NCBI RefSeq assembly: GCF_014334135.1
Contig: NZ_CP060497.1
Location: forward strand, 2,852,001 to 2,916,000
Origin: Olivibacter sp. SDN3
GTDB lineage: Bacteria > Bacteroidota > Bacteroidia > Sphingobacteriales > Sphingobacteriaceae
DNA length: 64,000 nucleotides
Reading direction: 5' to 3'
Below, piece after piece: positions 1 through 64,000 of this stretch. Every line of letters starts with the position of its first letter. Position 1 is the first letter of the stretch. The notes below the pieces were generated by a model. The model searched no databases. It was not told the origin of the DNA and saw nothing but the letters and a program-made list of their open reading frames with translations. Both the position numbers and the translations under genes were made by a program.

Positions 1-398
1 ATGACTGTTGTTAGATAAAGCCACCCTTTGTCAGTATGGATATAGGTAATGTCGCCAACCCATTTCTGTGACAGGGCATCCGCTGAAAAATCTCTTTGGA
101 GGAGATTTTCAGCTATCCCATAGCTATGGCTCGAATCTGTGGTCACCCTATATTTTTTCTTGACCTTACTTCGTATCCCATGTTTCTTCATCAACCTTGC
201 AACATAGCTTCTTGATACCATTTCACCTTTTTTATGCAGCTCTGCAGTTATCCTTGGACTACCATAGATATACTTACTGTCACTGTGTACCTGCTGTATT
301 TTATCCAGAAGTGCTTTACTTCGCTGTTCACTAGGGGACTCCGGAGAAATCAGCCAACGATAAAAACAACTGCTACTAACGTTCAATACTTCGCACAT
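1..398 (-). CDS. IS3-family transposase OrfB, N-terminal part only (window edge)
   Basis: This is the start of OrfB with its ATG at 396-398, running off the left edge of the window. It matches the first part of the intact OrfB at 21213-22043. The visible part holds the HTH_21-like region and reaches the start of the rve integrase core, including the WVGDITYIH motif with the first catalytic Asp. The rest of the DDE triad lies outside the window. Whether this copy is intact cannot be judged here. Confidence 0.9.
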   Translation of the reverse strand, partial: MCEVLNVSSSCFYRWLISPESPSEQRSKALLDKIQQVHSDSKYIYGSPRITAELHKKGEMVSRSYVARLMKKHGIRSKVKKKYRVTTDSSHSYGIAENLLQRDFSADALSQKWVGDITYIHTDKGWLYLTTV

Positions 399-430
399 CT
401 TCTCTACGGAATATACCTCTCGGTTCGCCT

Positions 431-730
431 TTATGAACCGGTATATGGACCGTCTCCCCTGGAGAAGATGGCTATGGCCTTTTTTAATATATCACGCTCT
501 AATTCTGTTTCTCTTAATTTTTTACGCAAAATTCTCAACTCCTGTTCCTCTGGGCTAATTTTAGGATTGTCAGGTAAAACTTTATTCCCATTATAACGTG
601 GGTTTCTACGCCACTTACTGAGCAAACTGGGGTCTATGTCTAATTCCTTAGCTACATCGGCTACAGACCCCTTAACAACGCTCAAATCGACCGCCATGGT
701 CTTAAACGAATCATCAAATTTTCTATGCAT
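431..730 (-). CDS. IS3-family transposase OrfA (HTH protein), copy 1
   Basis: This 99-aa protein is identical to the product of 20881-21180. The N-terminal half is a helix-turn-helix of the transposase IS3/IS911 type (about residues 8-45, with SLLSKWRR at the second helix). The C-terminal half is a short coiled coil with an ELRILRKKLRETELERDIL heptad pattern. OrfA binds the terminal repeats and modulates transposition. An A-AAA-AAG slippery sequence near its end is expected to give a -1 OrfAB fusion, as described for the complete copy. Confidence 0.93.
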   Translation of the reverse strand: MHRKFDDSFKTMAVDLSVVKGSVADVAKELDIDPSLLSKWRRNPRYNGNKVLPDNPKISPEEQELRILRKKLRETELERDILKKAIAIFSRGDGPYTGS

Positions 731-787
731 TTCTACAAATTTAAAATTACTATCTAAATCTGTCTCGCTTTAAAGGTAGCAACTCCA

Positions 788-1050
788 GACAGGATCTTGT
801 GCAAATCCACGACATAGGTTTGCCATGCGCAGAAACGGGGCTTGGTATATTTGAAAAAGTTGATTTCGTCCGTTTCATCCTCGAATGGGTTGCGTCTTAT
901 GCGCTCCCTTAATTCGTTGATCGTGTCGGCGATACAGGAAAGTGATTCATTGAGGTTCTTTACGGATTCTCTGATCGATCCATTGATATATCCCAATTGC
1001 TCCAACATACCGGAATAATGATTTTCGATTGATGCCTGTTCCATAACCAC
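788..1050 (-). pseudogene. rteC: RteC-like excision regulator, N-terminal fragment cut by the IS
   Basis: About 88 N-terminal residues remain before the IS boundary at 787/788. The frame then reads into IS sequence and stops at 754. The segment DEINFFKYTKPRF resembles the signature of RteC proteins (E-I-x-F-F-K-x-T-K-P), which control excision of CTnDOT-type elements in Bacteroidetes. The rest of the gene should lie beyond the other end of the IS, outside the window. RteC assignment is from memory of the family motif. The truncation is seen directly. Confidence 0.65.
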
Positions 1051-1224
1051 AAAGTCTATAATTCCACATCGTGCTATCCATCTAAAATTTATATGGTAGT
1101 ACCAAAGTATGGTGAAACAAAGGCGGTTGCAAGGACGGATTATCCGTTCCTTTTTCGTTCCTGTGGCTATTTGGTTATTTTTGATCCTACTTTGGAACAG
1201 GGATCAAGGCTTGGGTTGTTTAGG

Positions 1225-2418
1225 CTAATATTCTCTGATCCTTTGTATAATCCGTTCCAACGTTTCAATGGCGATCTGTCTGTCTCTTTCTTCAGGGTTA
1301 TACGCCTTGCTTCTCATTGCTTCATGAGAAATATCTTCTTTATAGGGAGTTGATAGATGAGGTGCTATGGTTCTGAAAACTTCGGTAAGTGATTTAGCGT
1401 GGATAATCCTAAGGTCATCCGTCGCCCGCAGTATCAATGCCATTTGATCGGTCGAAAGTACACAAAGGACTTTTTGTATTGGTGTCGTTCTGTTATTCGA
1501 TGTCATGTCTGTATTACCCTGCAATGGTATCACGGTCAATCTCAATTTCTTTTCAAGATAAACTATCTCCTGCGAAAACCAGTTGTTGATGACCGTGTCC
1601 AAATCCCGATATTTAGGATTTAGTTTCGTGTCCGGTTTGCGGTGCAATTGGTTATAAGCCTTATAAAAGTACAATAGCTTATCCATTCTTTCTACAGGCT
1701 GTTCATAGCGATTGACTTCCTTTGCAAGACGGTCGGTAAGTATGTTCATGAATTTTTTGCTGTTGAAATTCATGTATATTAGTAATTGTTCCAATTGGGG
1801 AAAGTCCTCTCTGTCATTGCGTATCCAGTCGATTTCTTCCAGTCCATTTATTAGTTCACGCAAATACAATACAACTCTAAAAGTCAATTCATATGGGTAT
1901 GTGGATGCCGTTACAAAATGTGTCAACCTTTTGAGCAATAGTTTCGCAACCTGATTATCTTCTGCATACTTCCACAACCTATCCACTTTAATTTTCAGCT
2001 CGTGCTTGGTTACGTCAAAATACGTAGCAGGCACCCGCTCATCGAGACTGATATATTTTGAAAAACGTGTTTCCAAAAAGGAGAAAAGCTCGTCCAGATT
2101 TGCAAGGATTGCTTTGTTTAAATTCTGAATTATTTTTTCTACATGTGCTGTTAGTCGCTGGTTCTTGATGGTCTGGTCAAGCAAAGCGATCAGGGAAGCA
2201 TGGTATTGTTTTATGAGCAAGTCTATTTCGTTTTCTTTATTAATGGAAAACACTTGACCTTTTATGAGCGACTGCAAACGCAAGATTTCTTCCCTCAAAT
2301 GGCTTTCGATATGCTCTGCCTGTTCTTCGGTTATGACAGAAACATCCGTATTTGACGGATTGAGGGTAACTGTTATTAATAAATCTAACCATTCCAATGG
2401 GTATTTTCCACGTTCCAT
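1225..2418 (-). CDS. hypothetical helical protein upstream of rteC
   Basis: This is a 397-aa soluble protein with no signal peptide or membrane segment and a largely alpha-helical composition. It lies just upstream of the rteC fragment on the same strand. The last 85 residues form a compact tail with a STDQMALILRATDD stretch and a HLSTPYKEDIS stretch, of a kind that I associate with proteins near RteC in Bacteroidetes mobile elements. I do not recognise a named domain or a function. A role in control of the element is inferred from position only. Confidence 0.7.
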   Translation of the reverse strand: MERGKYPLEWLDLLITVTLNPSNTDVSVITEEQAEHIESHLREEILRLQSLIKGQVFSINKENEIDLLIKQYHASLIALLDQTIKNQRLTAHVEKIIQNLNKAILANLDELFSFLETRFSKYISLDERVPATYFDVTKHELKIKVDRLWKYAEDNQVAKLLLKRLTHFVTASTYPYELTFRVVLYLRELINGLEEIDWIRNDREDFPQLEQLLIYMNFNSKKFMNILTDRLAKEVNRYEQPVERMDKLLYFYKAYNQLHRKPDTKLNPKYRDLDTVINNWFSQEIVYLEKKLRLTVIPLQGNTDMTSNNRTTPIQKVLCVLSTDQMALILRATDDLRIIHAKSLTEVFRTIAPHLSTPYKEDISHEAMRSKAYNPEERDRQIAIETLERIIQRIREY

Positions 2419-2590
2419 TTATATATTCATTTAAGCATATATAACTTTGATCTAATTTCGCCAGTGTATTAGGCAAGACTTTGACCTTATTTCTTCAAAA
2501 TTGCTTTTTCTAATCTACGAAACCCCTATACCCAAATTGTACAAATCGGTTTTGGGAAACGGTATCCAAAAATTCAGCAGAAAACTCATC

Positions 2591-3223
2591 CTATTCCTTT
2601 ATCAATTCTTCGATTTGCTTTACGAATTTGTCTGATCCGTAGTTGGCAAAGCCCGCATGATGAAAGCGGACTTTGCCGGCTTTGTCCAGTACGATGGTTG
2701 TTGGCAATGCTCCGGAATAAATGTCACTTGGAACCTTGCTGTTTGTTCTATAAAATGGTACGGAATAGTTTTCCTTTTTGAGATAATCGTAACCTGCCGA
2801 TAGGTCGGTGTCCTCATTTATTGTTAAAAAGAACATATTGGGATTATCCTTGAACCTGGAATAGAGTCTTTCGATGGACGGAAATTCTGCCCTACATGGT
2901 GGGCACCACGATGCCCAAAAATTGATAAAGACAACTTTACCTCTCAAAGAAGCGGTACTTTGGACATTGCCTTTGTGGTCTACAAAATCAAAATCATTGT
3001 CCGAATGTGTACTTGTAGCTGAACCTTTTTTGTCTATACTGGCATTAAATACCCCCGTACGCATCAATTGTTGTAGCATAAATGATTTTGCATCGGGGCT
3101 TACAAGCAATACCACAATGAAGATTCCCATCAGGGTAGAGAATCCATTTTTTCGTATGAACTGCCAAAATTTATTTTTGGTTGTTGGAGAGTTTTTCTCT
3201 CCAACTTTATTGTCGTTTCGCAT
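2591..3223 (-). CDS. membrane-anchored TlpA-like thioredoxin
   Basis: This 210-aa TlpA/ResA-type thiol-disulfide protein faces the periplasm. A single membrane segment lies at about residues 29-42, followed by a linker and a thioredoxin-fold domain from about residue 78. The active site is WCPPC with Cys107 and Cys110, and GALPTT supplies the cis-proline. It is the last gene of a leftward run DsbD-alpha, DsbD, TlpA, TlpA. Reducing power probably comes from the neighbouring DsbD, and targets may be cytochrome c apoproteins or sulfur enzymes (inference). It is distinct from, but related to, the proteins at 3255 and 6022. Confidence 0.9.
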   Translation of the reverse strand: MRNDNKVGEKNSPTTKNKFWQFIRKNGFSTLMGIFIVVLLVSPDAKSFMLQQLMRTGVFNASIDKKGSATSTHSDNDFDFVDHKGNVQSTASLRGKVVFINFWASWCPPCRAEFPSIERLYSRFKDNPNMFFLTINEDTDLSAGYDYLKKENYSVPFYRTNSKVPSDIYSGALPTTIVLDKAGKVRFHHAGFANYGSDKFVKQIEELIKE

Positions 3224-3254
3224 ATTTGTTGTTCATTATTATTTTAAAATTCTA

Positions 3255-3830
3255 TTAATGGCTTTCTACCAATTGGGTCAAGCCTTGTACGATTTCCGGT
3301 GCTGAATAATCTCTGCCACCCTCTATTCGGCTGACCATTTTTCCATTTTTGTCGAGAATGACCGTAGTGGGGATAGCACCTCCCAGATAATCGGATGGAA
3401 TATTACTCGCTGGCGTATAGACTGGCAGGTCGTATTTATTTTCCTCCATAAAGGCTGTGGCCTGCTCTATTTTGTTGTCTACATCTACCATCACAAATTC
3501 GATGTCATCTTTAAACGTTTTCCTTAGCTCGTTGATGGACGGCAATTCATGGATACATGGCGGACACCATGTAGCCCAAAAGTTGATAAAAACAACCTTG
3601 CCCTTTAGTGAGCTTAGCGATACGACATCGCCGTTTTTGTCCTTAAACGATAGATCGTTGGCCGGTGCGGTTTCTACTTCCGCCACTTCTTGTACTTCCT
3701 CGGTCACAACGTCACCGCTCTCCGCTTTACTTTCTTTGCTGTTGTCTGTATTTCCACAAGCGACCAGTGAGATCGTGGCCATTATGAAAAGTCCTGTACG
3801 GAATACTACATTTTTAAATTGCTTCTTCAT
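3255..3830 (-). CDS. TlpA-like thioredoxin lipoprotein
   Basis: The protein is 191 aa from the chosen ATG at 3828-3830. The frame is open to an upstream ATG at 3872 that overlaps the dsbD stop, but the internal start gives a clean lipoprotein signal: basic n-region, hydrophobic stretch, then LVAC with lipidated Cys25. An acidic linker follows, and then a thioredoxin domain with WCPPC (Cys89, Cys92) and GAIPTT. It is probably an outer- or inner-membrane-tethered periplasmic reductase. It is translated in the same run as DsbD, which would keep it reduced. Confidence 0.9.
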   Translation of the reverse strand: MKKQFKNVVFRTGLFIMATISLVACGNTDNSKESKAESGDVVTEEVQEVAEVETAPANDLSFKDKNGDVVSLSSLKGKVVFINFWATWCPPCIHELPSINELRKTFKDDIEFVMVDVDNKIEQATAFMEENKYDLPVYTPASNIPSDYLGGAIPTTVILDKNGKMVSRIEGGRDYSAPEIVQGLTQLVESH

Positions 3831-3864
3831 GATAAATTCTATTTGTTTTCTGTTCATTAATCGT

Positions 3865-5538
3865 TCATTCATGCTTATTTCTGTACTGGTCTATTGCTGA
3901 TTGCAGGAAGTTGTAATATCTCTTGGAGTCATAGTCTGCCCCGATGGGATTAACCAGTATCTCTTCATCAGCAGGGTCAAAAAGCACATAATAGGGTTGC
4001 GAATTGGAGTTGTACCTGCTTGCTTGAAAATCACTCCATTTGTTTCCGATGGTTCGGACGTTCTTTCCGCTGAAAGACGATACATACCGTTCTTCTTCCG
4101 GCAATGCTGTCTTGTCATCCACATAAAGCTGTATGATGACCAGTTCATCGCTCAATAACCTATATACATCTTTGTCCGGCCACACGGATGCCTCCATCTT
4201 ACGGCAGTTGACACAGGCATGGCCTGTGAAATCCAGCATGACAGGTTTACCCACTTCTTTGGCGTATGCCATGCCCTCTTCGTAATCAAAAAAGACATCG
4301 AGATTCAATGGGGCATGGAATATATCCGAATATTTATGTGCTTTGCCTGTCGAAGTATTATCCGTACGGGTTCCGCCCAATGAAGATGTGTACAGGTCAA
4401 AATCCTGCGTTGCCTGTGGTGGCAAAAATGCTGAAATGGATTTTAGAGGTGCACCCCACAATCCTGGCACCATGTACAGCGTGAAAGCAAGTACGATCAT
4501 GGATAGCACCATCCTTGGCAGGCTTAGGCTTTCAATGGGCTTTTCACTTGGAAACCTTATTTTCCCTAACAAATAAAAACCCAAGTACACAAAAATGATA
4601 ATCCAAAGGACTAAAAAAACCTCTCTGTCGAATATGTTCCAATGGTAAGCAAGGTCTACATTGCTAAGGAATTTCAACGCAAGTGCCAATTCCAAAAAGC
4701 CGAGGGTTATTTTCACGCTATTGAGCCAGCCACCCGACGAAGGAAGGCTTTTTAAAAGACTTGGGAACATGGCAAAGAGCGTGAACGGTATTGCCAATGC
4801 TAATGCAAAACCCAACATTCCAATCGAAGGCCCCAAAAGTTCACCCATTGTTGCCGCCTGTACAAGTAAAGTTCCGATAATCGGGCCGGTACAGGAAAAG
4901 GATACAACCGCTAATGTAGCTGCCATGAAGAATAGGCCGATCAAGCCACCACTGTCAGCTTTGCTATCCAATTTATTGGCAAGTGAGGTAGGCAGGGTAA
5001 TTTCAAACGCACCAAAAAAGGAGAACGCGAATACCACCAAAAGGACAAAGAAGGCGAAATTGAAAATTCCATTGGTGGACAGGCTATTGAGTGCATCGGC
5101 ACCAAACACAACGGTAATCAATATACCCAATAGTACGTATATGAGTATAATGGACAACCCATATATCGAAGCCTGCATCACTGCTTTTCCTTTGGTATGG
5201 CCACTTTTTGTAAAATAGCTGACTGTCAGTGGTAGCATTGGAAAGATACAGGGCATCAAGAGTGCTGCAAACCCTCCGATAAAACCGGCAATGAAGATTG
5301 CCCAAAGCGAGCGTTCATTGCTCGTTGTGCTGTCTGCTTCTATGGAATCTATGTTACCCTCTCCTGGCGTAATTTCTTGGGGATCAGCTTGGTTATCGCT
5401 GATCTCGTTAGACTGCTCTTCACCGATGTCTGTAAACTCGACATCATCAAAAGGGATAAGGGTGTCCTGCGCATTTGCAGTGAACAGCATTGCTGCACTA
5501 ATAAATAATATTGTAAATAATTTTGCTATTATTCTCAT
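3865..5538 (-). CDS. dsbD: thiol:disulfide interchange protein DsbD (membrane and C-terminal thioredoxin domains)
   Basis: This 557-aa protein carries electrons from cytoplasmic thioredoxin to periplasmic thioredoxin-like proteins. It has a signal peptide (residues 1-23), a short acidic segment, and a CcdA-like transmembrane domain from about residue 79 with the two expected cysteines, Cys97 in MPCIFPMLP and Cys216 in SFSCTGP. The C-terminal periplasmic thioredoxin domain has GHACVNC (Cys442, Cys445). The N-terminal alpha domain of classical DsbD is absent here and is encoded separately by the gene at 5549. It ends in an overlap with the next downstream frame. Confidence 0.93.
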   Translation of the reverse strand: MRIIAKLFTILFISAAMLFTANAQDTLIPFDDVEFTDIGEEQSNEISDNQADPQEITPGEGNIDSIEADSTTSNERSLWAIFIAGFIGGFAALLMPCIFPMLPLTVSYFTKSGHTKGKAVMQASIYGLSIILIYVLLGILITVVFGADALNSLSTNGIFNFAFFVLLVVFAFSFFGAFEITLPTSLANKLDSKADSGGLIGLFFMAATLAVVSFSCTGPIIGTLLVQAATMGELLGPSIGMLGFALALAIPFTLFAMFPSLLKSLPSSGGWLNSVKITLGFLELALALKFLSNVDLAYHWNIFDREVFLVLWIIIFVYLGFYLLGKIRFPSEKPIESLSLPRMVLSMIVLAFTLYMVPGLWGAPLKSISAFLPPQATQDFDLYTSSLGGTRTDNTSTGKAHKYSDIFHAPLNLDVFFDYEEGMAYAKEVGKPVMLDFTGHACVNCRKMEASVWPDKDVYRLLSDELVIIQLYVDDKTALPEEERYVSSFSGKNVRTIGNKWSDFQASRYNSNSQPYYVLFDPADEEILVNPIGADYDSKRYYNFLQSAIDQYRNKHE

Positions 5539-5548
5539 AGGAAGGAAA

Positions 5549-5995
5549 TCATTTTATTGGAATACTAAATTCCACCTCTTCCGGTGGTAAACATTGTGTA
5601 TCATTACAGGCCATATAGACCACTTTGCCTTTCACGGTCGGAGAGCTTGCCAATAGATCTATTCGTTGCTGAAACACAACGGAATTTTCAAAATAGCCCA
5701 ATTCCATGTTGAATGCCTTTTCAAACTCGATGATAGGCTTCGGTTCATTTGTCTTTCCCTTTAGCTTGTACCCATTATTGGAGTTAAAAGAAAAACTTGT
5801 AGGTTGTGGGCCGTCTTTGGGAACGGTCTGTGAATAGATATGCCTACCTTTGTCCATCGTGGCCTTTATCAGCACCACAGCTTCTGTATCACTGATGCGC
5901 TTTGAGGCATACGACCATTTTACAGGATCTAAAATCTGGGAAAACGAAGTAGCACTTACAAAGAATGCGACTGTAAAAAATAGGATCTTTTTCAT
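5549..5995 (-). CDS. stand-alone DsbD alpha-like domain protein
   Basis: This 148-aa exported protein has a signal peptide (about residues 1-19). The remainder resembles the N-terminal immunoglobulin-like alpha domain of DsbD, which relays electrons from the membrane domain to substrates. The likely redox pair is Cys130 and Cys135 in MACNDTQCLPP. The gene lies 10 bp before dsbD, which lacks this domain, so the two together replace one classical DsbD. A split alpha domain is common in Bacteroidetes. Confidence 0.85.
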   Translation of the reverse strand: MKKILFFTVAFFVSATSFSQILDPVKWSYASKRISDTEAVVLIKATMDKGRHIYSQTVPKDGPQPTSFSFNSNNGYKLKGKTNEPKPIIEFEKAFNMELGYFENSVVFQQRIDLLASSPTVKGKVVYMACNDTQCLPPEEVEFSIPIK

Positions 5996-6021
5996 TGTAT
6001 TTATTTTTTTATGGTTGATAA

Positions 6022-6567
6022 TTATTCATTCAATAAATCTGTCATGAAGTCAATAACACCCTTTGACATATAATCGGCCCCACCTACACGTCTAATAGCG
6101 ATGTTGTTTTTCTTGTCAACGATGATCGTGGTGGGAATCGAGCCGGAAAAAAGTTCATGTGGTATTTCGCTGTCGGGAATATGTACCGGCAGGTCAAATT
6201 TTTTCCTTTTCATAAAGGACTGGGCACTTTTAAGGTTTCCGTCCATATCCACCATGAGAAATACCAGATCGTCATTGTCTTTGAAATGCTGACGTAGCTT
6301 ATGGATGGATGGCATTTCGTGGATACAGGGGGGACACCATGTTGCCCAAAGGTTTATAAAAACGACTTTGCCTTTTAGTGACCTCATTGAAACTATTTCG
6401 CCATTTTCGTCCTTGAACTTTAGATCGGGGATTTGTTCATCATTGGACATGGAGGGTGAATGACTATCCATGCCTTGATGACTGCCGATATTGTTAATTG
6501 ATGCGTATGCCCATCCTGCAATGACCACAACAGGAAGCAAGAGCATTTTTTTGATGTATGTTTTCAT
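6022..6567 (-). CDS. TlpA-like thioredoxin, exported
   Basis: This 181-aa protein has an N-terminal membrane segment or signal (residues about 8-24) and a thioredoxin-fold domain with WCPPC (Cys78, Cys81), followed by GSIPTT. It is close in sequence to the TlpA lipoprotein at 3255, including the IHE-PSI stretch after the active site, so the two are probably duplicates. It starts 4 bp after the stop of the efflux adaptor gene, which indicates co-transcription of the RND pump with the DsbD/TlpA genes. Confidence 0.9.
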   Translation of the reverse strand: MKTYIKKMLLLPVVVIAGWAYASINNIGSHQGMDSHSPSMSNDEQIPDLKFKDENGEIVSMRSLKGKVVFINLWATWCPPCIHEMPSIHKLRQHFKDNDDLVFLMVDMDGNLKSAQSFMKRKKFDLPVHIPDSEIPHELFSGSIPTTIIVDKKNNIAIRRVGGADYMSKGVIDFMTDLLNE

Positions 6568-6571
6568 ATTC

Positions 6572-7681
6572 TTATTTTTTTATTTGTCCCTCCGGGATTT
6601 CTTCTGATGGTTTTAAAATAATATTGTCTTCCGGCGAAAGATTGCCGAATACTTCTGTCAATGTATCCAAGCGAACACCCTCCGTTACACGGATACGTTT
6701 GATCTCGTCGTTGCTCAACGTCATGACGTAGGTTCCGGATTGGGTGTTGAGAACACTTTTCGAGGAAACCCAATGCGAGGGATTCCTACGTTGCAATTTG
6801 AGTTTTACCTGCGCATAGTCTCCGCCCTGCAATTCGCCCGATGGGTTGTTTACGTCAAACTCCAACGTAAGGGAGCGGTCCTGCTGATCGAGCAAACCCG
6901 ATGTGCGGGAAAGGACGGCATCAAATGTTTTTCCCGGTTGCGAACTGACGGTGAAAGTTGCCTGCATACCCTGTTTTACCGATGAAGCGTGTCTTTCGGG
7001 CAGGGATAGTGTCAAACGGAGTTTATTGCTCTGTGCCATCATAAACAACGGCACATTGGAGCCGGTACCGGCCAATGCACCTACCGAAACATTCCGACCT
7101 GTTATCACGCCGTCGAACGGGGCTGTGATGCGTAAATACTGCTGTAACTGCGAAGAATGTGCAGTACCGGCTTTGGAGGCTTCATAGCTGGATTTGGCAC
7201 TTTCCATCGCACTTTTTGCCCTGTCCAGTTCAATATCCGCGACCGCTCCCGTTGTTTTGGATGCATCGACCAACCGGTCATAGGCTTGTTTTGCATATTC
7301 ATAATCGCTGTATGCCTTTTGTTCAACGGATCGGTCTGAAAGATACTGTTGCTCCATTTCGGGAGCTTCCAATACGGCCAAAAGCTGTCCTTTACGAACA
7401 CGGTCGCCACGGTCAACGTTTAGCTGTTTTACAAACCCTGTCACTTTTGCATATACGGCTACCTGCTCATAAGGCCGTAATTCGGCAGGAACAGATATTT
7501 CATATTCGGGATTGATAAATTGTATGGGAGCCGTAGGGTAGCTAACAGGCTTTACCTCTGTATTTTGTTCTTGCTCTTGTTGATTGTTGTTTTGGGAACA
7601 TGCTGTGAATACCCATGCCAGCGAGGTCGCCATTGCCAGTAGTGCTACTGGTTTCTTATTTTTTATAATGCGTTGATACAT
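6572..7681 (-). CDS. RND efflux periplasmic adaptor (membrane fusion protein)
   Basis: This 369-aa HlyD/AcrA-type adaptor links the inner membrane pump at 7705 to the outer membrane channel at 10885. The N-terminus is a lipoprotein signal ending in VFTAC (Cys28). A biotinyl-lipoyl-like segment follows (VKQLNVDRGDRVRKGQLLAVLE), split by a helical hairpin at about residues 115-180. Beta-barrel and membrane-proximal domains come after. It is 23 bp from the pump gene in the same operon. The substrate cannot be read from the sequence. Confidence 0.92.
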   Translation of the reverse strand: MYQRIIKNKKPVALLAMATSLAWVFTACSQNNNQQEQEQNTEVKPVSYPTAPIQFINPEYEISVPAELRPYEQVAVYAKVTGFVKQLNVDRGDRVRKGQLLAVLEAPEMEQQYLSDRSVEQKAYSDYEYAKQAYDRLVDASKTTGAVADIELDRAKSAMESAKSSYEASKAGTAHSSQLQQYLRITAPFDGVITGRNVSVGALAGTGSNVPLFMMAQSNKLRLTLSLPERHASSVKQGMQATFTVSSQPGKTFDAVLSRTSGLLDQQDRSLTLEFDVNNPSGELQGGDYAQVKLKLQRRNPSHWVSSKSVLNTQSGTYVMTLSNDEIKRIRVTEGVRLDTLTEVFGNLSPEDNIILKPSEEIPEGQIKK

Positions 7682-7704
7682 TGTAATTTTAGTTTTAAAT
7701 ATTG

Positions 7705-10700
7705 TTATACCGTGTGTTGTTCTGGAAAATACCTGCTCTCTTTATCGTCCGGATCTAATGATGGACTGACGATGGATGTTCTTGACATCACAGATGAGAA
7801 GAAATGCGGAACCAATAAGAGAATGGTTATCGTGGAAGCGATAAGCCCACCGATAACGGCCCTGCCCAAAGGTGCGACCTGTTCTGCTCCATCACCCCAT
7901 CCCATTGCCATTGGTAACATCCCGGCCATCATCGCGGCAGCGGTCATCAGTACAGGCCTTAACCTTGATGACGCGGCCAACCTTGCGGCATTGGCAGGCT
8001 TCAATGCGACTTGTTTGCGGTAATATTCCGCTTGGTTAACAAGCAGTACGGCATTGGAAACTGATACCCCAAGAGACATGATAATGCCCATGTACGATTG
8101 GAGGTTGAGCGTACTCCCTGTTAAGAAAAGCAGGGTAAGACTTCCGGCAATGACGGCCGGTAGTACCGACAGGATAACCAAAGGAACTTTGAACGATTGG
8201 TAATAAGCTGACAGCATCAAGAAGATAACGATAATAGCTACGCCCAAACCTGCCAAAAGACTGCCGAGCGTATCTTCCAATAGCTGCAGTGTTCCCTCTG
8301 TCCATACCGTTGTTCCTCGTGGCGGTTCTCCTGCATCTTTAATGGCTTGCTTAACCACTACCGAGGCCGTTCCCAAATCTTTGCCGTACACGTTGGCCAC
8401 AACGGTAACGTAGCGATTCGGGCCTTTACGGTTCACCTGTGCGGGGGAAGTAGCCTTGCGTATGGTCGCCACATCTTCCAATACAGGTCGCAGGCTTCCT
8501 TTCTTCAATGGAATTGACCGCAGTTTTTCTTCGGAAGACATGATGCCCTCCGGTATTTGCACCTGTGTCTGGAACACCAAGCCCGAACGTGGGTCAATCC
8601 AAAGGTTTTTATCGGTATAGCGTGTGGAGGAGGTAGCCGTTACAAGGCTTCGGGTAACATCCTGCATCGTCAGACCAAACTGTCCTGCAAGGTCACGGTC
8701 AACATCAATCTCCAATGTGGGATACGCAATGGCTTCGGCGATGCGGACATCCCGCAGGTAAGGCACTTTCTTCAAATTTTCTTCAATCTTCGATGCGTGC
8801 GCAAAGGCACCGTTTAATTGATTTGCCCCTACTTTGACCTCAATCGGGGTCATTGCTCCCTGTCCCATGATTTTTTCGGTCAGTTCCATCGGTTCAAAAT
8901 TGAAAGCGACTTCGGGGTGGGTTTCATTAATTCTTTTCCTTATGTCTTCTTTCAAATCCTCTATCGAACCTTTATATACTTTCTGATTGACGGAGACCTG
9001 CAAGACAGACTCGTGTGAAGCACTGGTAAAGAGAAAAATCGGGTTTATCGGTGTTCCTGCCGAATGCGTTCCTACAAATGCAGAGGTCAGGTTGATACCG
9101 TTTTCTGGAATAATCCCACGGATTTCATCGGTAATTTCACTGACGATCTGCTCTGTTTTTTCGAGCCTGCTCCCTTGCGGAGCCTGTATGCGCAATTGAA
9201 AATCGCCGTTGTTGGAAACAGGCATGACATCTGTTCCGACCACGTTCAAGAGCAATGCGGCAATTCCTCCGGCAACGGCAACATAGCCCACGAAAAGTAT
9301 AAGCGATTTCTTTCCCCATTTCCGCATTCGGTAGGAATAATTGACACGGAACTTTTCAAAGAAAGCCCTTTTTCTCGGTGTATTGGATTCCTTGCTGTGC
9401 TTGTTCTTCATCATCCAGTTTGCCAGTATCGGCACAAAGGTCTGGGATGCCAAAAAGGATGCGATCATCGCAAAAGCCACCGCCATTGACAAGGGCATGA
9501 ACATATCTCTGGGAATACCTGTCATGATAAATGCAGGTGTCAGCACCGCAAGGATACAGAGCAATATCAACAGTTTTGGGATGGATATTTCGAGCAGGGC
9601 ATCAATGATAGCTCGCTGTTTGGGCTTGCCCATTTCCATGTGCTGGTGTATGTTCTCTATCGTAACTGTGGCTTCATCGACGAGAATACCAATGGACAGG
9701 GCAAGACCGCTCAACGTCATGATGTTGATCGTCTGCCCGAAAAGGTGCAGTACCGTGACCGCTGACAGAATAGCTATCGGAATGGTCAGTACAACGATGA
9801 TCGCCCCACGGGTATCACCCAAAAAGAGCAATATCATCAATCCAGTGAAAACCGCTCCCAAGATACCCTCGTGGATAAGTGTAGAGAGTGCCCTTTCGAT
9901 ATAAGTCGACTGGTCAAACTCATAACGGACGTCTACGTCTTCGGGCAATTGGTTTTTCAGCATCGGAATGGAAGCCTTTAGATTGTCTACGGCATCCAAT
10001 GTGGAAGCATCGGCTTTTTTGATGATGGGAAGGTAAACCGACCGTTTGCCGTTGACCAGTGCATAACCTACGGTCTGGTCTGCACCATCCAATACACTGG
10101 CAACATCCCTAACATATACCGTACGGTTTTCACCTGCTTTAATAGGTGTGTTCAGAAATTCTTCGGGGTTCTTGGCAATCGAGTTGATCGGAGCCATCAG
10201 GTTTTCATCGGCTATACGGATATTTCCGGCAGGCGACGGAAGACTGTTCCTGGTAATGGCTGCCGTTATTTCTTCGGGGCTAAGCCCGTTGGCCTGCATC
10301 GCTTCGGGATTGATATTGATAACAATGGAACGGACGTTACCGCCAAAGGGTGCAGGGGAAGTAATGCCGGGGATTTCGGTAAACATCGGTCTGATCCTCG
10401 TAATAGCGAGTGTTTGCAGTTCGTTGACCGAACGCTGTTCACTTTCAAAAACCAGCTGTCCTACGGGAAGCGAGCTACCGTCAAACCGGACGACCATAGG
10501 CGGAACTGCTCCGGGCGGTAGAAAGCCCATTGCCCGGTTTGTAAAGGTAGATACCTCTCCGGCAGCCTGCGCCATATCCGTACCCTGGTAAAAGGTCAGC
10601 TTCATGAGGGTCAAGCCCTGTACGCTTTTAAAATCAATGTTCTTTACACCACTGACGAATAAAAGTACCTTTTGGAACTCGTTCGCCATAAAACCGTCCA

Positions 10701-10875
10701 TATAGGCCGGGGACAGTCCCCCGTAAGGCATGGCGATGTATATCGCAGGTAATTCCACTTCGGGGAATATATCTACGTTTATTTTTTTTATCGTGTTGTA
10801 TGAGAAGAAAGCTATCGTCAATACGACGACCATAATGGCAATAGGCTTTCTTAACGCAAATCTTATGAGGTTCAT
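7705..10875 (-). CDS. RND family efflux transporter permease (AcrB-like)
   Basis: This is a 1056-aa inner membrane proton antiporter of the hydrophobe/amphiphile RND type, the usual length for the family. The first membrane helix is at about residues 13-30, followed by VDIFPEVELPAIYI. The membrane helix 4 motif reads GILVDEATVTIEN, with Asp-Glu in place of the Asp-Asp pair of AcrB. A duplicated architecture with a second helix set from about residue 535 is visible. Sitting in a sulfur/redox cargo region suggests export of a toxic small molecule, but metal or drug specificity is not shown. HME-type metal pump hallmarks are not evident. Confidence 0.93.
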   Translation of the reverse strand: MNLIRFALRKPIAIMVVVLTIAFFSYNTIKKINVDIFPEVELPAIYIAMPYGGLSPAYMDGFMANEFQKVLLFVSGVKNIDFKSVQGLTLMKLTFYQGTDMAQAAGEVSTFTNRAMGFLPPGAVPPMVVRFDGSSLPVGQLVFESEQRSVNELQTLAITRIRPMFTEIPGITSPAPFGGNVRSIVININPEAMQANGLSPEEITAAITRNSLPSPAGNIRIADENLMAPINSIAKNPEEFLNTPIKAGENRTVYVRDVASVLDGADQTVGYALVNGKRSVYLPIIKKADASTLDAVDNLKASIPMLKNQLPEDVDVRYEFDQSTYIERALSTLIHEGILGAVFTGLMILLFLGDTRGAIIVVLTIPIAILSAVTVLHLFGQTINIMTLSGLALSIGILVDEATVTIENIHQHMEMGKPKQRAIIDALLEISIPKLLILLCILAVLTPAFIMTGIPRDMFMPLSMAVAFAMIASFLASQTFVPILANWMMKNKHSKESNTPRKRAFFEKFRVNYSYRMRKWGKKSLILFVGYVAVAGGIAALLLNVVGTDVMPVSNNGDFQLRIQAPQGSRLEKTEQIVSEITDEIRGIIPENGINLTSAFVGTHSAGTPINPIFLFTSASHESVLQVSVNQKVYKGSIEDLKEDIRKRINETHPEVAFNFEPMELTEKIMGQGAMTPIEVKVGANQLNGAFAHASKIEENLKKVPYLRDVRIAEAIAYPTLEIDVDRDLAGQFGLTMQDVTRSLVTATSSTRYTDKNLWIDPRSGLVFQTQVQIPEGIMSSEEKLRSIPLKKGSLRPVLEDVATIRKATSPAQVNRKGPNRYVTVVANVYGKDLGTASVVVKQAIKDAGEPPRGTTVWTEGTLQLLEDTLGSLLAGLGVAIIVIFLMLSAYYQSFKVPLVILSVLPAVIAGSLTLLFLTGSTLNLQSYMGIIMSLGVSVSNAVLLVNQAEYYRKQVALKPANAARLAASSRLRPVLMTAAAMMAGMLPMAMGWGDGAEQVAPLGRAVIGGLIASTITILLLVPHFFSSVMSRTSIVSPSLDPDDKESRYFPEQHTV

Positions 10876-10884
10876 GTGAAATTA

Positions 10885-12270
10885 TTAAAGGTTGTTAAAC
10901 AGAAAATCGAAGTCGGCTGTCAACTCAGCCTCGTAAGCAAGGAGCATCCAATAGTCACGCGAAGCCTCGATGTGAGCGTCCTCTGCCTGTTCGAGCAAGA
11001 TGCGTATCTGCAACAGCTCGCTCAATGTGATAAGGCCACTTTTATATCTTGCCAGATACATATCATAGGCATCCTGTGACTGTTTTACAGCGAGCCTCGT
11101 TTTTCCAAGCTGTTCGTATTGTTGCAGAATTTTTGCCTGTGATGCAGAAAGGTCCGCTTGCATGGCCTGCTCATACTGTGCTTGTAAGAATTTCGTGCTT
11201 TCTGCTTCTTTGAAAAGTTCTTCGCCTTTCAGTCTGTTCGTGTGCAGACTGGTAATATTCCACGTGAGTCCGATACCTGCAAGGATATTATTGGTGGTAT
11301 TGGAAAAACCGTCTTTCCAGGCACCCGATACCGTTCCATTGGGACTTATACCCGTTCCACGGTAGGCGTAGCCTCCCAATATTTTTATGGATGGTAATGA
11401 GGAACGTTTCTGCGCTTCACCACTGAGCGTATAATATTCGGCTTGTTTGTCCAGTGCATCCAAAATGGGATGTGATGGATTGATTACATTTCCCTCACTC
11501 AGAGAATTGCCGTTTGGATTGCTGAAACGGTTGGTGGATTCGGTGTAATCGACTTGGCTGTCACCATATAATTCCAATAACTTGATAAAGGAAGCATTTT
11601 TTACACCGCTCCATTTATCATGTTCGCCTATGGCCTGTACATAAGATGATGAAGCAAGCAGGCTGTCTGCCGCGGGCCTTAATCCAGCTGCGGAAAGTCC
11701 GGCCGTAATATTGCGTATGCTGTCGAGGCGTTCGGCGTTTTTGGCCGTCCAGTTCAGTTTTGCATCATTGTACAATAATGTAATGTACCGTTCCGACAAT
11801 ATTTTTTTTAGGTTGAGGATATAAGCATCCTTTTCACTGATCGTTTTATAAAAAAGCATACTGGCGGCTTCGTTTTCCTTGCGAAGTCTGCCAAAGGAAA
11901 ACAGTTCCCATTCGATAGTTGTCGAACCAAAGCTGTTGGCTGCCATCGAACTTCCGTTTAGTGGATTGGTAGGACCGCCTACGTTGAAGAATCCGGCTTG
12001 GGGGAAGAATGCCCCTGCACTTCCCTCATAAGTACCATAGGTGTTTTGAACCTGTGCCCTTACCTGTGGGAGCGTATTGCCCCTTACTGCCCGCTCGTGA
12101 AGTTTTGCGGCATCAATCGCCGACATTTTCGCTCCAATGCCGGGATAGTTTTCTTCTACTTTGGGCCACAGACTGCCCAAAGTATGTGCTGTTTGCTGCT
12201 GCGCATATAGCGGAAATATTGCAGCGATGGCCAACCACATAACCGTGGTTGCCATGATCTGTTTTATCAT
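10885..12270 (-). CDS. TolC-family outer membrane efflux channel
   Basis: This 461-aa protein has a cleavable signal (about residues 1-23) and two long helical repeats typical of TolC/OMF proteins. The repeats have similar ends, including AQYEQAMQADLSASQ and a LSELLQIRILLEQAE stretch near the C-terminus. It forms the outer membrane exit duct of the RND system encoded just downstream. The gap to the pump gene is 9 bp. It is the first gene of this transcription unit, preceded by a hairpin at 12341-12371. Confidence 0.92.
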   Translation of the reverse strand: MIKQIMATTVMWLAIAAIFPLYAQQQTAHTLGSLWPKVEENYPGIGAKMSAIDAAKLHERAVRGNTLPQVRAQVQNTYGTYEGSAGAFFPQAGFFNVGGPTNPLNGSSMAANSFGSTTIEWELFSFGRLRKENEAASMLFYKTISEKDAYILNLKKILSERYITLLYNDAKLNWTAKNAERLDSIRNITAGLSAAGLRPAADSLLASSSYVQAIGEHDKWSGVKNASFIKLLELYGDSQVDYTESTNRFSNPNGNSLSEGNVINPSHPILDALDKQAEYYTLSGEAQKRSSLPSIKILGGYAYRGTGISPNGTVSGAWKDGFSNTTNNILAGIGLTWNITSLHTNRLKGEELFKEAESTKFLQAQYEQAMQADLSASQAKILQQYEQLGKTRLAVKQSQDAYDMYLARYKSGLITLSELLQIRILLEQAEDAHIEASRDYWMLLAYEAELTADFDFLFNNL

Positions 12271-12340
12271 ATTCCTTAAATGGTATTTGATAGGTCGTAA
12301 AGCCGACCAAGGATTATTTAAAATGAAACCAATAGAATCG

Positions 12341-12371
12341 TTTCCTATTGATACCTTGTTTCAATAGGAAA
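12341..12371. other. perfect 11-bp inverted repeat upstream of the TolC gene
   Basis: The arms TTTCCTATTGA (12341-12351) and TCAATAGGAAA (12361-12371) are perfectly complementary around a 9-nt loop. A further CCAATAG half-copy lies at 12329-12335. There is no strong U tract on the minus strand, so it is not a clear terminator. It lies about 70 bp before the TolC start and could be an operator or an attenuator. Function is unknown. Confidence 0.5.
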
Positions 12372-12392
12372 AATGAGGGGTGGGAAAGGGTA

Positions 12393-12797
12393 CTAAATAA
12401 TGAGTTTGCGGTACTGGATAAAGATGGGTAAAGTACCCCGGATCTTTATATTGCCGTAGAGGGGATGTGATTGTTCCTTATCGGATGTAATGATCGGTAG
12501 CGAAAGAAAAGCTATTATCAGAAAAACAGCCGGTAATAGGGAGTTTGCGTGGGAAGCGGTGTTATTAGAGATTGTGGTGTCGTTCGTTTGGCCGATGACA
12601 CATTTCTCCGCATTGCTACCGCCAATGAAGTCATGTTTTCCTTTGGGCACCTCTTGTTCGGTATTGACAGGAAGCCCGACCAAACTTTTGATACCGCTTT
12701 TGACCGGACAGGATGTGAGCAGGACAAAAACTATTGCAACCAATACAAGGCTGTATTGTTGAAAATTTCTCGCAATATTTACTAAAGTTCTATCCAT
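12393..12797 (-). CDS. small putative lipoprotein with C-terminal membrane segment
   Basis: The 134-aa product has an N-terminal hydrophobic stretch ending in VLLTSC (Cys30), a plausible lipobox, followed by PVKSGIKSLVGLPVNTE. A second hydrophobic segment lies at about residues 86-105. The motif C-x-x-K-x-x-x-K-x(5)-P after the lipobox recurs in the product at 15634, so the two look like members of one unnamed family. It precedes the efflux genes on the same strand. I know no function. The frame on the opposite strand is judged a shadow because this one has a signal and fits the operon direction. Confidence 0.6.
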   Translation of the reverse strand: MDRTLVNIARNFQQYSLVLVAIVFVLLTSCPVKSGIKSLVGLPVNTEQEVPKGKHDFIGGSNAEKCVIGQTNDTTISNNTASHANSLLPAVFLIIAFLSLPIITSDKEQSHPLYGNIKIRGTLPIFIQYRKLII

Positions 12798-12990
12798 CTA
12801 CTTACGAATTTACCTTTAATTGTCTTAGGGAACAAGTAAAAACAACCAATTTTGCCTTTTTGGGGTCGTTTATCGCTAATTCTCACGGATTTTTTACAGT
12901 TATAGACCTGCTGTTGAAAAGGCTCAACTTTCTTTCAGTCTCCATATCAATGTAATTAAAATAACAGCATATAGAAAAAATTGTATGGAT

Positions 12991-13037
12991 AAAATGAAAA
13001 TCGGTGATTAGCCAAATTACCGATTTCTTTCATTTTT
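12991..13037 (-). terminator. hairpin terminator after the phosphoesterase gene
   Basis: A long stem (AAAATGAAA-ATCGGT-gATT paired with AAT-ACCGAT-TTC-TTTCATTTT, with a small asymmetry) begins 24 bp after the stop codon at 13061. On the minus strand it would end the unit DUF6132-trx-...-phosphoesterase and separate it from the gene at 12393. The rest of 12798-13060 shows no gene. Confidence 0.6.
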
Positions 13038-13060
13038 GCATTCCGGTATTTGTCCAAACT

Positions 13061-14692
13061 TTACCGAAACGTATAACCTACCTCGGACATCCGTGAAAAG
13101 GCTTTTTCCTCCAAGTCCACAGCAATTGCCCGACCCTCGATTTTGGGGTTTATTGTACCTTTCTCCTCCAAGTATTCAATAACGGCTTGATGCAACGTAT
13201 AAGGTTTCAATTCTACATTTTTTGCATCCCTCATCCGACATAGAATATGTATGGGTTCTCCCTCACGGTTGCATGATGCCATGCGGTATGTTTTGTTAAG
13301 ATCCAATGGCGCACCTTGTATGGTGATTTCCTGTACACGCTCACCCATTTCCTTTGAGCTGTCAAACTTGACCGTCATCCCGGAGAAGCGAACGAGCCAG
13401 CCTCCGAAGCGTTGCATGGCATCCTTGGCAAATACGTTGTTGATTTCCTTTTCCAACCAATTTTTGACCTGTTCTCCGGTGACTTCACCGATCTTCATGT
13501 GTTCATCGACCGGAAGCATACGCCACAGATCCTCTTTGGTAATGGATGCCCTTCCGCTTTCATCGGGCAGGATGGGCACACCGAACCGGAAACCGTTGGA
13601 TACGGCAAAATCCGCTTCTGATTTCCAAAGCAGGGCATCGGTAATAAAATTGTCCATCGCATTTTCGACGACGAGATACCGGTACATCGGTGCCGATGTA
13701 TAGCCTATTACCTGTTCCATCTCGGTTCTATAGGGAGCGACAAGCGTGTCTATAAGTTCCTGCATTTCTTCATTGGCGGTATACTTCTCCGGGTTGACCT
13801 CAATGAGTTCATAGTCGTAACCGGTCATTTTGCCGTCTTTTACCTTTATGTCCAACCTGCCGACAAATGATCCGAATGCACCTGGTTCGACTACGGAAGC
13901 ATATTTACCCTGAATAGGTTCGCGGACACGCTCGTGGGTATCATTGCCAAAAATAAAATCAACTCCCTCAACGATAGGATTATTGGCCAAAGTTACCTGC
14001 TTGAATATGCCGATATGTGCGATAAGGAAAAGCAGGTCAACTTCCTGTTCTTCCTTGAGTTCTGAAATCAACTCTTTAAGGTTTGCTTCTACCGGATTAA
14101 ATTCCATTCCCTCACTGAACATCGGGTTTTGTCGTATCGGCACTTCCGGGTCGTTGTAGGCGATAAAGCCGATTTTGACTCCCTTTTTTTCCGTAATCCA
14201 ATAGGGTGGAAACAAAGGTTGCTTGTTATCTTCATGGTACATATTGGAAACGATCACCTGTGTACCGTAATCCTCCATGATGTCCATCATAACCTGTTTA
14301 CCATATATGACCTCCCAATTGCCGGGAATCATGAGGTCATAGCCCATTTTCTGAACTATGGTGGGGAAGAAAGCACCTTTGGAGCGGACACTTTCACCAC
14401 TTCCCTGGATAAAATCCCCTCCGTCAATGAATACGGTTCCATCGGGATTTTCTTGGCGCACGCCCTCCACAAGTGTCTTGATGTTTGCCAAGCCTCCGGC
14501 TTCCCTAAACACCATAGCCCCATCTTCTACAAAGAGTTCATCATGTGTATTGAGGTAGGCATGGATATCTGAGGTCTGCAAAATGGTGATGACAGATTCC
14601 TCGTTATCCTTGTTTTCGCTGATGTTGTTACAGCTCATCAATGTGGCACTGGCCATAGCCGTATATATTATTTTGTTTATCATATTTTCCAA
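13061..14692 (-). CDS. SoxB/5'-nucleotidase-like metallophosphoesterase lipoprotein
   Basis: This 543-aa exported protein has the two-domain UshA/SoxB architecture. The lipobox is TLMSC (Cys21). The N-terminal calcineurin-like domain shows TSDIHAY (Asp42, His44), IDGGDF and GNWEVIYG (residues 124-131). Typical 5'-nucleotidases have GNHE at the last motif. The Trp in place of His is, from memory, a feature of the SoxB side of the family, which hydrolyses sulfate from thiosulfate bound to SoxYZ. The C-terminal 5'-nucleotidase domain follows from about residue 340. No SoxYZ, SoxA or SoxX is present in the window. The neighbours are DsrE, DoxX and thioredoxin genes, so a role with sulfur compounds is inferred. 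Confidence 0.8.
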   Translation of the reverse strand: MENMINKIIYTAMASATLMSCNNISENKDNEESVITILQTSDIHAYLNTHDELFVEDGAMVFREAGGLANIKTLVEGVRQENPDGTVFIDGGDFIQGSGESVRSKGAFFPTIVQKMGYDLMIPGNWEVIYGKQVMMDIMEDYGTQVIVSNMYHEDNKQPLFPPYWITEKKGVKIGFIAYNDPEVPIRQNPMFSEGMEFNPVEANLKELISELKEEQEVDLLFLIAHIGIFKQVTLANNPIVEGVDFIFGNDTHERVREPIQGKYASVVEPGAFGSFVGRLDIKVKDGKMTGYDYELIEVNPEKYTANEEMQELIDTLVAPYRTEMEQVIGYTSAPMYRYLVVENAMDNFITDALLWKSEADFAVSNGFRFGVPILPDESGRASITKEDLWRMLPVDEHMKIGEVTGEQVKNWLEKEINNVFAKDAMQRFGGWLVRFSGMTVKFDSSKEMGERVQEITIQGAPLDLNKTYRMASCNREGEPIHILCRMRDAKNVELKPYTLHQAVIEYLEEKGTINPKIEGRAIAVDLEEKAFSRMSEVGYTFR

Positions 14693-14694
14693 TT

Positions 14695-15138
14695 TTAAAG
14701 GCTTAGTATTTTAAATCCGATTTCTTGAATGCCAAACATATACCGATAGACATTCGGGGTCGTCTGGATATAAGCATCGTAATCCGTTTTTTTAACGTTC
14801 AACCTGTTCATAGCAAATTCACATACGATCAGTTTGATCCCATTCTTTTTAGCGGTTTCGACAGTTTCTTTGAGACTTTCGTCTTCGGCAAGTTCCTTGA
14901 CGACAGGGCCGGCCATGCCGACCACAAATTGCACATCGGGAAAATCTTCCTTAATTTCTGCGCCGGCCAAGACGGCACCTGTAAGATGCCGTGAACTTTG
15001 GGCCAGGATAGCATATTTGCCGTCTTTTTTTACGGCATTTTCGATTTCAATATTTGTTAACGACTGCGCTTGAACTGTACCGAATACGCCTAACAGGAAG
15101 ATGGCCAGCGATGCAATAATTAAAACATGTTTTTTCAT
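14695..15138 (-). CDS. secreted DsrE-like sulfur-carrier protein (1)
   Basis: This 147-aa protein has a signal peptide (residues 1-25, ending VQAQ) and a DsrE/DsrF fold. The single conserved cysteine is Cys106 in IVCEFAMN, the position that carries persulfide in DsrE proteins. It is close in layout to the product at 30318, and more distantly to that at 27526. It starts a few bases before the phosphoesterase gene. Periplasmic sulfur-carrier or sulfurtransferase activity is inferred. Confidence 0.85.
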   Translation of the reverse strand: MKKHVLIIASLAIFLLGVFGTVQAQSLTNIEIENAVKKDGKYAILAQSSRHLTGAVLAGAEIKEDFPDVQFVVGMAGPVVKELAEDESLKETVETAKKNGIKLIVCEFAMNRLNVKKTDYDAYIQTTPNVYRYMFGIQEIGFKILSL

Positions 15139-15150
15139 TTTTCCGTACGA

Positions 15151-15555
15151 TTAGTTGTATAAAGTATATGATCTTGGGTTATTAACGATAAAAAACAGAA
15201 GTCCTCCAAAGATGGCGATGTTTTTCCAGAAGGGGCCGTGCATCCAGCCATTCCCCACTTGGATGGTTATCGTGATGGGTATGAGCAGAAGAAATAGCGC
15301 GAGTGCTGACCATCGGGTGAAGACTCCCAATACGAATGTCATCCCGAAAAGTATCAAGGCATAACCCGACCATATTCCAAGTGTATGCGGATCGCCGAAA
15401 AGATGTGCAAATTCTGCATATCTCGCACTGTTGATGCGTTCTGTGACACCGTCCGGATTAATGAAGTGGGATATGCCGGCGATCAGAAAAATCCCGCTCA
15501 GCATTATCCTAAAAAGGAGTATGGATACTCCGTTCAGTTTTGTTCCGTGTTCCAT
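15151..15555 (-). CDS. DoxX-family membrane protein
   Basis: This 134-aa integral membrane protein has four predicted helices and the DoxX pattern near the N-terminus (RIMLSGIFLIAGISHF). DoxX/DoxD proteins include the small subunit of archaeal thiosulfate:quinone oxidoreductase, but the family is broad and many members have other or unknown roles. The neighbouring DsrE, phosphoesterase and thioredoxin genes make a sulfur-linked redox role possible, without showing it. Confidence 0.8.
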   Translation of the reverse strand: MEHGTKLNGVSILLFRIMLSGIFLIAGISHFINPDGVTERINSARYAEFAHLFGDPHTLGIWSGYALILFGMTFVLGVFTRWSALALFLLLIPITITIQVGNGWMHGPFWKNIAIFGGLLFFIVNNPRSYTLYN

Positions 15556-15633
15556 TGTTTTTTACTGATTTGATGATATGTATTTGATCCGACCCTTGTT
15601 GACAGGGTACATTTTGATGATTGCGGCCGGTAA

Positions 15634-15984
15634 TCAAATCAGATATTGTTCATGGAGGATATATATGGGAACCGTTGTTCGGATGTGTTTTCCGAAAGGG
15701 GTACTGGAATAATGTTTTTGAGGTTCAATGACCCTTATGGAAGGTATCCATTCCAATAAGGGATGCACATGCTTCTTTTTCAGTGAACGTTTTGTCGGTG
15801 TAGATGTGCGGCTTATCAAACTACACCCATACGCATGGATAGACTGTGCTGATTTAGGGGCTTCGGAAAGCGGTATGTCAAACGTCTGCTTGTATTCCCT
15901 TTTTAACGAACAGGGCACCACCAACAGGATAACCATCACTACGATGGAAAGCCGTAAGAATATTTTTGTGCTCCGTTTGTCCAT
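15634..15984 (-). CDS. small putative lipoprotein, related to the product at 12393
   Basis: The 116-aa product has a hydrophobic N-terminus ending in LVVPC (Cys25), then SLKREYKQTFDIPLSEAP. This C-x-x-K-x-x-x-K-x(5)-P pattern is shared with the protein at 12393. The remainder is basic and without a recognised domain. It lies between the DoxX and thioredoxin genes in the same direction. The opposite strand is also open here, so coding is likely but not certain. Function is unknown. Confidence 0.55.
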   Translation of the reverse strand: MDKRSTKIFLRLSIVVMVILLVVPCSLKREYKQTFDIPLSEAPKSAQSIHAYGCSLISRTSTPTKRSLKKKHVHPLLEWIPSIRVIEPQKHYSSTPFGKHIRTTVPIYILHEQYLI

Positions 15985-16016
15985 ACTTTCCTTATATGTT
16001 GTTTTTTTCCGTCGGT

Positions 16017-16310
16017 CTAACTGTTTTCTTTTATCAAACGTTCGAGTTCATCCGCAGAAAAAATACCGGACTGTCTCCACTTGATTTCCCCTTTGCGAAA
16101 AATAATCAATGTAGGTACACCGCGTATTGCCATATCTGATGCGACCTTGGGGTTTTTGTCTACGTCAATCTTGATGATGGTCGCATTTTCTCCGACACGT
16201 CCTTTCAGTTCATCGAGTATCGGTGCCTGCATTTTGCAGGGGCCGCACCATTCGGCAAAAAAATCCACCAATACAGGCTTATCCCCGCTTATTATGTCTT
16301 GGAATGTCAT
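16017..16310 (-). CDS. thioredoxin (1)
   Basis: This 97-aa cytoplasmic thioredoxin has the classical WCGPC active site (Cys22, Cys25) and a GVPT cis-proline loop. It has no signal peptide. Its ATG overlaps the stop of the DUF6132 gene (ATGA), so the two are translationally coupled. It can reduce disulfides or persulfides made by the sulfur enzymes around it and feed electrons to DsbD (inference). A second single-domain thioredoxin is encoded at 29999. Confidence 0.92.
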   Translation of the reverse strand: MTFQDIISGDKPVLVDFFAEWCGPCKMQAPILDELKGRVGENATIIKIDVDKNPKVASDMAIRGVPTLIIFRKGEIKWRQSGIFSADELERLIKENS

Positions 16311-16519
16311 GCTGCTTTTGTTTTATCTTTTCTAAAAGAGGATAAAAGTAGACCACCCATTACCCCGCCATACAATGTACTGTTCAAGGGGTTTGATGTA
16401 ATGGCACAGGTTCCGGTGTTACAACCGATGAAATGCCAGTAGGCGAATCCTGCTATTGCCCCTGCGATGATTCCAAACACTATCAGACCGTATTTATTGA
16501 TTGTTTTTCCCCTTTTCAT
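16307..16519 (-). CDS. DUF6132-like small membrane protein
   Basis: This 70-aa protein has two hydrophobic segments around an IGCNTGTCAITSNP stretch with two cysteines, the pattern of DUF6132 proteins. It is the first gene of the unit that runs through thioredoxin, DoxX, DsrE and the SoxB-like protein. A GTAAC-N4-GTTAC operator lies 74 bp upstream. DUF6132 proteins often stand near thioredoxins and YeeE/YedE genes in Bacteroidetes. The function is unknown. Confidence 0.8.
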   Translation of the reverse strand: MKRGKTINKYGLIVFGIIAGAIAGFAYWHFIGCNTGTCAITSNPLNSTLYGGVMGGLLLSSFRKDKTKAA

Positions 16520-16592
16520 ATTGCATTAATACTAAGTGCTTAATGGCACATGTTTAATCATGTAAAGTTCGGTAAATTATTACAAGTGTTCT

Positions 16593-16606
16593 GTAACTAA
16601 AGTTAC
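16593..16606 (-). promoter_or_regulatory. Crp/Fnr-type operator A, upstream of DUF6132
   Basis: GTAACTAAAGTTAC is a perfect inverted repeat (GTAAC/GTTAC, 4-bp spacer). Its centre is 33 bp from GAACTTTA on the minus strand, a weak match to the -7 element. It belongs to the same set as the sites at 23248, 25394, 25471 and 29216. It is the weakest of the five for promoter match, but the palindrome itself is perfect. Confidence 0.65.
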
Positions 16607-16617
16607 AATAGGTGATT

Positions 16618-17334
16618 TTACCCTCCTGTCTTGAAATTGTACATGAAGTTAAATGACATATTGTTTTCGTGAAGCCACGTTTCCCCTTTTAGCGGTAACC
16701 TATCGATATACAGGTATCCCAACCTAAGCTTTACCTGCGACTTTGGTCTATATTCCAGTTGTGTGCCGATCCGGTTGTGGTCAACAAAATGCCCACGGTC
16801 TACACCCGCCACGTTGGCCAGAAATTCGTTAAAGACTAAAATCGAAAAGTTCTCAAAACCATACTGTACCCCAATGCGATCCCTTACCCTCGTTACATCA
16901 TCCGTACCATTGTTAAAAATCCGGTATTCGGCCGCTCCACGGTTAATGAACTCAAACCCTCTGCCGATTTCCTTTTTCCAAGTCAAAGCGGCAGAGAACC
17001 GAAACTCACGGCTTGGCTTGAAGATATGATCTCCTTGCTGGGTGACGACCCGATAATGCTTGAAGTAGGCAAAAGGGGAAACCGAAACGAAAAGCCGATC
17101 ACTGAACCGATAGCGGGTCCAGTTCCTAACGGATTGCATCAGGTCATGCCGAAAAGGCATCTTGGTGTCAAAGCCACTCTGCCGCCTATATTGGAACTCC
17201 AGGTCACTTTCCAATTTTTCACTTATCCCATATCCCAACGTTCCCCTTAACCAAACATTGTGGCGTGTCTGACCAAATGAGTACACCGCCCATACAAGTG
17301 ATATACATAAAATATAGAGACCTTTCGTCGTCAT
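16618..17334 (-). CDS. DUF2490-like outer membrane beta-barrel protein
   Basis: The protein is about 238 aa from the ATG at 17332-17334, chosen because it gives a good signal peptide ending at SFGQ; the open frame extends to 17379. The rest alternates hydrophobic and polar residues with aromatic strand ends (WLRGTLGYGIS, FNRF-like turns), typical of DUF2490 porin-like proteins. It is 13 bp from the YeeE/YedE gene and may let sulfur compounds through the outer membrane (inference). Confidence 0.8.
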   Translation of the reverse strand: MTTKGLYILCISLVWAVYSFGQTRHNVWLRGTLGYGISEKLESDLEFQYRRQSGFDTKMPFRHDLMQSVRNWTRYRFSDRLFVSVSPFAYFKHYRVVTQQGDHIFKPSREFRFSAALTWKKEIGRGFEFINRGAAEYRIFNNGTDDVTRVRDRIGVQYGFENFSILVFNEFLANVAGVDRGHFVDHNRIGTQLEYRPKSQVKLRLGYLYIDRLPLKGETWLHENNMSFNFMYNFKTGG

Positions 17335-17347
17335 TTTCCCAACGCTC

Positions 17348-17842
17348 CTAATGCGGCAACCTCTCCCTAAAATACCCATATACCCATGTACCGATCACGG
17401 CACTCAACAGCGTTACGGCAATGACCGTTGCGCCTGTTCCGATCTGTGCAAACAGTGGTCCCGGGCAAGCTCCGGTCATCGCCCAGCCAAAACCGAAAGT
17501 CAACCCTCCGTAGATCTGCCCCTTGTTGAATTTCTTTGGCGAAATGGTGATTTTTTCGCCATGAATGGTCTTTATATTGAATTTTTTGATCAACCAGACT
17601 GAAATGATCCCGACCACTACGGCACTGCCTATAATCCCATACATGTGAAAAGACTGCAAGCGGAACATCTCCTGTATCCGGAACCAACTGATGACTTCGG
17701 ATTTTACAAACAGGACACCAAAAATTATCCCGACAAACATGTATTTAAGGTTGTAGTACCATTTATGCTCCAACTGGCTTTCATTGACACACATCGCGTC
17801 CTGCGATCTCTTCTCCAACTCGGTATTTGTTGTATTGTTCAT
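17348..17842 (-). CDS. YeeE/YedE-type sulfur transporter, half 1
   Basis: This 164-aa membrane protein has a hydrophilic N-terminus (about 30 residues) and four predicted helices. The signature is TGACPGPLFAQ with Cys126, the pore cysteine motif of YeeE/YedE thiosulfate and sulfur-compound importers. Full-length YeeE has twice this length; the partner half is encoded directly upstream at 17861. Such split pairs are common. Import of thiosulfate or a related sulfur compound is inferred from the family. Confidence 0.85.
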   Translation of the reverse strand: MNNTTNTELEKRSQDAMCVNESQLEHKWYYNLKYMFVGIIFGVLFVKSEVISWFRIQEMFRLQSFHMYGIIGSAVVVGIISVWLIKKFNIKTIHGEKITISPKKFNKGQIYGGLTFGFGWAMTGACPGPLFAQIGTGATVIAVTLLSAVIGTWVYGYFRERLPH

Positions 17843-17860
17843 TTTTTGTGTTCTTATATT

Positions 17861-18424
17861 CTAAAGTGATAATATATAGGGCAAAATCAAGTTTGCCATG
17901 ACAAAGCCCCCGATCATAAAGCATATCGTAGCCACGAGTGAAGGCCATTGAAGATTTGCCAGACCCATGATGGCGTGCCCACTGGTACAGCCACCGGCAT
18001 ACCGGGTACCGAACCCCACCAGAAAACCTCCCACGACGATCAGTAGGAAGCCACGGGGCGTAAGCAGCGATTGCCAGTTAATGACATCTTCCGGGATAAG
18101 GCTATTGTAACTGGTAATGCCGTAACCTGCCAGTTCATCGACCAGTTCCGGATTCACTTCAATTGGATTTGGATTGGCCAAGAGTAGTGCAGCCAATATA
18201 CCGCCAAGAAAAATACCGAATACAAAAAACAGGTTCCATGCTTCCTTTTTCCAGTCGTAATGGAAGAAAGGTATTTTCGCCGGCATACAGGATGCACAGA
18301 TGTGGCGAAGGGATGAGCTGATCCCAAAAGATTTATTGCCCAATATCAATAGGGCAGGTACTGTAAGTCCGACCAATGGCCCTGCGATGTACCACGGCCA
18401 CGGTTCTTTTAAAAATTCCAACAT
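17861..18424 (-). CDS. YeeE/YedE-type sulfur transporter, half 2
   Basis: This 187-aa membrane protein has the second YeeE/YedE signature, YAGGCTSGHAIMG with Cys146. An extra cysteine pair (HICASC, Cys43 and Cys46) is near the N-terminus. It is the partner of the protein at 17348 and is 18 bp away. It probably forms the transporter with that protein. Confidence 0.87.
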   Translation of the reverse strand: MLEFLKEPWPWYIAGPLVGLTVPALLILGNKSFGISSSLRHICASCMPAKIPFFHYDWKKEAWNLFFVFGIFLGGILAALLLANPNPIEVNPELVDELAGYGITSYNSLIPEDVINWQSLLTPRGFLLIVVGGFLVGFGTRYAGGCTSGHAIMGLANLQWPSLVATICFMIGGFVMANLILPYILSL

Positions 18425-18446
18425 GTTCAGATTACTTTATTTGCTA

Positions 18447-18683
18447 TTATTTTACTTCCTCGTAGTTCACATCCTCTGTTATACGGCGTTTTGGTCTTTG
18501 CTGAGGTACTTCGCAACCACCAATGCCGCACATGCTGATATTGAAAAGGGGCATGAGGGAAAAGATGGCTCCAAGCCCTACCAGCATCCATTGTGAATCA
18601 TGTATACCCTGTACGACGATAACAATACCTATGATGAGCCTCAGCGTGCGCATCAACGTCCATTTTTTAATATAGTCTCTCAT
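18447..18683 (-). CDS. DUF2892-like small membrane protein
   Basis: This 78-aa protein has a hydrophobic hairpin (residues about 14-50) and MCGIGGCEVPQ with two cysteines after it, then a basic tail. DUF2892/YgaP-like membrane segments are often linked to rhodanese domains, and a rhodanese gene is 3 bp upstream. A membrane partner for sulfur transfer is inferred. Confidence 0.75.
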   Translation of the reverse strand: MRDYIKKWTLMRTLRLIIGIVIVVQGIHDSQWMLVGLGAIFSLMPLFNISMCGIGGCEVPQQRPKRRITEDVNYEEVK

Positions 18684-18686
18684 TTC

Positions 18687-19022
18687 TTATTTGATACTGT
18701 TTACCAACTTATTTAAACTACGCCAACCACCGCCATTGAAGACCTGTTGGAAACCATGCTTTTCAAGGATGCGTTTTGCGCTTCCACTGCGGTTTCCGCT
18801 CTGGCAGAAAACCACTATGGCACCTTTGCCTTTAAAATTATGTAGGCTTGTTTCCAGTTCATTTAATGGGATGTTTACGGCGTTTTTCACTGAACCGTCA
18901 GAAAACTCCTGCGGTGTCCTTACATCCACGAGGAATGCACCGTTTTTAATTTCATCAGCTAACCGGTCGTTCTCTGTATCGGCCAGCTTATCTTTGAATA
19001 ATCCGAACATACTATCGTTCAT
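18687..19022 (-). CDS. single-domain rhodanese
   Basis: This 111-aa protein has one rhodanese domain. The active-site loop is CQSGNRS with Cys73. There is no signal peptide, so it is cytoplasmic and transfers sulfane sulfur between thiosulfate or persulfide donors and thiols. Its start codon abuts the stop of the MBL-rhodanese gene at 19023. Confidence 0.9.
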   Translation of the reverse strand: MNDSMFGLFKDKLADTENDRLADEIKNGAFLVDVRTPQEFSDGSVKNAVNIPLNELETSLHNFKGKGAIVVFCQSGNRSGSAKRILEKHGFQQVFNGGGWRSLNKLVNSIK

Positions 19023-20513
19023 TTATTTTACTACTTCGTTTTCCTGTTCTTGCCACTCGTTCATTCCACCCGAATAGACCGTGATGTTATCAAAGCCATG
19101 ATCCCTTAAAATCGAATGGGCTGCGGCAGCACGTACACCGCTCTGGCAATGGATAATCACCTTTTTGTCCTTACTGATTTTATCGAGGTTCTCCGCCAGC
19201 GCAGCCAGTGGCACATTCTCCGCTCCGGCGATATGTCCATCGGCAAACTCCCCTGTCATACGGACATCGACGACCTGCACGTCATCTTTATCCTTGATCG
19301 ACTTGAATGTATCTATATCCACGCGGGCGGTCGTCTGCAACGGTTTTCCGATACTGTTTATATCTTCAATGTATCCATAGATGTTGTCCATACCGATGCG
19401 CATCAGTTTTCGGGTCAGATGCTCTATTTTCCCATTATCCGCTACCAATACCATTTGCTGCGTGTAATCGACCAATGATCCCATCAGTGTAGAGAAGGTT
19501 TTATTTCCCTCGATATGGAGACTGCCCGGTAGGTAACCTGCCGCTACTTTCTCTTTATTGCGTGCATCCACTATCAAGAGTTTGTTTTGCTGTGCTTGCT
19601 GAAACGCATCTTTCATCAGTTTTGGATGCTGGGGGACTTCGATGAGCAAAGGCCTGTCCACCTTGTTCAGATGTTTCATGACCGCAAAATAATTTGGCGG
19701 TTCGGGCTGGTCTTCCAATATATACTTGACAAAGCCAGCTTCATCATCCTTAAACTGGAATGCGCGGTTCAGCAACTTCTCTTCTTTAAGGGTCGATTGC
19801 GGTATATTGCTCAACGTCTTGCCACAGAACGATCCTGCGCCGTGACCGGGCCATATCTCCAATTCATCCGGTAAATGCAGGAAGTTTTGGATAGACCTAT
19901 AGAGCTGTCTTGCACTCTCTTCCTGCGTGTCTTCCTGTCCGGCGGCTTTTTCCAAGAGGTCTGGTCGCCCCACGTCTCCGACAAAGATGAAATCACCTGT
20001 AAGGGCTTTTTGGGGGGTATTGGAAACGGATGGATCGGTCAATAGGAAAGTGATGCTTTCCGGTGTGTGACCGGGGGTGTGCAGCACTTCCAGTTTTATC
20101 TTCCCAACGTTGATGATTGATCCCGCCCTTAGTGGTGTATGTGCAAATTCGTACTGCCAATCATCTCCACCCTCGGCCGAAAGCAATAGTTCTGCACCGG
20201 TAGCGGCCACCAACTCACGCGAACCGCTCAGAAAGTCCGCATGGATATGGGTTTCCGTTACACGGGTGATGTTCAGGTTGTTTGCCTTTGCCATTTCGAG
20301 GTACGTGTCGATATCACGCTTCGGGTCGATGACAATGACCTCACGGGTCTCCATATCGCCTACGACATAGCTTGCCTGTGCAAGACTCTCATCAAAGACC
20401 CGCTCAAAGAACAGTTTTTGTGCGAACGCACCGCCTGTTTGGAGCAATAACAGGATAGTAGCGACCGAAAAGGCCAACCATCCACGGTTGCTATCATTGT
20501 TTTTTCTTACCAT
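19023..20513 (-). CDS. exported MBL-fold persulfide dioxygenase-like protein with rhodanese domains
   Basis: This 496-aa protein begins with a signal or anchor (residues about 13-31). The metallo-beta-lactamase domain shows THIHADFLSGS (His89, His91, Asp93), HTPGHTPES and GDFIFVGDVGRPDLLEKA, the pattern of ETHE1-type persulfide dioxygenases. Two rhodanese domains follow. The first lacks the catalytic Cys, and the second has HCQSGVR with Cys456. It is the exported counterpart of the interrupted cytoplasmic gene at 20526-23167, with which it shares its whole domain layout. Oxidation of persulfide to sulfite is the family role; the periplasmic location is inferred from the signal. Confidence 0.88.
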   Translation of the reverse strand: MVRKNNDSNRGWLAFSVATILLLLQTGGAFAQKLFFERVFDESLAQASYVVGDMETREVIVIDPKRDIDTYLEMAKANNLNITRVTETHIHADFLSGSRELVAATGAELLLSAEGGDDWQYEFAHTPLRAGSIINVGKIKLEVLHTPGHTPESITFLLTDPSVSNTPQKALTGDFIFVGDVGRPDLLEKAAGQEDTQEESARQLYRSIQNFLHLPDELEIWPGHGAGSFCGKTLSNIPQSTLKEEKLLNRAFQFKDDEAGFVKYILEDQPEPPNYFAVMKHLNKVDRPLLIEVPQHPKLMKDAFQQAQQNKLLIVDARNKEKVAAGYLPGSLHIEGNKTFSTLMGSLVDYTQQMVLVADNGKIEHLTRKLMRIGMDNIYGYIEDINSIGKPLQTTARVDIDTFKSIKDKDDVQVVDVRMTGEFADGHIAGAENVPLAALAENLDKISKDKKVIIHCQSGVRAAAAHSILRDHGFDNITVYSGGMNEWQEQENEVVK

Positions 20514-20820
20514 AGTTTGTTTTTTTTAGATTACCGGGTTTCCGTTTTCTTTCCATTCTTTCATACCACCGGAATAGTTCTTGACGTTTTCAAAACCGTT
20601 TTTCTTTAACAGGGAATACGCAATGGCTGAACGGTCTCCGGCCTGGCAATGGATGACGATCTGTTTATCTTTCTTTATTTTATCGAGATTCTGTTGCAGT
20701 GTGCCGACAAATACGTGTTCCGCACCCTCAACATGGCCTCCTTTATATTCTTCTTCGCCACGCACGTCAACGATCTGGACATCTTCTTTTCCGACATAGC
20801 CTTTGAATGTTTCGATGTCG

Positions 20821-20823
20821 ATG
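20821..20823. repeat. 3-bp target duplication ATG, left
   Basis: ATG immediately precedes the left terminal repeat of the IS at 20824. The same three bases follow the right end at 22074-22076. A 3-bp duplication is usual for the IS3 family. Confidence 0.85.
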
Positions 20824-20849
20824 TGGAGTTGCTACCTTTAAAGCGAGAC
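20824..20849 (+). repeat. IS left terminal inverted repeat
   Basis: The repeat starts TGGAGTTGC and ends GCGAGAC. It pairs with the right terminal repeat at 22048-22073 at 17 of 26 positions, with the best match in the outer nine bases and the inner GGAGAC/GCGAGAC part. Confidence 0.8.
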
Positions 20850-20880
20850 AGATTTAGATAGTAATTTTAAATTTGTAGAA

Positions 20881-21180
20881 ATGCATAGAAAATTTGATGA
20901 TTCGTTTAAGACCATGGCGGTCGATTTGAGCGTTGTTAAGGGGTCTGTAGCCGATGTAGCTAAGGAATTAGACATAGACCCCAGTTTGCTCAGTAAGTGG
21001 CGTAGAAACCCACGTTATAATGGGAATAAAGTTTTACCTGACAATCCTAAAATTAGCCCAGAGGAACAGGAGTTGAGAATTTTGCGTAAAAAATTAAGAG
21101 AAACAGAATTAGAGCGTGATATATTAAAAAAGGCCATAGCCATCTTCTCCAGGGGAGACGGTCCATATACCGGTTCATAA
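20881..21180 (+). CDS. IS3-family transposase OrfA, copy 2
   Basis: This 99-aa HTH and coiled-coil protein starts 57 bp inside the IS. Near the end, codons TTA AAA AAG (21124-21132) form the canonical A-AAA-AAG slip site in the zero frame. After a -1 shift the frame stays open to OrfB, reading through VYSVEKMCEVLNV, so an OrfAB transframe transposase is expected. OrfA alone should act as a regulator of transposition. Confidence 0.95.
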   Translation: MHRKFDDSFKTMAVDLSVVKGSVADVAKELDIDPSLLSKWRRNPRYNGNKVLPDNPKISPEEQELRILRKKLRETELERDILKKAIAIFSRGDGPYTGS

Positions 21181-21212
21181 AGGCGAACCGAGAGGTATAT
21201 TCCGTAGAGAAG

Positions 21213-22043
21213 ATGTGCGAAGTATTGAACGTTAGTAGCAGTTGTTTTTATCGTTGGCTGATTTCTCCGGAGTCCCCTAGTGAACAGCGAAGTAAAGCAC
21301 TTCTGGATAAAATACAGCAGGTACACAGTGACAGTAAGTATATCTATGGTAGTCCAAGGATAACTGCAGAGCTGCATAAAAAAGGTGAAATGGTATCAAG
21401 AAGCTATGTTGCAAGGTTGATGAAGAAACATGGGATACGAAGTAAGGTCAAGAAAAAATATAGGGTGACCACAGATTCGAGCCATAGCTATGGGATAGCT
21501 GAAAATCTCCTCCAAAGAGATTTTTCAGCGGATGCCCTGTCACAGAAATGGGTTGGCGACATTACCTATATCCATACTGACAAAGGGTGGCTTTATCTAA
21601 CAACAGTCATTGATCTGGCGGACAGAAAAGTCATCGGATGGTCTTTGAGTACTGATATGACCGCTAAAAACACTTCTGTAGAAGCCATCAGGATGGCTAT
21701 TAAAAACCGGCGTGTCAAAGATGGACTGATCTTCCATTCGGATAGAGGGATCCAATATGCCTGCGATGAATTCAGGGAGGTAATTGTAGAAAACAGGATA
21801 CTTCAAAGCATGAGCAGAAAAGCGAATTGCTGGGACAATTCAGTTGCTGAGAGCTTTTTCAAGACATTAAAGGCTGAAATGGTCTATCATAGAAAATTCA
21901 TGGATCAGCAGTCAGCTAAATTGGAGATCTTTGGATACATTGAAGGATTTTATAACACCAAAAGAACACATTCTGCTCTGGGTTATAAGACACCCAGACA
22001 GATCGAAGAAATGCTATTGGAAAAAGAAAAAATGGCAGCATAA
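21213..22043 (+). CDS. IS3-family transposase OrfB (DDE integrase core)
   Basis: The 276-aa frame as listed starts at ATG 21213; it is open without stop back to the slip site in orfA, so the native product is probably the fused OrfAB. It has an HTH_21-like segment (residues about 30-85) and an rve core with the DDE triad: Asp in WVGDITY, Asp in IFHSDRG, and Glu in NCWDNSVAESFF. The Tyr/Lys-rich C-terminus with YNTKRTHSALGYKTP is typical. It appears intact. Confidence 0.95.
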   Translation: MCEVLNVSSSCFYRWLISPESPSEQRSKALLDKIQQVHSDSKYIYGSPRITAELHKKGEMVSRSYVARLMKKHGIRSKVKKKYRVTTDSSHSYGIAENLLQRDFSADALSQKWVGDITYIHTDKGWLYLTTVIDLADRKVIGWSLSTDMTAKNTSVEAIRMAIKNRRVKDGLIFHSDRGIQYACDEFREVIVENRILQSMSRKANCWDNSVAESFFKTLKAEMVYHRKFMDQQSAKLEIFGYIEGFYNTKRTHSALGYKTPRQIEEMLLEKEKMAA

Positions 22044-22047
22044 AAAA

Positions 22048-22073
22048 GTCTCCTATTTTTAGTTGCAATTCCA
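22048..22073 (+). repeat. IS right terminal inverted repeat
   Basis: It begins GTCTCC and ends GCAATTCCA, the complement of the left end. The orfB stop at 22041-22043 is 4 bp before it. Confidence 0.8.
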
Positions 22074-22076
22074 ATG
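22074..22076. repeat. 3-bp target duplication ATG, right
   Basis: ATG follows the right end of the IS directly and matches 20821-20823. Deleting the IS and one ATG restores the split gene in frame. Confidence 0.85.
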
Positions 22077-23247
22077 ATATCTGCGGTATGGAGTTCCAAG
22101 CCAAGGCTTTCCACATCGGAGATGTAGCCATACACGTTGTCCATACCGATGCGCATCAGTTTCCGTGTAAGGTCGTCGATCTGCCGGTCAGAAGCAACCA
22201 GTACAAACTGCTCTTGGTAATCCAGCAGCCAACCTACCCAAGTAGAGAATGAATTGTTGCCCTGTACATTCATGCTTCCGGGAATGTAACCTGCCGCGAA
22301 ATCAACTTTATTACGGGCATCTATTACTTTTAGACCGTTACGGTAGGCCGTGAGGAACTCGTCCTTGCTCAGCTTGGGGTGTTTGGGGACTTCGACCAAC
22401 AACGGACGGGGAACTTTGTTCAAGTGCTTCATCACGGCGAAATAGCGTGGCGGTTCGGGCTGCCCCGCTAAAAGATATTCGACAAAACCCTGTTCATCAT
22501 TTTCATATTGGAACGCCCAATTCCGGATCTTTTCGTAACCGACCGTCGAACTCGGCACGGCTCCCAGTGCTTTCCCACAGGCCGACCCTGCACCATGTGC
22601 AGGCCATACCTGTACATATTCGGGCAATTCGGCAAATCGCTGAAGCGACTGGTACATCTGTTTGGCTCCTTTTTCCTGCGTGCCGATGATGCCCGCGGCT
22701 TTCTCCAATAGATCCGGACGGCCAATATCGCCAACGAAGATAAAATCTCCTGTAAAGACCATGACCGGTTTATCCGTAGCGGGATGGTCTGTCAAAAGGA
22801 AACTGATACTTTCGGGTGTATGTCCCGGCGTATGCAATACCTCCAGGGTAAGATTGCCGACCGTAATCTTATCCCCATGTTTCAACCCGTTGTGGGGGAA
22901 CTGGTATTGCCAGTCTTCACCGCCCTCATCGGATAGGTACATCTCGGCACCGGTTGCGGCGGCGAGTTCCCGCGAGCCACAAAGGTAGTCGGCATGAATA
23001 TGGGTCTCGGCAATATGGGTGATCTTTAGGTTGTTCTCTTTTACAATTTGCAGGTACACATCTATATCACGCTGTGCATCGATGACGATGGCAATTCCTT
23101 TGGCCTGGCAGCCGATTACGTAACTGGCCTGTGCCAAACTTTTATCATAAACATGTTGAAAAAACATACTATTTTATATTTAAGGGTTTCTATTTAAAAT
23201 TTTCTTATCGCTTTATGCAAAGATGTTGCTTTGTTTTTCCCTGTACG

Positions 23248-23261
23248 GTTACATTAGTTAC
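23248..23261 (-). promoter_or_regulatory. Crp/Fnr-type operator B, upstream of the cytoplasmic MBL-rhodanese gene
   Basis: On the minus strand the site reads GTAACTAATGTAAC: one perfect half-site and one with a single mismatch. Its centre is exactly 33 bp from CATCTTTG (minus strand, 23218-23225), a near match to the Bacteroidetes -7 element TAnnTTTG. This puts the operator at about -40 from the expected transcript start, with the start codon at 23167. It would drive the MBL-rhodanese, rhodanese and YeeE/YedE run. Confidence 0.65.
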
Positions 23262-23273
23262 ACAAGCTGTCAA

Positions 23274-24530
23274 TTAAATGTCTTTTCCCCTCATCATCTT
23301 ATTCCAGTACATATAGGGGAGCATATATTTTTTTAGCAGCCACAATCTCCAATGCTCCTTGTCACTATCGTTGATCAACATGTATTTCAGCATGGGATCG
23401 GGCGTAAATTCATTTTTGTAGTTGAACTCTGCCAAAGCCATCTTCCCATAACCGGTTACCAAAGGACATGAGGAATATCCCATATAGGACTTGTTGCTGG
23501 CCTCTTTTCCTTTGATCAGTGCAAGGATATTGTCAACAACGACCGGTACCTGCTTGCGGATGGCTGCTCCGGTTTTGGCAGTGGGGACACCTGTGGCATC
23601 ACCAAGACCCAAAATGTTCGGGTATTTTTTGTGCTGCAAACTGTTTACATCGACATCCAACCAGCCATCTTCATTGGACAGCCTGGATTCGCGGATAAAC
23701 GGTGGTGCAACCTGTGGTGGTGCGAGATGCAGAAAATCAAACGGAACTTCAACAAGACCGCCATCAGCGACAGAACTATCTATAATCGGAGATGAAGGTC
23801 TGTTTGCATCTTGTGGCGTGTTGTCTTTAAAATAGACAACTTTACGTTCCGGATCAATCTTTATAGGGGTGTGGAACAGGCGTAGATCGATGCCGTACCG
23901 ATTGATAACTTTCATCAAGGTATCGGCGATGGTCTTGACGGCAAAAATAACCGTTCCCGGTGTGGCGAATACGACATTCGTTTTGTCCAAAATCCCTTGT
24001 TTTTTGAAATGGTCGGCCGCAAGGTACATGGCCTTTTGGGGTGCTCCGCCACATTTGATTGGTGTTGCGGGCTGTGTAAATATGGCGTTGCCTCCCTTGA
24101 ACCTCTGCAACAGTTTCCATGTGTATTCGGGATCGATATAGTTACTGCATACCACCCCTTTGTCCAATGCTTCCGACAATCCCTCTATCAACGACATATC
24201 ATAGATAAGCCCCGGTGCGAGTACGAGATAGTCATAGGAAAAATTACCGCTGTTTTCTGTTGAAACAACGTTCTTGTCACCCCAGACACCGGTCACTTTA
24301 TCTTTGATCCAATCGACTCCTTTGGGGATGAGGGTTGCTTCCTGCCTCTTTGTTTTTTCCATTTTATACGCACCTGCTCCGACCAATGTAAATGCAGGTT
24401 GGTAGTAGTGTATTTTCGAGGGTTCGATGATGGCGATCTTGAATCCTTTTTTCATCCGTTGCAGTTTGGCTGCGGCCATTATACCTGCCGTTCCGCCTCC
24501 AACTATCAGTATTTGAAAATGCTTTTCCAT
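23274..24530 (-). CDS. sqr: sulfide:quinone oxidoreductase-like flavoprotein
   Basis: The protein is 418 aa from the ATG at 24528-24530, chosen because the Rossmann motif IVGGGTAG starts 9 residues later; the open frame extends to 24596. SQR oxidises sulfide and passes electrons to quinone. The two expected redox cysteines are present: Cys160 in IKCGGAPQK and Cys355 in SSCPLVTGY, the second motif matching that of mitochondrial-type (type II) SQR as I recall it. The C-terminal FAD contact is LGDATGVPTAKTG. It probably docks on the membrane surface. It is 16 bp from the TauE gene and likely shares its promoter. Confidence 0.9.
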   Translation of the reverse strand: MEKHFQILIVGGGTAGIMAAAKLQRMKKGFKIAIIEPSKIHYYQPAFTLVGAGAYKMEKTKRQEATLIPKGVDWIKDKVTGVWGDKNVVSTENSGNFSYDYLVLAPGLIYDMSLIEGLSEALDKGVVCSNYIDPEYTWKLLQRFKGGNAIFTQPATPIKCGGAPQKAMYLAADHFKKQGILDKTNVVFATPGTVIFAVKTIADTLMKVINRYGIDLRLFHTPIKIDPERKVVYFKDNTPQDANRPSSPIIDSSVADGGLVEVPFDFLHLAPPQVAPPFIRESRLSNEDGWLDVDVNSLQHKKYPNILGLGDATGVPTAKTGAAIRKQVPVVVDNILALIKGKEASNKSYMGYSSCPLVTGYGKMALAEFNYKNEFTPDPMLKYMLINDSDKEHWRLWLLKKYMLPYMYWNKMMRGKDI

Positions 24531-24546
24531 AATGTTGATGTTTATT

Positions 24547-25341
24547 TTATAACCAGATTTCTTTAATGAGGATATATATGCCCATGACCAGCACAAACCA
24601 ACCGAATGCGGGTTTGAGTTTGTTTCCGTCTATTTTCTTTGACAGTGCCATCCCGATAAAAATCCCGATAATGGCAAATACGGTTATGGCCAGTAGAAAT
24701 GTCCAATCCATTGGGGTTTCATTGTTTTCTCCGAAAAAGCCGATCAGTGATTTTGCCGCAATGATGACCAATGAAGTACCAACGGCTTCTTTCATCGGTA
24801 ATTTGCTCAGCAGGACGAGGGCAGGAATGATGAGGAACCCTCCACCTGCACCGACAAGACCTGTTAAGACACCTACCACGGCTCCCTCGATCAGTATAAG
24901 GGGATAATTAAACCTCTGCTGTTGGGAGACTTCCACCACCACTTCTTTGTCCTTTTTAATCATGCTAAAGGAAGTGACGATCATCAAAATGGCGAACAGT
25001 ACCATGAGCAGCATGCTTCTGGTAAAGATGAAATCGCCGGAAGTGAATATGACGGCCGGAATGGCGGGAACGATATAGGCCCTGGTGAGATATACCGCCG
25101 CTATTGACGGGATACCGAATACAACTGCTGTCCGAATATTGACCAGTCCCTTTTTAAAATAGGAGAATGACCCTGCGATACTCGTACTGCCTACTATAAA
25201 CAGTGAATAGGCGGTAGCCATAACGGCATCTATGCTGAAAAGATATACCAGGACAGGCACAGTAAGGATACTGCCCCCTCCACCGATGAGACCAAGTGCA
25301 ACACCTATTAAAATGGACGACATATAGCCTGCTATTTCCAT
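24547..25341 (-). CDS. TauE/SafE-family sulfite or sulfonate exporter
   Basis: The protein is 264 aa from the ATG at 25339-25341. The frame is open to 25500, but the extra 53 residues are translations of operators C and D (a repeated TNVTD) and are not part of the protein. It has eight or so membrane helices. The family signatures are ALGLIGGGGSILTVPVLVYL near the start and GLVGAGGGFLIIPALVLLS in the second half. In this context it would remove sulfite or another product of persulfide oxidation (inference). Confidence 0.87.
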   Translation of the reverse strand: MEIAGYMSSILIGVALGLIGGGGSILTVPVLVYLFSIDAVMATAYSLFIVGSTSIAGSFSYFKKGLVNIRTAVVFGIPSIAAVYLTRAYIVPAIPAVIFTSGDFIFTRSMLLMVLFAILMIVTSFSMIKKDKEVVVEVSQQQRFNYPLILIEGAVVGVLTGLVGAGGGFLIIPALVLLSKLPMKEAVGTSLVIIAAKSLIGFFGENNETPMDWTFLLAITVFAIIGIFIGMALSKKIDGNKLKPAFGWFVLVMGIYILIKEIWL

Positions 25342-25393
25342 ATAATTCTTATTATTTATTACACAAATCTGCACCAATTCAAAAGGCTGGTCA

Positions 25394-25407
25394 GTTACAT
25401 TTGTTAC
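25394..25407 (-). promoter_or_regulatory. Crp/Fnr-type operator C, upstream of tauE-sqr
   Basis: On the minus strand it reads GTAACAAATGTAAC, one mismatch from the perfect inverted repeat. The centre is exactly 33 bp from CAGATTTG (25364-25371, minus strand), a TAnnTTTG-like -7 element. The start codon of tauE is at 25341, giving a leader of about 20 nt. Confidence 0.7.
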
Positions 25408-25470
25408 ACAAGGGGAGTTTTTGGCTTTTTTCTTTAGAACGGTCTCCAATTTGTCATGAAATCCTGTGTC

Positions 25471-25486
25471 GGTAACATTTGTTACC
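25471..25486 (+). promoter_or_regulatory. Crp/Fnr-type operator D, upstream of the Crp/Fnr gene
   Basis: GGTAACATTTGTTACC has perfect 7-bp arms around TT. On the plus strand its centre is exactly 33 bp from TAGTTTTA (25508-25515), a near match to TAnnTTTG. No matching element is found at that spacing on the minus strand, so this site seems to serve the regulator gene and suggests autoregulation. The expected leader is about 125 nt. Confidence 0.7.
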
Positions 25487-25645
25487 AACCCATTTGGCAT
25501 TAATAGTTAGTTTTACGACGCGTATTAAATTGTAATGCTTTTACCATAATATGATGTCCCAAAGGCTAATATTGATGAACAAAGCGTTATATTGTTATGT
25601 GTAGTATAAATTTGAATTTTTAAGAAAGGATGGCAATAATTGGAG

Positions 25646-26296
25646 ATGTTAGGTATGAATAATGAGATTATCGAGGAAGCGTATGGCTCCATTTTCGAGG
25701 CGGCTTTGATCGAAGAGATTGCCTCGGTAGCCAAGCTGGTTGAATTTAAAGAAGGAGAAGTACTGATCGACATCGGAAAGTACATCAAGACCATGCCCTT
25801 GCTCATCAACGGGGCGATAAAAATCATGCGCGAGGACTTTGATGAGGGAGAATTGCTGCTGTATTTTATTGAAAAGGGAGATACCTGTGCCATGACCCTT
25901 GCGTGCTGTATGGGAGACAAGAAAAGCGAGATCCGGGCGGTGGCGGAGACCGATGGGCTGGTGGCCATGATCCCGGTGCACTATATGGAATCGTGGTTGG
26001 GCAAGTACCAGACGTGGAGGGCTTTCGTATTCATGAGCTACGACAACCGGTTTAACGAGATGTTGGCTGCGATTGACAATATTGCGTTCATGAATATGGA
26101 CAAACGCCTTTACCATTATCTTTTGGAGACAGGTAAGATCAACTCTTCCCAAACCATAAACAAGACCCACCAAGAGATTGCCTACGAACTGAACAGCTCG
26201 CGCGTGGTGGTTTCACGGCTTTTGAAAGCGTTGGAAAATGAGGGCAAGATCAAACTGAACAGGAACAACATCGAACTATTGAAAGTGGAGGAATAG
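25646..26296 (+). CDS. Crp/Fnr-family transcription regulator of the sulfur island
   Basis: The protein is 216 aa from ATG 25646. A TTG at 25640 and an ATG at 25655, with GGAG ahead of it, are other possible starts. It has an N-terminal cNMP-binding-like beta-roll (residues about 30-115), a dimer helix, and a C-terminal winged HTH (about 172-205) with recognition helix SSRVVVSRLLKALE. The motif TCAMTLACCMG puts three cysteines (81, 87, 88) in the effector domain. There is no Fnr-type N-terminal four-Cys iron-sulfur motif. The flanking operators and divergent tauE-sqr suggest that it activates the sulfur genes. The signal may be a persulfide or other thiol modification (inference). Confidence 0.88.
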   Translation: MLGMNNEIIEEAYGSIFEAALIEEIASVAKLVEFKEGEVLIDIGKYIKTMPLLINGAIKIMREDFDEGELLLYFIEKGDTCAMTLACCMGDKKSEIRAVAETDGLVAMIPVHYMESWLGKYQTWRAFVFMSYDNRFNEMLAAIDNIAFMNMDKRLYHYLLETGKINSSQTINKTHQEIAYELNSSRVVVSRLLKALENEGKIKLNRNNIELLKVEE

Positions 26297-26359
26297 AAAA
26301 TTCCGTTCGTCGGAACTACTTCATGATATTTTAGATAAAAACTTAGAAAAGGAACGAGC

Positions 26360-27466
26360 ATGAAAACAGGATTATTTTTTACCAAAATATTTGCTTTGAT
26401 CTTCATTAACGCCTGCAATGCAGCGAATAGTGATAACTTTATACTGACCGGACATATTGCCAATGCCGATGAGTTAAATAGCATTATTCTGTATGAAGGG
26501 AGCACATTTGTCGATTCGATAGCCGTGGACAAAGACGGTAATTTTTATTTGGAAGGAACGGCTTCGGAGCCTACACTGTACGAATTGGCCGTGGAGCAAC
26601 AGACGTTTATGCTGGTCATGGAAAACGGTGAAAAATTGGAGTTGAATATTGATTTGACCACACCGGAGCAATATACCGTAAAAGGATCTGAAACATCAGC
26701 TAAACTCAAAGAGCTTACCGGAATGCGTGACAAATTCCAAGCGCACCAAATGAATCTGCAAAGTGAATTTGAACAACGTCTTGATAATGGTGAAGATCGG
26801 GGCGTCGTCCAAAATGAACTCATAGCAAAAAATGACCAATATACTGCCGAACTATCAGAACAGGTTTTGCAGTTTTCACGGGATAACGAAGATAACCTGG
26901 CGGGATTCTTCGGGATGTTGGTTTTGTATTCGGTGGACCCTACCGGACACGAAGAAACCTTGGTCGGATATGCAGAAAAAGCACGAGGTCTGTTTCCCAA
27001 CAATGAGACCGTTCAGTCATTCGCCGCGCACATGGAAGAGATAAAACCGTTGAGTATCGGTCAGACGGCACCGGACTTTAGCTCTATAACACCAGAAGGC
27101 AAGGAGGTCAAACTCTCTGATCTGAGGGGGCAATACGTTCTATTGGACTTTTGGGCTGCATGGTGTACACCGTGTCGCCATGAAAACCCTAATATAGTAA
27201 GCCAATACCATGATTTTAAAGACCGTGGCTTTACAGTCCTGGGTGTTTCTTTGGACAGAGACCGTGATGCATGGCTTCAAGCCATTGAAGACGATAAACT
27301 GACGTGGACACACGTATCGGAACTTAAAATGTGGGATAGCGAGGCCGGTCGCTTATATAACATCACGGCCATTCCTGCATCCTTTATGATCGATCCCGAT
27401 GGAAAGATCATAGGAAAGAATTTGCGCGGGCCTGCTTTGAAGCAATTTTTGGAGAAAACTTTATAG
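26360..27466 (+). CDS. TlpA-like thioredoxin with N-terminal DUF4369
   Basis: This 368-aa exported protein has a hydrophobic N-terminus with FINAC (Cys19, possible lipobox). A DUF4369 beta-rich domain spans about residues 25-120, a helical linker reaches about 220, and the thioredoxin/AhpC-like domain carries WCTPC and AIPASF. This domain order is common in Bacteroidetes. It lies 63 bp after the regulator and is co-directional. Substrates are unknown; involvement in periplasmic thiol or persulfide reduction is inferred. Confidence 0.88.
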   Translation: MKTGLFFTKIFALIFINACNAANSDNFILTGHIANADELNSIILYEGSTFVDSIAVDKDGNFYLEGTASEPTLYELAVEQQTFMLVMENGEKLELNIDLTTPEQYTVKGSETSAKLKELTGMRDKFQAHQMNLQSEFEQRLDNGEDRGVVQNELIAKNDQYTAELSEQVLQFSRDNEDNLAGFFGMLVLYSVDPTGHEETLVGYAEKARGLFPNNETVQSFAAHMEEIKPLSIGQTAPDFSSITPEGKEVKLSDLRGQYVLLDFWAAWCTPCRHENPNIVSQYHDFKDRGFTVLGVSLDRDRDAWLQAIEDDKLTWTHVSELKMWDSEAGRLYNITAIPASFMIDPDGKIIGKNLRGPALKQFLEKTL

Positions 27467-27472
27467 CAAAAA

Positions 27473-27496
27473 ATGGGTGCTTGATCAAGCACCCAT
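27473..27496. terminator. bidirectional terminator between TlpA-DUF4369 and DsrE
   Basis: ATGGGTGCTTGA and TCAAGCACCCAT form a perfect 24-bp palindrome that starts 7 bp after the TlpA stop. An A run lies to the left and a T-rich stretch to the right. The genes on either side converge on it. Confidence 0.8.
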
Positions 27497-27525
27497 ACCA
27501 TTCTTTATTACAAAAAATAAAAATA

Positions 27526-27993
27526 TTACGGTTTAATCACCACCCATCCCTGTGAAGCACGGATAATCAATTCACCATTTCCGCTGGGCACATAAGGGAT
27601 AAATCCCAAAATATCTTCTTTCGTCAAGTTCCTTTCTCGTAAGGAGTTTTCACATTGGGCAACTTGAACGCCTTTTGAGATCATATCTTTCAGATCATCT
27701 ATATACGGCGAACTTTTTAGCATCACATCGGTACCACCAGAAAAGGTCACGAGTTCGATGGTCAGCTTCCCGATAAGCCTTTTGTCTGTTAAGACATTTC
27801 TGATGTTTCTAAATGTTTTTTTAACGATTTCGGGATTATTTGTGTCCAATTGAAAAATGGCGTTGTACTCTGTTTTTGTGGCTTCCGCACCTTTAAACTG
27901 AAGGTTTTTCTGCAACTCTGGACTCACTTCCTGCCCAATGGCAAATTGCCATCCTAAGCCCAGCAAGAATAAGGCGATCAATAGTTTTTTCAT
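27526..27993 (-). CDS. secreted DsrE-like sulfur-carrier protein (2)
   Basis: This 155-aa protein has a signal peptide (residues 1-20) and a DsrE-like fold with one conserved cysteine, Cys114, in VAQCENSLRERN. It is the most diverged of the three DsrE-like proteins here. It lies 17 bp after the tsdA-like gene and is co-directional, so it may take sulfur from or deliver thiosulfate to that enzyme (inference). Confidence 0.82.
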   Translation of the reverse strand: MKKLLIALFLLGLGWQFAIGQEVSPELQKNLQFKGAEATKTEYNAIFQLDTNNPEIVKKTFRNIRNVLTDKRLIGKLTIELVTFSGGTDVMLKSSPYIDDLKDMISKGVQVAQCENSLRERNLTKEDILGFIPYVPSGNGELIIRASQGWVVIKP

Positions 27994-28010
27994 ATCTACA
28001 AAATTAAAAA

Positions 28011-29039
28011 TTAAAAATTGTAAGGACCATATTTGTGCTGTTCAGGTGATATACTGTCTGCAAACGGTGGGTAGGCCGAATCTTTTGGTTTTAGTGTGAG
28101 GTCTGGGTAATCTTTTTCCTTATTGGCCTTGATGGGCCTGTCAAATGAATTGATATAAGCCGCTACGTCATACACTTCTTCGTCGGTCAAGATAGGATTT
28201 AGCGGGTCGACACCTAACGGCATATTCCCTTTGATGAATTTTGAGGCCGTGAGCATGCGCCCCATGCCTGCACCGTCATTGTAGGAATCATGGCCCCAAA
28301 GTGGGGGATAAATGTATCCCTCGGACTTTTGTGTATCGTCTTTCCATATTCCCTGTCCGTCCTGTTGGTGGCAGGCCACACAATGGGCTTGAAAAACCTG
28401 CTCACCATTGCGGAGATTGGCTTTCCTGTCGGGAGGTGTAAATTCGACAAAGCCCTGGCCATCTATTCTGTCTCCAATTCTCACATTTTTGCTAAGGTGT
28501 GCCATGTAACTTACTATGGCCACCATTTCTTCACTATCCTTTGGTAGCTTCTGTCCGTTTAGGCTTCTTTCAAAACAGCCGTTGATCCTATCTTCCAATG
28601 TGGCTACTTTACCGTCTCTTCCACTGAACATGGGAAATATACCAGTCAGACCCACATAAGATCCTGCATAAGCTTTGGTTCCTCCGTCAAGGTGACAACT
28701 GTTGCAGGATAAATGGTTTCCGGAATAGACTTCTCCATATTCGTTGTTCGGACCAAGGTATTTGGCCGTTTCCATGATTAGTTTTTGACCAAAAGCGGCA
28801 GATCGGCCCTCCTCGGTGTCGGGGAAATCCTCCATGACAAAATCTTCAACATGGCTAATGAATGTCCTGTCGTCCCCAGATCCGTCGGTATCCGGAGCCA
28901 GACGGTAATCATTCCAATTAAACAGGTGGAAAAGTGCCATCACGATCAGCAACAAAAACAGTACGCCCATCCACAGTGATCTTGTAGACAGTCGGTTCAC
29001 CTCTCTGAGCAGGTCTTGTTCAACTTTTTGATTTTCCAT
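28011..29039 (-). CDS. tsdA: TsdA-family diheme thiosulfate dehydrogenase
   Basis: This 342-aa membrane-anchored protein (helix at about residues 22-40) has two c-type haem motifs, CNSCH (Cys112, Cys115, His116) and CVACH (Cys220, Cys223, His224). Sequence around them matches TsdA: TLEDRINGCFERSLNG after the first haem, and YPPLWGHDSYNDGAGM after the second. Cys155 in INGCFERS is a candidate for the unusual axial Cys ligand of TsdA haem 1. TsdA joins two thiosulfates to tetrathionate or does the reverse. Operator E lies 177 bp upstream. A short C-terminal extension after about residue 305 follows the family core. Confidence 0.88.
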   Translation of the reverse strand: MENQKVEQDLLREVNRLSTRSLWMGVLFLLLIVMALFHLFNWNDYRLAPDTDGSGDDRTFISHVEDFVMEDFPDTEEGRSAAFGQKLIMETAKYLGPNNEYGEVYSGNHLSCNSCHLDGGTKAYAGSYVGLTGIFPMFSGRDGKVATLEDRINGCFERSLNGQKLPKDSEEMVAIVSYMAHLSKNVRIGDRIDGQGFVEFTPPDRKANLRNGEQVFQAHCVACHQQDGQGIWKDDTQKSEGYIYPPLWGHDSYNDGAGMGRMLTASKFIKGNMPLGVDPLNPILTDEEVYDVAAYINSFDRPIKANKEKDYPDLTLKPKDSAYPPFADSISPEQHKYGPYNF

Positions 29040-29215
29040 ATTCGTTTATTTGAACTTTCTTAGGGCTATCTAAAAAAGCTATGGTACCATAACATTTATT
29101 TTTCATCGGTGGGTAACCTCCGACGGTTTATACATTAGCGATAATCATCAAAAAAGAAATTTTTCCTTTCTGATTCTCATGGCGATAAAATTATGGGATA
29201 TCGAAAATCGAGTCA

Positions 29216-29229
29216 GTAACATTTGTTAC
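29216..29229 (-). promoter_or_regulatory. Crp/Fnr-type operator E, upstream of tsdA
   Basis: GTAACATTTGTTAC is a perfect inverted repeat identical to the core of operator D. The centre is exactly 33 bp from TAATTTTA on the minus strand (29186-29193), a near match to TAnnTTTG. This gives a leader of about 140 nt before the tsdA-like gene. The region 29040-29329 holds no gene. Confidence 0.72.
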
Positions 29230-29329
29230 ATTAAGAAAATTGGTGTCACAAGGGAAAAACAGGTGTCATAACCACGCTTTTATGGTAAGTGTGGTAAATG
29301 TTGGTTTAGGCTTGTGGAGTTATGAAAAC

Positions 29330-29351
29330 GGGGTGCTTCGGAAGACACCCC
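29330..29351 (-). terminator. terminator after the nucleosidase gene
   Basis: GGGGTG and CACCCC arms surround a CTTCGGAAGA loop that can itself pair. The stem begins 5 bp after the stop at 29357. T runs flank it on both sides. Confidence 0.65.
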
Positions 29352-29356
29352 ATTTT

Positions 29357-29935
29357 TTAGATATTCACGAAGTTAGCCGAATGGTCTTTTTTGTGCAACT
29401 GTAATATGTTGCCAAATGCAAGGGCTGCTTTGTGTACCTGGATAGTCCAATCTTCTGCGGCGTTTCCATCTGCACCGTCGGAAATGTATTTGAGGCAGAG
29501 AAAAGGGATTCTTTCTTTCATGGCGACCAGAGCCAAAGCGTAGGCTTCCATATCCACCACATTGTACATGGTTGTGGAATGTGCCATTTCAAAATTATCG
29601 CCTGTTCCGCAAGTGGCTCCGGGTATTCCATCCATCTGCAAACCGTATTCGAGGACTGGGGGCAACCCCGACAATGGTGTCTCGTATTGCTCATAGCCCA
29701 ACCCTCTAACGTCCATATCTCTTTGAATGAATTTCGTGCAACAGACTATTTCACCTTTTCTGTAATGGCCGCTCCCGGCAGAACCTAAGTTTACGATCAA
29801 TTTCGGTTTTTCCTGCTCTAAGGCTTTCATCAGATTATAGGCCGCATTTACTTTGCCGATCCCGCAGATTAAATGGTTGTATTCCGAGAATACATCAGCT
29901 GCTTCAGATGCTAGTGCAAATGTGAATTTTATCAA
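29357..29935 (-). CDS. nucleoside phosphorylase-family nucleosidase
   Basis: This 192-aa protein is of the PNP/MTA-SAH nucleosidase superfamily. It shows the GIGKVNAAYNL and NLGSAGSG motifs of the ribose and phosphate/base pocket, and VVDMEAYAL with the glutamate that contacts ribose. It may be an S-adenosylhomocysteine or futalosine type enzyme; sequence alone does not separate them. It is shorter than typical MTA/SAH nucleosidases (about 230 aa). It is not obviously linked to sulfur oxidation. Confidence 0.75.
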   Translation of the reverse strand: MIKFTFALASEAADVFSEYNHLICGIGKVNAAYNLMKALEQEKPKLIVNLGSAGSGHYRKGEIVCCTKFIQRDMDVRGLGYEQYETPLSGLPPVLEYGLQMDGIPGATCGTGDNFEMAHSTTMYNVVDMEAYALALVAMKERIPFLCLKYISDGADGNAAEDWTIQVHKAALAFGNILQLHKKDHSANFVNI

Positions 29936-29998
29936 TAGGAATAGCGTTTTCCTGATCTATTATTATCATCAGTTACTACATGATTTGTGCAATCAAAG

Positions 29999-30304
29999 TT
30001 AGCTCTTTGGCTCTATATTTTCTTCTACCAATCGTACGATTTCGTTGGCTGGAAAAATACCGGATTGCCGCCATTTTACTTCACCATCCTTAAAGATGAT
30101 GGTCGTTGGCACGCTTCTGATCTGAAACAACTGTGCCAACTCCTGGTGTTCGTCAATATCTATCCACTCATAGAATATTTTGTCGCCTAATGTCGTGGCG
30201 GCTTCCTCAATGTTGGGTTTCATCATGTGACATGGGCCACACCAAACAGCGTGAAAGTTTACCAATGTCGGTTTATCGGATTTGATTTTTTCTGCTATAT
30301 CCAT
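29999..30304 (-). CDS. thioredoxin (2)
   Basis: This 101-aa thioredoxin has the WCGPC active site and SVPTT cis-proline loop. It has no signal peptide. It precedes the nucleosidase by 63 bp and follows a DsrE gene by 13 bp. It shares the tail pattern DGEVKWRQSGIF with the thioredoxin at 16017 (KGEIKWRQSGIF), so the two are close paralogues in one island. Confidence 0.9.
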   Translation of the reverse strand: MDIAEKIKSDKPTLVNFHAVWCGPCHMMKPNIEEAATTLGDKIFYEWIDIDEHQELAQLFQIRSVPTTIIFKDGEVKWRQSGIFPANEIVRLVEENIEPKS

Positions 30305-30317
30305 TTTTCTTAATTTT

Positions 30318-30758
30318 TTATAATTGAATTGTTTTAAACCCGTTTTCCTGTAATCCTAAAAAGTAGGTAAAACCATAACGTGTGGTCAGAACTGACGGTG
30401 GAAGCTCAGATTTTTTCACACCGAGATGAGCCATCGAATTTTCACAAACCACGATGTATATACCTGCTTTTTCGGCTTTTTCCACATAGGGTTTCAATTC
30501 CGTGCCCGTAGCAAGGTCTTTTACGACCTGGCCAGCCAAAACAACTTCAAATTTGATTTTTTTGCTTTTAGTTCTAAACCTTTCCCCGGTTTCTACGGCT
30601 GCTATAAAATGCCTTGAATTTTGAACCAAAAAAGCGTATTTACTATTTTTCCTGATTGAATTTTCAATTTGTTCAGGTGATTTATCCTGTGCTTTCACAG
30701 GTGTAAAACCAATAAGGTTGACCAGATTAATTAAGACGATTAAAACGTATTTTGTCAT
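30318..30758 (-). CDS. secreted DsrE-like sulfur-carrier protein (3)
   Basis: This 146-aa protein has a signal peptide (residues 1-23), then a DsrE-like domain with a single cysteine, Cys105, in VVCENSMAHLG. Its C-terminal TYFLGLQENGFKTIQL is close to that of the product at 14695 (MFGIQEIGFKILSL). It is 5 bp from the OsmC gene. It probably carries or transfers sulfur in the periplasm. Confidence 0.83.
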   Translation of the reverse strand: MTKYVLIVLINLVNLIGFTPVKAQDKSPEQIENSIRKNSKYAFLVQNSRHFIAAVETGERFRTKSKKIKFEVVLAGQVVKDLATGTELKPYVEKAEKAGIYIVVCENSMAHLGVKKSELPPSVLTTRYGFTYFLGLQENGFKTIQL

Positions 30759-30763
30759 AGTGG

Positions 30764-31156
30764 TTATTTTTGGTTATAGACAAATTCGAAGACCCGTTCA
30801 ATCGCTGGGTCGATAGATTTTCCTACGTGACAATAGTTTTTAGCAGCGAACTCAATCACTTGTTTTTGCTCATCCGAATAATCATTCCCAAATAATGCTT
30901 TGATGTTTATCTTACTGACCTTTGTTCGGTCTTCGTTCATTTCAAAATCAATCTGTGTTTTTGCATCCGTTATTTCAAACTGGCTTTGGCGAGCTGCATA
31001 ATCCATAGTTCCTAATAAACAGCTTCCGTAAGCACTGATTAATAAAGCTACCGGACTAAAGCTGCCGGCATCTGTTGTAATAGCCTCGCTATTTAACGGT
31101 GATTTTGTTTCACTTTTGTATTTTCCCTGATAAATTGTTTCGATTGTTGTTGACAT
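30764..31156 (-). CDS. OsmC-family peroxiredoxin-like protein (1)
   Basis: This 130-aa cytoplasmic OsmC protein has both expected cysteines, Cys46 in YGSCLLG and Cys109 in NYCHVG, which reduce organic peroxides in the family. It is adjacent to a DsrE and a thioredoxin gene. OsmC proteins can also handle persulfides in some bacteria, which would suit the island (inference). Confidence 0.85.
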   Translation of the reverse strand: MSTTIETIYQGKYKSETKSPLNSEAITTDAGSFSPVALLISAYGSCLLGTMDYAARQSQFEITDAKTQIDFEMNEDRTKVSKINIKALFGNDYSDEQKQVIEFAAKNYCHVGKSIDPAIERVFEFVYNQK

Positions 31157-31271
31157 TTTTAAAAATTTTTAAATTTTATCGCTAATACTTTTGTTCTCTT
31201 TGGGGTACGATACGGCTGTTCTCTGATAGACAGTTCTATTAGCCAATGTTACGAGAAGTAGGAAACGGCTC

Positions 31272-31742
31272 TTATTCTACTCCATACAGAAATTTGATGT
31301 TCTTCTCAATATCCGGGTGGAGGCTGTTTCCGATAGGGCATTGTTTAGCTGCATCTTCTAAAATCTGCTTTTGTTCAGCCGTATAATCACCTTTTTTGAT
31401 AAAGCATTTGATGTGAATTTTGGCAATTCTACCCTTATCGCTGTCATAATCGGTACTGATTTCTGTTCTGGCTTCCGACAGGTTAAACCCGTTTTTGCCG
31501 GCAATATTATCCATTGTACCCATCATACAGGTTCCGTAGCCACCGATAAGAAAATCTATCGGTCTGAAATTTTCCATATCGGCAATGAACGGTTCTTTGT
31601 TCGGGGCTACGATTGCGGATTTCCCTTTTCCATAAAATTCAGATTTAATCACGGGAGGCATATTTTGTTGTTGTGCAAAACTGTTCGTATTGGCATAAAA
31701 AGCCAGTACGAACAGCATTAAGGACATTATTTTTACGTTCAC
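31272..31742 (-). CDS. exported OsmC-family protein (2)
   Basis: The frame is open from 31823, but that start overlaps the SDR gene. A GTG at 31740-31742 gives a signal peptide (MNVKIMSLMLFVLAFYAN) and about 156 aa, so I chose it; an ATG at 31727 is an alternative. The OsmC cysteines are in YGTCMMG and KQCPIG. The protein seems to be the exported paralogue of the cytoplasmic OsmC at 30764. Confidence 0.78.
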   Translation of the reverse strand: MNVKIMSLMLFVLAFYANTNSFAQQQNMPPVIKSEFYGKGKSAIVAPNKEPFIADMENFRPIDFLIGGYGTCMMGTMDNIAGKNGFNLSEARTEISTDYDSDKGRIAKIHIKCFIKKGDYTAEQKQILEDAAKQCPIGNSLHPDIEKNIKFLYGVE

Positions 31743-31765
31743 TTTTTTTAATTTGATTATGCTTA

Positions 31766-32518
31766 TTAATTTCTGCCGGACATCACACCGCCGTCTATAT
31801 CCCAAACGGCTCCTGTTACCCAACTGGATTCGTCCGATAATAGGAAAGCGATGGTCGAGGCAATATCCCCGGCTGTTCCCACTCTGCCAATTGGATGGAA
31901 AGAATTGAAGCCTTGCAAGTTTTCCTCGATTTTATCTTTCTCCATAAATGCTCCATAGATCGGTGTTACCACGACGGCAGGCGATACGGCATTTACACGG
32001 ATATTGCTATCGGCCAACTCCATTGCCAAATGTTGCGTAAGACTGTGCAGACCGGCTTTAGCCATTGAATAAGCCGATGAAGGAGTAGCCTTGATCGCCT
32101 GTTTTGCCCACATTGAGCCGATATTCACGATTGAACCGCCACCGTTGGAAGCCATTACTTTTGCCGTTGCCTGTGTGATAAAGAAAAAGGCTTTGTTGAA
32201 GTTGTGGTATATATCGTAATCTTCTTCGGTATGGTCCAAGAAAGACTTGGGGTTAAAATATCCTGCGGCATTGACCAAGTATTTTAGATTGGGAAGGTCG
32301 CTGGCAATTTTCTTGCTGAATGTGTGTACTTCATCCATGTTTGACAAGTCAAGCTCATAGGCGGTTACTGTCCCTTTTTTGCCCAACTCGTTTACTGCCT
32401 CGTAGAGATTTGCTCCTTTTCTGGCCACCAAAGCCACTTCGATACCTTTTTCAAGTAATAGTGCTGCGGTGGCTTTTCCCATTCCGGTAGAACCACCGAT
32501 AATTAATGCTTGTTCCAT
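31766..32518 (-). CDS. short-chain dehydrogenase/reductase
   Basis: This 250-aa classical SDR has the nucleotide motif GGSTGMGKA near the start, NAAG-type NAAGYF, and the catalytic YSMAK. C-terminal [28 protein letters not shown] is typical. The cofactor is probably NADPH or NADH. The substrate is unknown. It is 12 bp after the alcohol dehydrogenase gene and may act with it. Confidence 0.87.
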
Positions 32519-32530
32519 TTTTTATGTATT

Positions 32531-33580
32531 TTATTGTTGTTGATCTTTTTTCATGTCGATGACAAAGCGATAGGTTACATCGCTTTCAAGTATCCGCTCG
32601 TATGCGGTATTGATATAGCTGGGTGGTATGACTTCCACATCTGCGGTAATATCGTGTTCGGCGCAATAATCCAACATTTGCTGGGTGTCTTCAATGCCTC
32701 CTATAAATGAGCCTGTAATCTTTCTACGACGTGATGTCAATAGCCCGACCGCCAGTTGCGGATTTTCGGGCGGAACGCCTAAAAGTATCATTGTACCGTC
32801 TTTTTTAAGGAGGCGTAAATACCTGTTGTAATCGTGTGGGGCAGATACGGTATCCATGATAAAATCAAAACTTCCCGATACGGCTTTCAATTCCGCTTCA
32901 TTCGCTGTATTGATGAAGTGATGCGCTCCTAATGCTATTGCGCTTTCTCTCTTTGTCGGGGAAGAACTTAATACGGTCACCTCCGCACCAAAGGAAACGG
33001 CGAATTTGACCGCCATGTGCCCCAATCCACCCAGACCGAGAACGGCGACTTGATGCCCTGTACCGATCTCATTGTGCCTTAAAGCAGAATATGTGGTGAT
33101 GCCTGCACAGAGTAGCGGTGCTGCTCCGGCTGTTCCCAGGCTGTCGGAAACTTTGAGCACATAGTTTTCATGAACCACGATGCAACTTGAATAACCACCT
33201 TTGGTTGTACTCCCATCGGGGAGTTTGCCGTTCTGGGTGGGTGTTATACCGTTATCACAAAATTGTTCTTCATGGTTTGTGCAATTAGGACAATGACCAC
33301 ATGAAAGTATAAAGTATCCGACACCCACCAGATCACCTGTTTTGTATTTCGTAACCTGTTCACCTGTATCTATTACCCGACCGATGATTTCGTGTCCGGG
33401 AACGAATGGATATTGTGTACCTCCATACTCATTTTTGGATTGATGAATATCGGCGTGACAGATGCCACAATATAAAATATCAATTAATACTTCATGCTCG
33501 TGGGGTTCTTGTCGCTCGAATGAGAAAGGGGCTAATCCCGACGTGCTGTTTTCTGCTGCGTATCCTTTTGCTTGTATCAT
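32531..33580 (-). CDS. zinc-dependent NAD(P) alcohol dehydrogenase
   Basis: This 349-aa medium-chain dehydrogenase is of the cinnamyl-alcohol/YahK type. The catalytic zinc ligands are in YCGICHADIH and GHEIIG. The structural zinc cluster CGHCPNC...C follows. The nucleotide motif is GLGGLGHMAVKFA. It probably reduces aldehydes with NADPH. It is in a run with the SDR and a small dimeric-barrel-like protein. Confidence 0.9.
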   Translation of the reverse strand: MIQAKGYAAENSTSGLAPFSFERQEPHEHEVLIDILYCGICHADIHQSKNEYGGTQYPFVPGHEIIGRVIDTGEQVTKYKTGDLVGVGYFILSCGHCPNCTNHEEQFCDNGITPTQNGKLPDGSTTKGGYSSCIVVHENYVLKVSDSLGTAGAAPLLCAGITTYSALRHNEIGTGHQVAVLGLGGLGHMAVKFAVSFGAEVTVLSSSPTKRESAIALGAHHFINTANEAELKAVSGSFDFIMDTVSAPHDYNRYLRLLKKDGTMILLGVPPENPQLAVGLLTSRRRKITGSFIGGIEDTQQMLDYCAEHDITADVEVIPPSYINTAYERILESDVTYRFVIDMKKDQQQ

Positions 33581-33603
33581 TCTATTGAATTTAAAAAGAT
33601 GGC

Positions 33604-33891
33604 TTATGTTACACTATAAATTTTGATGTTGGGCAAGCCTTTTAGGTAAGGTCTTAGAGAAGTTACAACGTCTTTGTTGAAAAGGTCGCTCATGAGGTAT
33701 TCCTGTGCATTTTCCACGCTGTCAAAGCCGTGCAAAACCTGCACATCATCTATATGCGTTAATAGATCGTTGGATAAAGCCCCTTTAACCGTCTGCAAAA
33801 AAGGTTCTTTATATAAAGTGTAAACTGCTGTTACGCCCGCTCTGTCAAGCCCATCAATCGTGAGGATAATCTCTAAATATGCCTTTACCAT
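33604..33891 (-). CDS. small conserved protein, paralogue of the product at 35273
   Basis: The 95-aa product starts at the ATG at 33889-33891, where similarity with the paralogue begins; the open frame is longer. Shared features are KAYLEI/KSYLEI, DRA, DVQVLHGF, and a C-terminus with V(V/T)xLxPYLK. Length and strand pattern suggest a dimeric alpha-beta barrel like small monooxygenase or EthD proteins, but no active-site signature is clear. It sits next to the alcohol dehydrogenase gene. Function unknown. Confidence 0.78.
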   Translation of the reverse strand: MVKAYLEIILTIDGLDRAGVTAVYTLYKEPFLQTVKGALSNDLLTHIDDVQVLHGFDSVENAQEYLMSDLFNKDVVTSLRPYLKGLPNIKIYSVT

Positions 33892-33985
33892 ACCAAAGAA
33901 TTTTGCTACATACAAAGTTCTTCGGTATTGCAATATCAAACAATGGGCAGACAAGAAAACAAATGGTACTTTTCGGAAATGGCTT

Positions 33986-35185
33986 TTATATTTGTTTGGC
34001 AGATTTTATGTTTATCACATACAGGATAATACTGACCAATGCCGTAATCAACAAAGGAACCACGGCAAGATTTATCCCTTGCCAACCCCAATATTTAAGC
34101 AAACCTCCTGCGGACAATCCCGAAAGGCTTATTGCTCCGAAAACAAAGAAGTCGTGAAAAGCTTGTACTTTTTCTTTTTCTATCGGTTGATACACTTTTG
34201 TCAATAAGGTAGAACCTCCGATGTACATAAAATTCCAGCCTATCCCCAATAAAATCAATGCAAGTATAAAGTTCGCATAGCCTGTTCCCGTAAGGGCGAA
34301 AATCAGGTATAAAAAGAATATAATAATCCCCGAAAGTATTATTTTATGTACGCCAAACTTCCCAATCAAAATACCTGTAAAGAAAGACGGCACAAACATT
34401 CCCAATACGTGCCATTGTATCACGGTGGCAGATTGGTCGGGCGAAAATCCGAAATGGTGCATTGCCAAAGGCGTTGCCGTCATTATCATCATCATTACCG
34501 AATAGCCGACGGCAGAAGAAGCGAACGCCGCTAGGGTTGTTCTCTGTTTGATAATTTCTGTCAAAGGGCGTTCCTGTACCAGCGTTTCTCCATTTTGGTT
34601 TTCCGCAATCGTATTTTTGGGAAGTTTCAAGAAGAAAAGGACACAAAGTGCCACTATACTTAAAAAGGTAATCGAAATAAAAGAATAAGCATAAGGCATT
34701 GTCCCCAAATGCTGGGTAAATTTAGCCAAATTTGGACCGGCAAATGCCGCAGCCACACCTCCTGCAATCACAAAGGAAATAGCTTTGCCTTTATTATGTT
34801 CGGGAACGGCATCGGCTGCCGCAAAACGATAATACTGTGCAAAACCCTGATGTGTACCGACCAACATATTGCCAACTATAAACAGAATGAAAGAACTGTT
34901 GATGATAGCATAGAACGATAACAATCCCGACAAAACTCCGAGTATCGTACCTATCATAAAACCCTTACGTTGTCCGATTTTTCGGATAACGAATGAGGCA
35001 GGTATCATCATCGTTGCCGTACCTACCGAAATCATGGCGATAGGCAGTGTAGAAAGACTTTCTTCGGGAGCGAGTTTCAGCCCGACCATTCCCGATAAGG
35101 TCATCACGAGTATTGTTCCTGTCTGGAATAATGCCTGTGAAGTAAAAAGTAAGAGGACATTACTCCATTTTGTTTTTGTTGACAT
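33986..35185 (-). CDS. major facilitator superfamily transporter
   Basis: The 399-aa protein starts at the ATG at 35183-35185. It has 12 predicted membrane helices, with FVIRKIGQRKGFMIGT as the family motif after helix 2. It lies between the two small paralogous genes. The substrate cannot be inferred. Confidence 0.87.
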   Translation of the reverse strand: MSTKTKWSNVLLLFTSQALFQTGTILVMTLSGMVGLKLAPEESLSTLPIAMISVGTATMMIPASFVIRKIGQRKGFMIGTILGVLSGLLSFYAIINSSFILFIVGNMLVGTHQGFAQYYRFAAADAVPEHNKGKAISFVIAGGVAAAFAGPNLAKFTQHLGTMPYAYSFISITFLSIVALCVLFFLKLPKNTIAENQNGETLVQERPLTEIIKQRTTLAAFASSAVGYSVMMMIMTATPLAMHHFGFSPDQSATVIQWHVLGMFVPSFFTGILIGKFGVHKIILSGIIIFFLYLIFALTGTGYANFILALILLGIGWNFMYIGGSTLLTKVYQPIEKEKVQAFHDFFVFGAISLSGLSAGGLLKYWGWQGINLAVVPLLITALVSIILYVINIKSAKQI

Positions 35186-35201
35186 AAAAATAAAGAGGTA
35201 C

Positions 35202-35240
35202 AAAAAGAGCCATATTTTAAGCGGAAAATACGGCTCTTTT
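35202..35240 (-). terminator. strong hairpin terminator after the gene at 35273
   Basis: Arms AAAAGAGCC-A-TATTTT and AAAATA-C-GGCTCTTTT enclose a short AAGCGG loop. On the minus strand, the stem is followed by U residues. It separates the small gene at 35273 from the MFS gene. Confidence 0.75.
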
Positions 35241-35272
35241 GAATTGAATTAACAACTTAAATCTTGTGCTTG

Positions 35273-35560
35273 TTAAGCTACAGTGTAAATTCTTACATCA
35301 GGATTATCTTTCAGATAAGGCTTCAATGCAGTTACTACATCGTTGTTGAACAACTCGCTCGAAAGGTAATTTTGTGCATCTTCTGCACGCTCGAAACCGT
35401 GCAAAACCTGTACGTCCTCATCTCTGATTAAGAGCTCTTTTGAGATTGCCCCTTTGATGTTTTCCAAAAACGGCGCTTTGTATTGGTTGTAAACTCCCGC
35501 AGCGTTTGCTCTGTCTGCGTTGTCAATCTTTAATGTGATCTCTAAATACGACTTTGCCAT
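35273..35560 (-). CDS. small conserved protein, paralogue of the product at 33604
   Basis: The 95-aa product starts at the ATG at 35558-35560. It is clearly related to the protein at 33604 over its full length, sharing DVQVLHGF and the C-terminal LKPYLK stretch. It is followed by a strong terminator. The AraC-type regulator gene lies upstream on the same strand and may control it. Function unknown. Confidence 0.8.
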   Translation of the reverse strand: MAKSYLEITLKIDNADRANAAGVYNQYKAPFLENIKGAISKELLIRDEDVQVLHGFERAEDAQNYLSSELFNNDVVTALKPYLKDNPDVRIYTVA

Positions 35561-35643
35561 AACATTATTTTTTTGTTTATACGACAAAGGTCTTATGTAA
35601 TCGATTACCCGACAATGTACAAATGCGAAAAGAAATGGTACTT

Positions 35644-36543
35644 TTAGGAAACGGATTTTTTGAACTCGGACGGAGAAACGCCCGTATACTTCTTAAAATA
35701 CTTTACAAAATAAGACGCATCGTCAAAGCCCAAGCGGTAGCCCACCTGATTGATATTGAGATTGGAGTACAATAACAAACGTTGTGCTTCCAAGATGATA
35801 CGTTCCTGTATCATTTGAGACGGCGTCTTGTTGAGTTGCTGTTGTGTGAGGTCTGACAGGCTCCGTGACGATATATGCAGTAATCGGGCATATTCGGCTA
35901 CGCTGTAACCTTTTTTATAGTTTTCGTCTATCAGTGTTGCGAACTTAACAAGTTGCATTCTTTTTTCGTCCATTATTGGAAAAGACGGGTCGGCAGATTT
36001 TTCAAACTCGTTTTTCCTACGTTGTATTTGGATAAGGAATGATTGGAGATAGTTTTTTAAAATCAGCTCTTTACCAAAACTACTCTCGTTTGCCAATTCC
36101 TGTTTCATTTGCGAAACGTATTTGTCCAAAATATCGTCTATGCCCGTACCGATACAGCAAGAGGGTTGCTGATACGGATTGTTAAACAGATTGTGATTTA
36201 GAAAAAACTCCATCTGGCTTTGGTCTTGCACCAAAAAAAGCTCGTTGAAATGAATGAGTACACCCCCGTAGTCCGTGTTTTCGTCAAAATAATGCACTTG
36301 ATTGGGAGCAACGAAAAAAATCGCATTGTCAAAAACGTCGTACTCTTTAAAATCAACCGAATGTTTCCCCATACCTTTCTTGAACCATATAACCTGATAA
36401 AAACTGTGGATATGGGGTTTGATAGCCTGACACTGATTTGTTTTCAGATATTCGTGCAAATCGTGCAGGGCAAACTGTGGCTTATCAGGCTCGTGCCTGT
36501 TCAGATGATATTCGTTAATTATATTTGTTTTCTCTTTAGCCAT
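35644..36543 (-). CDS. AraC-family transcription regulator
   Basis: This 299-aa protein has an N-terminal cupin-like sensor domain (FHYQ-like segments such as HIHSFYQVIWFKKG) and a C-terminal double HTH ending LGFDDASYFVKYFKKYTGVSPSEFKKS. It probably controls the nearby MFS, small paralogue and divergent amine oxidase genes. The ligand is unknown. The intergenic region 36544-36730 presumably carries its operator. Confidence 0.88.
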   Translation of the reverse strand: MAKEKTNIINEYHLNRHEPDKPQFALHDLHEYLKTNQCQAIKPHIHSFYQVIWFKKGMGKHSVDFKEYDVFDNAIFFVAPNQVHYFDENTDYGGVLIHFNELFLVQDQSQMEFFLNHNLFNNPYQQPSCCIGTGIDDILDKYVSQMKQELANESSFGKELILKNYLQSFLIQIQRRKNEFEKSADPSFPIMDEKRMQLVKFATLIDENYKKGYSVAEYARLLHISSRSLSDLTQQQLNKTPSQMIQERIILEAQRLLLYSNLNINQVGYRLGFDDASYFVKYFKKYTGVSPSEFKKSVS

Positions 36544-36730
36544 ATTTATCCGTTATGGGAAACATTCCCAATCAGCTAATTTACAAAATTAGTATCATTG
36601 GATGATAGCTGTCATAAGCCTATATCGTGTTGTTTGCTGATAATTACCACAAATTTTCCGATTTGTCCACTAAAAGCAAAACAGCAAAAAGGGAAATTCG
36701 CAGGTTAAAAAATCAATATTGCTTCATCAG

Positions 36731-37786
36731 ATGAGGGAAAACGAACGTATCATTATTATAGGTGGTGGATTGACGGGGCTTACATTGGCTTACCTGTTGT
36801 CGAAAAAGAATATCAATGCTACCGTATTGGAAGCCTCATCACGATTGGGTGGTAGAATACAAACGACAAAAGGAGCTTTGCTGACGCCGTTGGAATTGGG
36901 TGCAACGTGGTTCTCGGATATCCACCCGAATTTGCTGGCTTTGATTGATGAGTTGGGGTTGCAGAAGTTTCTGCAATTTTCACAAGGTACATCGTTGTTC
37001 CAAACGGACTTGAACGAACCTCCGCAAAGGTTTGTTGTTCCCGAAAATCAAATGTCCTCCTACCGTTTGGCAGGTGGAACGCAAATACTGACCGATACAT
37101 TGGCAAAAAAGTTACCCAAGGAAACAATTTTACTGAACTCAAAGGTTACTGCAATAAAGGAAACGGAAAACGGAGCTGTACTCGAAACCGATACGGATAA
37201 GATATTAGAAGCAGATAAAGTAATCGTGTGCGTACCGCCACAATTAGTATCAACGAGCGTAATGTTTTCGCCAAGGCTACCCGACGCTCTCCATCATCTT
37301 TTACCGACCGTACAAACGTGGATGGCAGGTTCTATCAAGTTTACTTTGGAATACGATAGTCCGTTTTGGCGAAATGAGGGCTATTCCGGAATACTGTTCA
37401 GTCACGTAGGAATTGTCGCAGAAATGCACGACCACACTAATTTTGAAGAAAACAAATTTGGTTTTACGGGCTTCCTGGATGGTGCTGGGGCATCTTACTC
37501 TTTTGAAGACAGAAGGAGATTTGTATTGCAACATTTAGCGAATTTATTGGGTGTTCAGGCATTAAATCCTACCGCTTATTTTGACAAAGTCTGGACGGAC
37601 GAATTTGTATTGGGAGATAACCCTGTTATCCCACATCCTCACTATAATAACGGACACCCGTTGCTACAACAAAGTTATATGAATGGCAAATTGTTCTTTG
37701 GCGTAACCGAGACAGCTACCCAACACGGTGGGTATATGGAGGGTGCGGTTATAGCGGCTCAATCCGTTGCTGATAAAATAAGGTAG
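36731..37786 (+). CDS. FAD-dependent amine oxidase-family protein
   Basis: The protein is about 351 aa from the ATG at 36731; a TTG at 36719 is in frame too. It has the dinucleotide motif IIIGGGLTGLTLAYLL and RLGGRIQT of flavin amine oxidases, and a C-terminal GYMEGAVIAAQSVA FAD contact. It is shorter than most monoamine oxidases (about 450 aa). It is divergent from the AraC gene, which may regulate it. The substrate is unknown. Confidence 0.85.
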   Translation: MRENERIIIIGGGLTGLTLAYLLSKKNINATVLEASSRLGGRIQTTKGALLTPLELGATWFSDIHPNLLALIDELGLQKFLQFSQGTSLFQTDLNEPPQRFVVPENQMSSYRLAGGTQILTDTLAKKLPKETILLNSKVTAIKETENGAVLETDTDKILEADKVIVCVPPQLVSTSVMFSPRLPDALHHLLPTVQTWMAGSIKFTLEYDSPFWRNEGYSGILFSHVGIVAEMHDHTNFEENKFGFTGFLDGAGASYSFEDRRRFVLQHLANLLGVQALNPTAYFDKVWTDEFVLGDNPVIPHPHYNNGHPLLQQSYMNGKLFFGVTETATQHGGYMEGAVIAAQSVADKIR

Positions 37787-37935
37787 TTTTTCCTTTTTTG
37801 TTGTTCCCTATATATGATAAATTATGCTACAAAAAGCGGCATAAAGGTAAATGTACAGGAAAGAACCTCAATCCCAAAAACCTACCGTTATTAAAAAACA
37901 GAGTTAATTATTATCTTTGTGTAAAGATATTCTTG

Positions 37936-38090
37936 AAGCGTTTTGCTTTGAGTCCGGCACTGAAACTTAGGAACTTTCAAAACAGCAGGACAACAAGTGT
38001 AAAACGCTCATGCTACGGCGTGGGCGCACTTATTGTTGTTGGGTTTCCTAAGACCTCAGTGCTGTAAGTTGTTGCCTACGCTTTTTTTAT
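37936..38090 (+). ncRNA. candidate structured RNA or long leader upstream of a 68-aa frame
   Basis: The interval 37957-38062 folds as one long hairpin. Outer GCACTGA pairs with TCAGTGC, then TTAGGAA with TTCCTAA, CAACAA with TTGTTG, GTG with CAC, and an apical ACGC/GCGT. Closing bases AAGCGT (37936) and ACGCTT (38078) are followed by a T7 run. A TATCTTTG element (37912-37919), a match to TAnnTTTG, lies just upstream. This suggests a transcript of about 160 nt with its own terminator, or an attenuator before the frame at 38128. The gap 37787-38127 holds no gene. The fold was made by eye. Confidence 0.4.
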
Positions 38091-38127
38091 AGCGGCGACA
38101 TAATGGTCTAAAATCAACTCTTTTAAT

Positions 38128-38334
38128 ATGGAAGCCGTAATTTATTTTCCCAATTTTGAATATCCCGCTTCGGAAGTTTCCATGTATATATGTATTCTTA
38201 AAGACTTCACCCTAATGTTGAAAAATGGGGATATTGTAAAGTTTACTCCTGATAACGAAGACACTTTTAAAGCATGGTTGGATGATAACGGGATAAAGAA
38301 TATTAGAAACGAAAGTGATTGGGTGGTGAAATAA
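38128..38334 (+). CDS. 68-aa hypothetical protein
   Basis: This small acidic soluble protein (MEAVIYFPNFEYPASEVSMY at the start) has no signal peptide or known domain. It follows the structured region by about 40 bp. The frame has protein-like composition on this strand, and the reverse-strand frame over the same bases looks like a shadow. It lies at the integrase end of the element and could have a role in its control. Function unknown. Confidence 0.5.
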   Translation: MEAVIYFPNFEYPASEVSMYICILKDFTLMLKNGDIVKFTPDNEDTFKAWLDDNGIKNIRNESDWVVK

Positions 38335-38357
38335 AACATCCTCTCACCACCTATATA

Positions 38358-38519
38358 TTAGCGTCTCCGTCTTCTCGGTTTTGTCGTTGTCCATATGAAA
38401 ATCGTCCAGACACCAAAAGCCACCGCGTAGCCCGGCCACGGGTTTTGCATACTCAAAGCGGCGAAATATCCGAATGTTGCAATGATACAGGTTATGAAAA
38501 ATAAAATTATAGTCCTCAT
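38358..38519 (-). CDS. 53-aa membrane protein
   Basis: A short frame from the ATG at 38517-38519 to the TAA at 38358-38360. The product has two hydrophobic segments (residues about 3-21 and 32-45) with a QNPWPGYA turn between and an arginine-rich tail (KPRRRRR). The composition is that of a small membrane hairpin. It is co-directional with the integrase. A plus-strand frame over the same bases is Cys- and Arg-rich and is rejected. Function unknown. Confidence 0.55.
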   Translation of the reverse strand: MRTIILFFITCIIATFGYFAALSMQNPWPGYAVAFGVWTIFIWTTTKPRRRRR

Positions 38520-38593
38520 AGTATTTCAGATTTACGTTTTTAAATCAAAAAGAATTACATGGGATTGAGCCCCATGTAATTCGGTTACGTTTA

Positions 38594-39895
38594 TTAGGCA
38601 GCGATGCAGTCTGTCTCGTTTTTAGCTTGTATTTTCTTCAAGACCTTAACTTCGACTTTTCTAAGCTGTGCAATGACTTTCCGCTGTACATCATCTACAA
38701 TTTTCCAATCTTTGGCAATGTAAATATCTGTTGTGCGATTACCCTCGTCAACATGATTGAGTGCAAGAGCCACGTCGTCTTTGCTCATACGACAATCATT
38801 CCTTGCCGTGTTCGCAAATGTGTGTCTCGCCCAATACAACGTAAGTTCGGGTATGCCTGTTAATTTGCGTAATTGCTCCATGCCTTTACATAATGCCCAA
38901 TTAAGGGCATTGGCACTTGAATAGCGTTCGCGCAATTTCCCTAAATATTTTTCCAATAAAGGCTTGGCCTCATCGACAATCTTAATACTGATAAAGGCAT
39001 TGTCCTTACGCTTGCCCTGTGTCTTGGAACGGTTATAGTCTAAACGTCCGTTTCTAACGTCACGTTCTGTTATTTGATACAGGTCTACGGCATTTATGCC
39101 ACAAAGGTAGAACGAAAGCATATAAAGTTCCTTTGCCAATTCCGCACGACTTTCGGGGGTGGTTATACAATCCCGAATAGTCAACACTTGTTCAAGTGTA
39201 TTGTTCCTTTTCTTGGTGAGGGGTGGGGAACCAACCTTGTATTTCTTGAATGGATAATGCTTGATGCGGTAGATGCCGAGGTCCTCATTATTATAGTGAT
39301 CCCTTGCGGCATTAAACAAGGTACGCAGATCACGCATCTGATTGTGCAAACCGCTATCGGATAATCCTTTTTCTTTCGTGGTAACTTCATTTCCCAATTG
39401 GTTGATCCGTGTCATTGTCCTTTCCGACCGCATATAACGTTCATATGCCATCAGCATATTGGAGTTAATCTCCTTGATGGAAACGGAAGTCCGGTTGAAA
39501 TAATCGACCAGACTGTTACGGATTTTTCGGTGGTTGTTTGCGGTTCCGATTCGATCCTCTTTTCTTAGATGTTCTATATGCTGATCGCAAAACTTGATAA
39601 AATCGACATCTTCATCTTTGTCTCGCAGGTAATCGCGTAGAGATTCAGCGGTAAAATAATCCAGTCGGTCGTCGAGTTCGCTGATCATCTTTCGATAATC
39701 CCTTAGCTGCTTCTCGATCTTTTCAGCGATAAACGGATCTTTGACTTTAAAGTCTTTGGTTAATTGTTTCCTGACAACGAAATGAGTCGTGTCAAGATAC
39801 TTTCTCAATCTTTTGTGTTGTACACAAATTTTCACATTGTAGGTGCCATCGGCTTTTTTGTGATGCTCGAACACCTTTGCACTAACGGTTGCCAT
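38594..39895 (-). CDS. int: tyrosine recombinase (integrase) of the mobile element
   Basis: The protein is 433 aa from the ATG at 39893-39895; the open frame is 12 residues longer. It has an N-terminal arm-binding domain (VFEHHKKADGTYNVKI), a SAM-like core-binding domain (about 95-195), and a C-terminal catalytic domain. Visible catalytic residues are Arg in YWARHTFA, His in ALNHVDEG and Tyr in TTDIYIAKDW. The first arginine (usually CGxRxxDL) reads CGINAVDL, with Asn instead; the CTnDOT integrase also lacks this residue. It lies 187 bp from the 3' end of tRNA-Met, which is the likely integration site. Confidence 0.9.
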   Translation of the reverse strand: MATVSAKVFEHHKKADGTYNVKICVQHKRLRKYLDTTHFVVRKQLTKDFKVKDPFIAEKIEKQLRDYRKMISELDDRLDYFTAESLRDYLRDKDEDVDFIKFCDQHIEHLRKEDRIGTANNHRKIRNSLVDYFNRTSVSIKEINSNMLMAYERYMRSERTMTRINQLGNEVTTKEKGLSDSGLHNQMRDLRTLFNAARDHYNNEDLGIYRIKHYPFKKYKVGSPPLTKKRNNTLEQVLTIRDCITTPESRAELAKELYMLSFYLCGINAVDLYQITERDVRNGRLDYNRSKTQGKRKDNAFISIKIVDEAKPLLEKYLGKLRERYSSANALNWALCKGMEQLRKLTGIPELTLYWARHTFANTARNDCRMSKDDVALALNHVDEGNRTTDIYIAKDWKIVDDVQRKVIAQLRKVEVKVLKKIQAKNETDCIAA

Positions 39896-39912
39896 AGTTC
39901 TTTCGAAATTGG

Positions 39913-39951
39913 CACGTAAAAGCTGTAACACATTTGTAACACTTTTACGTG
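39913..39951. repeat. 10-bp inverted repeat with nested direct repeats upstream of int
   Basis: CACGTAAAAG (39913-39922) and CTTTTACGTG (39942-39951) are perfect inverted arms. The 19-bp spacer contains TGTAACA twice (CTGTAACACATTTGTAACA). It starts 18 bp upstream of the integrase ATG. This is probably an integrase-binding or operator site for int, or a part of the attachment region. Confidence 0.6.
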
Positions 39952-40040
39952 AAGTTCAACAAAAATCTATGCAAGTCTCGCCGTTTCGGGGTATCCGATG
40001 CGACGTAGGACAGATGTCCCTAAAGTGCCCTAAGAAACGA

Positions 40041-40075
40041 AAAAAGCCGTTTTCCATGAGGGAAAACGACTTTTT
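40041..40075 (-). terminator. terminator after tRNA-Met
   Basis: AAAAAG-CCGTTTTCC and GGAAAACG-A-CTTTTT form a stem with an ATGAG loop, 8 bp after the tRNA 3' end on the minus strand. The T run closes it. It probably ends the tRNA transcript and may shield int. Confidence 0.7.
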
Positions 40076-40082
40076 CGATTTG

Positions 40083-40156
40083 TGCGCCCACCTGGGCTCG
40101 AACCAGGGACCAAAAGATTATGAGTCTCCTACTCTAACCAACTGAGCTATAGGCGC
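40083..40156 (-). tRNA. tRNA-Met (anticodon CAT)
   Basis: On the minus strand, the acceptor GCGCCTA pairs with TGGGCGC and the discriminator is A. The D arm is GCTCAGTTGGTTAGAGT. The anticodon loop is CTCATAA on a GGAGA/TCTTT stem with G-U pairs. The T arm is CCTGG-TTCGAGC-CCAGG. Elongator Met is most likely; CAT could also mark tRNA-Ile2 with lysidine. The 3' end faces the integrase, so this is the probable attachment gene. Confidence 0.92.
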
Positions 40157-40247
40157 TTACGTTAATTTTCCTGTCGTTAAACAGGGGGTTTATTGTAAGT
40201 TTTTGAGTTTTTACAAACTCGGTAATTCTGCTGTCAAAAGGAACCTC

Positions 40248-40331
40248 GTTCCAACTATGCATTCCTCATTTTAAGCACCTTAGCCTCTTAGATTATGAGT
40301 CTTCTACTCTAACCAACTGAGCTATTGGAGC
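40248..40331 (-). pseudogene. degenerate tRNA-Met-like sequence
   Basis: On the minus strand, the 5' half (acceptor GCTCCAA, D arm, and anticodon stem-loop with CTCATAA) is nearly identical to the tRNA-Met at 40083. The T-arm region does not fold as a tRNA. A TTGGAAC at the 3' end pairs with the acceptor with one mismatch. The total is 84 nt. It looks like a broken tRNA gene, perhaps a remnant of earlier integration or of recombination between tandem tRNAs. The surrounding gap 40157-40394 has no other feature. Confidence 0.6.
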
Positions 40332-40394
40332 GGCAATCATTGCTGATTTGCGAGTGCAATTTTACATATTTGTAAGCACATTTTAAAATTAATT

Positions 40395-41030
40395 ATGCAA
40401 AATATTCAAAATATTATCTTCGATTACGGGAATGTCATTTTTATGCTAGACTTTGAGAGAGCTCAAAAGGCTTTTACCGACTTGGGGGTCAATCATGTAG
40501 AGCATATATTCGCTCACTCTGGTCAAACGACGCTTTTTGATGATTTTGATATCGGAAAAATAACGGCAAAAGAGTTTAGAGACGGTATCAGAGAACTTAC
40601 CGGGCGGGCCGATCTCACAGATAAACAAATTGATATAGCTTGGAATGCCCTCTTAATCGGAGTCCCTCAAGGGAGGCACGAGTTATTACATAAAATGAGA
40701 GAAAAATACAATACCTTTTTATTAAGTAATAACAACGAGATCCATTATAATTTCATCATGGATTATCTGAAAAAAGAATATGGTTTAGACGATTATAGTC
40801 GTTATTTCGTCAAAGATTACTACTCTCACTTATTAGGTATGCGAAAGCCGAATAAAGAAATATTCGAATTTGTGCTTCAAAATCATGGTTTAAGGCCAGA
40901 AGAAACACTTTTTATTGATGACAGTCCACAGCACCTCGAAACGGCTGCAAAAATCGGTATTCACACGGAGTTGTTAACAGCTCCTGATACCTTAGAAATG
41001 CTATTGTCAAGAAAAGGAATCTTTCAATAG
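40395..41030 (+). CDS. HAD-family hydrolase
   Basis: This 211-aa protein has the haloacid dehalogenase-like fold of subfamily IA. Motif I is IIFDYGNVIF, where the first Asp is nucleophile and the usual second Asp is replaced by Gly-Asn (DYGN, as in many epoxide-hydrolase/YihX-type members). Motif II is LLSNNN, Lys is in GMRKPNKEIF, and motif IV is FIDDSPQHLE. It acts on small phosphorylated compounds, perhaps sugar phosphates. It is the first backbone gene after the tRNA. Confidence 0.9.
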   Translation: MQNIQNIIFDYGNVIFMLDFERAQKAFTDLGVNHVEHIFAHSGQTTLFDDFDIGKITAKEFRDGIRELTGRADLTDKQIDIAWNALLIGVPQGRHELLHKMREKYNTFLLSNNNEIHYNFIMDYLKKEYGLDDYSRYFVKDYYSHLLGMRKPNKEIFEFVLQNHGLRPEETLFIDDSPQHLETAAKIGIHTELLTAPDTLEMLLSRKGIFQ

Positions 41031-41036
41031 ACGGCA

Positions 41037-41073
41037 TGTGGTAGAGTACGTTATTTCAACGTACTCTACCACA
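41037..41073. terminator. bidirectional terminator between HAD and proline dehydrogenase genes
   Basis: TGTGGTAGAGTACGTT and AACGTACTCTACCACA are 16-bp perfect arms around a short loop. A T-rich run follows. The flanking genes converge. Confidence 0.85.
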
Positions 41074-41078
41074 TTTAT

Positions 41079-42281
41079 TTATTTACGCCTCTTCTTTTCA
41101 ATGGCAATTAGGCTTAATTCTCTGCTTGTTTGCCCTGCAACTGAAGTATTCTCCTGTGCCCTTCTAAATAAATAGGGCATAACAGATTTGACAGGGCCAT
41201 ACGGCATGTACTTAGCGACGTTATAGCCGGCCTCAGACAAGTTAAAGCTTAGGTTATCGCTCATACCAAGTAATTGTGCAAAATATATACGTTTATCATT
41301 TCTTACAATTCCTCTTTGCTCCATTTCCTTAACGAGAAGATAACAGCTTGCTTCGTTATGGGTACCGGCCATTAAGCCGATGTTGTCGATATGGTCTAGA
41401 CAAAATTGAAGTCCTAGGTTGTAATCTCTGTCGGACGCGGCTTTATCTGCCTGAATGGGTGATGGATAATTCAATTTTTCAGCTCTTTCCCGCTCAATTT
41501 CCATATAGGCTCCTCTAACAAGTTTTGCTCCTATATAGAAACCATCTGTTTGAGCTAAATATAAGTCTGCTTTAAGGGTGGCGAGTATATCATGCCTATA
41601 CAGTTGATAGGTGTTGTATACGATAGCTTTCTGTCTATTGTATTTCTGCATCATCTCTCTAGCTAAATCATCTATGGTGTGCTGAATCCAAGAGTGTTCG
41701 GCGTCTATTAAAACTGCTACATTGGCATGATAAGCTGCATTACAAATTTTATCTACACGATTCTTTATTCTGAAGAACTCTTCCTCTTCCTTTGGCTGAA
41801 GCTTTTCTCCGGCATCTAATTTAGCCAATAAATCAAAACGCCCTAAACCGGTGATTTTAAAAACAGAAAAAGGAATGTTTTGATCTTTCTTTGACCTTTC
41901 AATAGTTTGCAATATTTCAGAGAATACGTTATCAAACACTTCTTCTGTTTCTTCACCTTCAACCGAATAATCCAAAATAGTTCCTACGTGTTGATTGGCC
42001 AATTGCTGGATAGTTCTTTCACAATCGTTGATCGTTTCTCCTCCGCAAAAATGTTCGAAAATTGTTTTTCGAATAATGCCCTGGATAGGTAAACCTAAAT
42101 TAAGAGCAAAATTGGTGACTGGCGGGCCGACCTTAGTTAAAAAATTGCTGGAAATAATCTTAAAGAGCCAATATGCGCGATTTAATGCCGCATTACTTTT
42201 GCTGCGGAAAGCGACCTCTGTATTGTCAAATGTGAGCTTTTCTCCTACGGGAGCTTTAGGCTCTTCAGATGTTGAAATCAT
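41079..42281 (-). CDS. proline dehydrogenase
   Basis: This 400-aa flavoenzyme of the PRODH family oxidises proline to pyrroline-5-carboxylate and passes electrons to quinone. It has the TIM-barrel with VLIDAEHSWIQ near residue 205, LVRGAYMEIERERA with the substrate and FAD-contacting Arg, and GTHNEASC. C-terminal YMPYGPVKSVMPYLFRRAQEN contains the conserved RR pair. It is a stand-alone PRODH without the P5C dehydrogenase domain of PutA, as is usual in Bacteroidetes. Confidence 0.93.
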   Translation of the reverse strand: MISTSEEPKAPVGEKLTFDNTEVAFRSKSNAALNRAYWLFKIISSNFLTKVGPPVTNFALNLGLPIQGIIRKTIFEHFCGGETINDCERTIQQLANQHVGTILDYSVEGEETEEVFDNVFSEILQTIERSKKDQNIPFSVFKITGLGRFDLLAKLDAGEKLQPKEEEEFFRIKNRVDKICNAAYHANVAVLIDAEHSWIQHTIDDLAREMMQKYNRQKAIVYNTYQLYRHDILATLKADLYLAQTDGFYIGAKLVRGAYMEIERERAEKLNYPSPIQADKAASDRDYNLGLQFCLDHIDNIGLMAGTHNEASCYLLVKEMEQRGIVRNDKRIYFAQLLGMSDNLSFNLSEAGYNVAKYMPYGPVKSVMPYLFRRAQENTSVAGQTSRELSLIAIEKKRRK

Positions 42282-42382
42282 GGAACAAACTTAGACAAAA
42301 AAGCAAATTTTTTATAGCAGAATAGAGAAATAAAATCTATTTAAAATATCATTTTAATTGCCATACATGTAAGAATTTTATG

Positions 42383-42390
42383 TAGGTTTG
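42383..42390 (+). promoter_or_regulatory. TAnnTTTG -7 element before the S4 gene
   Basis: TAGGTTTG lies 5 bp before the ATG at 42395, with TTG (42358-42360) about 22 bp upstream as a -33 candidate. If used, the transcript would start at or next to the ATG and be leaderless. Confidence 0.4.
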
Positions 42391-42394
42391 ACTC

Positions 42395-42601
42395 ATGATT
42401 ACTTTTAAACTTGACACGGAGTACATTCATTTGATACAATTGTTAAAAGTCGTTAACATAGTGGAAAATGGCGGAGAAGCTCAGGCCGTTGTAAGTGAGG
42501 GTTTGGTTTATTGTAATGGTGAAGTTGAACATAGAAAACGTTATAAAGTCAGGAAGGGAGACGTTGTTGAGTTTTTGCACTATAAAATTTCAATAATATA
42601 G
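42395..42601 (+). CDS. S4 RNA-binding domain protein
   Basis: This 68-aa protein consists of one S4-like domain of the YbcJ/YaaA type, with VENGGEAQAVVSEGLVYCNG and a basic RKRYKVRKGD stretch. It binds structured RNA in the family; the target is unknown. A TAGGTTTG element ends 5 bp before the ATG, so the transcript may have almost no leader. It is co-directional with aroB. Confidence 0.87.
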   Translation: MITFKLDTEYIHLIQLLKVVNIVENGGEAQAVVSEGLVYCNGEVEHRKRYKVRKGDVVEFLHYKISII

Positions 42602-42706
42602 TTATTAGTTAAGTTCATACCAAATGTGAACCGTTAAATTTAATGCCAATAGCTCGTGCCACGATTTATGACCATAAAAAGGTTCGATTAAAAAGCTAAT
42701 TAAGAA

Positions 42707-43774
42707 ATGATAAAAAAAATTAAAAGTAACACGTATTCTGTATATTTTGATGCAAATTTAAATGTGTTAGATGAATTTTTGAAAAACAGCAATTACTCTA
42801 AATTTTTTGTGTTGACAGATAAGAATACAGGTGAACACTGCTTGCCTCTGTTGAAAGATATTTTAAAGAGCTTGGTCAATTATGACCTGATCGAAATCGA
42901 TCCCGGAGAAGAAAATAAAACGATCGACTTTTGCATTGGTATTTGGAAGATGTTAATAGATTTTGGAGCCGATAGAAAAAGTCTGATGATTAATTTAGGA
43001 GGGGGGGTTATTACAGATATCGGAGGCTTCGCCGCTTCAACATTTAAACGAGGGATAGATTTTATACAAATCCCCACCACTTTACTGTCTCAGGTGGATG
43101 CTTCTGTTGGGGGTAAAACGGGTATTGATATGGACGGTGTAAAAAATATTATAGGTACTTTTACACAACCAAAAGCGGTATTCATCAACGGTAGTTTTTT
43201 ATCGAGTCTTGATCAGAGACAGATTATTTCAGGTTTCGCCGAAATGATTAAGCATGGATTAATTTATGATAATGGTTACTACAACACGCTAAAGGGGATC
43301 CACCCAAAAGATATTCAGGAGGATCTTATCTACCAATCTGTTGAGATAAAAAATAAAGTAGTCACTAAGGATCCCACAGAGCAGGGGCTACGGAAAATAT
43401 TGAATTTCGGCCATACTATAGGGCATGCGATAGAGAGTTACTCTTTGGCAAATGATTCCTTTCCGTTGTTGCATGGGGAAGCCATTGCGGTAGGCATGAT
43501 CTGTGAGGCTTACTTGTCGCATAGAGTGGGAGACTTATCTGTAGATGAACTAAATGAAATTGTGCCGTATATTCAACGTATATTTCCAACATACCGCTTT
43601 GGCGAGGGCATCTATGATGATTTATTTGCCTATATGCTAAATGATAAGAAAAATGTAGATGGCAGGATAGGCTTTGCTTTACTGAAACAAATCGGCGGCT
43701 GTGCGTTTGATAGCTACGTAGAAAAAGAACATATTTTTGAAAGTTTAGACTATTATCGTTCTTGCGTGGAGTAA
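42707..43774 (+). CDS. aroB: 3-dehydroquinate synthase
   Basis: This 355-aa enzyme makes dehydroquinate from DAHP in the shikimate pathway using NAD and a divalent metal. Family motifs are LGGGVITDIGGFAASTFKRG, the TTLLSQVDASVGGKTGID segment, and metal ligands in FAEMIKHG, NFGHTIGHA and LLHGEAIA. It has full length. It stands apart from other aro genes here. Confidence 0.95.
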   Translation: MIKKIKSNTYSVYFDANLNVLDEFLKNSNYSKFFVLTDKNTGEHCLPLLKDILKSLVNYDLIEIDPGEENKTIDFCIGIWKMLIDFGADRKSLMINLGGGVITDIGGFAASTFKRGIDFIQIPTTLLSQVDASVGGKTGIDMDGVKNIIGTFTQPKAVFINGSFLSSLDQRQIISGFAEMIKHGLIYDNGYYNTLKGIHPKDIQEDLIYQSVEIKNKVVTKDPTEQGLRKILNFGHTIGHAIESYSLANDSFPLLHGEAIAVGMICEAYLSHRVGDLSVDELNEIVPYIQRIFPTYRFGEGIYDDLFAYMLNDKKNVDGRIGFALLKQIGGCAFDSYVEKEHIFESLDYYRSCVE

Positions 43775-43823
43775 AATTGAAAATAAAAAAGTAATATTAC
43801 TAATCATATAAAACGATAGACCT

Positions 43824-44576
43824 ATGGAATTGAAACGTTATGTAACAACCTTCCTCCTGATCTGTATAACAGGTATTTGTTTTTCTTTTTGCAAATCTGA
43901 AAAGAAAATAGATCATCCGGAGAACAGGCCGGCCGTGCTAGTGTTTTCCAAGACAAATGGTTTTCGCCATGATTCTATTGAAAAGGGAACGGCAACTATT
44001 GAAGCTTTAGGAAGGGATAATGGTTTTGAGGTGGTACATACCGAAGATAGCACTCTTTTTACTAGCGATTATCTTGATAAATTTAAAGCTGTAATTTTTT
44101 TAAGTACCACGGGAGATATCCTAAATGATGCGCAACAGCAGGCTTTTGAAAACTATATACAACAGGGGGGAGGTTTTGTGGGTGTGCATGCGGCGGCGGA
44201 TACTGAATATGGTTGGCCTTGGTATAATAAATTGGTAGGGGCATGGTTTTTAAGTCACCCTAAACAGCAAAATGCAACGATTGATGTGCTGGATAAAAAC
44301 CATCCATCTACAAAACATTTACCTGATCAATGGACTAGGTGGGATGAGTGGTATAATTATAAGGACATTAATCAGGAAACAACGGTGCTCATGAAATTGG
44401 ACGAAAACAGTTATGAAGGAGGGGAAAACAAAGGCAACCACCCCATTGCATGGTACCACGCCTACGATGGAGGTAGAGCATTCTATACGGGACTGGGGCA
44501 TACAAAGGAGAGCTATGATGAAGTGGATTTTCAGAAGCACCTTTTGGGCGGAATAAAATATGCGATGGGGGAGTAG
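43824..44576 (+). CDS. ThuA-like domain exported protein
   Basis: This 250-aa protein has a signal peptide (hydrophobic residues about 8-23 with cysteines at the end; lipobox uncertain) and a ThuA-like, class I glutamine amidotransferase-like fold: VLVFSKTNGFRHDSI near the start, GGGFVGVHAAADTEY and PIAWYHAYDGGRAFYTGLGHT. ThuA domains occur in trehalose/sugar catabolism, and many are of unknown activity in Bacteroidetes. Confidence 0.88.
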   Translation: MELKRYVTTFLLICITGICFSFCKSEKKIDHPENRPAVLVFSKTNGFRHDSIEKGTATIEALGRDNGFEVVHTEDSTLFTSDYLDKFKAVIFLSTTGDILNDAQQQAFENYIQQGGGFVGVHAAADTEYGWPWYNKLVGAWFLSHPKQQNATIDVLDKNHPSTKHLPDQWTRWDEWYNYKDINQETTVLMKLDENSYEGGENKGNHPIAWYHAYDGGRAFYTGLGHTKESYDEVDFQKHLLGGIKYAMGE

Positions 44577-44584
44577 AGTAAGTA

Positions 44585-44633
44585 GTTGAATAGTTAAGTA
44601 GGGAGTTAGAACTCGACAACTCAACTATTCAAC
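44585..44633. terminator. bidirectional terminator between ThuA-like and ilvA genes
   Basis: GTTGAATAGTT (44585-44595) pairs with AACTATTCAAC (44623-44633), with an inner GAGTT/AACTC stem. The flanking genes converge here. Confidence 0.7.
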
Positions 44634-44642
44634 AAAACAATG

Positions 44643-45920
44643 TTATATCAAATATTCAAATAAGGTTTGATCTGTATTGACTTCTTTTACATCAAAGCGA
44701 TGTAAGCGCATGCGTTGTAAGAGAGCATCGTAATCTTCCGCATTTTGTAGCTCAATGCCTACTAATGCGGGACCTCTCTCGCGCTCAGTTTTCTTAATGA
44801 ATTCAAATCGCGTAATATCGTCTTGCGGTCCTAAAACCTCATTGACGAAAAGTTTCAATGCGCCAGGCCGTTGCGGAAAGCGCACGATAAAATAATGTTT
44901 TAATCCTTCATGGAGTAGCGATAATTCTTTGATTTCTGCCATTCGGTCGATATCATTATTCCCTCCACTCACGATACAGACTACTTTTTTACCCTTGATT
45001 TCCTCCCGGCAGAAATCCAGTGAGGTAACAGATAGTGCTCCGGCAGGTTCCACTACAATAGCATCTTCATTATACAGTTTTAAGATAGTGGTACAAACTT
45101 TCCCTTCTGGAATAAGGATTACTTTTTCCAATATATCCTTGCAGAGTGTAAAGGTCAATTCTCCGATCCGTTTAACGGCGGCACCATCAACGAAACGATT
45201 TATTTCATTTAGGGTGACTGGCTTATCGGCTTTTAAAGCTTCTGTCATGGAAGGGGCGCCCGCCGGTTCTACACCGATGATTTTGATAGCGGGATTAATA
45301 CTTTTTAAATAATTTCCTACCCCGGCAGCAATACCTCCGCCGCCTATTGGGATAATGGCCACATCGATATCCGGTTGATCCTCTAATATTTCAACACCCA
45401 CCGTTCCCTGACCTTCTATAATACGATAATCATCAAATGGAGGGATGAATGTCATGTTATTCTCCACCGTATAGGAGAGGGATTTGTGTAGGCAATCGTC
45501 AAAAGTGTCTCCCGTAAGAATAATTTCTATTTTTCCATTACCAAACATTTCCGTTTGTGTAACTTTTTGTTTTGGCGTAATTTCGGGCATAAAAACAACC
45601 CCTTTAACACCTAGCTTACTGCATGAATAGGCGAAGCCTTGTGCATGATTTCCAGCGCTGGCACATACTACACCGCGTTCCAGTTGTTCTTTAGAAAGCG
45701 AGCCAACCATATTGTAAGCACCTCTTAATTTGTACGATCGTACCAGCTGCAGATCCTCCCGTTTTAGATAGATTTCGCATTCATATTTTTCGGAAAGTCT
45801 CGGATGGTAGGTTAAAGGAGTGCGATTAACGACATGCTTTAAACGCATAGAAGCACTTTGATAATTCAATTCAGGATCCATTCTAAATGATATTCTTTCG
45901 TACGAAGATAGCGTTTTCAT
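44643..45920 (-). CDS. ilvA: threonine ammonia-lyase (dehydratase)
   Basis: This 425-aa PLP enzyme converts threonine to 2-oxobutanoate for isoleucine synthesis. The PLP lysine is in SYKLRGAYN, the phosphate loop is IGGGGIAAGVG, and the C-terminal ACT-like regulatory domain starts at about residue 335 (HYFIVRFPQRPGALK). It is the last gene in the branched-chain block, 21 bp after leuB. Feedback control by isoleucine is likely. Confidence 0.95.
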   Translation of the reverse strand: MKTLSSYERISFRMDPELNYQSASMRLKHVVNRTPLTYHPRLSEKYECEIYLKREDLQLVRSYKLRGAYNMVGSLSKEQLERGVVCASAGNHAQGFAYSCSKLGVKGVVFMPEITPKQKVTQTEMFGNGKIEIILTGDTFDDCLHKSLSYTVENNMTFIPPFDDYRIIEGQGTVGVEILEDQPDIDVAIIPIGGGGIAAGVGNYLKSINPAIKIIGVEPAGAPSMTEALKADKPVTLNEINRFVDGAAVKRIGELTFTLCKDILEKVILIPEGKVCTTILKLYNEDAIVVEPAGALSVTSLDFCREEIKGKKVVCIVSGGNNDIDRMAEIKELSLLHEGLKHYFIVRFPQRPGALKLFVNEVLGPQDDITRFEFIKKTERERGPALVGIELQNAEDYDALLQRMRLHRFDVKEVNTDQTLFEYLI

Positions 45921-45941
45921 GGCTATCTTCGTGCTTAAGTT

Positions 45942-47003
45942 TTATATATTAGCAGCTAACCAGTCGCCTACTTCACTGGTTTTATAAGCTTTGCTGGTTT
46001 TGCCCGAAAGGTCTTCCGTAACAATACCTTCAGCTAATGATCTGTTAACAACTGTTCGAATGGCTTCTGCCTCCTCTTTTAGTCCAAAAGCATCTTCAAA
46101 CATCATCGCGGCCGATAATACGGTAGCGAGCGGGTTCGCCACGTTTTTCCCGGCGGCTTGAGGGTAAGAGCCGTGGATTGGTTCGAATAACGATGTATGG
46201 ATACCAATGGACGCAGAAGGCATTAGTCCCATAGATCCCGAAATAACTGAAGCTTCATCAGTTAAAATATCTCCAAAGAGGTTTTCAGTGATAATAACGT
46301 CGTACGAACTTGGCCACTGAACCAGACGCATAGCTACGGCGTCTACAAATTCATAGCTTACTTCTACTTCTGGAAAATCGTTTTCCATTCCTTGTACAGT
46401 CTCTCTCCATAAACGGGAGCTTTCTAGTACATTAGCTTTATCTACACAGCAGAGTTTTTTTCTACGTGTCATAGCCATTTCAAACCCTAATTTAGCAAGC
46501 CGTCTAATTTCTTCTCTGGTATAAGTACAGGTGTCAAAAGCGGTGTCGCCGTTATCCTTACGACCTCTTTCGCCAAAATAGATACCGCCAGTTAACTCCC
46601 GTAAGATAACGAGATCTGTGCCTTCAATTCGTGCTCTTTTTAAAGGGGAGTTATCTATTAAAGAAGGGAACGTGAAGGTCGGACGAACATTGGCAAATAA
46701 TCCCAACTTTTGACGCATTTTAAGAAGGCCCTGTTCTGGTCGAATGGTTGCTTTTGGGTCATTATCAAAACGAGGGTGTCCGATGGCTCCAAATAATACA
46801 GCATCTGCCGCCATACATATTTTATGCGTCTCATCTGGATAAGGCTCACCTACTGCATCAATTGCAGAAGCGCCTGTTAAAGCGGATGTCCAGTTAATTT
46901 GGTGATTAAATTTTGCTGCTATTGCATTTACTACCTTTACTGCCTGATCTATCACTTCAGGTCCAATTCCATCCCCAGCTAAAAGAGCGATATTTAAATT
47001 CAT
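45942..47003 (-). CDS. leuB: 3-isopropylmalate dehydrogenase
   Basis: This 353-aa NAD-dependent enzyme has the family start (IALLAGDGIGPEV), RxxxxLR-type substrate contacts (RELTGGIYFGERG) and the metal/NAD motif NLFGDILTDEASVISGSMGLMPSASIG. It catalyses oxidative decarboxylation of isopropylmalate in leucine synthesis. A homologous step on methylmalate may serve isoleucine synthesis if the neighbour at 47027 is a citramalate synthase. Confidence 0.95.
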   Translation of the reverse strand: MNLNIALLAGDGIGPEVIDQAVKVVNAIAAKFNHQINWTSALTGASAIDAVGEPYPDETHKICMAADAVLFGAIGHPRFDNDPKATIRPEQGLLKMRQKLGLFANVRPTFTFPSLIDNSPLKRARIEGTDLVILRELTGGIYFGERGRKDNGDTAFDTCTYTREEIRRLAKLGFEMAMTRRKKLCCVDKANVLESSRLWRETVQGMENDFPEVEVSYEFVDAVAMRLVQWPSSYDVIITENLFGDILTDEASVISGSMGLMPSASIGIHTSLFEPIHGSYPQAAGKNVANPLATVLSAAMMFEDAFGLKEEAEAIRTVVNRSLAEGIVTEDLSGKTSKAYKTSEVGDWLAANI

Positions 47004-47026
47004 GGTATCTTATAATTTTTGTTTAA

Positions 47027-48541
47027 TTAAATAATATTTAACATTTTCTGCGTGGCCTTAATAGCACAAACCGTTTGATCGGAATCCAGCCCACGTGTAG
47101 AAAACGTGTGGTTTCCGGTTTCCCAGGTAATCACCGTTTCACACAATGCGTCCGAGCTGCTTCCCGGAGCGATACGTACGGTATAATCAATTAATTTTGG
47201 CAAATGCAGGTTTTTTTTGTGATATACTTTAGTCAACGCTTTCATAAAAGCATCGAACTGGCCATCGCCCTGGGCATGTTCCTCTATTACCTTTCCATCT
47301 AGGTATACGGCGATAGTTGCAGACGGGCGCAAGCCTTTAGAATGCGTTAAAACATATGACTCTATACGTACTTTTTCTTCGTACAGACTGCTGTCAAGTA
47401 CATCAGAAATAATATAAGGAAGGTCTTCTTTTGTTACCGTTTCTTTCCTGTCTCCCAGCTCAATAACACGCTGAGTGACTTTTTTTAAATCTTCATTGTT
47501 TAATTTTAAACCCAGCTCCTGAAGATTCTTTTCAATATTTGCTTTTCCTGATGTTTTCCCTAGCGCATATTTGCGTTTCCTGCCAAAACGTTCAGGTAGC
47601 AGATCATTGAAATAAAGGTTGTTTTTGTTGTCTCCATCGGCATGTATGCCTGCTGTCTGTGTGAATACATTTTCTCCAACAATAGGTTTGTTGGCAGGAA
47701 TCCGGACACCTGAGAAAGTTTCAACTAGCTTACTCACCTTGTAAATAGCTGATTCTTTAACAGCTATTTTTGTTTCGGGTAAAAAATCATTAATGGCAGC
47801 TACGGCACTTGCCATCGGGGCATTTCCAGCTCGTTCACCCATACCATTTACGGTAAGGTGTAAACCGTTTACACCTGCCTTAACGGCTTCCAGCACATTC
47901 GCGGTTCCTAAATCATAGTCGTTATGTGCGTGAAAGTCAAAGTGTTGTTCTGGGTACTTCGTTTTTAACTGAGAAACATATTGAAAAGTTTCGACTGGAG
48001 TTAAAACACCGAGTGTATCGGGGAGTAAGATTCGCTTAATTGGTAACTCAGATAAGAATGCCAAGTATTGCCAAACATATGCGGGAGAGTTTTTCATACC
48101 GTTGCTCCAATCTTCTAAGTATACATTGGTTTCAATACCTTCCTTTTTTGCAGAAGCTACAATTGTTGCTATTTCTTCAAAATGCCTCTCTGGAGCTTTC
48201 TTGAGTTGATGAGTAAGGTGATTTAATGAACCTTTTGTTAAGAGGTTTTGTACCTTTATACCTGCTTTTAACATCCAGTCAATAGACATACCGTTGTCAA
48301 CGAAGGTTAATACTTCGATAGCGTCGATATGTCCATTATGTTTTGCCCAGCTTGCAATGGATCTTACAGCTTCAAACTCTCCTTCGGACACGCGTGCCGA
48401 AGCAATTTCAACACGATCCACAAGCAATTCCTCTAGTAGTAATTGCGAGATGGTTAGTTTTTCTGAAATAGAAAAAGACACCCCCGATGTTTGTTCGCCA
48501 TCACGGAGAGTAGTGTCCATGATTTCTATTTTCCTTTTCAT
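47027..48541 (-). CDS. citramalate synthase-like / second 2-isopropylmalate synthase
   Basis: This 504-aa homologue of LeuA has the TIM-barrel start [15 protein letters not shown], metal ligands in HAHNDYDLG, and the regulatory C-terminal LeuA dimer domain (from about residue 370). The TSG-VSF variant after DGEQ differs from DGEQVPG of the LeuA at 50845, and is like that of CimA-type enzymes as I recall them, which condense pyruvate with acetyl-CoA for isoleucine. It lies between leuD and leuB. IlvA is present too, so both routes to 2-oxobutanoate may exist. Substrate is inferred. Confidence 0.85.
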   Translation of the reverse strand: MKRKIEIMDTTLRDGEQTSGVSFSISEKLTISQLLLEELLVDRVEIASARVSEGEFEAVRSIASWAKHNGHIDAIEVLTFVDNGMSIDWMLKAGIKVQNLLTKGSLNHLTHQLKKAPERHFEEIATIVASAKKEGIETNVYLEDWSNGMKNSPAYVWQYLAFLSELPIKRILLPDTLGVLTPVETFQYVSQLKTKYPEQHFDFHAHNDYDLGTANVLEAVKAGVNGLHLTVNGMGERAGNAPMASAVAAINDFLPETKIAVKESAIYKVSKLVETFSGVRIPANKPIVGENVFTQTAGIHADGDNKNNLYFNDLLPERFGRKRKYALGKTSGKANIEKNLQELGLKLNNEDLKKVTQRVIELGDRKETVTKEDLPYIISDVLDSSLYEEKVRIESYVLTHSKGLRPSATIAVYLDGKVIEEHAQGDGQFDAFMKALTKVYHKKNLHLPKLIDYTVRIAPGSSSDALCETVITWETGNHTFSTRGLDSDQTVCAIKATQKMLNII

Positions 48542-48671
48542 CCGTATATAAATATAATTATTTGAGCGTGTTGTCTGTTAAACTGCGACATATATTATTA
48601 CTATAATCACATGCTCTTCCTCTTGTTGACATCAACTGCACTGATGACAACCCAATAACAAACATAAGGTG

Positions 48672-48709
48672 ATCAAAATTACATCATGAAAGAATGATGT
48701 AATTTTGAT
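48672..48709. other. 16-bp perfect hairpin between leuD and the citramalate synthase-like gene
   Basis: ATCAAAATTACATCAT and ATGATGTAATTTTGAT surround a 6-nt loop. A second, shorter, near-perfect hairpin (GTTGACATCA and TGATGACAAC) lies about 30 bp to the left. No long U run follows on the minus strand, so it may be an attenuator, processing site or weak terminator after leuD. Confidence 0.55.
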
Positions 48710-48759
48710 AAGAAATAGTTATTTTTAGATATGTTGTTTGTTACCCTATTTGGTTAAGC

Positions 48760-49356
48760 TTAGAACGGCAGTTCTGACGCAAACTGTTGAATTTCGTCTT
48801 TTATATTTTGAAGATAGTCGATATCATCGAAACCATTAGAAAGGTTCGCCTTCTTGTAAGTGCTGATATCGAAATTTTCCTGCTCACCTGTTGATAAAAG
48901 ACTGATCGTTTGTGCCGGAAGATTTACTTCCAATTCCGTATCGGGATCTGTAAAAATAGCGCTAAAAATCTTTTCCAAAAACTCGGGGCTAACTTGCACC
49001 GGCAATACGCCAATATTTAAGCAATTATTTTTAAAGATATCGGCGAAGAAGCTTGACACCACACAGCGGAAGCCATAATCGTAAACAGCCCAGGCGGCAT
49101 GTTCACGTGATGAGCCAGAGCCAAAATTTTTACCTCCAACAAGTACCTTGCCCGTATAAAGCGGATCGTTCAACACAAAATCAGCTTTCGGGGTATTGTC
49201 TGCATTGTACCTCCAGTCGCGAAACAAATTGTCTCCAAAACCTTTACGTTCTGTTGCTTTTAAAAAACGGGCAGGTATAATTTGATCGGTATCCACATTC
49301 TCAATCGGAAGAGGTACCGCAGTGCTTTTTAATATTGTGAATTTATCGTAAGCCAT
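48760..49356 (-). CDS. leuD: 3-isopropylmalate dehydratase small subunit
   Basis: This 198-aa swivel-domain subunit pairs with LeuC to isomerise isopropylmalate. Motifs are VDTDQIIPARFLK, FGSGSSREHAAWA, and SSFFADIFKNNCLN. It begins 4 bp after the leuC stop. It could also act on citramalate for isoleucine synthesis. Confidence 0.95.
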   Translation of the reverse strand: MAYDKFTILKSTAVPLPIENVDTDQIIPARFLKATERKGFGDNLFRDWRYNADNTPKADFVLNDPLYTGKVLVGGKNFGSGSSREHAAWAVYDYGFRCVVSSFFADIFKNNCLNIGVLPVQVSPEFLEKIFSAIFTDPDTELEVNLPAQTISLLSTGEQENFDISTYKKANLSNGFDDIDYLQNIKDEIQQFASELPF

Positions 49357-49360
49357 ATCT

Positions 49361-50755
49361 TTATATTAAAGTTCTCGGATCAGTAATTACTCCAGTAACA
49401 GCAGCGGCGGCGGCAACAAGTGGACTCGCCAGCATGGTTCTAGCACCAGGACCCTGCCGACCTTCAAAGTTTCTATTGGACGTGCTTACAGCGTACTTGC
49501 CTGCTGGTACCTTATCATCATTCATTGCTAGGCAGGCAGAGCAGCCAGGTTGACGTAACGTGAACCCTGCTTCGGTTAAGATATCCAGTATTCCTTCTTT
49601 TTTGATTTGGTCTTCCACAATATGAGAGCCAGGAACGAGCCATACAGTCACAGCCTCAGCCTTTTTCTTTCCTTTAATTAAGGAGGCAAAAGCTCTGAAG
49701 TCTTCAATTCGGCCATTTGTACAACTGCCAACGAAAACATAGTCAACTTTCTTACCGATCATCGATTCGCCTTCATGGAAACCCATATAACCCAAAGATT
49801 TTTCATAGGTAGCTACCCCGCCTTCCACTTCTGAAGCGTCTGGAATATGATGAGAGATGCCTATACCCATCCCCGGATTTGTTCCATATGTGATCATAGG
49901 TTCGATGCGGCTGCCATCAAAGGTGAACTCTTTGTCGAAAACCGCGTTGTTATCTGTTTTCAGCGTCTGCCAGTAAGCCATCGCTTTATCCCAGGCTTCC
50001 CCTTTTGGCGTAAATTCACGATCTTTGATGTAGTCAAAGGTGGTCTCATCCGGCGCAATCATACCACCGCGTGCGCCCATCTCGATACTGAGGTTGCACA
50101 CCGTCATACGGCCTTCCATACTCATCTTTTCGAAAACTTCACCCGCATATTCCACGAAATAACCCGTCGCGCCCGAGGTTGTCAGTTGAGAGATGATAAA
50201 CAATGCTACATCTTTCGGTGTAACACCTTTACTGAGTGATCCCGTTACGTTAATACGCATTTTTTTTGGCTTCGGTTGCATGATACATTGCGAAGCAAGT
50301 ACCATTTCTACTTCAGAAGTTCCTATACCAAAAGCAATAGCTCCAAAAGCACCATGTGTGGAGGTATGAGAGTCTCCACAAACAATCGTTGCTCCGGGTT
50401 GGGTAATCCCATTTTCCGGTCCGATTACATGTACAATACCATTTTTCTGGTGGCCAAGTCCCCAATGTCTAATGCCGTAGGCACTCGCATTTTCTTCCAA
50501 AGCCCTTAGCTGATTTGCCGAGAGTGGATCCGAAACGGGTAAGTGTTGATCGATTGTTGGCGTATTGTGGTCAGCGGTAGCGAACGTGCGCTCCGGATAC
50601 AATACAGTGATGCCTCTATTCTTTAATCCTAAAAAAGCTACCGGACTCGTAACTTCGTGGATTAAATGACGGTCGATAAATAACACGTCGGGACCGCCCT
50701 CAATCTTCCGTACTACATGCGAGTCCCACACTTTATCAAATAACGTCTTGCTCAT
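49361..50755 (-). CDS. leuC: 3-isopropylmalate dehydratase large subunit
   Basis: This 464-aa aconitase-family subunit binds a [4Fe-4S] cluster. The Cys ligands are in [12 protein letters not shown] and [37 protein letters not shown] is the family signature. It is upstream of leuD and 89 bp after leuA. The length is typical. Confidence 0.96.
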
Positions 50756-50844
50756 TTTTATTTAGTTAGATAATTTATTGTTTCTTGTTGTTTAGTGTAT
50801 CTCAAATTTTTTCCATTGACGAGTAATAAGTTGAGATATATCCT

Positions 50845-52356
50845 TTACACGAATTTGTTCAATGCATCCAGATAAGCGTTGGCAGAGGCCCTCACAATAT
50901 CCGTGCTGAATCCGTATCCCATATAGGATTGATCGCCATGGATGACGCGCATGTCTACCTTACTCACATCATCACTTCCGCCGTGAATGGAGTGAATATT
51001 GAATTCTTTGATTTCGTTATGGCTCCCAATGATACTTTCGATCGCTTTGATAGTAGCACTTACCGGACCATTACCGCTTGCGGTTGCTTCCTGTTCCGTT
51101 CCTTTGTAGTTTAGTTTAACGATAGCCTGCGGGTCGCTCTGGTCGCCCGTTACTACCTGCAGTGAACTGATGGTAACACCGTTCTTGAAGTTCGTCTCCG
51201 CGTCGTCTCCCATCAGCCTCAACAGATCATCATCTTTGATTTCCTTTTTCTCATCGGCTAATGAAAGAAAGCGTTGGTATGTTTGATCAAGGTCGACCCT
51301 ATCAATAGAATAGCCCAAGCGTTCCAGATGATGCTTCAGTGCATGTCTTCCGCTACGAGCTGTTAGAATAATTTCTGATTGATCTATCCCAACATCTTCC
51401 GGGTTGATGATTTCGTAATTTTCACGGTGTTTAAGTACCCCATCCTGATGGATACCTGAACTGTGTGCAAAAGCATTGCGGCCAACGATAGCTTTGTTAG
51501 CTTGCACGGGCATACGCATCATGCGGCTTACCATTGTGCTTAGCGGATACAGTTGTTTGGTGTTGATATTTGTTGGGAACTGAAGTGTTTGGTAGTGTGT
51601 TTTCAGAGCCATCACCACTTCTTCCAGAGACGTGTTCCCGGCGCGCTCTCCGATACCGTTGATGGTACACTCTACTTGACGGGCGCCGTTTTGGATCCCT
51701 GCAAGACTATTGGCGGTAGCGAGACCTAAGTCATTGTGACAATGAACGGAGATAATCGCCTGATCGATATTCTTAACATTTTCTTTTAAGAAGCGAATTT
51801 TAGCACCATATTGTTCAGGGAGGCAATAGCCATTGGTGTCTGGAATATTGACTACTGTGGCGCCTGCAGCAATGACCGCTTCGACCATTTGCGCTAAGTA
51901 TTCATTGTCTGCCCTTCCGGCATCTTCAGCGTAGAATTCAATATCCTCCACAAATTGTTTAGCATATCTTACCGCGTCCGCAGCACGTTCCAAAATAGCT
52001 TCACGGGTACTATTGAACTTATATTTGATATGCATATCAGAAGAACCAATACCCGTATGTATACGCGGACGCGCCGCAAATTTTAAAGCCTCTGCTGCAC
52101 AATCTATATCCCCTTTGTTTGCACGGGTAAGCGCGCAAATAATGGGTTCGCGTACAACTTTTGAAAGTTCAACCACGCTTTGAAAATCTCCGGGACTCGA
52201 TATCGGGAAACCGGCTTCGATGACGTCTACACCCAAAGATTGCAAGGCTTCACCAATGATAATCTTTTCGGGCGTTGTTAGCTGTGAGCCTGGGACCTGT
52301 TCACCGTCACGAAGAGTAGTGTCGAATATGTATAAGTGATTAGGATTGTGTAACAT
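50845..52356 (-). CDS. leuA: 2-isopropylmalate synthase
   Basis: This 503-aa enzyme condenses 2-oxoisovalerate with acetyl-CoA, the first step of leucine synthesis. The motifs are [31 protein letters not shown] and the C-terminal LeuA regulatory domain (about 370-500), which binds leucine. The NGIGERAGN stretch is the conserved active-site lid. The sister at 47027 differs at the substrate motif. Confidence 0.95.
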
Positions 52357-52434
52357 ATTGGGTCTTTTTTATTTCTATTATATCTTATTGAGATAGCTTT
52401 TCACAGATAGTTAATATATTTTCGTTTCTCTTAA

Positions 52435-53898
52435 CTAAACAGGCTCTGCTATCTTTTGTATTGTTTTTACTTCACCTTTCTCTAGTACAATTTTATTTTC
52501 CAAGCAGCTAGGTAACTGCGTTTCGTAGTGGCCTACATAAATCAACGTTTTTCCATAACCGATGAGTTCGTCTACCACCGCATTGAAATGTTTGGTCTGT
52601 GCACGGTCCAGTCCCTGGCAAGGCTCGTCCAAAATCAATAACGATGGGTTTTTAATAATGGTTCTAGCCAATAATACGAGACGTTGCTTGCCTAATGGCA
52701 GGGAGGTTAACAGTCTGTCTTTATAGCTTGTTAGCTCGAAGAAATCCATTAACTGATTGACCTTCTGCTGGCCGTGATAGCTTAGCTGACGGAATAAGCC
52801 AATACTGTCGTAAAGACCTGAAGCAATTGCTTGCCATACCTTAGCTGTTTTATCAAAATACCAATGCAATTCGGGCGAGATAATACCCAAGCGTTGTTTG
52901 ATATCCCAGATACTTTCTCCAGTTCCCCGCTTATTGCCAAAAAGAAAGATATGATTGGCATAGGCTTGTGGGTGATCTCCATTGATGAGGCTTAACAAAG
53001 TCGATTTTCCTGATCCGTTATGCCCTTGAAGTAGCCATTTTTCACCTGCGCGCACTGTCCAATTGATATTCTTCAATATTTCTTTGTCTCCATAACGGAC
53101 ATGGATGTTTTCCATGTGCACGAAAACAGCGGTATCTTCCTTTACTTCTTCCCGAAGGAAATAGGGTAAAGGTTTTTGCCTACGGGCGACGTCTTTAGAC
53201 AGGTTTTGAATAGAAGATAACCTTTTTAATTGTCCATGTTCGATTTCCGCAAATCGATTGATACAGTCAGGTAGATTTCCTTCATTTGTGATGAGCAACA
53301 GATGCACCCCCTTAATGGCCAGCTCTTCCAGAAACTGGTTCAGTTTTTCGCGCGAAGCTTTATCTAATCCGGTATAAGGTTCGTCAATAATTAATAACTG
53401 AGGCTTTAACCACAAAGCTTTTATTAACTGCAGTTTTTTATGCTCGCCACTAGACAACTCGATCAGCTGTGTATTCTTAAAATTGATAAAATCAAACAGA
53501 CTTAGGTACTTTTCGACCTCCTCAAATGGCAGGTTTTCCTCTTTGGAATAATGCATCAATTCACCATACACGGTTAAGGTATCGTTTCGTTGTTGTTTAT
53601 TATAGCGCTGCTGATAATAAAAGTTACGATCACCTTCCAGATTGGTAAACTGATACCAGTTCGATACATATAACACACGTGCCGGAAGAGATGACGATTT
53701 ATCGAAAAAGAACTCGATATCACCGTTTGTTTTGTTGAGTCCAGCTAGTGCCTTACCCAACGAGCTTTTTCCAGAACCACTCTTACCGCCGACAAGCCAA
53801 TGTTCTCCACGAAAGATCTGCCAGTCGAGCTGATCCAATATGATTTCCTGCTCATATTGTAGACTTAAATGGGTTATATGGACGAGGGGGCTAGTCAT
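52435..53898 (-). CDS. ModF-like tandem ABC ATPase
   Basis: The protein is 487 aa from the ATG at 53896-53898; a TTG 12 bp upstream is in frame. It has two ABC domains in one chain with Walker A motifs GGKSGSGKSS and GHNGSGKST and Walker B LLIIDEPYTGLD and LLILDEPCQGLD. No membrane domain is present. It resembles ModF and other tandem ATPases. Its role between ilvC and leuA is unknown; the location may reflect transcription only. Confidence 0.87.
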   Translation of the reverse strand: MTSPLVHITHLSLQYEQEIILDQLDWQIFRGEHWLVGGKSGSGKSSLGKALAGLNKTNGDIEFFFDKSSSLPARVLYVSNWYQFTNLEGDRNFYYQQRYNKQQRNDTLTVYGELMHYSKEENLPFEEVEKYLSLFDFINFKNTQLIELSSGEHKKLQLIKALWLKPQLLIIDEPYTGLDKASREKLNQFLEELAIKGVHLLLITNEGNLPDCINRFAEIEHGQLKRLSSIQNLSKDVARRQKPLPYFLREEVKEDTAVFVHMENIHVRYGDKEILKNINWTVRAGEKWLLQGHNGSGKSTLLSLINGDHPQAYANHIFLFGNKRGTGESIWDIKQRLGIISPELHWYFDKTAKVWQAIASGLYDSIGLFRQLSYHGQQKVNQLMDFFELTSYKDRLLTSLPLGKQRLVLLARTIIKNPSLLILDEPCQGLDRAQTKHFNAVVDELIGYGKTLIYVGHYETQLPSCLENKIVLEKGEVKTIQKIAEPV

Positions 53899-53933
53899 TT
53901 TTTTATACAATCATTTTTTATTTGCAGCATATC

Positions 53934-53976
53934 ATTCAGACCAGTTAGAACATTTAGTCCTATTACTGGTCTGAAT
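53934..53976 (-). terminator. hairpin after ilvC
   Basis: ATTCAGACCAGT (53934-53945) and ACTGGTCTGAAT (53965-53976) are perfect 12-bp arms around a 19-nt loop. It begins 7 bp after the ilvC stop codon. A long U run is lacking, so partial termination or mRNA stabilisation is possible. Confidence 0.55.
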
Positions 53977-53982
53977 ACTTTT

Positions 53983-55464
53983 TTATACCGTTTTGATGGC
54001 TTTCATAGCAGTCATCGCTTTACGCAATACCGCACCTACCGTTTCAACCGGATGCGTACGGATGGCTTCATTTATACCAATCAGCTCTTGGTTATCAACT
54101 GCCAGGTCTTTTCCTTCATTAAAGTTTTTGCCGATAATGTCGGTATCCACTGTAGTCATGAAGTCTGCCAATAGTGGCTTACAGGCATGATCAAATAAAT
54201 AGCAACCGTATTCAGCCGTATCGGAAATGACCCTGTTCATCTCAAATAGTTTTTTTCGGGCAATGGTATTTGCAATAAGTGGCGTTTCATGTAAAGACTC
54301 ATAATAAGCCGACTCAGGTTTAATACCTGCTTCTACCATGGTTTCGAAGGCAAGTTCCACCCCAGCCTTAATATAAGCCACCATAAATACGGCATGGTCA
54401 AAGTATTCCTGTTCGCCAATCTTTATATCGCCAGCAGGTGTTTTCTCAAAGGCCGTTTCGCCGGTGGCAGCGCGCCAAGCCAATAGATTCTTGTCGCCAT
54501 TCGCCCAATCCTCCATCATGGTGCGGCTAAATTCGCCACTCATAATGTCGTCTTGATGTTTTTGAAACAAAGGACGCATAATAGTTTTCAGTTCTTCCGA
54601 TACTTCGAAAGCCTTTATTTTCGCTACATTGCTCAAACGGTCCATCATGGCTGTGATCCCTCCTTGTTTGAGTGCTTCTGTGATGACCTCAACGCCATAT
54701 TGAACTAGTTTGGAAGCATATCCAGGGTCAACACCCTTTTCAACCATTTTGTCAAAAGAAAGGATAGATCCCGTTTGTAGCAGTCCACATAAGATGGTTT
54801 GCTCACCCATTAAGTCAGATTTAACCTCTGCAACAAAAGAAGAACGCAGTACCCCTGCTTTATGGCCGCCAGTACCCACGCAATAAGCTTTCGCTTCGGC
54901 TAAACCCTTTCCTTGTGGATCATTTTCGGGGTGAACTGCTATGAGGGTAGGCACGCCGAACCCGCGTAAATATTCCGCTCGTACTTCTGATCCAGGGCAT
55001 TTAGGGGCAATCATGATCACGGTAATATCTTTGCGGATCTGTTTTCCTTCTTCTACGATATTGAAACCGTGAGAGTAAGATAGTGTTGCACCTTCTTTCA
55101 TTAAAGGCATGACTGCATCAATAACGGAGGAGTGTTGTTTATCGGGCGTTAAATTGCTCACGAGATCAGCTGTAGGAATGAGTTCTTCATAAGTGCCCAC
55201 CGTAAAATGGTTGTCGGTTGCATTTTTCCATGAATCCCTTTTCTGTTCGATTGCCTCTTTCCGCAGGGCGTATGAAACATCCAAACCGCTATCTCTTAAA
55301 TTGAGTCCTTGATTTAAGCCCTGAGCACCGCAACCCACGATGACGATTTTTTTACCTTTCAATGCGCTCACTCCATCCGTAAATTCACTAATATTCATAA
55401 ATTCAGCAACGCTTAATTGGTTCAATTGCTCTCTGAGTGGTAGGGTGTTAAAATAATTTGCCAT
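53983..55464 (-). CDS. ilvC: ketol-acid reductoisomerase (class II)
   Basis: This 493-aa enzyme converts acetolactate to dihydroxyisovalerate with NADPH. The nucleotide motif is [19 protein letters not shown]. The length and the duplicated C-terminal knotted domain mark the class II (long) form. It serves both valine and isoleucine routes. Confidence 0.96.
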
Positions 55465-55517
55465 TGTTTTATCTAATAATTGACGATTTACTGTTTTTAG
55501 TTTTTATTTATTATCGT

Positions 55518-56024
55518 TTAGCTTTGAACCTTTGGAATTTGGCTATTGGCGTTCCGCTTTTCTCCTTCAATTGCCCTTTTTATTGCTGTAGCAAAGCCAA
55601 GATGCAGGGCATCGTGGTTTGGAAAATAATTGATTGCATCTTCAATACACAATAGTTCAAGTCCATAATGTAATTTGGTGGGATTAAAGTTACAGAAAAT
55701 ATATCTTTTTAAATCTCCTACCAATTCTTCAATCAAGGTATAGGCCGCTCCTTTCAAAAAAGCTATTTCGTCCTCATGGATAAACTTTTCTGGTCTGGTG
55801 CCTCGTTGATACCGTAACATGTACTTATTATCCATTTTTAGAGGTAGGCCTGTCAGCGTATAGCAAAGTTTTTGCTGACTTACTAAGATATGTCCAAAAT
55901 TCCAGGCGATATTATTGTTAAATCCTGGAGGGACGATATTCAGCTCAGCGATCGTCATCTCGTCCATCAATCGGATGAAATTTTTTCGGGTTTGAATTGC
56001 TATGTCTATACTTGTTATGACCAT
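55518..56024 (-). CDS. DinB-family metal-dependent protein
   Basis: This 168-aa four-helix-bundle DinB/DUF664-type protein has conserved His residues in NIAWNFGHILVSQQ and HDALHLGFATAIKRA that could form a metal site. Some members are thiol transferases. It lies between ilvN and ilvC in the same direction, with short gaps, though it has no evident role in amino acid synthesis. Confidence 0.82.
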   Translation of the reverse strand: MVITSIDIAIQTRKNFIRLMDEMTIAELNIVPPGFNNNIAWNFGHILVSQQKLCYTLTGLPLKMDNKYMLRYQRGTRPEKFIHEDEIAFLKGAAYTLIEELVGDLKRYIFCNFNPTKLHYGLELLCIEDAINYFPNHDALHLGFATAIKRAIEGEKRNANSQIPKVQS

Positions 56025-56035
56025 TATGAACTACA

Positions 56036-56626
56036 TTACATGGTAAAAATTTTATCCTGCTTATCGAGGTATTCATTTTCTACAACCTCCTCAATAGGTT
56101 CAGCCTGTTCAAATTCTTTTAATTTTTTATGGAAGCCTTCGCTATCTTTTATGATGGCAATACGTGCACTTCTAACAAATTCGATAAGGTTATATTCCGC
56201 TAAAGCTTCAGTTAATTTATCAATCTCTTCTCGATGCCCAGCAGTTTCAAATACAGTATAATCATTGCGTATTACTACTGCGTGAGCACCGTATTCGCGT
56301 AAAAGCCTTTCAATTGGAGCTTTTTCGGCAACAATATTTGTAGGAACTTTATATAAGGCTTGTTCCTGCCAAATAACCTCATCGTTAGTATTATAATAGG
56401 CTTTCAGCACCTCTACTTGTTTTTCGATCTGCCTGCAGAGTTTTCTTACCACCTCTTCAGATTCTGTTATAACAATGGTGAATCGGTGTATGCCATGTGC
56501 TTCAGAAGGGGAAGTATTAAGGCTTTCGATGTTTATTTTACGACGAGAAAAAATGATAGCTATTCTGCTGATCATACCGATAGTATTTTCTGCGTATAAT
56601 GTGATAGTATATTCTTGCTTTTCCAT
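56036..56626 (-). CDS. ilvN: acetolactate synthase small subunit
   Basis: This 196-aa regulatory subunit has the N-terminal ACT domain (ITLYAENTIGMISRIAIIFSRRKINIESLNTSPSE), which binds valine, and the C-terminal activation domain. It begins 15 bp after ilvB, with which it forms the holoenzyme. It is a little longer than the typical 160-aa IlvN. Confidence 0.93.
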   Translation of the reverse strand: MEKQEYTITLYAENTIGMISRIAIIFSRRKINIESLNTSPSEAHGIHRFTIVITESEEVVRKLCRQIEKQVEVLKAYYNTNDEVIWQEQALYKVPTNIVAEKAPIERLLREYGAHAVVIRNDYTVFETAGHREEIDKLTEALAEYNLIEFVRSARIAIIKDSEGFHKKLKEFEQAEPIEEVVENEYLDKQDKIFTM

Positions 56627-56641
56627 TTTTTACACTTCTTG

Positions 56642-58393
56642 TTACTTCAATCGTATTTCACTTACACTGCTTCCTTGTGGTACCATAGGAAAAACATTGT
56701 TTTCTCTACCCACCATTACCTCTAATAGATAAGAGCCATCGTGAGCCAACATCTCCATTAATGCTTCCCTGAGATTCGATCTGTCCTCGATACGGTTTCC
56801 TGGGATATGATATCCTTGGGCCACCGTAGTGTAATCCGGACTGGTGATATTGACAAAAGAATAACGTTTATCATGAAAGAGTTGCTGCCATTGACGCACC
56901 ATGCCTAGAAATTGATTGTTCAAAATGAGAATCTTTACTTTCGCACCAAATTGCATGATCGTTCCCAATTCTTGTATGGTCATCTGTATGCCGCCATCGC
57001 CGATAATTGCCACAACGGTACGTTCAGGGGCACCGTACCAAGCGCCAATGGCTGCCGGAAGGCCAAAGCCCATGGTGCCTAGACCACCCGAAGTAACATT
57101 GCTTTTGCTTTGCTTAAAGCGGGCATATCGGCAAGCTACCATTTGATGTTGACCTACATCGGTTACGATAACAGCGTCATCTTGGGTAAGTTCATTTAGT
57201 ATGTTGATTACTTCGCCCATTGTCATCTCGCCTTCACTAGGTTGTAACTCTGTTGTGATGACCGTATTGATTTCTTCTTGTTCTAACATGCGGAATTTCT
57301 GTAGCCATTCTTCATGTTGGGTCTCCGCTACCAGTTCGGTGAGCAAGGGTAGTGTTTCCTTGCAATTACCCCATACCGGAACAGTCGTCTTAACATTTTT
57401 ATCGATCTCAGCGGGATCAATGTCTAAGTGTATAATTTTAGCTTGTTTTGCATATTTATCCAATCGACCCGTTACCCGGTCGTCAAAACGCATACCTATG
57501 GCGATTAGCACATCGCATTCATTGGTTAAGACATTCGGAGCATAGTTTCCATGCATGCCGAGCATTCCTACATTGAGTGGATGATCGGTAGGTAAGGCGC
57601 TCAAACCCATAATGGTCCAGGCGGCGGGAATGCCTGTTTTTTCGATGAAGGTTTTAAACTCCTCTTCCGCTTTACCCAGGATAACACCTTGTCCAAATAA
57701 TACAAACGGCTTTTTGGCTTGATTAATAAGCTTGGCCGCTTCTTCTATATATGATTTTCTAATGATGGGAGCTGGGCGGTAACTTCTGATATGATGGCAT
57801 AAAGTATAACCTTCATAGTCAAATAGCTGTAACTGCGCATTTTTTGTGATATCGATCAAAACCGGGCCTGGGCGTCCTGTGCTGGCGATATAAAATGCCT
57901 TTGCTAGCGCAGCAGGTATTTCCGACGCATCGGTCACTTGATAGTTCCACTTCGTTACCGGTGTGGTAATATTGATTACATCCGTTTCCTGAAAGGCATC
58001 CGTACCCAAGAGGTGTGCAAAAACCTGGCCGGTAACACATACAATAGGGTTGCTATCGATCATCGCGTCTGCAAGACCAGTAACTAAATTGGTTGCGCCC
58101 GGACCGCTGGTAGCAAATACCACGCCTGTCTTTCCCGAAGTGCGGGCATAACCTTGGGCGGCGTGTATTCCTCCCTGTTCATGGCGTACTAAAATATGCT
58201 TAAGTCGGTCATTGTAGTCGTACAATGCATCATAAATCGGCATGATTGCACCACCCGGATAGCCGAATATAGTATCCACTCCTTCAGCAATAAGAGCTTC
58301 CAATACCGCTTGGGAACCGGATAATTGTGTTTTTTTTGCCTTTTCCTCCAGTTTGTTGTGAGGAGTGTCTTTGGTTATTTCGAGCGTATTCAT
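56642..58393 (-). CDS. ilvB: acetolactate synthase large subunit
   Basis: This 583-aa ThDP enzyme condenses two pyruvates, or pyruvate with 2-oxobutanoate. The catalytic Glu is in RHEQGGIHAAQGYAR, the ThDP motif is VAIIGDGGIQMTIQELGT, ending in NNQFLGMVRQWQ. The length is standard. It is 79 bp after ilvD and is the second gene of the operon. Confidence 0.96.
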   Translation of the reverse strand: MNTLEITKDTPHNKLEEKAKKTQLSGSQAVLEALIAEGVDTIFGYPGGAIMPIYDALYDYNDRLKHILVRHEQGGIHAAQGYARTSGKTGVVFATSGPGATNLVTGLADAMIDSNPIVCVTGQVFAHLLGTDAFQETDVINITTPVTKWNYQVTDASEIPAALAKAFYIASTGRPGPVLIDITKNAQLQLFDYEGYTLCHHIRSYRPAPIIRKSYIEEAAKLINQAKKPFVLFGQGVILGKAEEEFKTFIEKTGIPAAWTIMGLSALPTDHPLNVGMLGMHGNYAPNVLTNECDVLIAIGMRFDDRVTGRLDKYAKQAKIIHLDIDPAEIDKNVKTTVPVWGNCKETLPLLTELVAETQHEEWLQKFRMLEQEEINTVITTELQPSEGEMTMGEVINILNELTQDDAVIVTDVGQHQMVACRYARFKQSKSNVTSGGLGTMGFGLPAAIGAWYGAPERTVVAIIGDGGIQMTIQELGTIMQFGAKVKILILNNQFLGMVRQWQQLFHDKRYSFVNITSPDYTTVAQGYHIPGNRIEDRSNLREALMEMLAHDGSYLLEVMVGRENNVFPMVPQGSSVSEIRLK

Positions 58394-58472
58394 ATTATTA
58401 GTATTTAGCTATAAGCCTTATTTTCTCCATTTTATAGTCAGCTAGTGAAAATATATTATATATAACCGAAAT

Positions 58473-60167
58473 TTATTCATCAGTTACACAGCCTCCAGCG
58501 GCGTCCGATACGGTTTTGGCATATTTATACAAAACTCCCTTCGTTACTTTCAATGCTGGTTGTATCCAACGTGCGCGGCGCTGAGAAATGACTTGTTCAT
58601 CCACCTGCAGATTGAGTGTGTTATTTACCGCATCGATTTCGATGATATCGTCGTCTTCTACCAGGCCGATGAGTCCACCTGAGTAAGCTTCTGGCGTGAT
58701 ATGTCCGACAACGAAGCCGTGTGTCCCTCCAGAAAAACGGCCGTCGGTAATGAGGGCAATTGATTTGCCGAGCCCTGCACCGATGATTAAGGAAGTTGGT
58801 TTCAACATTTCTGGCATTCCAGGAGCGCCCTTAGGTCCTTCATTTTTAATAACAACCACATCTCCGGGCTTAATCCTACCCGATGCAACTCCGGCAACTA
58901 AATCATGTTCGCCATCAAAAACACGAGCAGGACCAGTGAACTTTTCCCCCTCTTTGCCCGAGATCTTGGCAACAGAACCTTTTTCTGCGAGATTGCCGTA
59001 AAGAATCTGCAAGTGACCCGTTGCTTTGATTGGGTTCTCCAATTTCTGAACAATAGGTTGGTTATAGTCAACGATTGATTTGACGTCAGCAAGATTCTCG
59101 GCAAGTGTTTTTCCCGTAACAGTCAAGCAGTCGCCATGTAATAAGCCTTCATCTAGTAAGTATCGTAATACTGCAGGGGTTCCGCCATATTGGTGTAAAT
59201 CCTGCATCAGGAATTTTCCGGATGGTTTAAAGTCTGCTAAAACAGGGGTTACGTCCGACATACGTTGAAAGTCGTCCTGTGTAATATTTACGCCAACTGA
59301 TTTACCGATCGCGATAAAGTGTAAAACAGCATTGGTACTCCCTCCAAGGATGATGATGGTACGCAATGCATTTTCGAACGCTTTACGGGTCATGATATCA
59401 GAAGGTTTGATATCTTTCTCCAATAGGATCTTGATATATTTGCCAGCTTCTAAACATTCTGCTTTTTTATCTTCTGAAACAGCGGGGTTAGATGAGGAGT
59501 AAGGCAAGCTCATTCCCATCGCTTCAATTGCAGAAGCCATGGTATTGGCTGTATACATCCCCCCACAAGCTCCTGCGCCAGGGCAAGTATGCTTGATGAT
59601 ACCTTCGTAGTCTTCATCCGATAGGTTGCCACATATCCGCTGTCCTAATGCTTCAAAAGCCGAGACGATATTCAGGTCTTGCCCTTTATAATGTCCCGGT
59701 GCTATCGTACCGCCATAAACCATAATAGCCGGGCGGTTTAACCTCCCCATGGCCATGATGGCACCTGGCATGTTTTTGTCGCAACCCGGAATCGCAATCA
59801 ATCCGTCGTAATATTGTCCACCGCAAATCGTTTCAATACTGTCTGCAATGACGTCGCGTGATACCAGGGAAAAACGCATGCCGTCCGTACCGTTGCTCAT
59901 CCCGTCGCTCACCCCAATCGTTCCGAATGTAAGGCCCACTAAATCATTTTCCCATACGCCTTTTTTGACAACTTGAGCCAAGTCATTTAGGTGCATGTTA
60001 CAGGTGTTTCCATCGTAACCCATACTGGCTATACCTACCTGTGCTTTGTCCATGTCAGCGTCTGTCAAACCGATACCGTATAGCATCGCTTTTGCGGCAG
60101 GCTGCGTTTCATCTTGCGTAAAGATCTTACTGTATTTGTTTAGTTCAGTTTTTTGTTTAGTTAGCAT
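58473..60167 (-). CDS. ilvD: dihydroxy-acid dehydratase
   Basis: This 564-aa iron-sulfur enzyme dehydrates dihydroxyisovalerate and dihydroxymethylvalerate. Cluster ligands are visible in [22 protein letters not shown] and [16 protein letters not shown]. It is the first gene of the block and is preceded by about 350 bp with no leader peptide rich in branched-chain residues that I could find. The start is at the ATG at 60165-60167. Confidence 0.96.
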
Positions 60168-60438
60168 ATGTTGCTTAAAATATATTTACTCTTCTATTGT
60201 AATAAGATGATTTCCTTGTTCAATAATAAGACTGCTTAGGTAAAGCGCATTTCTCCCTCATTTATTTGTTTTCCCAAGTTAAGGGCTTCTATTTACAAAG
60301 GCAATAGCTGAATACGATTTCTTAAATTTGGTATATTATTCTATGTGTTGTGTGTTTTGTAGAATTTTATTTCATGATTTTTGCTTGTTTTGTTATATTA
60401 ATAGCTGTAAAATAGACTAAAACCTAATTCGGTATACG

Positions 60439-60471
60439 GTATAAAAATATGCATGCATAGTATTTTTATAC
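60439..60471. promoter_or_regulatory. AT-rich palindrome upstream of ilvD
   Basis: GTATAAAAATA (60439-60449) and TATTTTTATAC (60461-60471) are perfect 11-bp arms with TGCATGCA in the centre. It lies about 270 bp before the ilvD start. It may be an operator for branched-chain amino acid control. The rest of 60168-60511 shows no gene or recognised riboswitch. Confidence 0.45.
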
Positions 60472-60511
60472 AATTTTCTTCCTGAAATGTGCTGCTTCCT
60501 GAAAAAAGTGA

Positions 60512-60561
60512 AAAAAATAAAAGCCCGGTAATCATCATTGATTACCGGGCTTTTATTTTTT
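60512..60561. terminator. strong terminator after atpC
   Basis: AATAAAAGCCCGGTAATCA and TTGATTACCGGGCTTTTATT form a long perfect stem with a 3-nt loop, flanked by an A run and a T run. It begins 11 bp after the atpC stop on the minus strand, and ends the F1 genes. Confidence 0.9.
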
Positions 60562-60571
60562 GTTTGGTATC

Positions 60572-60823
60572 TTACTCTTCTTCAAGAACACCTTCAGCAA
60601 GCACGGTAATTTTATTGTCGAGTACTTCGACTACCCCGCCTTTGATAATAATGACCTCTATATTTTTATTGTCACGGATAATAACTTTCCCGTCCTCCAA
60701 GGTAGAAATAATTGGTGCATGATCTTTTAGTATTTCAAAAGATCCAGCACTTCCTGGGACGGTTACCGATGTGGCTTTTCCGCTGAATACTGACTGATCT
60801 GGTGTAATAATATTAAGTTCCAT
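60572..60823 (-). CDS. atpC: ATP synthase epsilon subunit
   Basis: This 83-aa subunit of F1 has the N-terminal beta-sandwich (LNIITPDQSVFSGKATSVTVPGSAGSFEIL), and lacks the C-terminal helical hairpin of longer forms, as is usual for Bacteroidetes. It links rotor to the beta subunits. It is 57 bp after atpD. Confidence 0.94.
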   Translation of the reverse strand: MELNIITPDQSVFSGKATSVTVPGSAGSFEILKDHAPIISTLEDGKVIIRDNKNIEVIIIKGGVVEVLDNKITVLAEGVLEEE

Positions 60824-60880
60824 AGCTTTCGAAAGTTATAGTGTAATATGCTAAACCAGATATTACACCATACTTTTTAT

Positions 60881-62750
<1,870 letters not shown>

Positions 62751-63674
62751 ATGAAGAAAGTTTTGATAACCGGTAGCAATGGTTTGCTTGGTCAGAAAAT
62801 TACAGATGCTGCATTAGCGGATGCAAATATAGCATATATCGCGACCTCTAGAGGAGCTAACAGACACCCGGTGAAGAAGGGATATATTTACATAGACCTA
62901 GATATCACAGATTTTGAGCAAACGGAAAACATTGTTAAAGAATGTTCACCTGATGTGATTATCAACACAGCAGCTATGGCTAACGTAGATGCATGCGAAC
63001 GTGACCCCGTAGCTAGCCAAAAGGTGAATGTGGAAGCAGTTGCTAATTTGATTGCACTCTCTGAGCGCTTTAATATCCATTTAATACACCTTTCAACAGA
63101 CTTTGTATTCGATGGAGATGAAGGACCGTATATGGAAGATGATGAGCCAAATCCAATTAATGTTTATGGCAAACATAAACTGGCTGCTGAAAAATTAATA
63201 AAAGACTCATCCTGTATATGGTCAATCGTTCGCACAATTTTAGTATATGGAGTAGTAAATGATCTAAGTAGAACCAATATCGTCCTTTGGTCAAAAAATG
63301 CTTTGGAAAATGGTCAAACGATTAAGGTAGTGAATGATCAATGGCGCATGCCAACACTGGCTGAAGACTTGGCCAAGGCTTGTTTAACGATGGCGATGAA
63401 AAAAGCAGAAGGCATATATCATATATCGGGTAAAGATCTATTTAGTATTTGCGAATTGGTAGATGCCGTGGTGGAGCATTGGCACTTGGAATCGTCTTAT
63501 ATTTGTAAAGAGAGATCTTCTGAACTCAAACAGAACGCTTTGCGCCCTAAAAGAACTGGTTTTATCTTAGATAAAGCTTATGATAAGCTAGATTATGTCC
63601 CCCATAGTTTTGGAGAAGGGTTAAAGCTTATCGAGGAACAGTTAAAGAAAATAGGCAAGCAGTCGTCCTTATAA
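62751..63674 (+). CDS. RmlD-like NAD(P)-dependent sugar-nucleotide reductase
   Basis: This 307-aa extended SDR resembles dTDP-4-dehydrorhamnose reductase: GSNGLLGQKI nucleotide motif, NTAAMANVDACERDP, and YGKHKLAAEKL with catalytic Tyr-Lys. No other rhamnose genes are present, so the substrate may differ. It is full length and co-directional with the partial gene at 63870. Confidence 0.9.
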   Translation: MKKVLITGSNGLLGQKITDAALADANIAYIATSRGANRHPVKKGYIYIDLDITDFEQTENIVKECSPDVIINTAAMANVDACERDPVASQKVNVEAVANLIALSERFNIHLIHLSTDFVFDGDEGPYMEDDEPNPINVYGKHKLAAEKLIKDSSCIWSIVRTILVYGVVNDLSRTNIVLWSKNALENGQTIKVVNDQWRMPTLAEDLAKACLTMAMKKAEGIYHISGKDLFSICELVDAVVEHWHLESSYICKERSSELKQNALRPKRTGFILDKAYDKLDYVPHSFGEGLKLIEEQLKKIGKQSSL

Positions 63675-63869
63675 CTTGAAGCTTTGTAAATAGATGGATA
63701 GATACACGTAAAGCCTAAATCCTTTGAGATTATGGTTGTAATATAATGATGGCATTTTGACCTCAAGATATCGATAAAACGCCAACCTGAGATTTATTTC
63801 AATTTCTTGGGAAAAAAATGGTATCTTTAGCCGTTAACCTTGTTGACTTATTATTAAAAGATTTACACA

Positions 63870-64000
63870 ATGACTTTAGCGAGAAGACGCCTGATACCAA
63901 TATTTAAATGGAACAATGCTGAATTAAATATATCGCCATTTGGTGCCCAAAAGGATATGGAGATGATTGTTTCTTTCGGCCTTATGGGGTTGTTGATTCG
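63870..64000 (+). CDS. start of an unidentified gene, cut by the window edge
   Basis: An open frame from the ATG at 63870 (MTLARRRLIPIFKW...) continues to the last base, for 43 visible residues. No domain is recognised. A TATCTTTA element about 50 bp upstream resembles a -7 element. The gap 63675-63869 shows nothing else. Confidence 0.55.
   Translation, partial: MTLARRRLIPIFKWNNAELNISPFGAQKDMEMIVSFGLMGLLI

Follow-up and report, generated by a model that had tools for sequence, protein, structure and literature searches.

The sulfur island and its promoters

The 64-kb stretch of DNA analysed here, which we call the window, carries a group of sulfur genes with a Crp/Fnr regulator gene among them (Table 1). 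Across 13 kb of it lie five dyads of the form GTAAC-N4-GTTAC, three of them exact and two with one mismatch. All five had been listed in the first-pass annotation, two of them likewise with one mismatch, and only the coordinate of the copy near the Crp/Fnr gene needed correction, from 25471 to 25472. At each of the five sites an octamer resembling the -7 element TAnnTTTG stands 33 bp from the dyad, centre to centre; in other terms, the octamer starts 29 bases past the dyad centre (d=29), which leaves a gap of 22. The annotation had described four good octamers and a weaker fifth at this fixed distance, and the scores bear it out (5/6 at four sites, 4/6 at the weak octamer of site 16593). Its statement that the dyads precede sulfur units also holds, as all five stand above sulfur or thiol units or above the regulator itself, with the qualification that in this genome an IS element splits the leading gene of the 23248 unit.

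Table 1. Dyads, -7-like octamers and genes of the island, in window coordinates.
Feature	Position	Strand	Basis or remark
Dyad GTAACTTTAGTTAC	16593..16606	-	exact; upstream of DUF6132-trx-DoxX-DsrE-like-phosphoesterase
Octamer GAACTTTA	16563..16570	-	4/6 to TAnnTTTG; partner of 16593
Dyad GTAACTAATGTAAC	23248..23261	-	1 mismatch; upstream of MBL-rhodanese to YeeE/YedE unit
Octamer CATCTTTG	23218..23225	-	5/6; partner of 23248
Dyad GTAACAAATGTAAC	25394..25407	-	1 mismatch; upstream of tauE-sqr if tauE starts at 25341
Octamer CAGATTTG	25364..25371	-	5/6; partner of 25394
Dyad GTAACATTTGTTAC	25472..25485	+	exact; upstream of Crp/Fnr gene (putative autoregulation)
Octamer TAGTTTTA	25508..25515	+	5/6; partner of 25472
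Dyad GTAACAAATGTTAC	29216..29229	-	exact; upstream of tsdA-dsrE
Octamer TAATTTTA	29186..29193	-	5/6; partner of 29216
Thioredoxin	16017..16310	-	PF00085 1.2e-26
DUF6132 protein	16307..16519	-	PF19628 3.9e-6
YeeE/YedE half	17348..17842	-	PF04143 1.8e-9
YeeE/YedE half	17861..18424	-	PF04143 3.6e-19
78-aa protein	18447..18683	-	no Pfam match; homologues by BLAST
Rhodanese	18687..19022	-	PF00581 5.2e-16
Second MBL-fold/rhodanese protein	19023..20513	-	PF00581 1.3e-29; PF00753 5.3e-11
Insertion, presumably IS3-type, 1250 bp	20824..22073	+	rve PF00665 7.2e-23; HTH_21 3.9e-18; ends; ATG at both flanks
MBL-rhodanese gene, N-terminal piece, IS-split	22074..23167	-	IS ends; 8 downstream proteins of relatives match best
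Sulfide:quinone reductase-like flavoprotein	23274..24530	-	PF07992; NCBIfam SQR_III_seleno 232.8 bits, under the 525 cut-off
TauE/SafE exporter	24547..25341	-	PF01925 1.1e-44; start inferred
Crp/Fnr regulator	25646..26296	+	PF13545 9.7e-11; PF00027 4.1e-8; ORF open from TTG 25640
DsrE-like protein	27526..27993	-	PF02635 2.7e-8
TsdA-like cytochrome c	28011..29039	-	PF21342 44.1 bits, cut-off 27

A further piece of the split MBL-rhodanese frame lies at about 20526-20823, and both pieces were assigned without a Pfam scan. While dyads 16593, 23248 and 29216 fall between ORFs, the tauE frame stays open to an ATG at 25500, beyond dyads 25394 and 25472. Two observations led us to place the tauE start at 25341: translated from there, the protein has its TauE domain from residue 9 onwards, and the ORF of the Parapedobacter soli homologue stops short of the site.

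The annotation had proposed a genome-wide scan for the motif, and in the 6.12-Mb genome the combination of dyad and octamer at gap 22, with at most one mismatch, was found at the five island promoters and nowhere else. The relaxed pattern GTWACN4GTWAC occurs 20 times in the genome, 5 of them in the island (binomial P 6e-10 for 5/20 in 12.6 kb, an interval that was itself chosen from the finding). Fourteen of the remaining 15 occurrences lie within mechanical ORFs of at least 60 aa, and none of the 15 has an octamer better than 4/6 at the right distance. With up to two mismatches allowed, the window holds 32 dyads against a mean of 22 in shuffled sequence, a number reached in 4 of 100 shuffles; as this enrichment is mild, it is the near-exact dyads that carry the evidence. 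When the five flanks were resampled 20000 times under a Markov model, or five points were drawn at random in the window 50000 times, four of five sites never shared one gap at the observed score (gaps 0-59 in both cases).

Operator and spacing in related genomes

Of 117 relatives of the Crp/Fnr gene the 80 best were taken, and their neighbourhoods contain 130 exact dyads; 59 rearranged half-sites averaged 1.46 occurrences there, with 15 as the largest count. From 224 oriented sites in these neighbourhoods, 179 were left after near-identical windows had been merged, and at 121 of them at least 5/6 of TAnnTTTG stands at exactly d=29; 19 have it one base nearer, and any other distance accounts for 0-8. 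Window site 25394 is oriented in the site tables to the regulator and not to tauE, on account of the mechanical ORF to 25500, which affects 1 row of 173. Close kin supply many of the sites, and the counts are not independent. When 200 whole genomes were searched, 44 of 86 dyad/TAnnTTTG pairs had gap 22, 7 had gap 23 and 35 had other gaps. The strict TAnnTTTG pattern overlooks sites, all five of the window among them. We compared a sample of these pairs with respect to long open frames, taking 43 of the 44 at gap 22, 3 of the 7 at gap 23 and, from the 35 at other gaps, 22 distinct pairs: 40 of 43 gap-22 dyads lie outside such frames, as against 4 of 22 at other gaps. The whole-genome scan, the rearranged dyads, the resampling and the gap histogram together rule out a chance origin.

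The genes below the gap-22 sites are mostly sulfur genes. At 28 of 43 sites the first gene matches island proteins by BLAST, and at 11 of the 43 it encodes a homologue of the 78-aa protein; no sulfur family was found by Pfam among 13 first genes at other gaps. Targets outside sulfur metabolism, judged by name, comprise OEP efflux (6/43), fatty-acid hydroxylase, cytochrome bd, Hcp and HemN, the octamers of the HemN sites scoring 4/6 only.

The spacing is not the same in every group. In seven Lutibacter/Lutimonas genomes, pairs at 32 bp outnumber those at 33 bp by 12 to 5 (gaps 21 and 22 only, leaving aside 9 pairs at other gaps), so the annotation's expectation that related islands would keep the distance stands for the 121/179 neighbourhood sites and the 44/86 pairs, and holds less well in this group. 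Lutibacter regulators that have no site near their own gene had seemed to be counter-examples; we set them aside, as pairs were found elsewhere in those genomes, mostly at gap 21. The group is a single clade, and a tie between its spacing and its changed cysteines is inseparable from ancestry.

The proposed class II position, which would place the dyad near -40, agrees with these comparisons: the fixed phase to the core element is the gap-22 peak itself, which survives both the genome scan and the related islands, and -40 is our reading of it. A TTG at the -33 position was found at 0 of 134 sites at spacer 19; about 2 are expected by chance, so this carries little weight, and the -33 motif was likewise not found in F. 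johnsoniae (PMC7366714).

The Crp/Fnr regulator

The product of the regulator gene belongs to the Crp/Fnr superfamily (PF00027, 33.5 bits with a cut-off of 27.5; PF13545, 41.9 bits with a cut-off of 27) and misses the NCBIfam CRP equivalog cut-off (46.9 bits vs 266). Numbered from 25640, its only cysteines are 83, 89 and 90, and its recognition helix reads SRVVVSRLLK. E. coli CRP is an activator at class II promoters, with a homologous fold and helix-turn-helix and a dyad near -40; it differs in recognizing GTGA, where the window has GTAA, and in its cAMP cassette residues G71 and E72. These align to Ala84 and a gap and are not kept here; Cys83, Cys89 and Cys90 align to the cassette instead, in a CAMTLxCC motif that stands where CRP holds cAMP. 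The N-terminal cysteines with which FNR holds its [4Fe-4S] cluster are absent. Residues 81-90 of the structure model have a mean pLDDT of 57. In an alignment of 81 sequences (A1, from which L096 was excluded) the helix S-R-V-V-x-S-R is invariant (81/81), as are Val189, at CRP position 181, and Cys83 (81/81 each); Cys89 is found in 61 and Cys90 in 59. As roughly one relative in four lacks these last two, the protein may instead sense through Cys83 alone, or answer to another signal. Valine at the position of CRP E181, together with GTAA instead of GTGA, fits the published co-variation between residue 181 and the operator base (PMC1274295).

The annotation had named this neighbouring protein as the natural candidate, and two results speak for it. 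Among 199 genomes, this one excluded, 51 have a relative of the regulator at 165 bits or more; the exact gap-22 pair is present in 26 of these and in 7 of the remaining 148. Within this genome, only the window gene (L287) combines the SRVVVSR helix with the cysteine motif among 30 length-filtered ORFs taken from 38 Crp/cNMP loci, none of the 29 others having a helix of this type, which rules out a paralogue as the binder. That the pair is seen in only 26 of the 51 genomes counts against our main reading. The seven other genomes with the pair have a weaker regulator relative or none. In G147 a rhodanese gene follows a gap-22 site, and a protein (L323) 35% identical to the regulator keeps RVVISRLLK.

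A proposed sulfane-sulfur regulon and its alternatives

With the operator, its spacing, the target genes, their conservation and the statistical linkage to the regulator established by computation, we consider it likely that the five promoters are class II promoters of one dedicated sulfur regulon, under a Crp/Fnr activator that responds to sulfane sulfur through Cys83 and Cys89/Cys90. A dimer of the regulator would occupy the dyad, centred near -40 and covering the -33 region, and help RNA polymerase that carries the primary sigma factor of Bacteroidota to start at the TAnnTTTG-like -7 element. It would thereby turn on its own gene, the genes for sulfide and thiosulfate handling (tauE, sqr, MBL-rhodanese, rhodanese, YeeE/YedE, tsdA and dsrE) and their thiol-redox partners. 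As the CAMTLxCC motif occupies the place of cAMP, we infer that the signal is a persulfide or polysulfide, which would act on Cys83 with Cys89/Cys90.

The operator is not new. It equals the consensus of the HcpR2 branch, GTAACnnnnGTTAC (PMC1274295), and this sequence is present at the window dyads. A dyad with gap 22 also precedes hcp (L129) in G192, a genome without a match to the window regulator at 1e-6; together with the shared consensus, this rules out an operator specific to sulfur. Among the Crp-like proteins encoded in G152 and G192, our script picked L332 alone, whose helix is not of the SRVV type. A nitrosative-stress regulator of the HcpR type might own the operator, with the sulfur genes lying within an HcpR regulon, and the identical consensus and the hcp site of G192, with the same gap to the -7 element, favour this. 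We regard it as very improbable, however, given that this genome gave 0 matches to hcp (PF03063), with the control search positive in 5 of 14 genomes, and that the regulator gene lies inside the sulfur island with its own site. Although both proteins belong to the Crp/Fnr family, HcpR2 has Pro at position 181 where all 81 sequences here have Val, and it controls hcp (PMC1274295). Valine for proline and the missing hcp thus argue that the window protein is probably not an HcpR. Heme binding has been reported for the HcpR of B. thetaiotaomicron (PMC13370916).

The sign and the signal each allow another reading. The protein could be a repressor that covers the -33 region and keeps polymerase off until sulfide appears; position alone leaves the sign undecided, and the persulfide sensors SqrR and BigR (ArsR) and CstR (CsoR), which sense via cysteine pairs, are named as repressors (PMC9774590). 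This we find unlikely, since the base-exact spacing (121/179) suits contact with polymerase and a blocking repressor needs none. These sensors resemble the regulator in controlling sulfur-detoxification genes and in their cysteine pairs (putative here), but have other folds (PMC9774590). Somewhat less doubtful, while still on the unlikely side, is that the same activator answers to oxygen, redox state or another ligand, with sulfur genes as one output among respiratory ones. Cytochrome bd is among the targets in some relatives and Cys89/90 are not universal; against this, all five promoters here precede sulfur/thiol units or the regulator itself, and the three cysteines of the protein, none N-terminal, are unlike an FNR cluster. 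The proposed activator responding to sulfane sulfur has a partial parallel in A. baumannii Crp, a Crp-type protein that is persulfidated after sulfide, as we infer for the window protein; there the cysteine lies opposite the ligand pocket, and the functional effect is given as not known (PMC7315123).

No published description of this regulon appeared in titles or abstract openings among the matches listed, in a search whose coverage leaves out most subscription journals. As a tentative generalization, about which we are rather divided, this may be a widespread Crp/Fnr activator of Bacteroidota that senses persulfide or polysulfide by cysteines at the cyclic-nucleotide cassette and turns on sulfide and thiosulfate genes from a class II operator with rigid spacing; so far as our literature search went, it may then be the first sensor with a Crp/Fnr fold that is dedicated to sulfane sulfur. 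Bacteroidota promoters differ from those of sigma-70, and to our knowledge few activators of the phylum are understood; here an activator, its operator and the geometry of the core promoter come together in one short, testable stretch. If our reading of the cysteines is true, the known sensors of sulfane sulfur would gain a new fold, and the timing of sulfide and thiosulfate use in many environmental Bacteroidota would have an explanation.

The operator and its spacing in the island

All five GTAAC-N4-GTTAC dyads reported in the first-pass annotation were found at the places it gave, one of them a single base later (25472). At every site, the octamer most like the Bacteroidota −7 element begins 29 bases past the dyad centre on the reading strand, with 22 bases between dyad and octamer, so that the fixed spacing of 33 bp between centres holds throughout. 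Compared with the −7 consensus TAnnTTTG, as given in PMC7366714, the octamer scores 5/6 at four sites and 4/6 at 16593, the site already singled out as the weaker one. When the five flanks were resampled 20000 times under a Markov model, or five points of the window were drawn at random 50000 times, four of five sites never shared one gap at that score. Three of the dyads are intergenic outright; the pair that separates tauE from the regulator gene is so only if tauE starts at 25341, as its frame is open up to 25500.

Dyads and related features of the island (window positions)
Feature	Position	Strand	Remarks
Dyad	16593		DUF6132-trx unit
Dyad	23248		MBL-rhodanese to YeeE/YedE
Dyad	25394		tauE-sqr
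Dyad	25472		regulator
Dyad	29216		tsdA-dsrE
Regulator gene	25646-26296	+	Crp/Fnr protein
78-aa protein	18447-18683		no Pfam family
IS3-type element	20824-22073		imperfect terminal inverted repeats, ATG on both flanks

In the genome of Olivibacter sp. SDN3 (a single contig of 6.12 Mb) GTWACN4GTWAC has 20 matches, five of them within the island. Fourteen of the other 15 are inside mechanical ORFs and the remaining one has no nearby ORF start; their top octamer score at the right distance is 4. A combined search for the dyad plus nAnnTTTR at gap 22, allowing up to two mismatches, gave 36 matches, 31 with two mismatches and five with none or one (67 for the reversed control pattern). The whole-genome scan that had been proposed thus finds dyad and octamer at up to one mismatch only at the five island sites and, as regards promoters of this form, the regulon in this genome coincides with the island.

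Conservation of the spacing and linkage to the regulator

Using the regulator protein as a query, we kept the best 80 of 117 relatives as loci, from Sphingobacterium, Parapedobacter, Empedobacter, Flavobacterium, Capnocytophaga, Maribacter, Lutibacter, and other genera. These hold 130 exact dyads spread over 55 loci; 59 other orderings of the half-site letters gave a mean of 1.46 and a maximum of 15. Each site with up to one mismatch, whether in the window or in a relative, was given the direction of the next ORF start, and merging near-identical sites left 179. At least 5/6 of TAnnTTTG is found 29 bases from the dyad centre in 121 of them and at 28 bases in 19, every other distance from 5 to 89 having 0 to 8 sites, so the spacing is kept in the related islands. 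Among the 134 sites scoring at least 4/6, a T just precedes the left half-site in 87%, and none has TTG at spacer 19; with about two expected by chance, this absence carries little weight. According to PMC7366714, B. fragilis has TTTG around −33, and the −33 motif was not detected in F. johnsoniae.

In 200 genomes, we found 86 pairs of the dyad with a TAnnTTTG 7-37 bases downstream. Gap 22 accounts for 44 of them and gap 23 for 7, with between 0 and 5 for any other gap; in an overlapping set of 395 genomes from the class, at least 110 carry such a pair, whatever the gap. We fetched 43 gap-22 sites: 40 fall outside any open frame of 150 codons, and in 41 an ORF begins 5-50 bases downstream of the octamer; only 4 of 22 other-gap sites are outside such frames. 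The gap-22 pair marks promoters, and pairs at other gaps look mostly like chance matches inside genes. A dyad separated by 15 bases from TAAATTTG recurs in near-identical copies on many contigs of two genomes (G232 and G369), often close to where a contig ends, which resembles a piece of some multicopy element.

The gap-22 pair is present in 26/51 genomes with a regulator relative of at least 165 bits, in 4/71 with a weaker one (<165 bits), and in 3/77 without one at 1e-30 (26/51 vs. 7/148, Fisher 1e-12, kinship ignored); the strict pattern misses Olivibacter sp. SDN3, which was left out of these counts. Two genomes of one genus with no match to the regulator at 1e-6 carry the same operator and gap 22, upstream of hcp (Prismane; G192, L129 1-1464) and of a DUF2492 gene (G152, L130 384-620). 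Therefore, the geometry is used by more than one Crp/Fnr protein.

Seven Lutibacter/Lutimonas genomes have 12 pairs at gap 21, one base shorter, and 5 at gap 22; six others have 0 and 26, and the fourteenth genome compared (G514) has no pair. The first genes scanned at gap 21 are rhodanese (L215 and L216, Lutibacter), NrfD/ferredoxin type (L221, Lutimonas), and MBL-rhodanese (L234, Lutimonas); gap 21 is also found at L218, L229, L230, and L233, with ORFs equal in length to that of L215. The regulators of the gap-21 loci lack Cys89/Cys90.

Target genes

Near the regulator, 173 site-orientations lead to 172 distinct downstream proteins, near-duplicates included. Clusters matching island proteins account for 103: MBL-rhodanese or rhodanese (39), TauE (24), YeeE (20), SQR (10), regulator (5), TsdA (4), and DUF6132 (1). 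Representatives of the other clusters are outer-membrane efflux, DinB/mycothiol-transferase-like, DUF983, fatty-acid hydroxylase, YgaP-like membrane, TetR, cytochrome bd, PF03601 transporter, and DsrE proteins, proteins without a Pfam family, and HemN, whose sites have octamers scoring only 4/6. In the genome-wide gap-22 set, the first gene matches an island protein by BLAST at 28 of 43 sites, and Pfam assigns TauE (6), OEP (6), Sulf_transp (5), and rhodanese (4); the OEP (outer-membrane efflux protein) genes are at L138, L250, L251, L264, L265, and L266. By Pfam, the 13 first genes at other gaps code for products such as ribosomal S5, thymidine kinase, and a dehydrogenase. Targets near the regulator are mostly island-type (103/172); some targets are not sulfur-related by name, for example OEP (6/43).

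The 78-aa protein may be a core component of the system, as its homologues are the first gene at 11/43 gap-22 promoters elsewhere, mostly in one genus; these 11 are among the 28 matches above. The rhodanese and YeeE/YedE genes may be cut off from the 23248 promoter, because the IS3-type element interrupts its first gene (MBL-rhodanese). In Parapedobacter soli, a 463-aa ORF lies downstream of the counterpart of this site.

The regulator and a proposed mechanism

The regulator is a Crp/Fnr protein by domain match, far under the NCBIfam cut-off for CRP. Its helix S-R-V-V-x-S-R is identical in 81/81 sequences, and V189 aligns to CRP E181. Positions 180 and 181 of Crp/Fnr proteins co-vary with operator bases, and HcpR2, from which this operator is already known, has Pro at 181 and the consensus GTAACnnnnGTTAC (PMC1274295); our regulator has Val there with the same operator, and we infer that this extends the published rule. 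Cys83 is conserved in 81/81 sequences, Cys89 in 61/81, and Cys90 in 59/81; five have Cys83 alone, and the Lutibacter group has Ser89/Ala90 plus one cysteine further along. Cys83, Cys89, and Cys90 align to the cAMP cassette of CRP, whose G71 and E72 are not conserved. An AlphaFold2 model (mean pLDDT 85.8, pTM 0.66) has a short helix at the cassette place (residues 86-89), but confidence is low for residues 81-90. Two cysteines also occur in the aligned part of 3dv8, the best-matching relative of solved structure.

The finding of the first-pass annotation is confirmed and is broader than it stated. None of the open-licence literature matches listed describes this sulfur regulon, a spacing fixed across many genera, or the cysteine-bearing regulator. 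Operator, phase, targets, and linkage to the regulator are shown at the level of sequence. In the proposed mechanism, a regulator dimer at about −40 would touch the polymerase (class II). Sensing could be through cysteines, as in known sulfide sensors, which have other folds (PMC9774590); A. baumannii Crp is persulfidated at a place different from these cysteines (PMC7315123). Sulfide and thiosulfate would give rise to persulfide, which would modify the regulator's cysteines, and the modified protein would then activate the genes for sulfur export, oxidation, and transfer together with its own.
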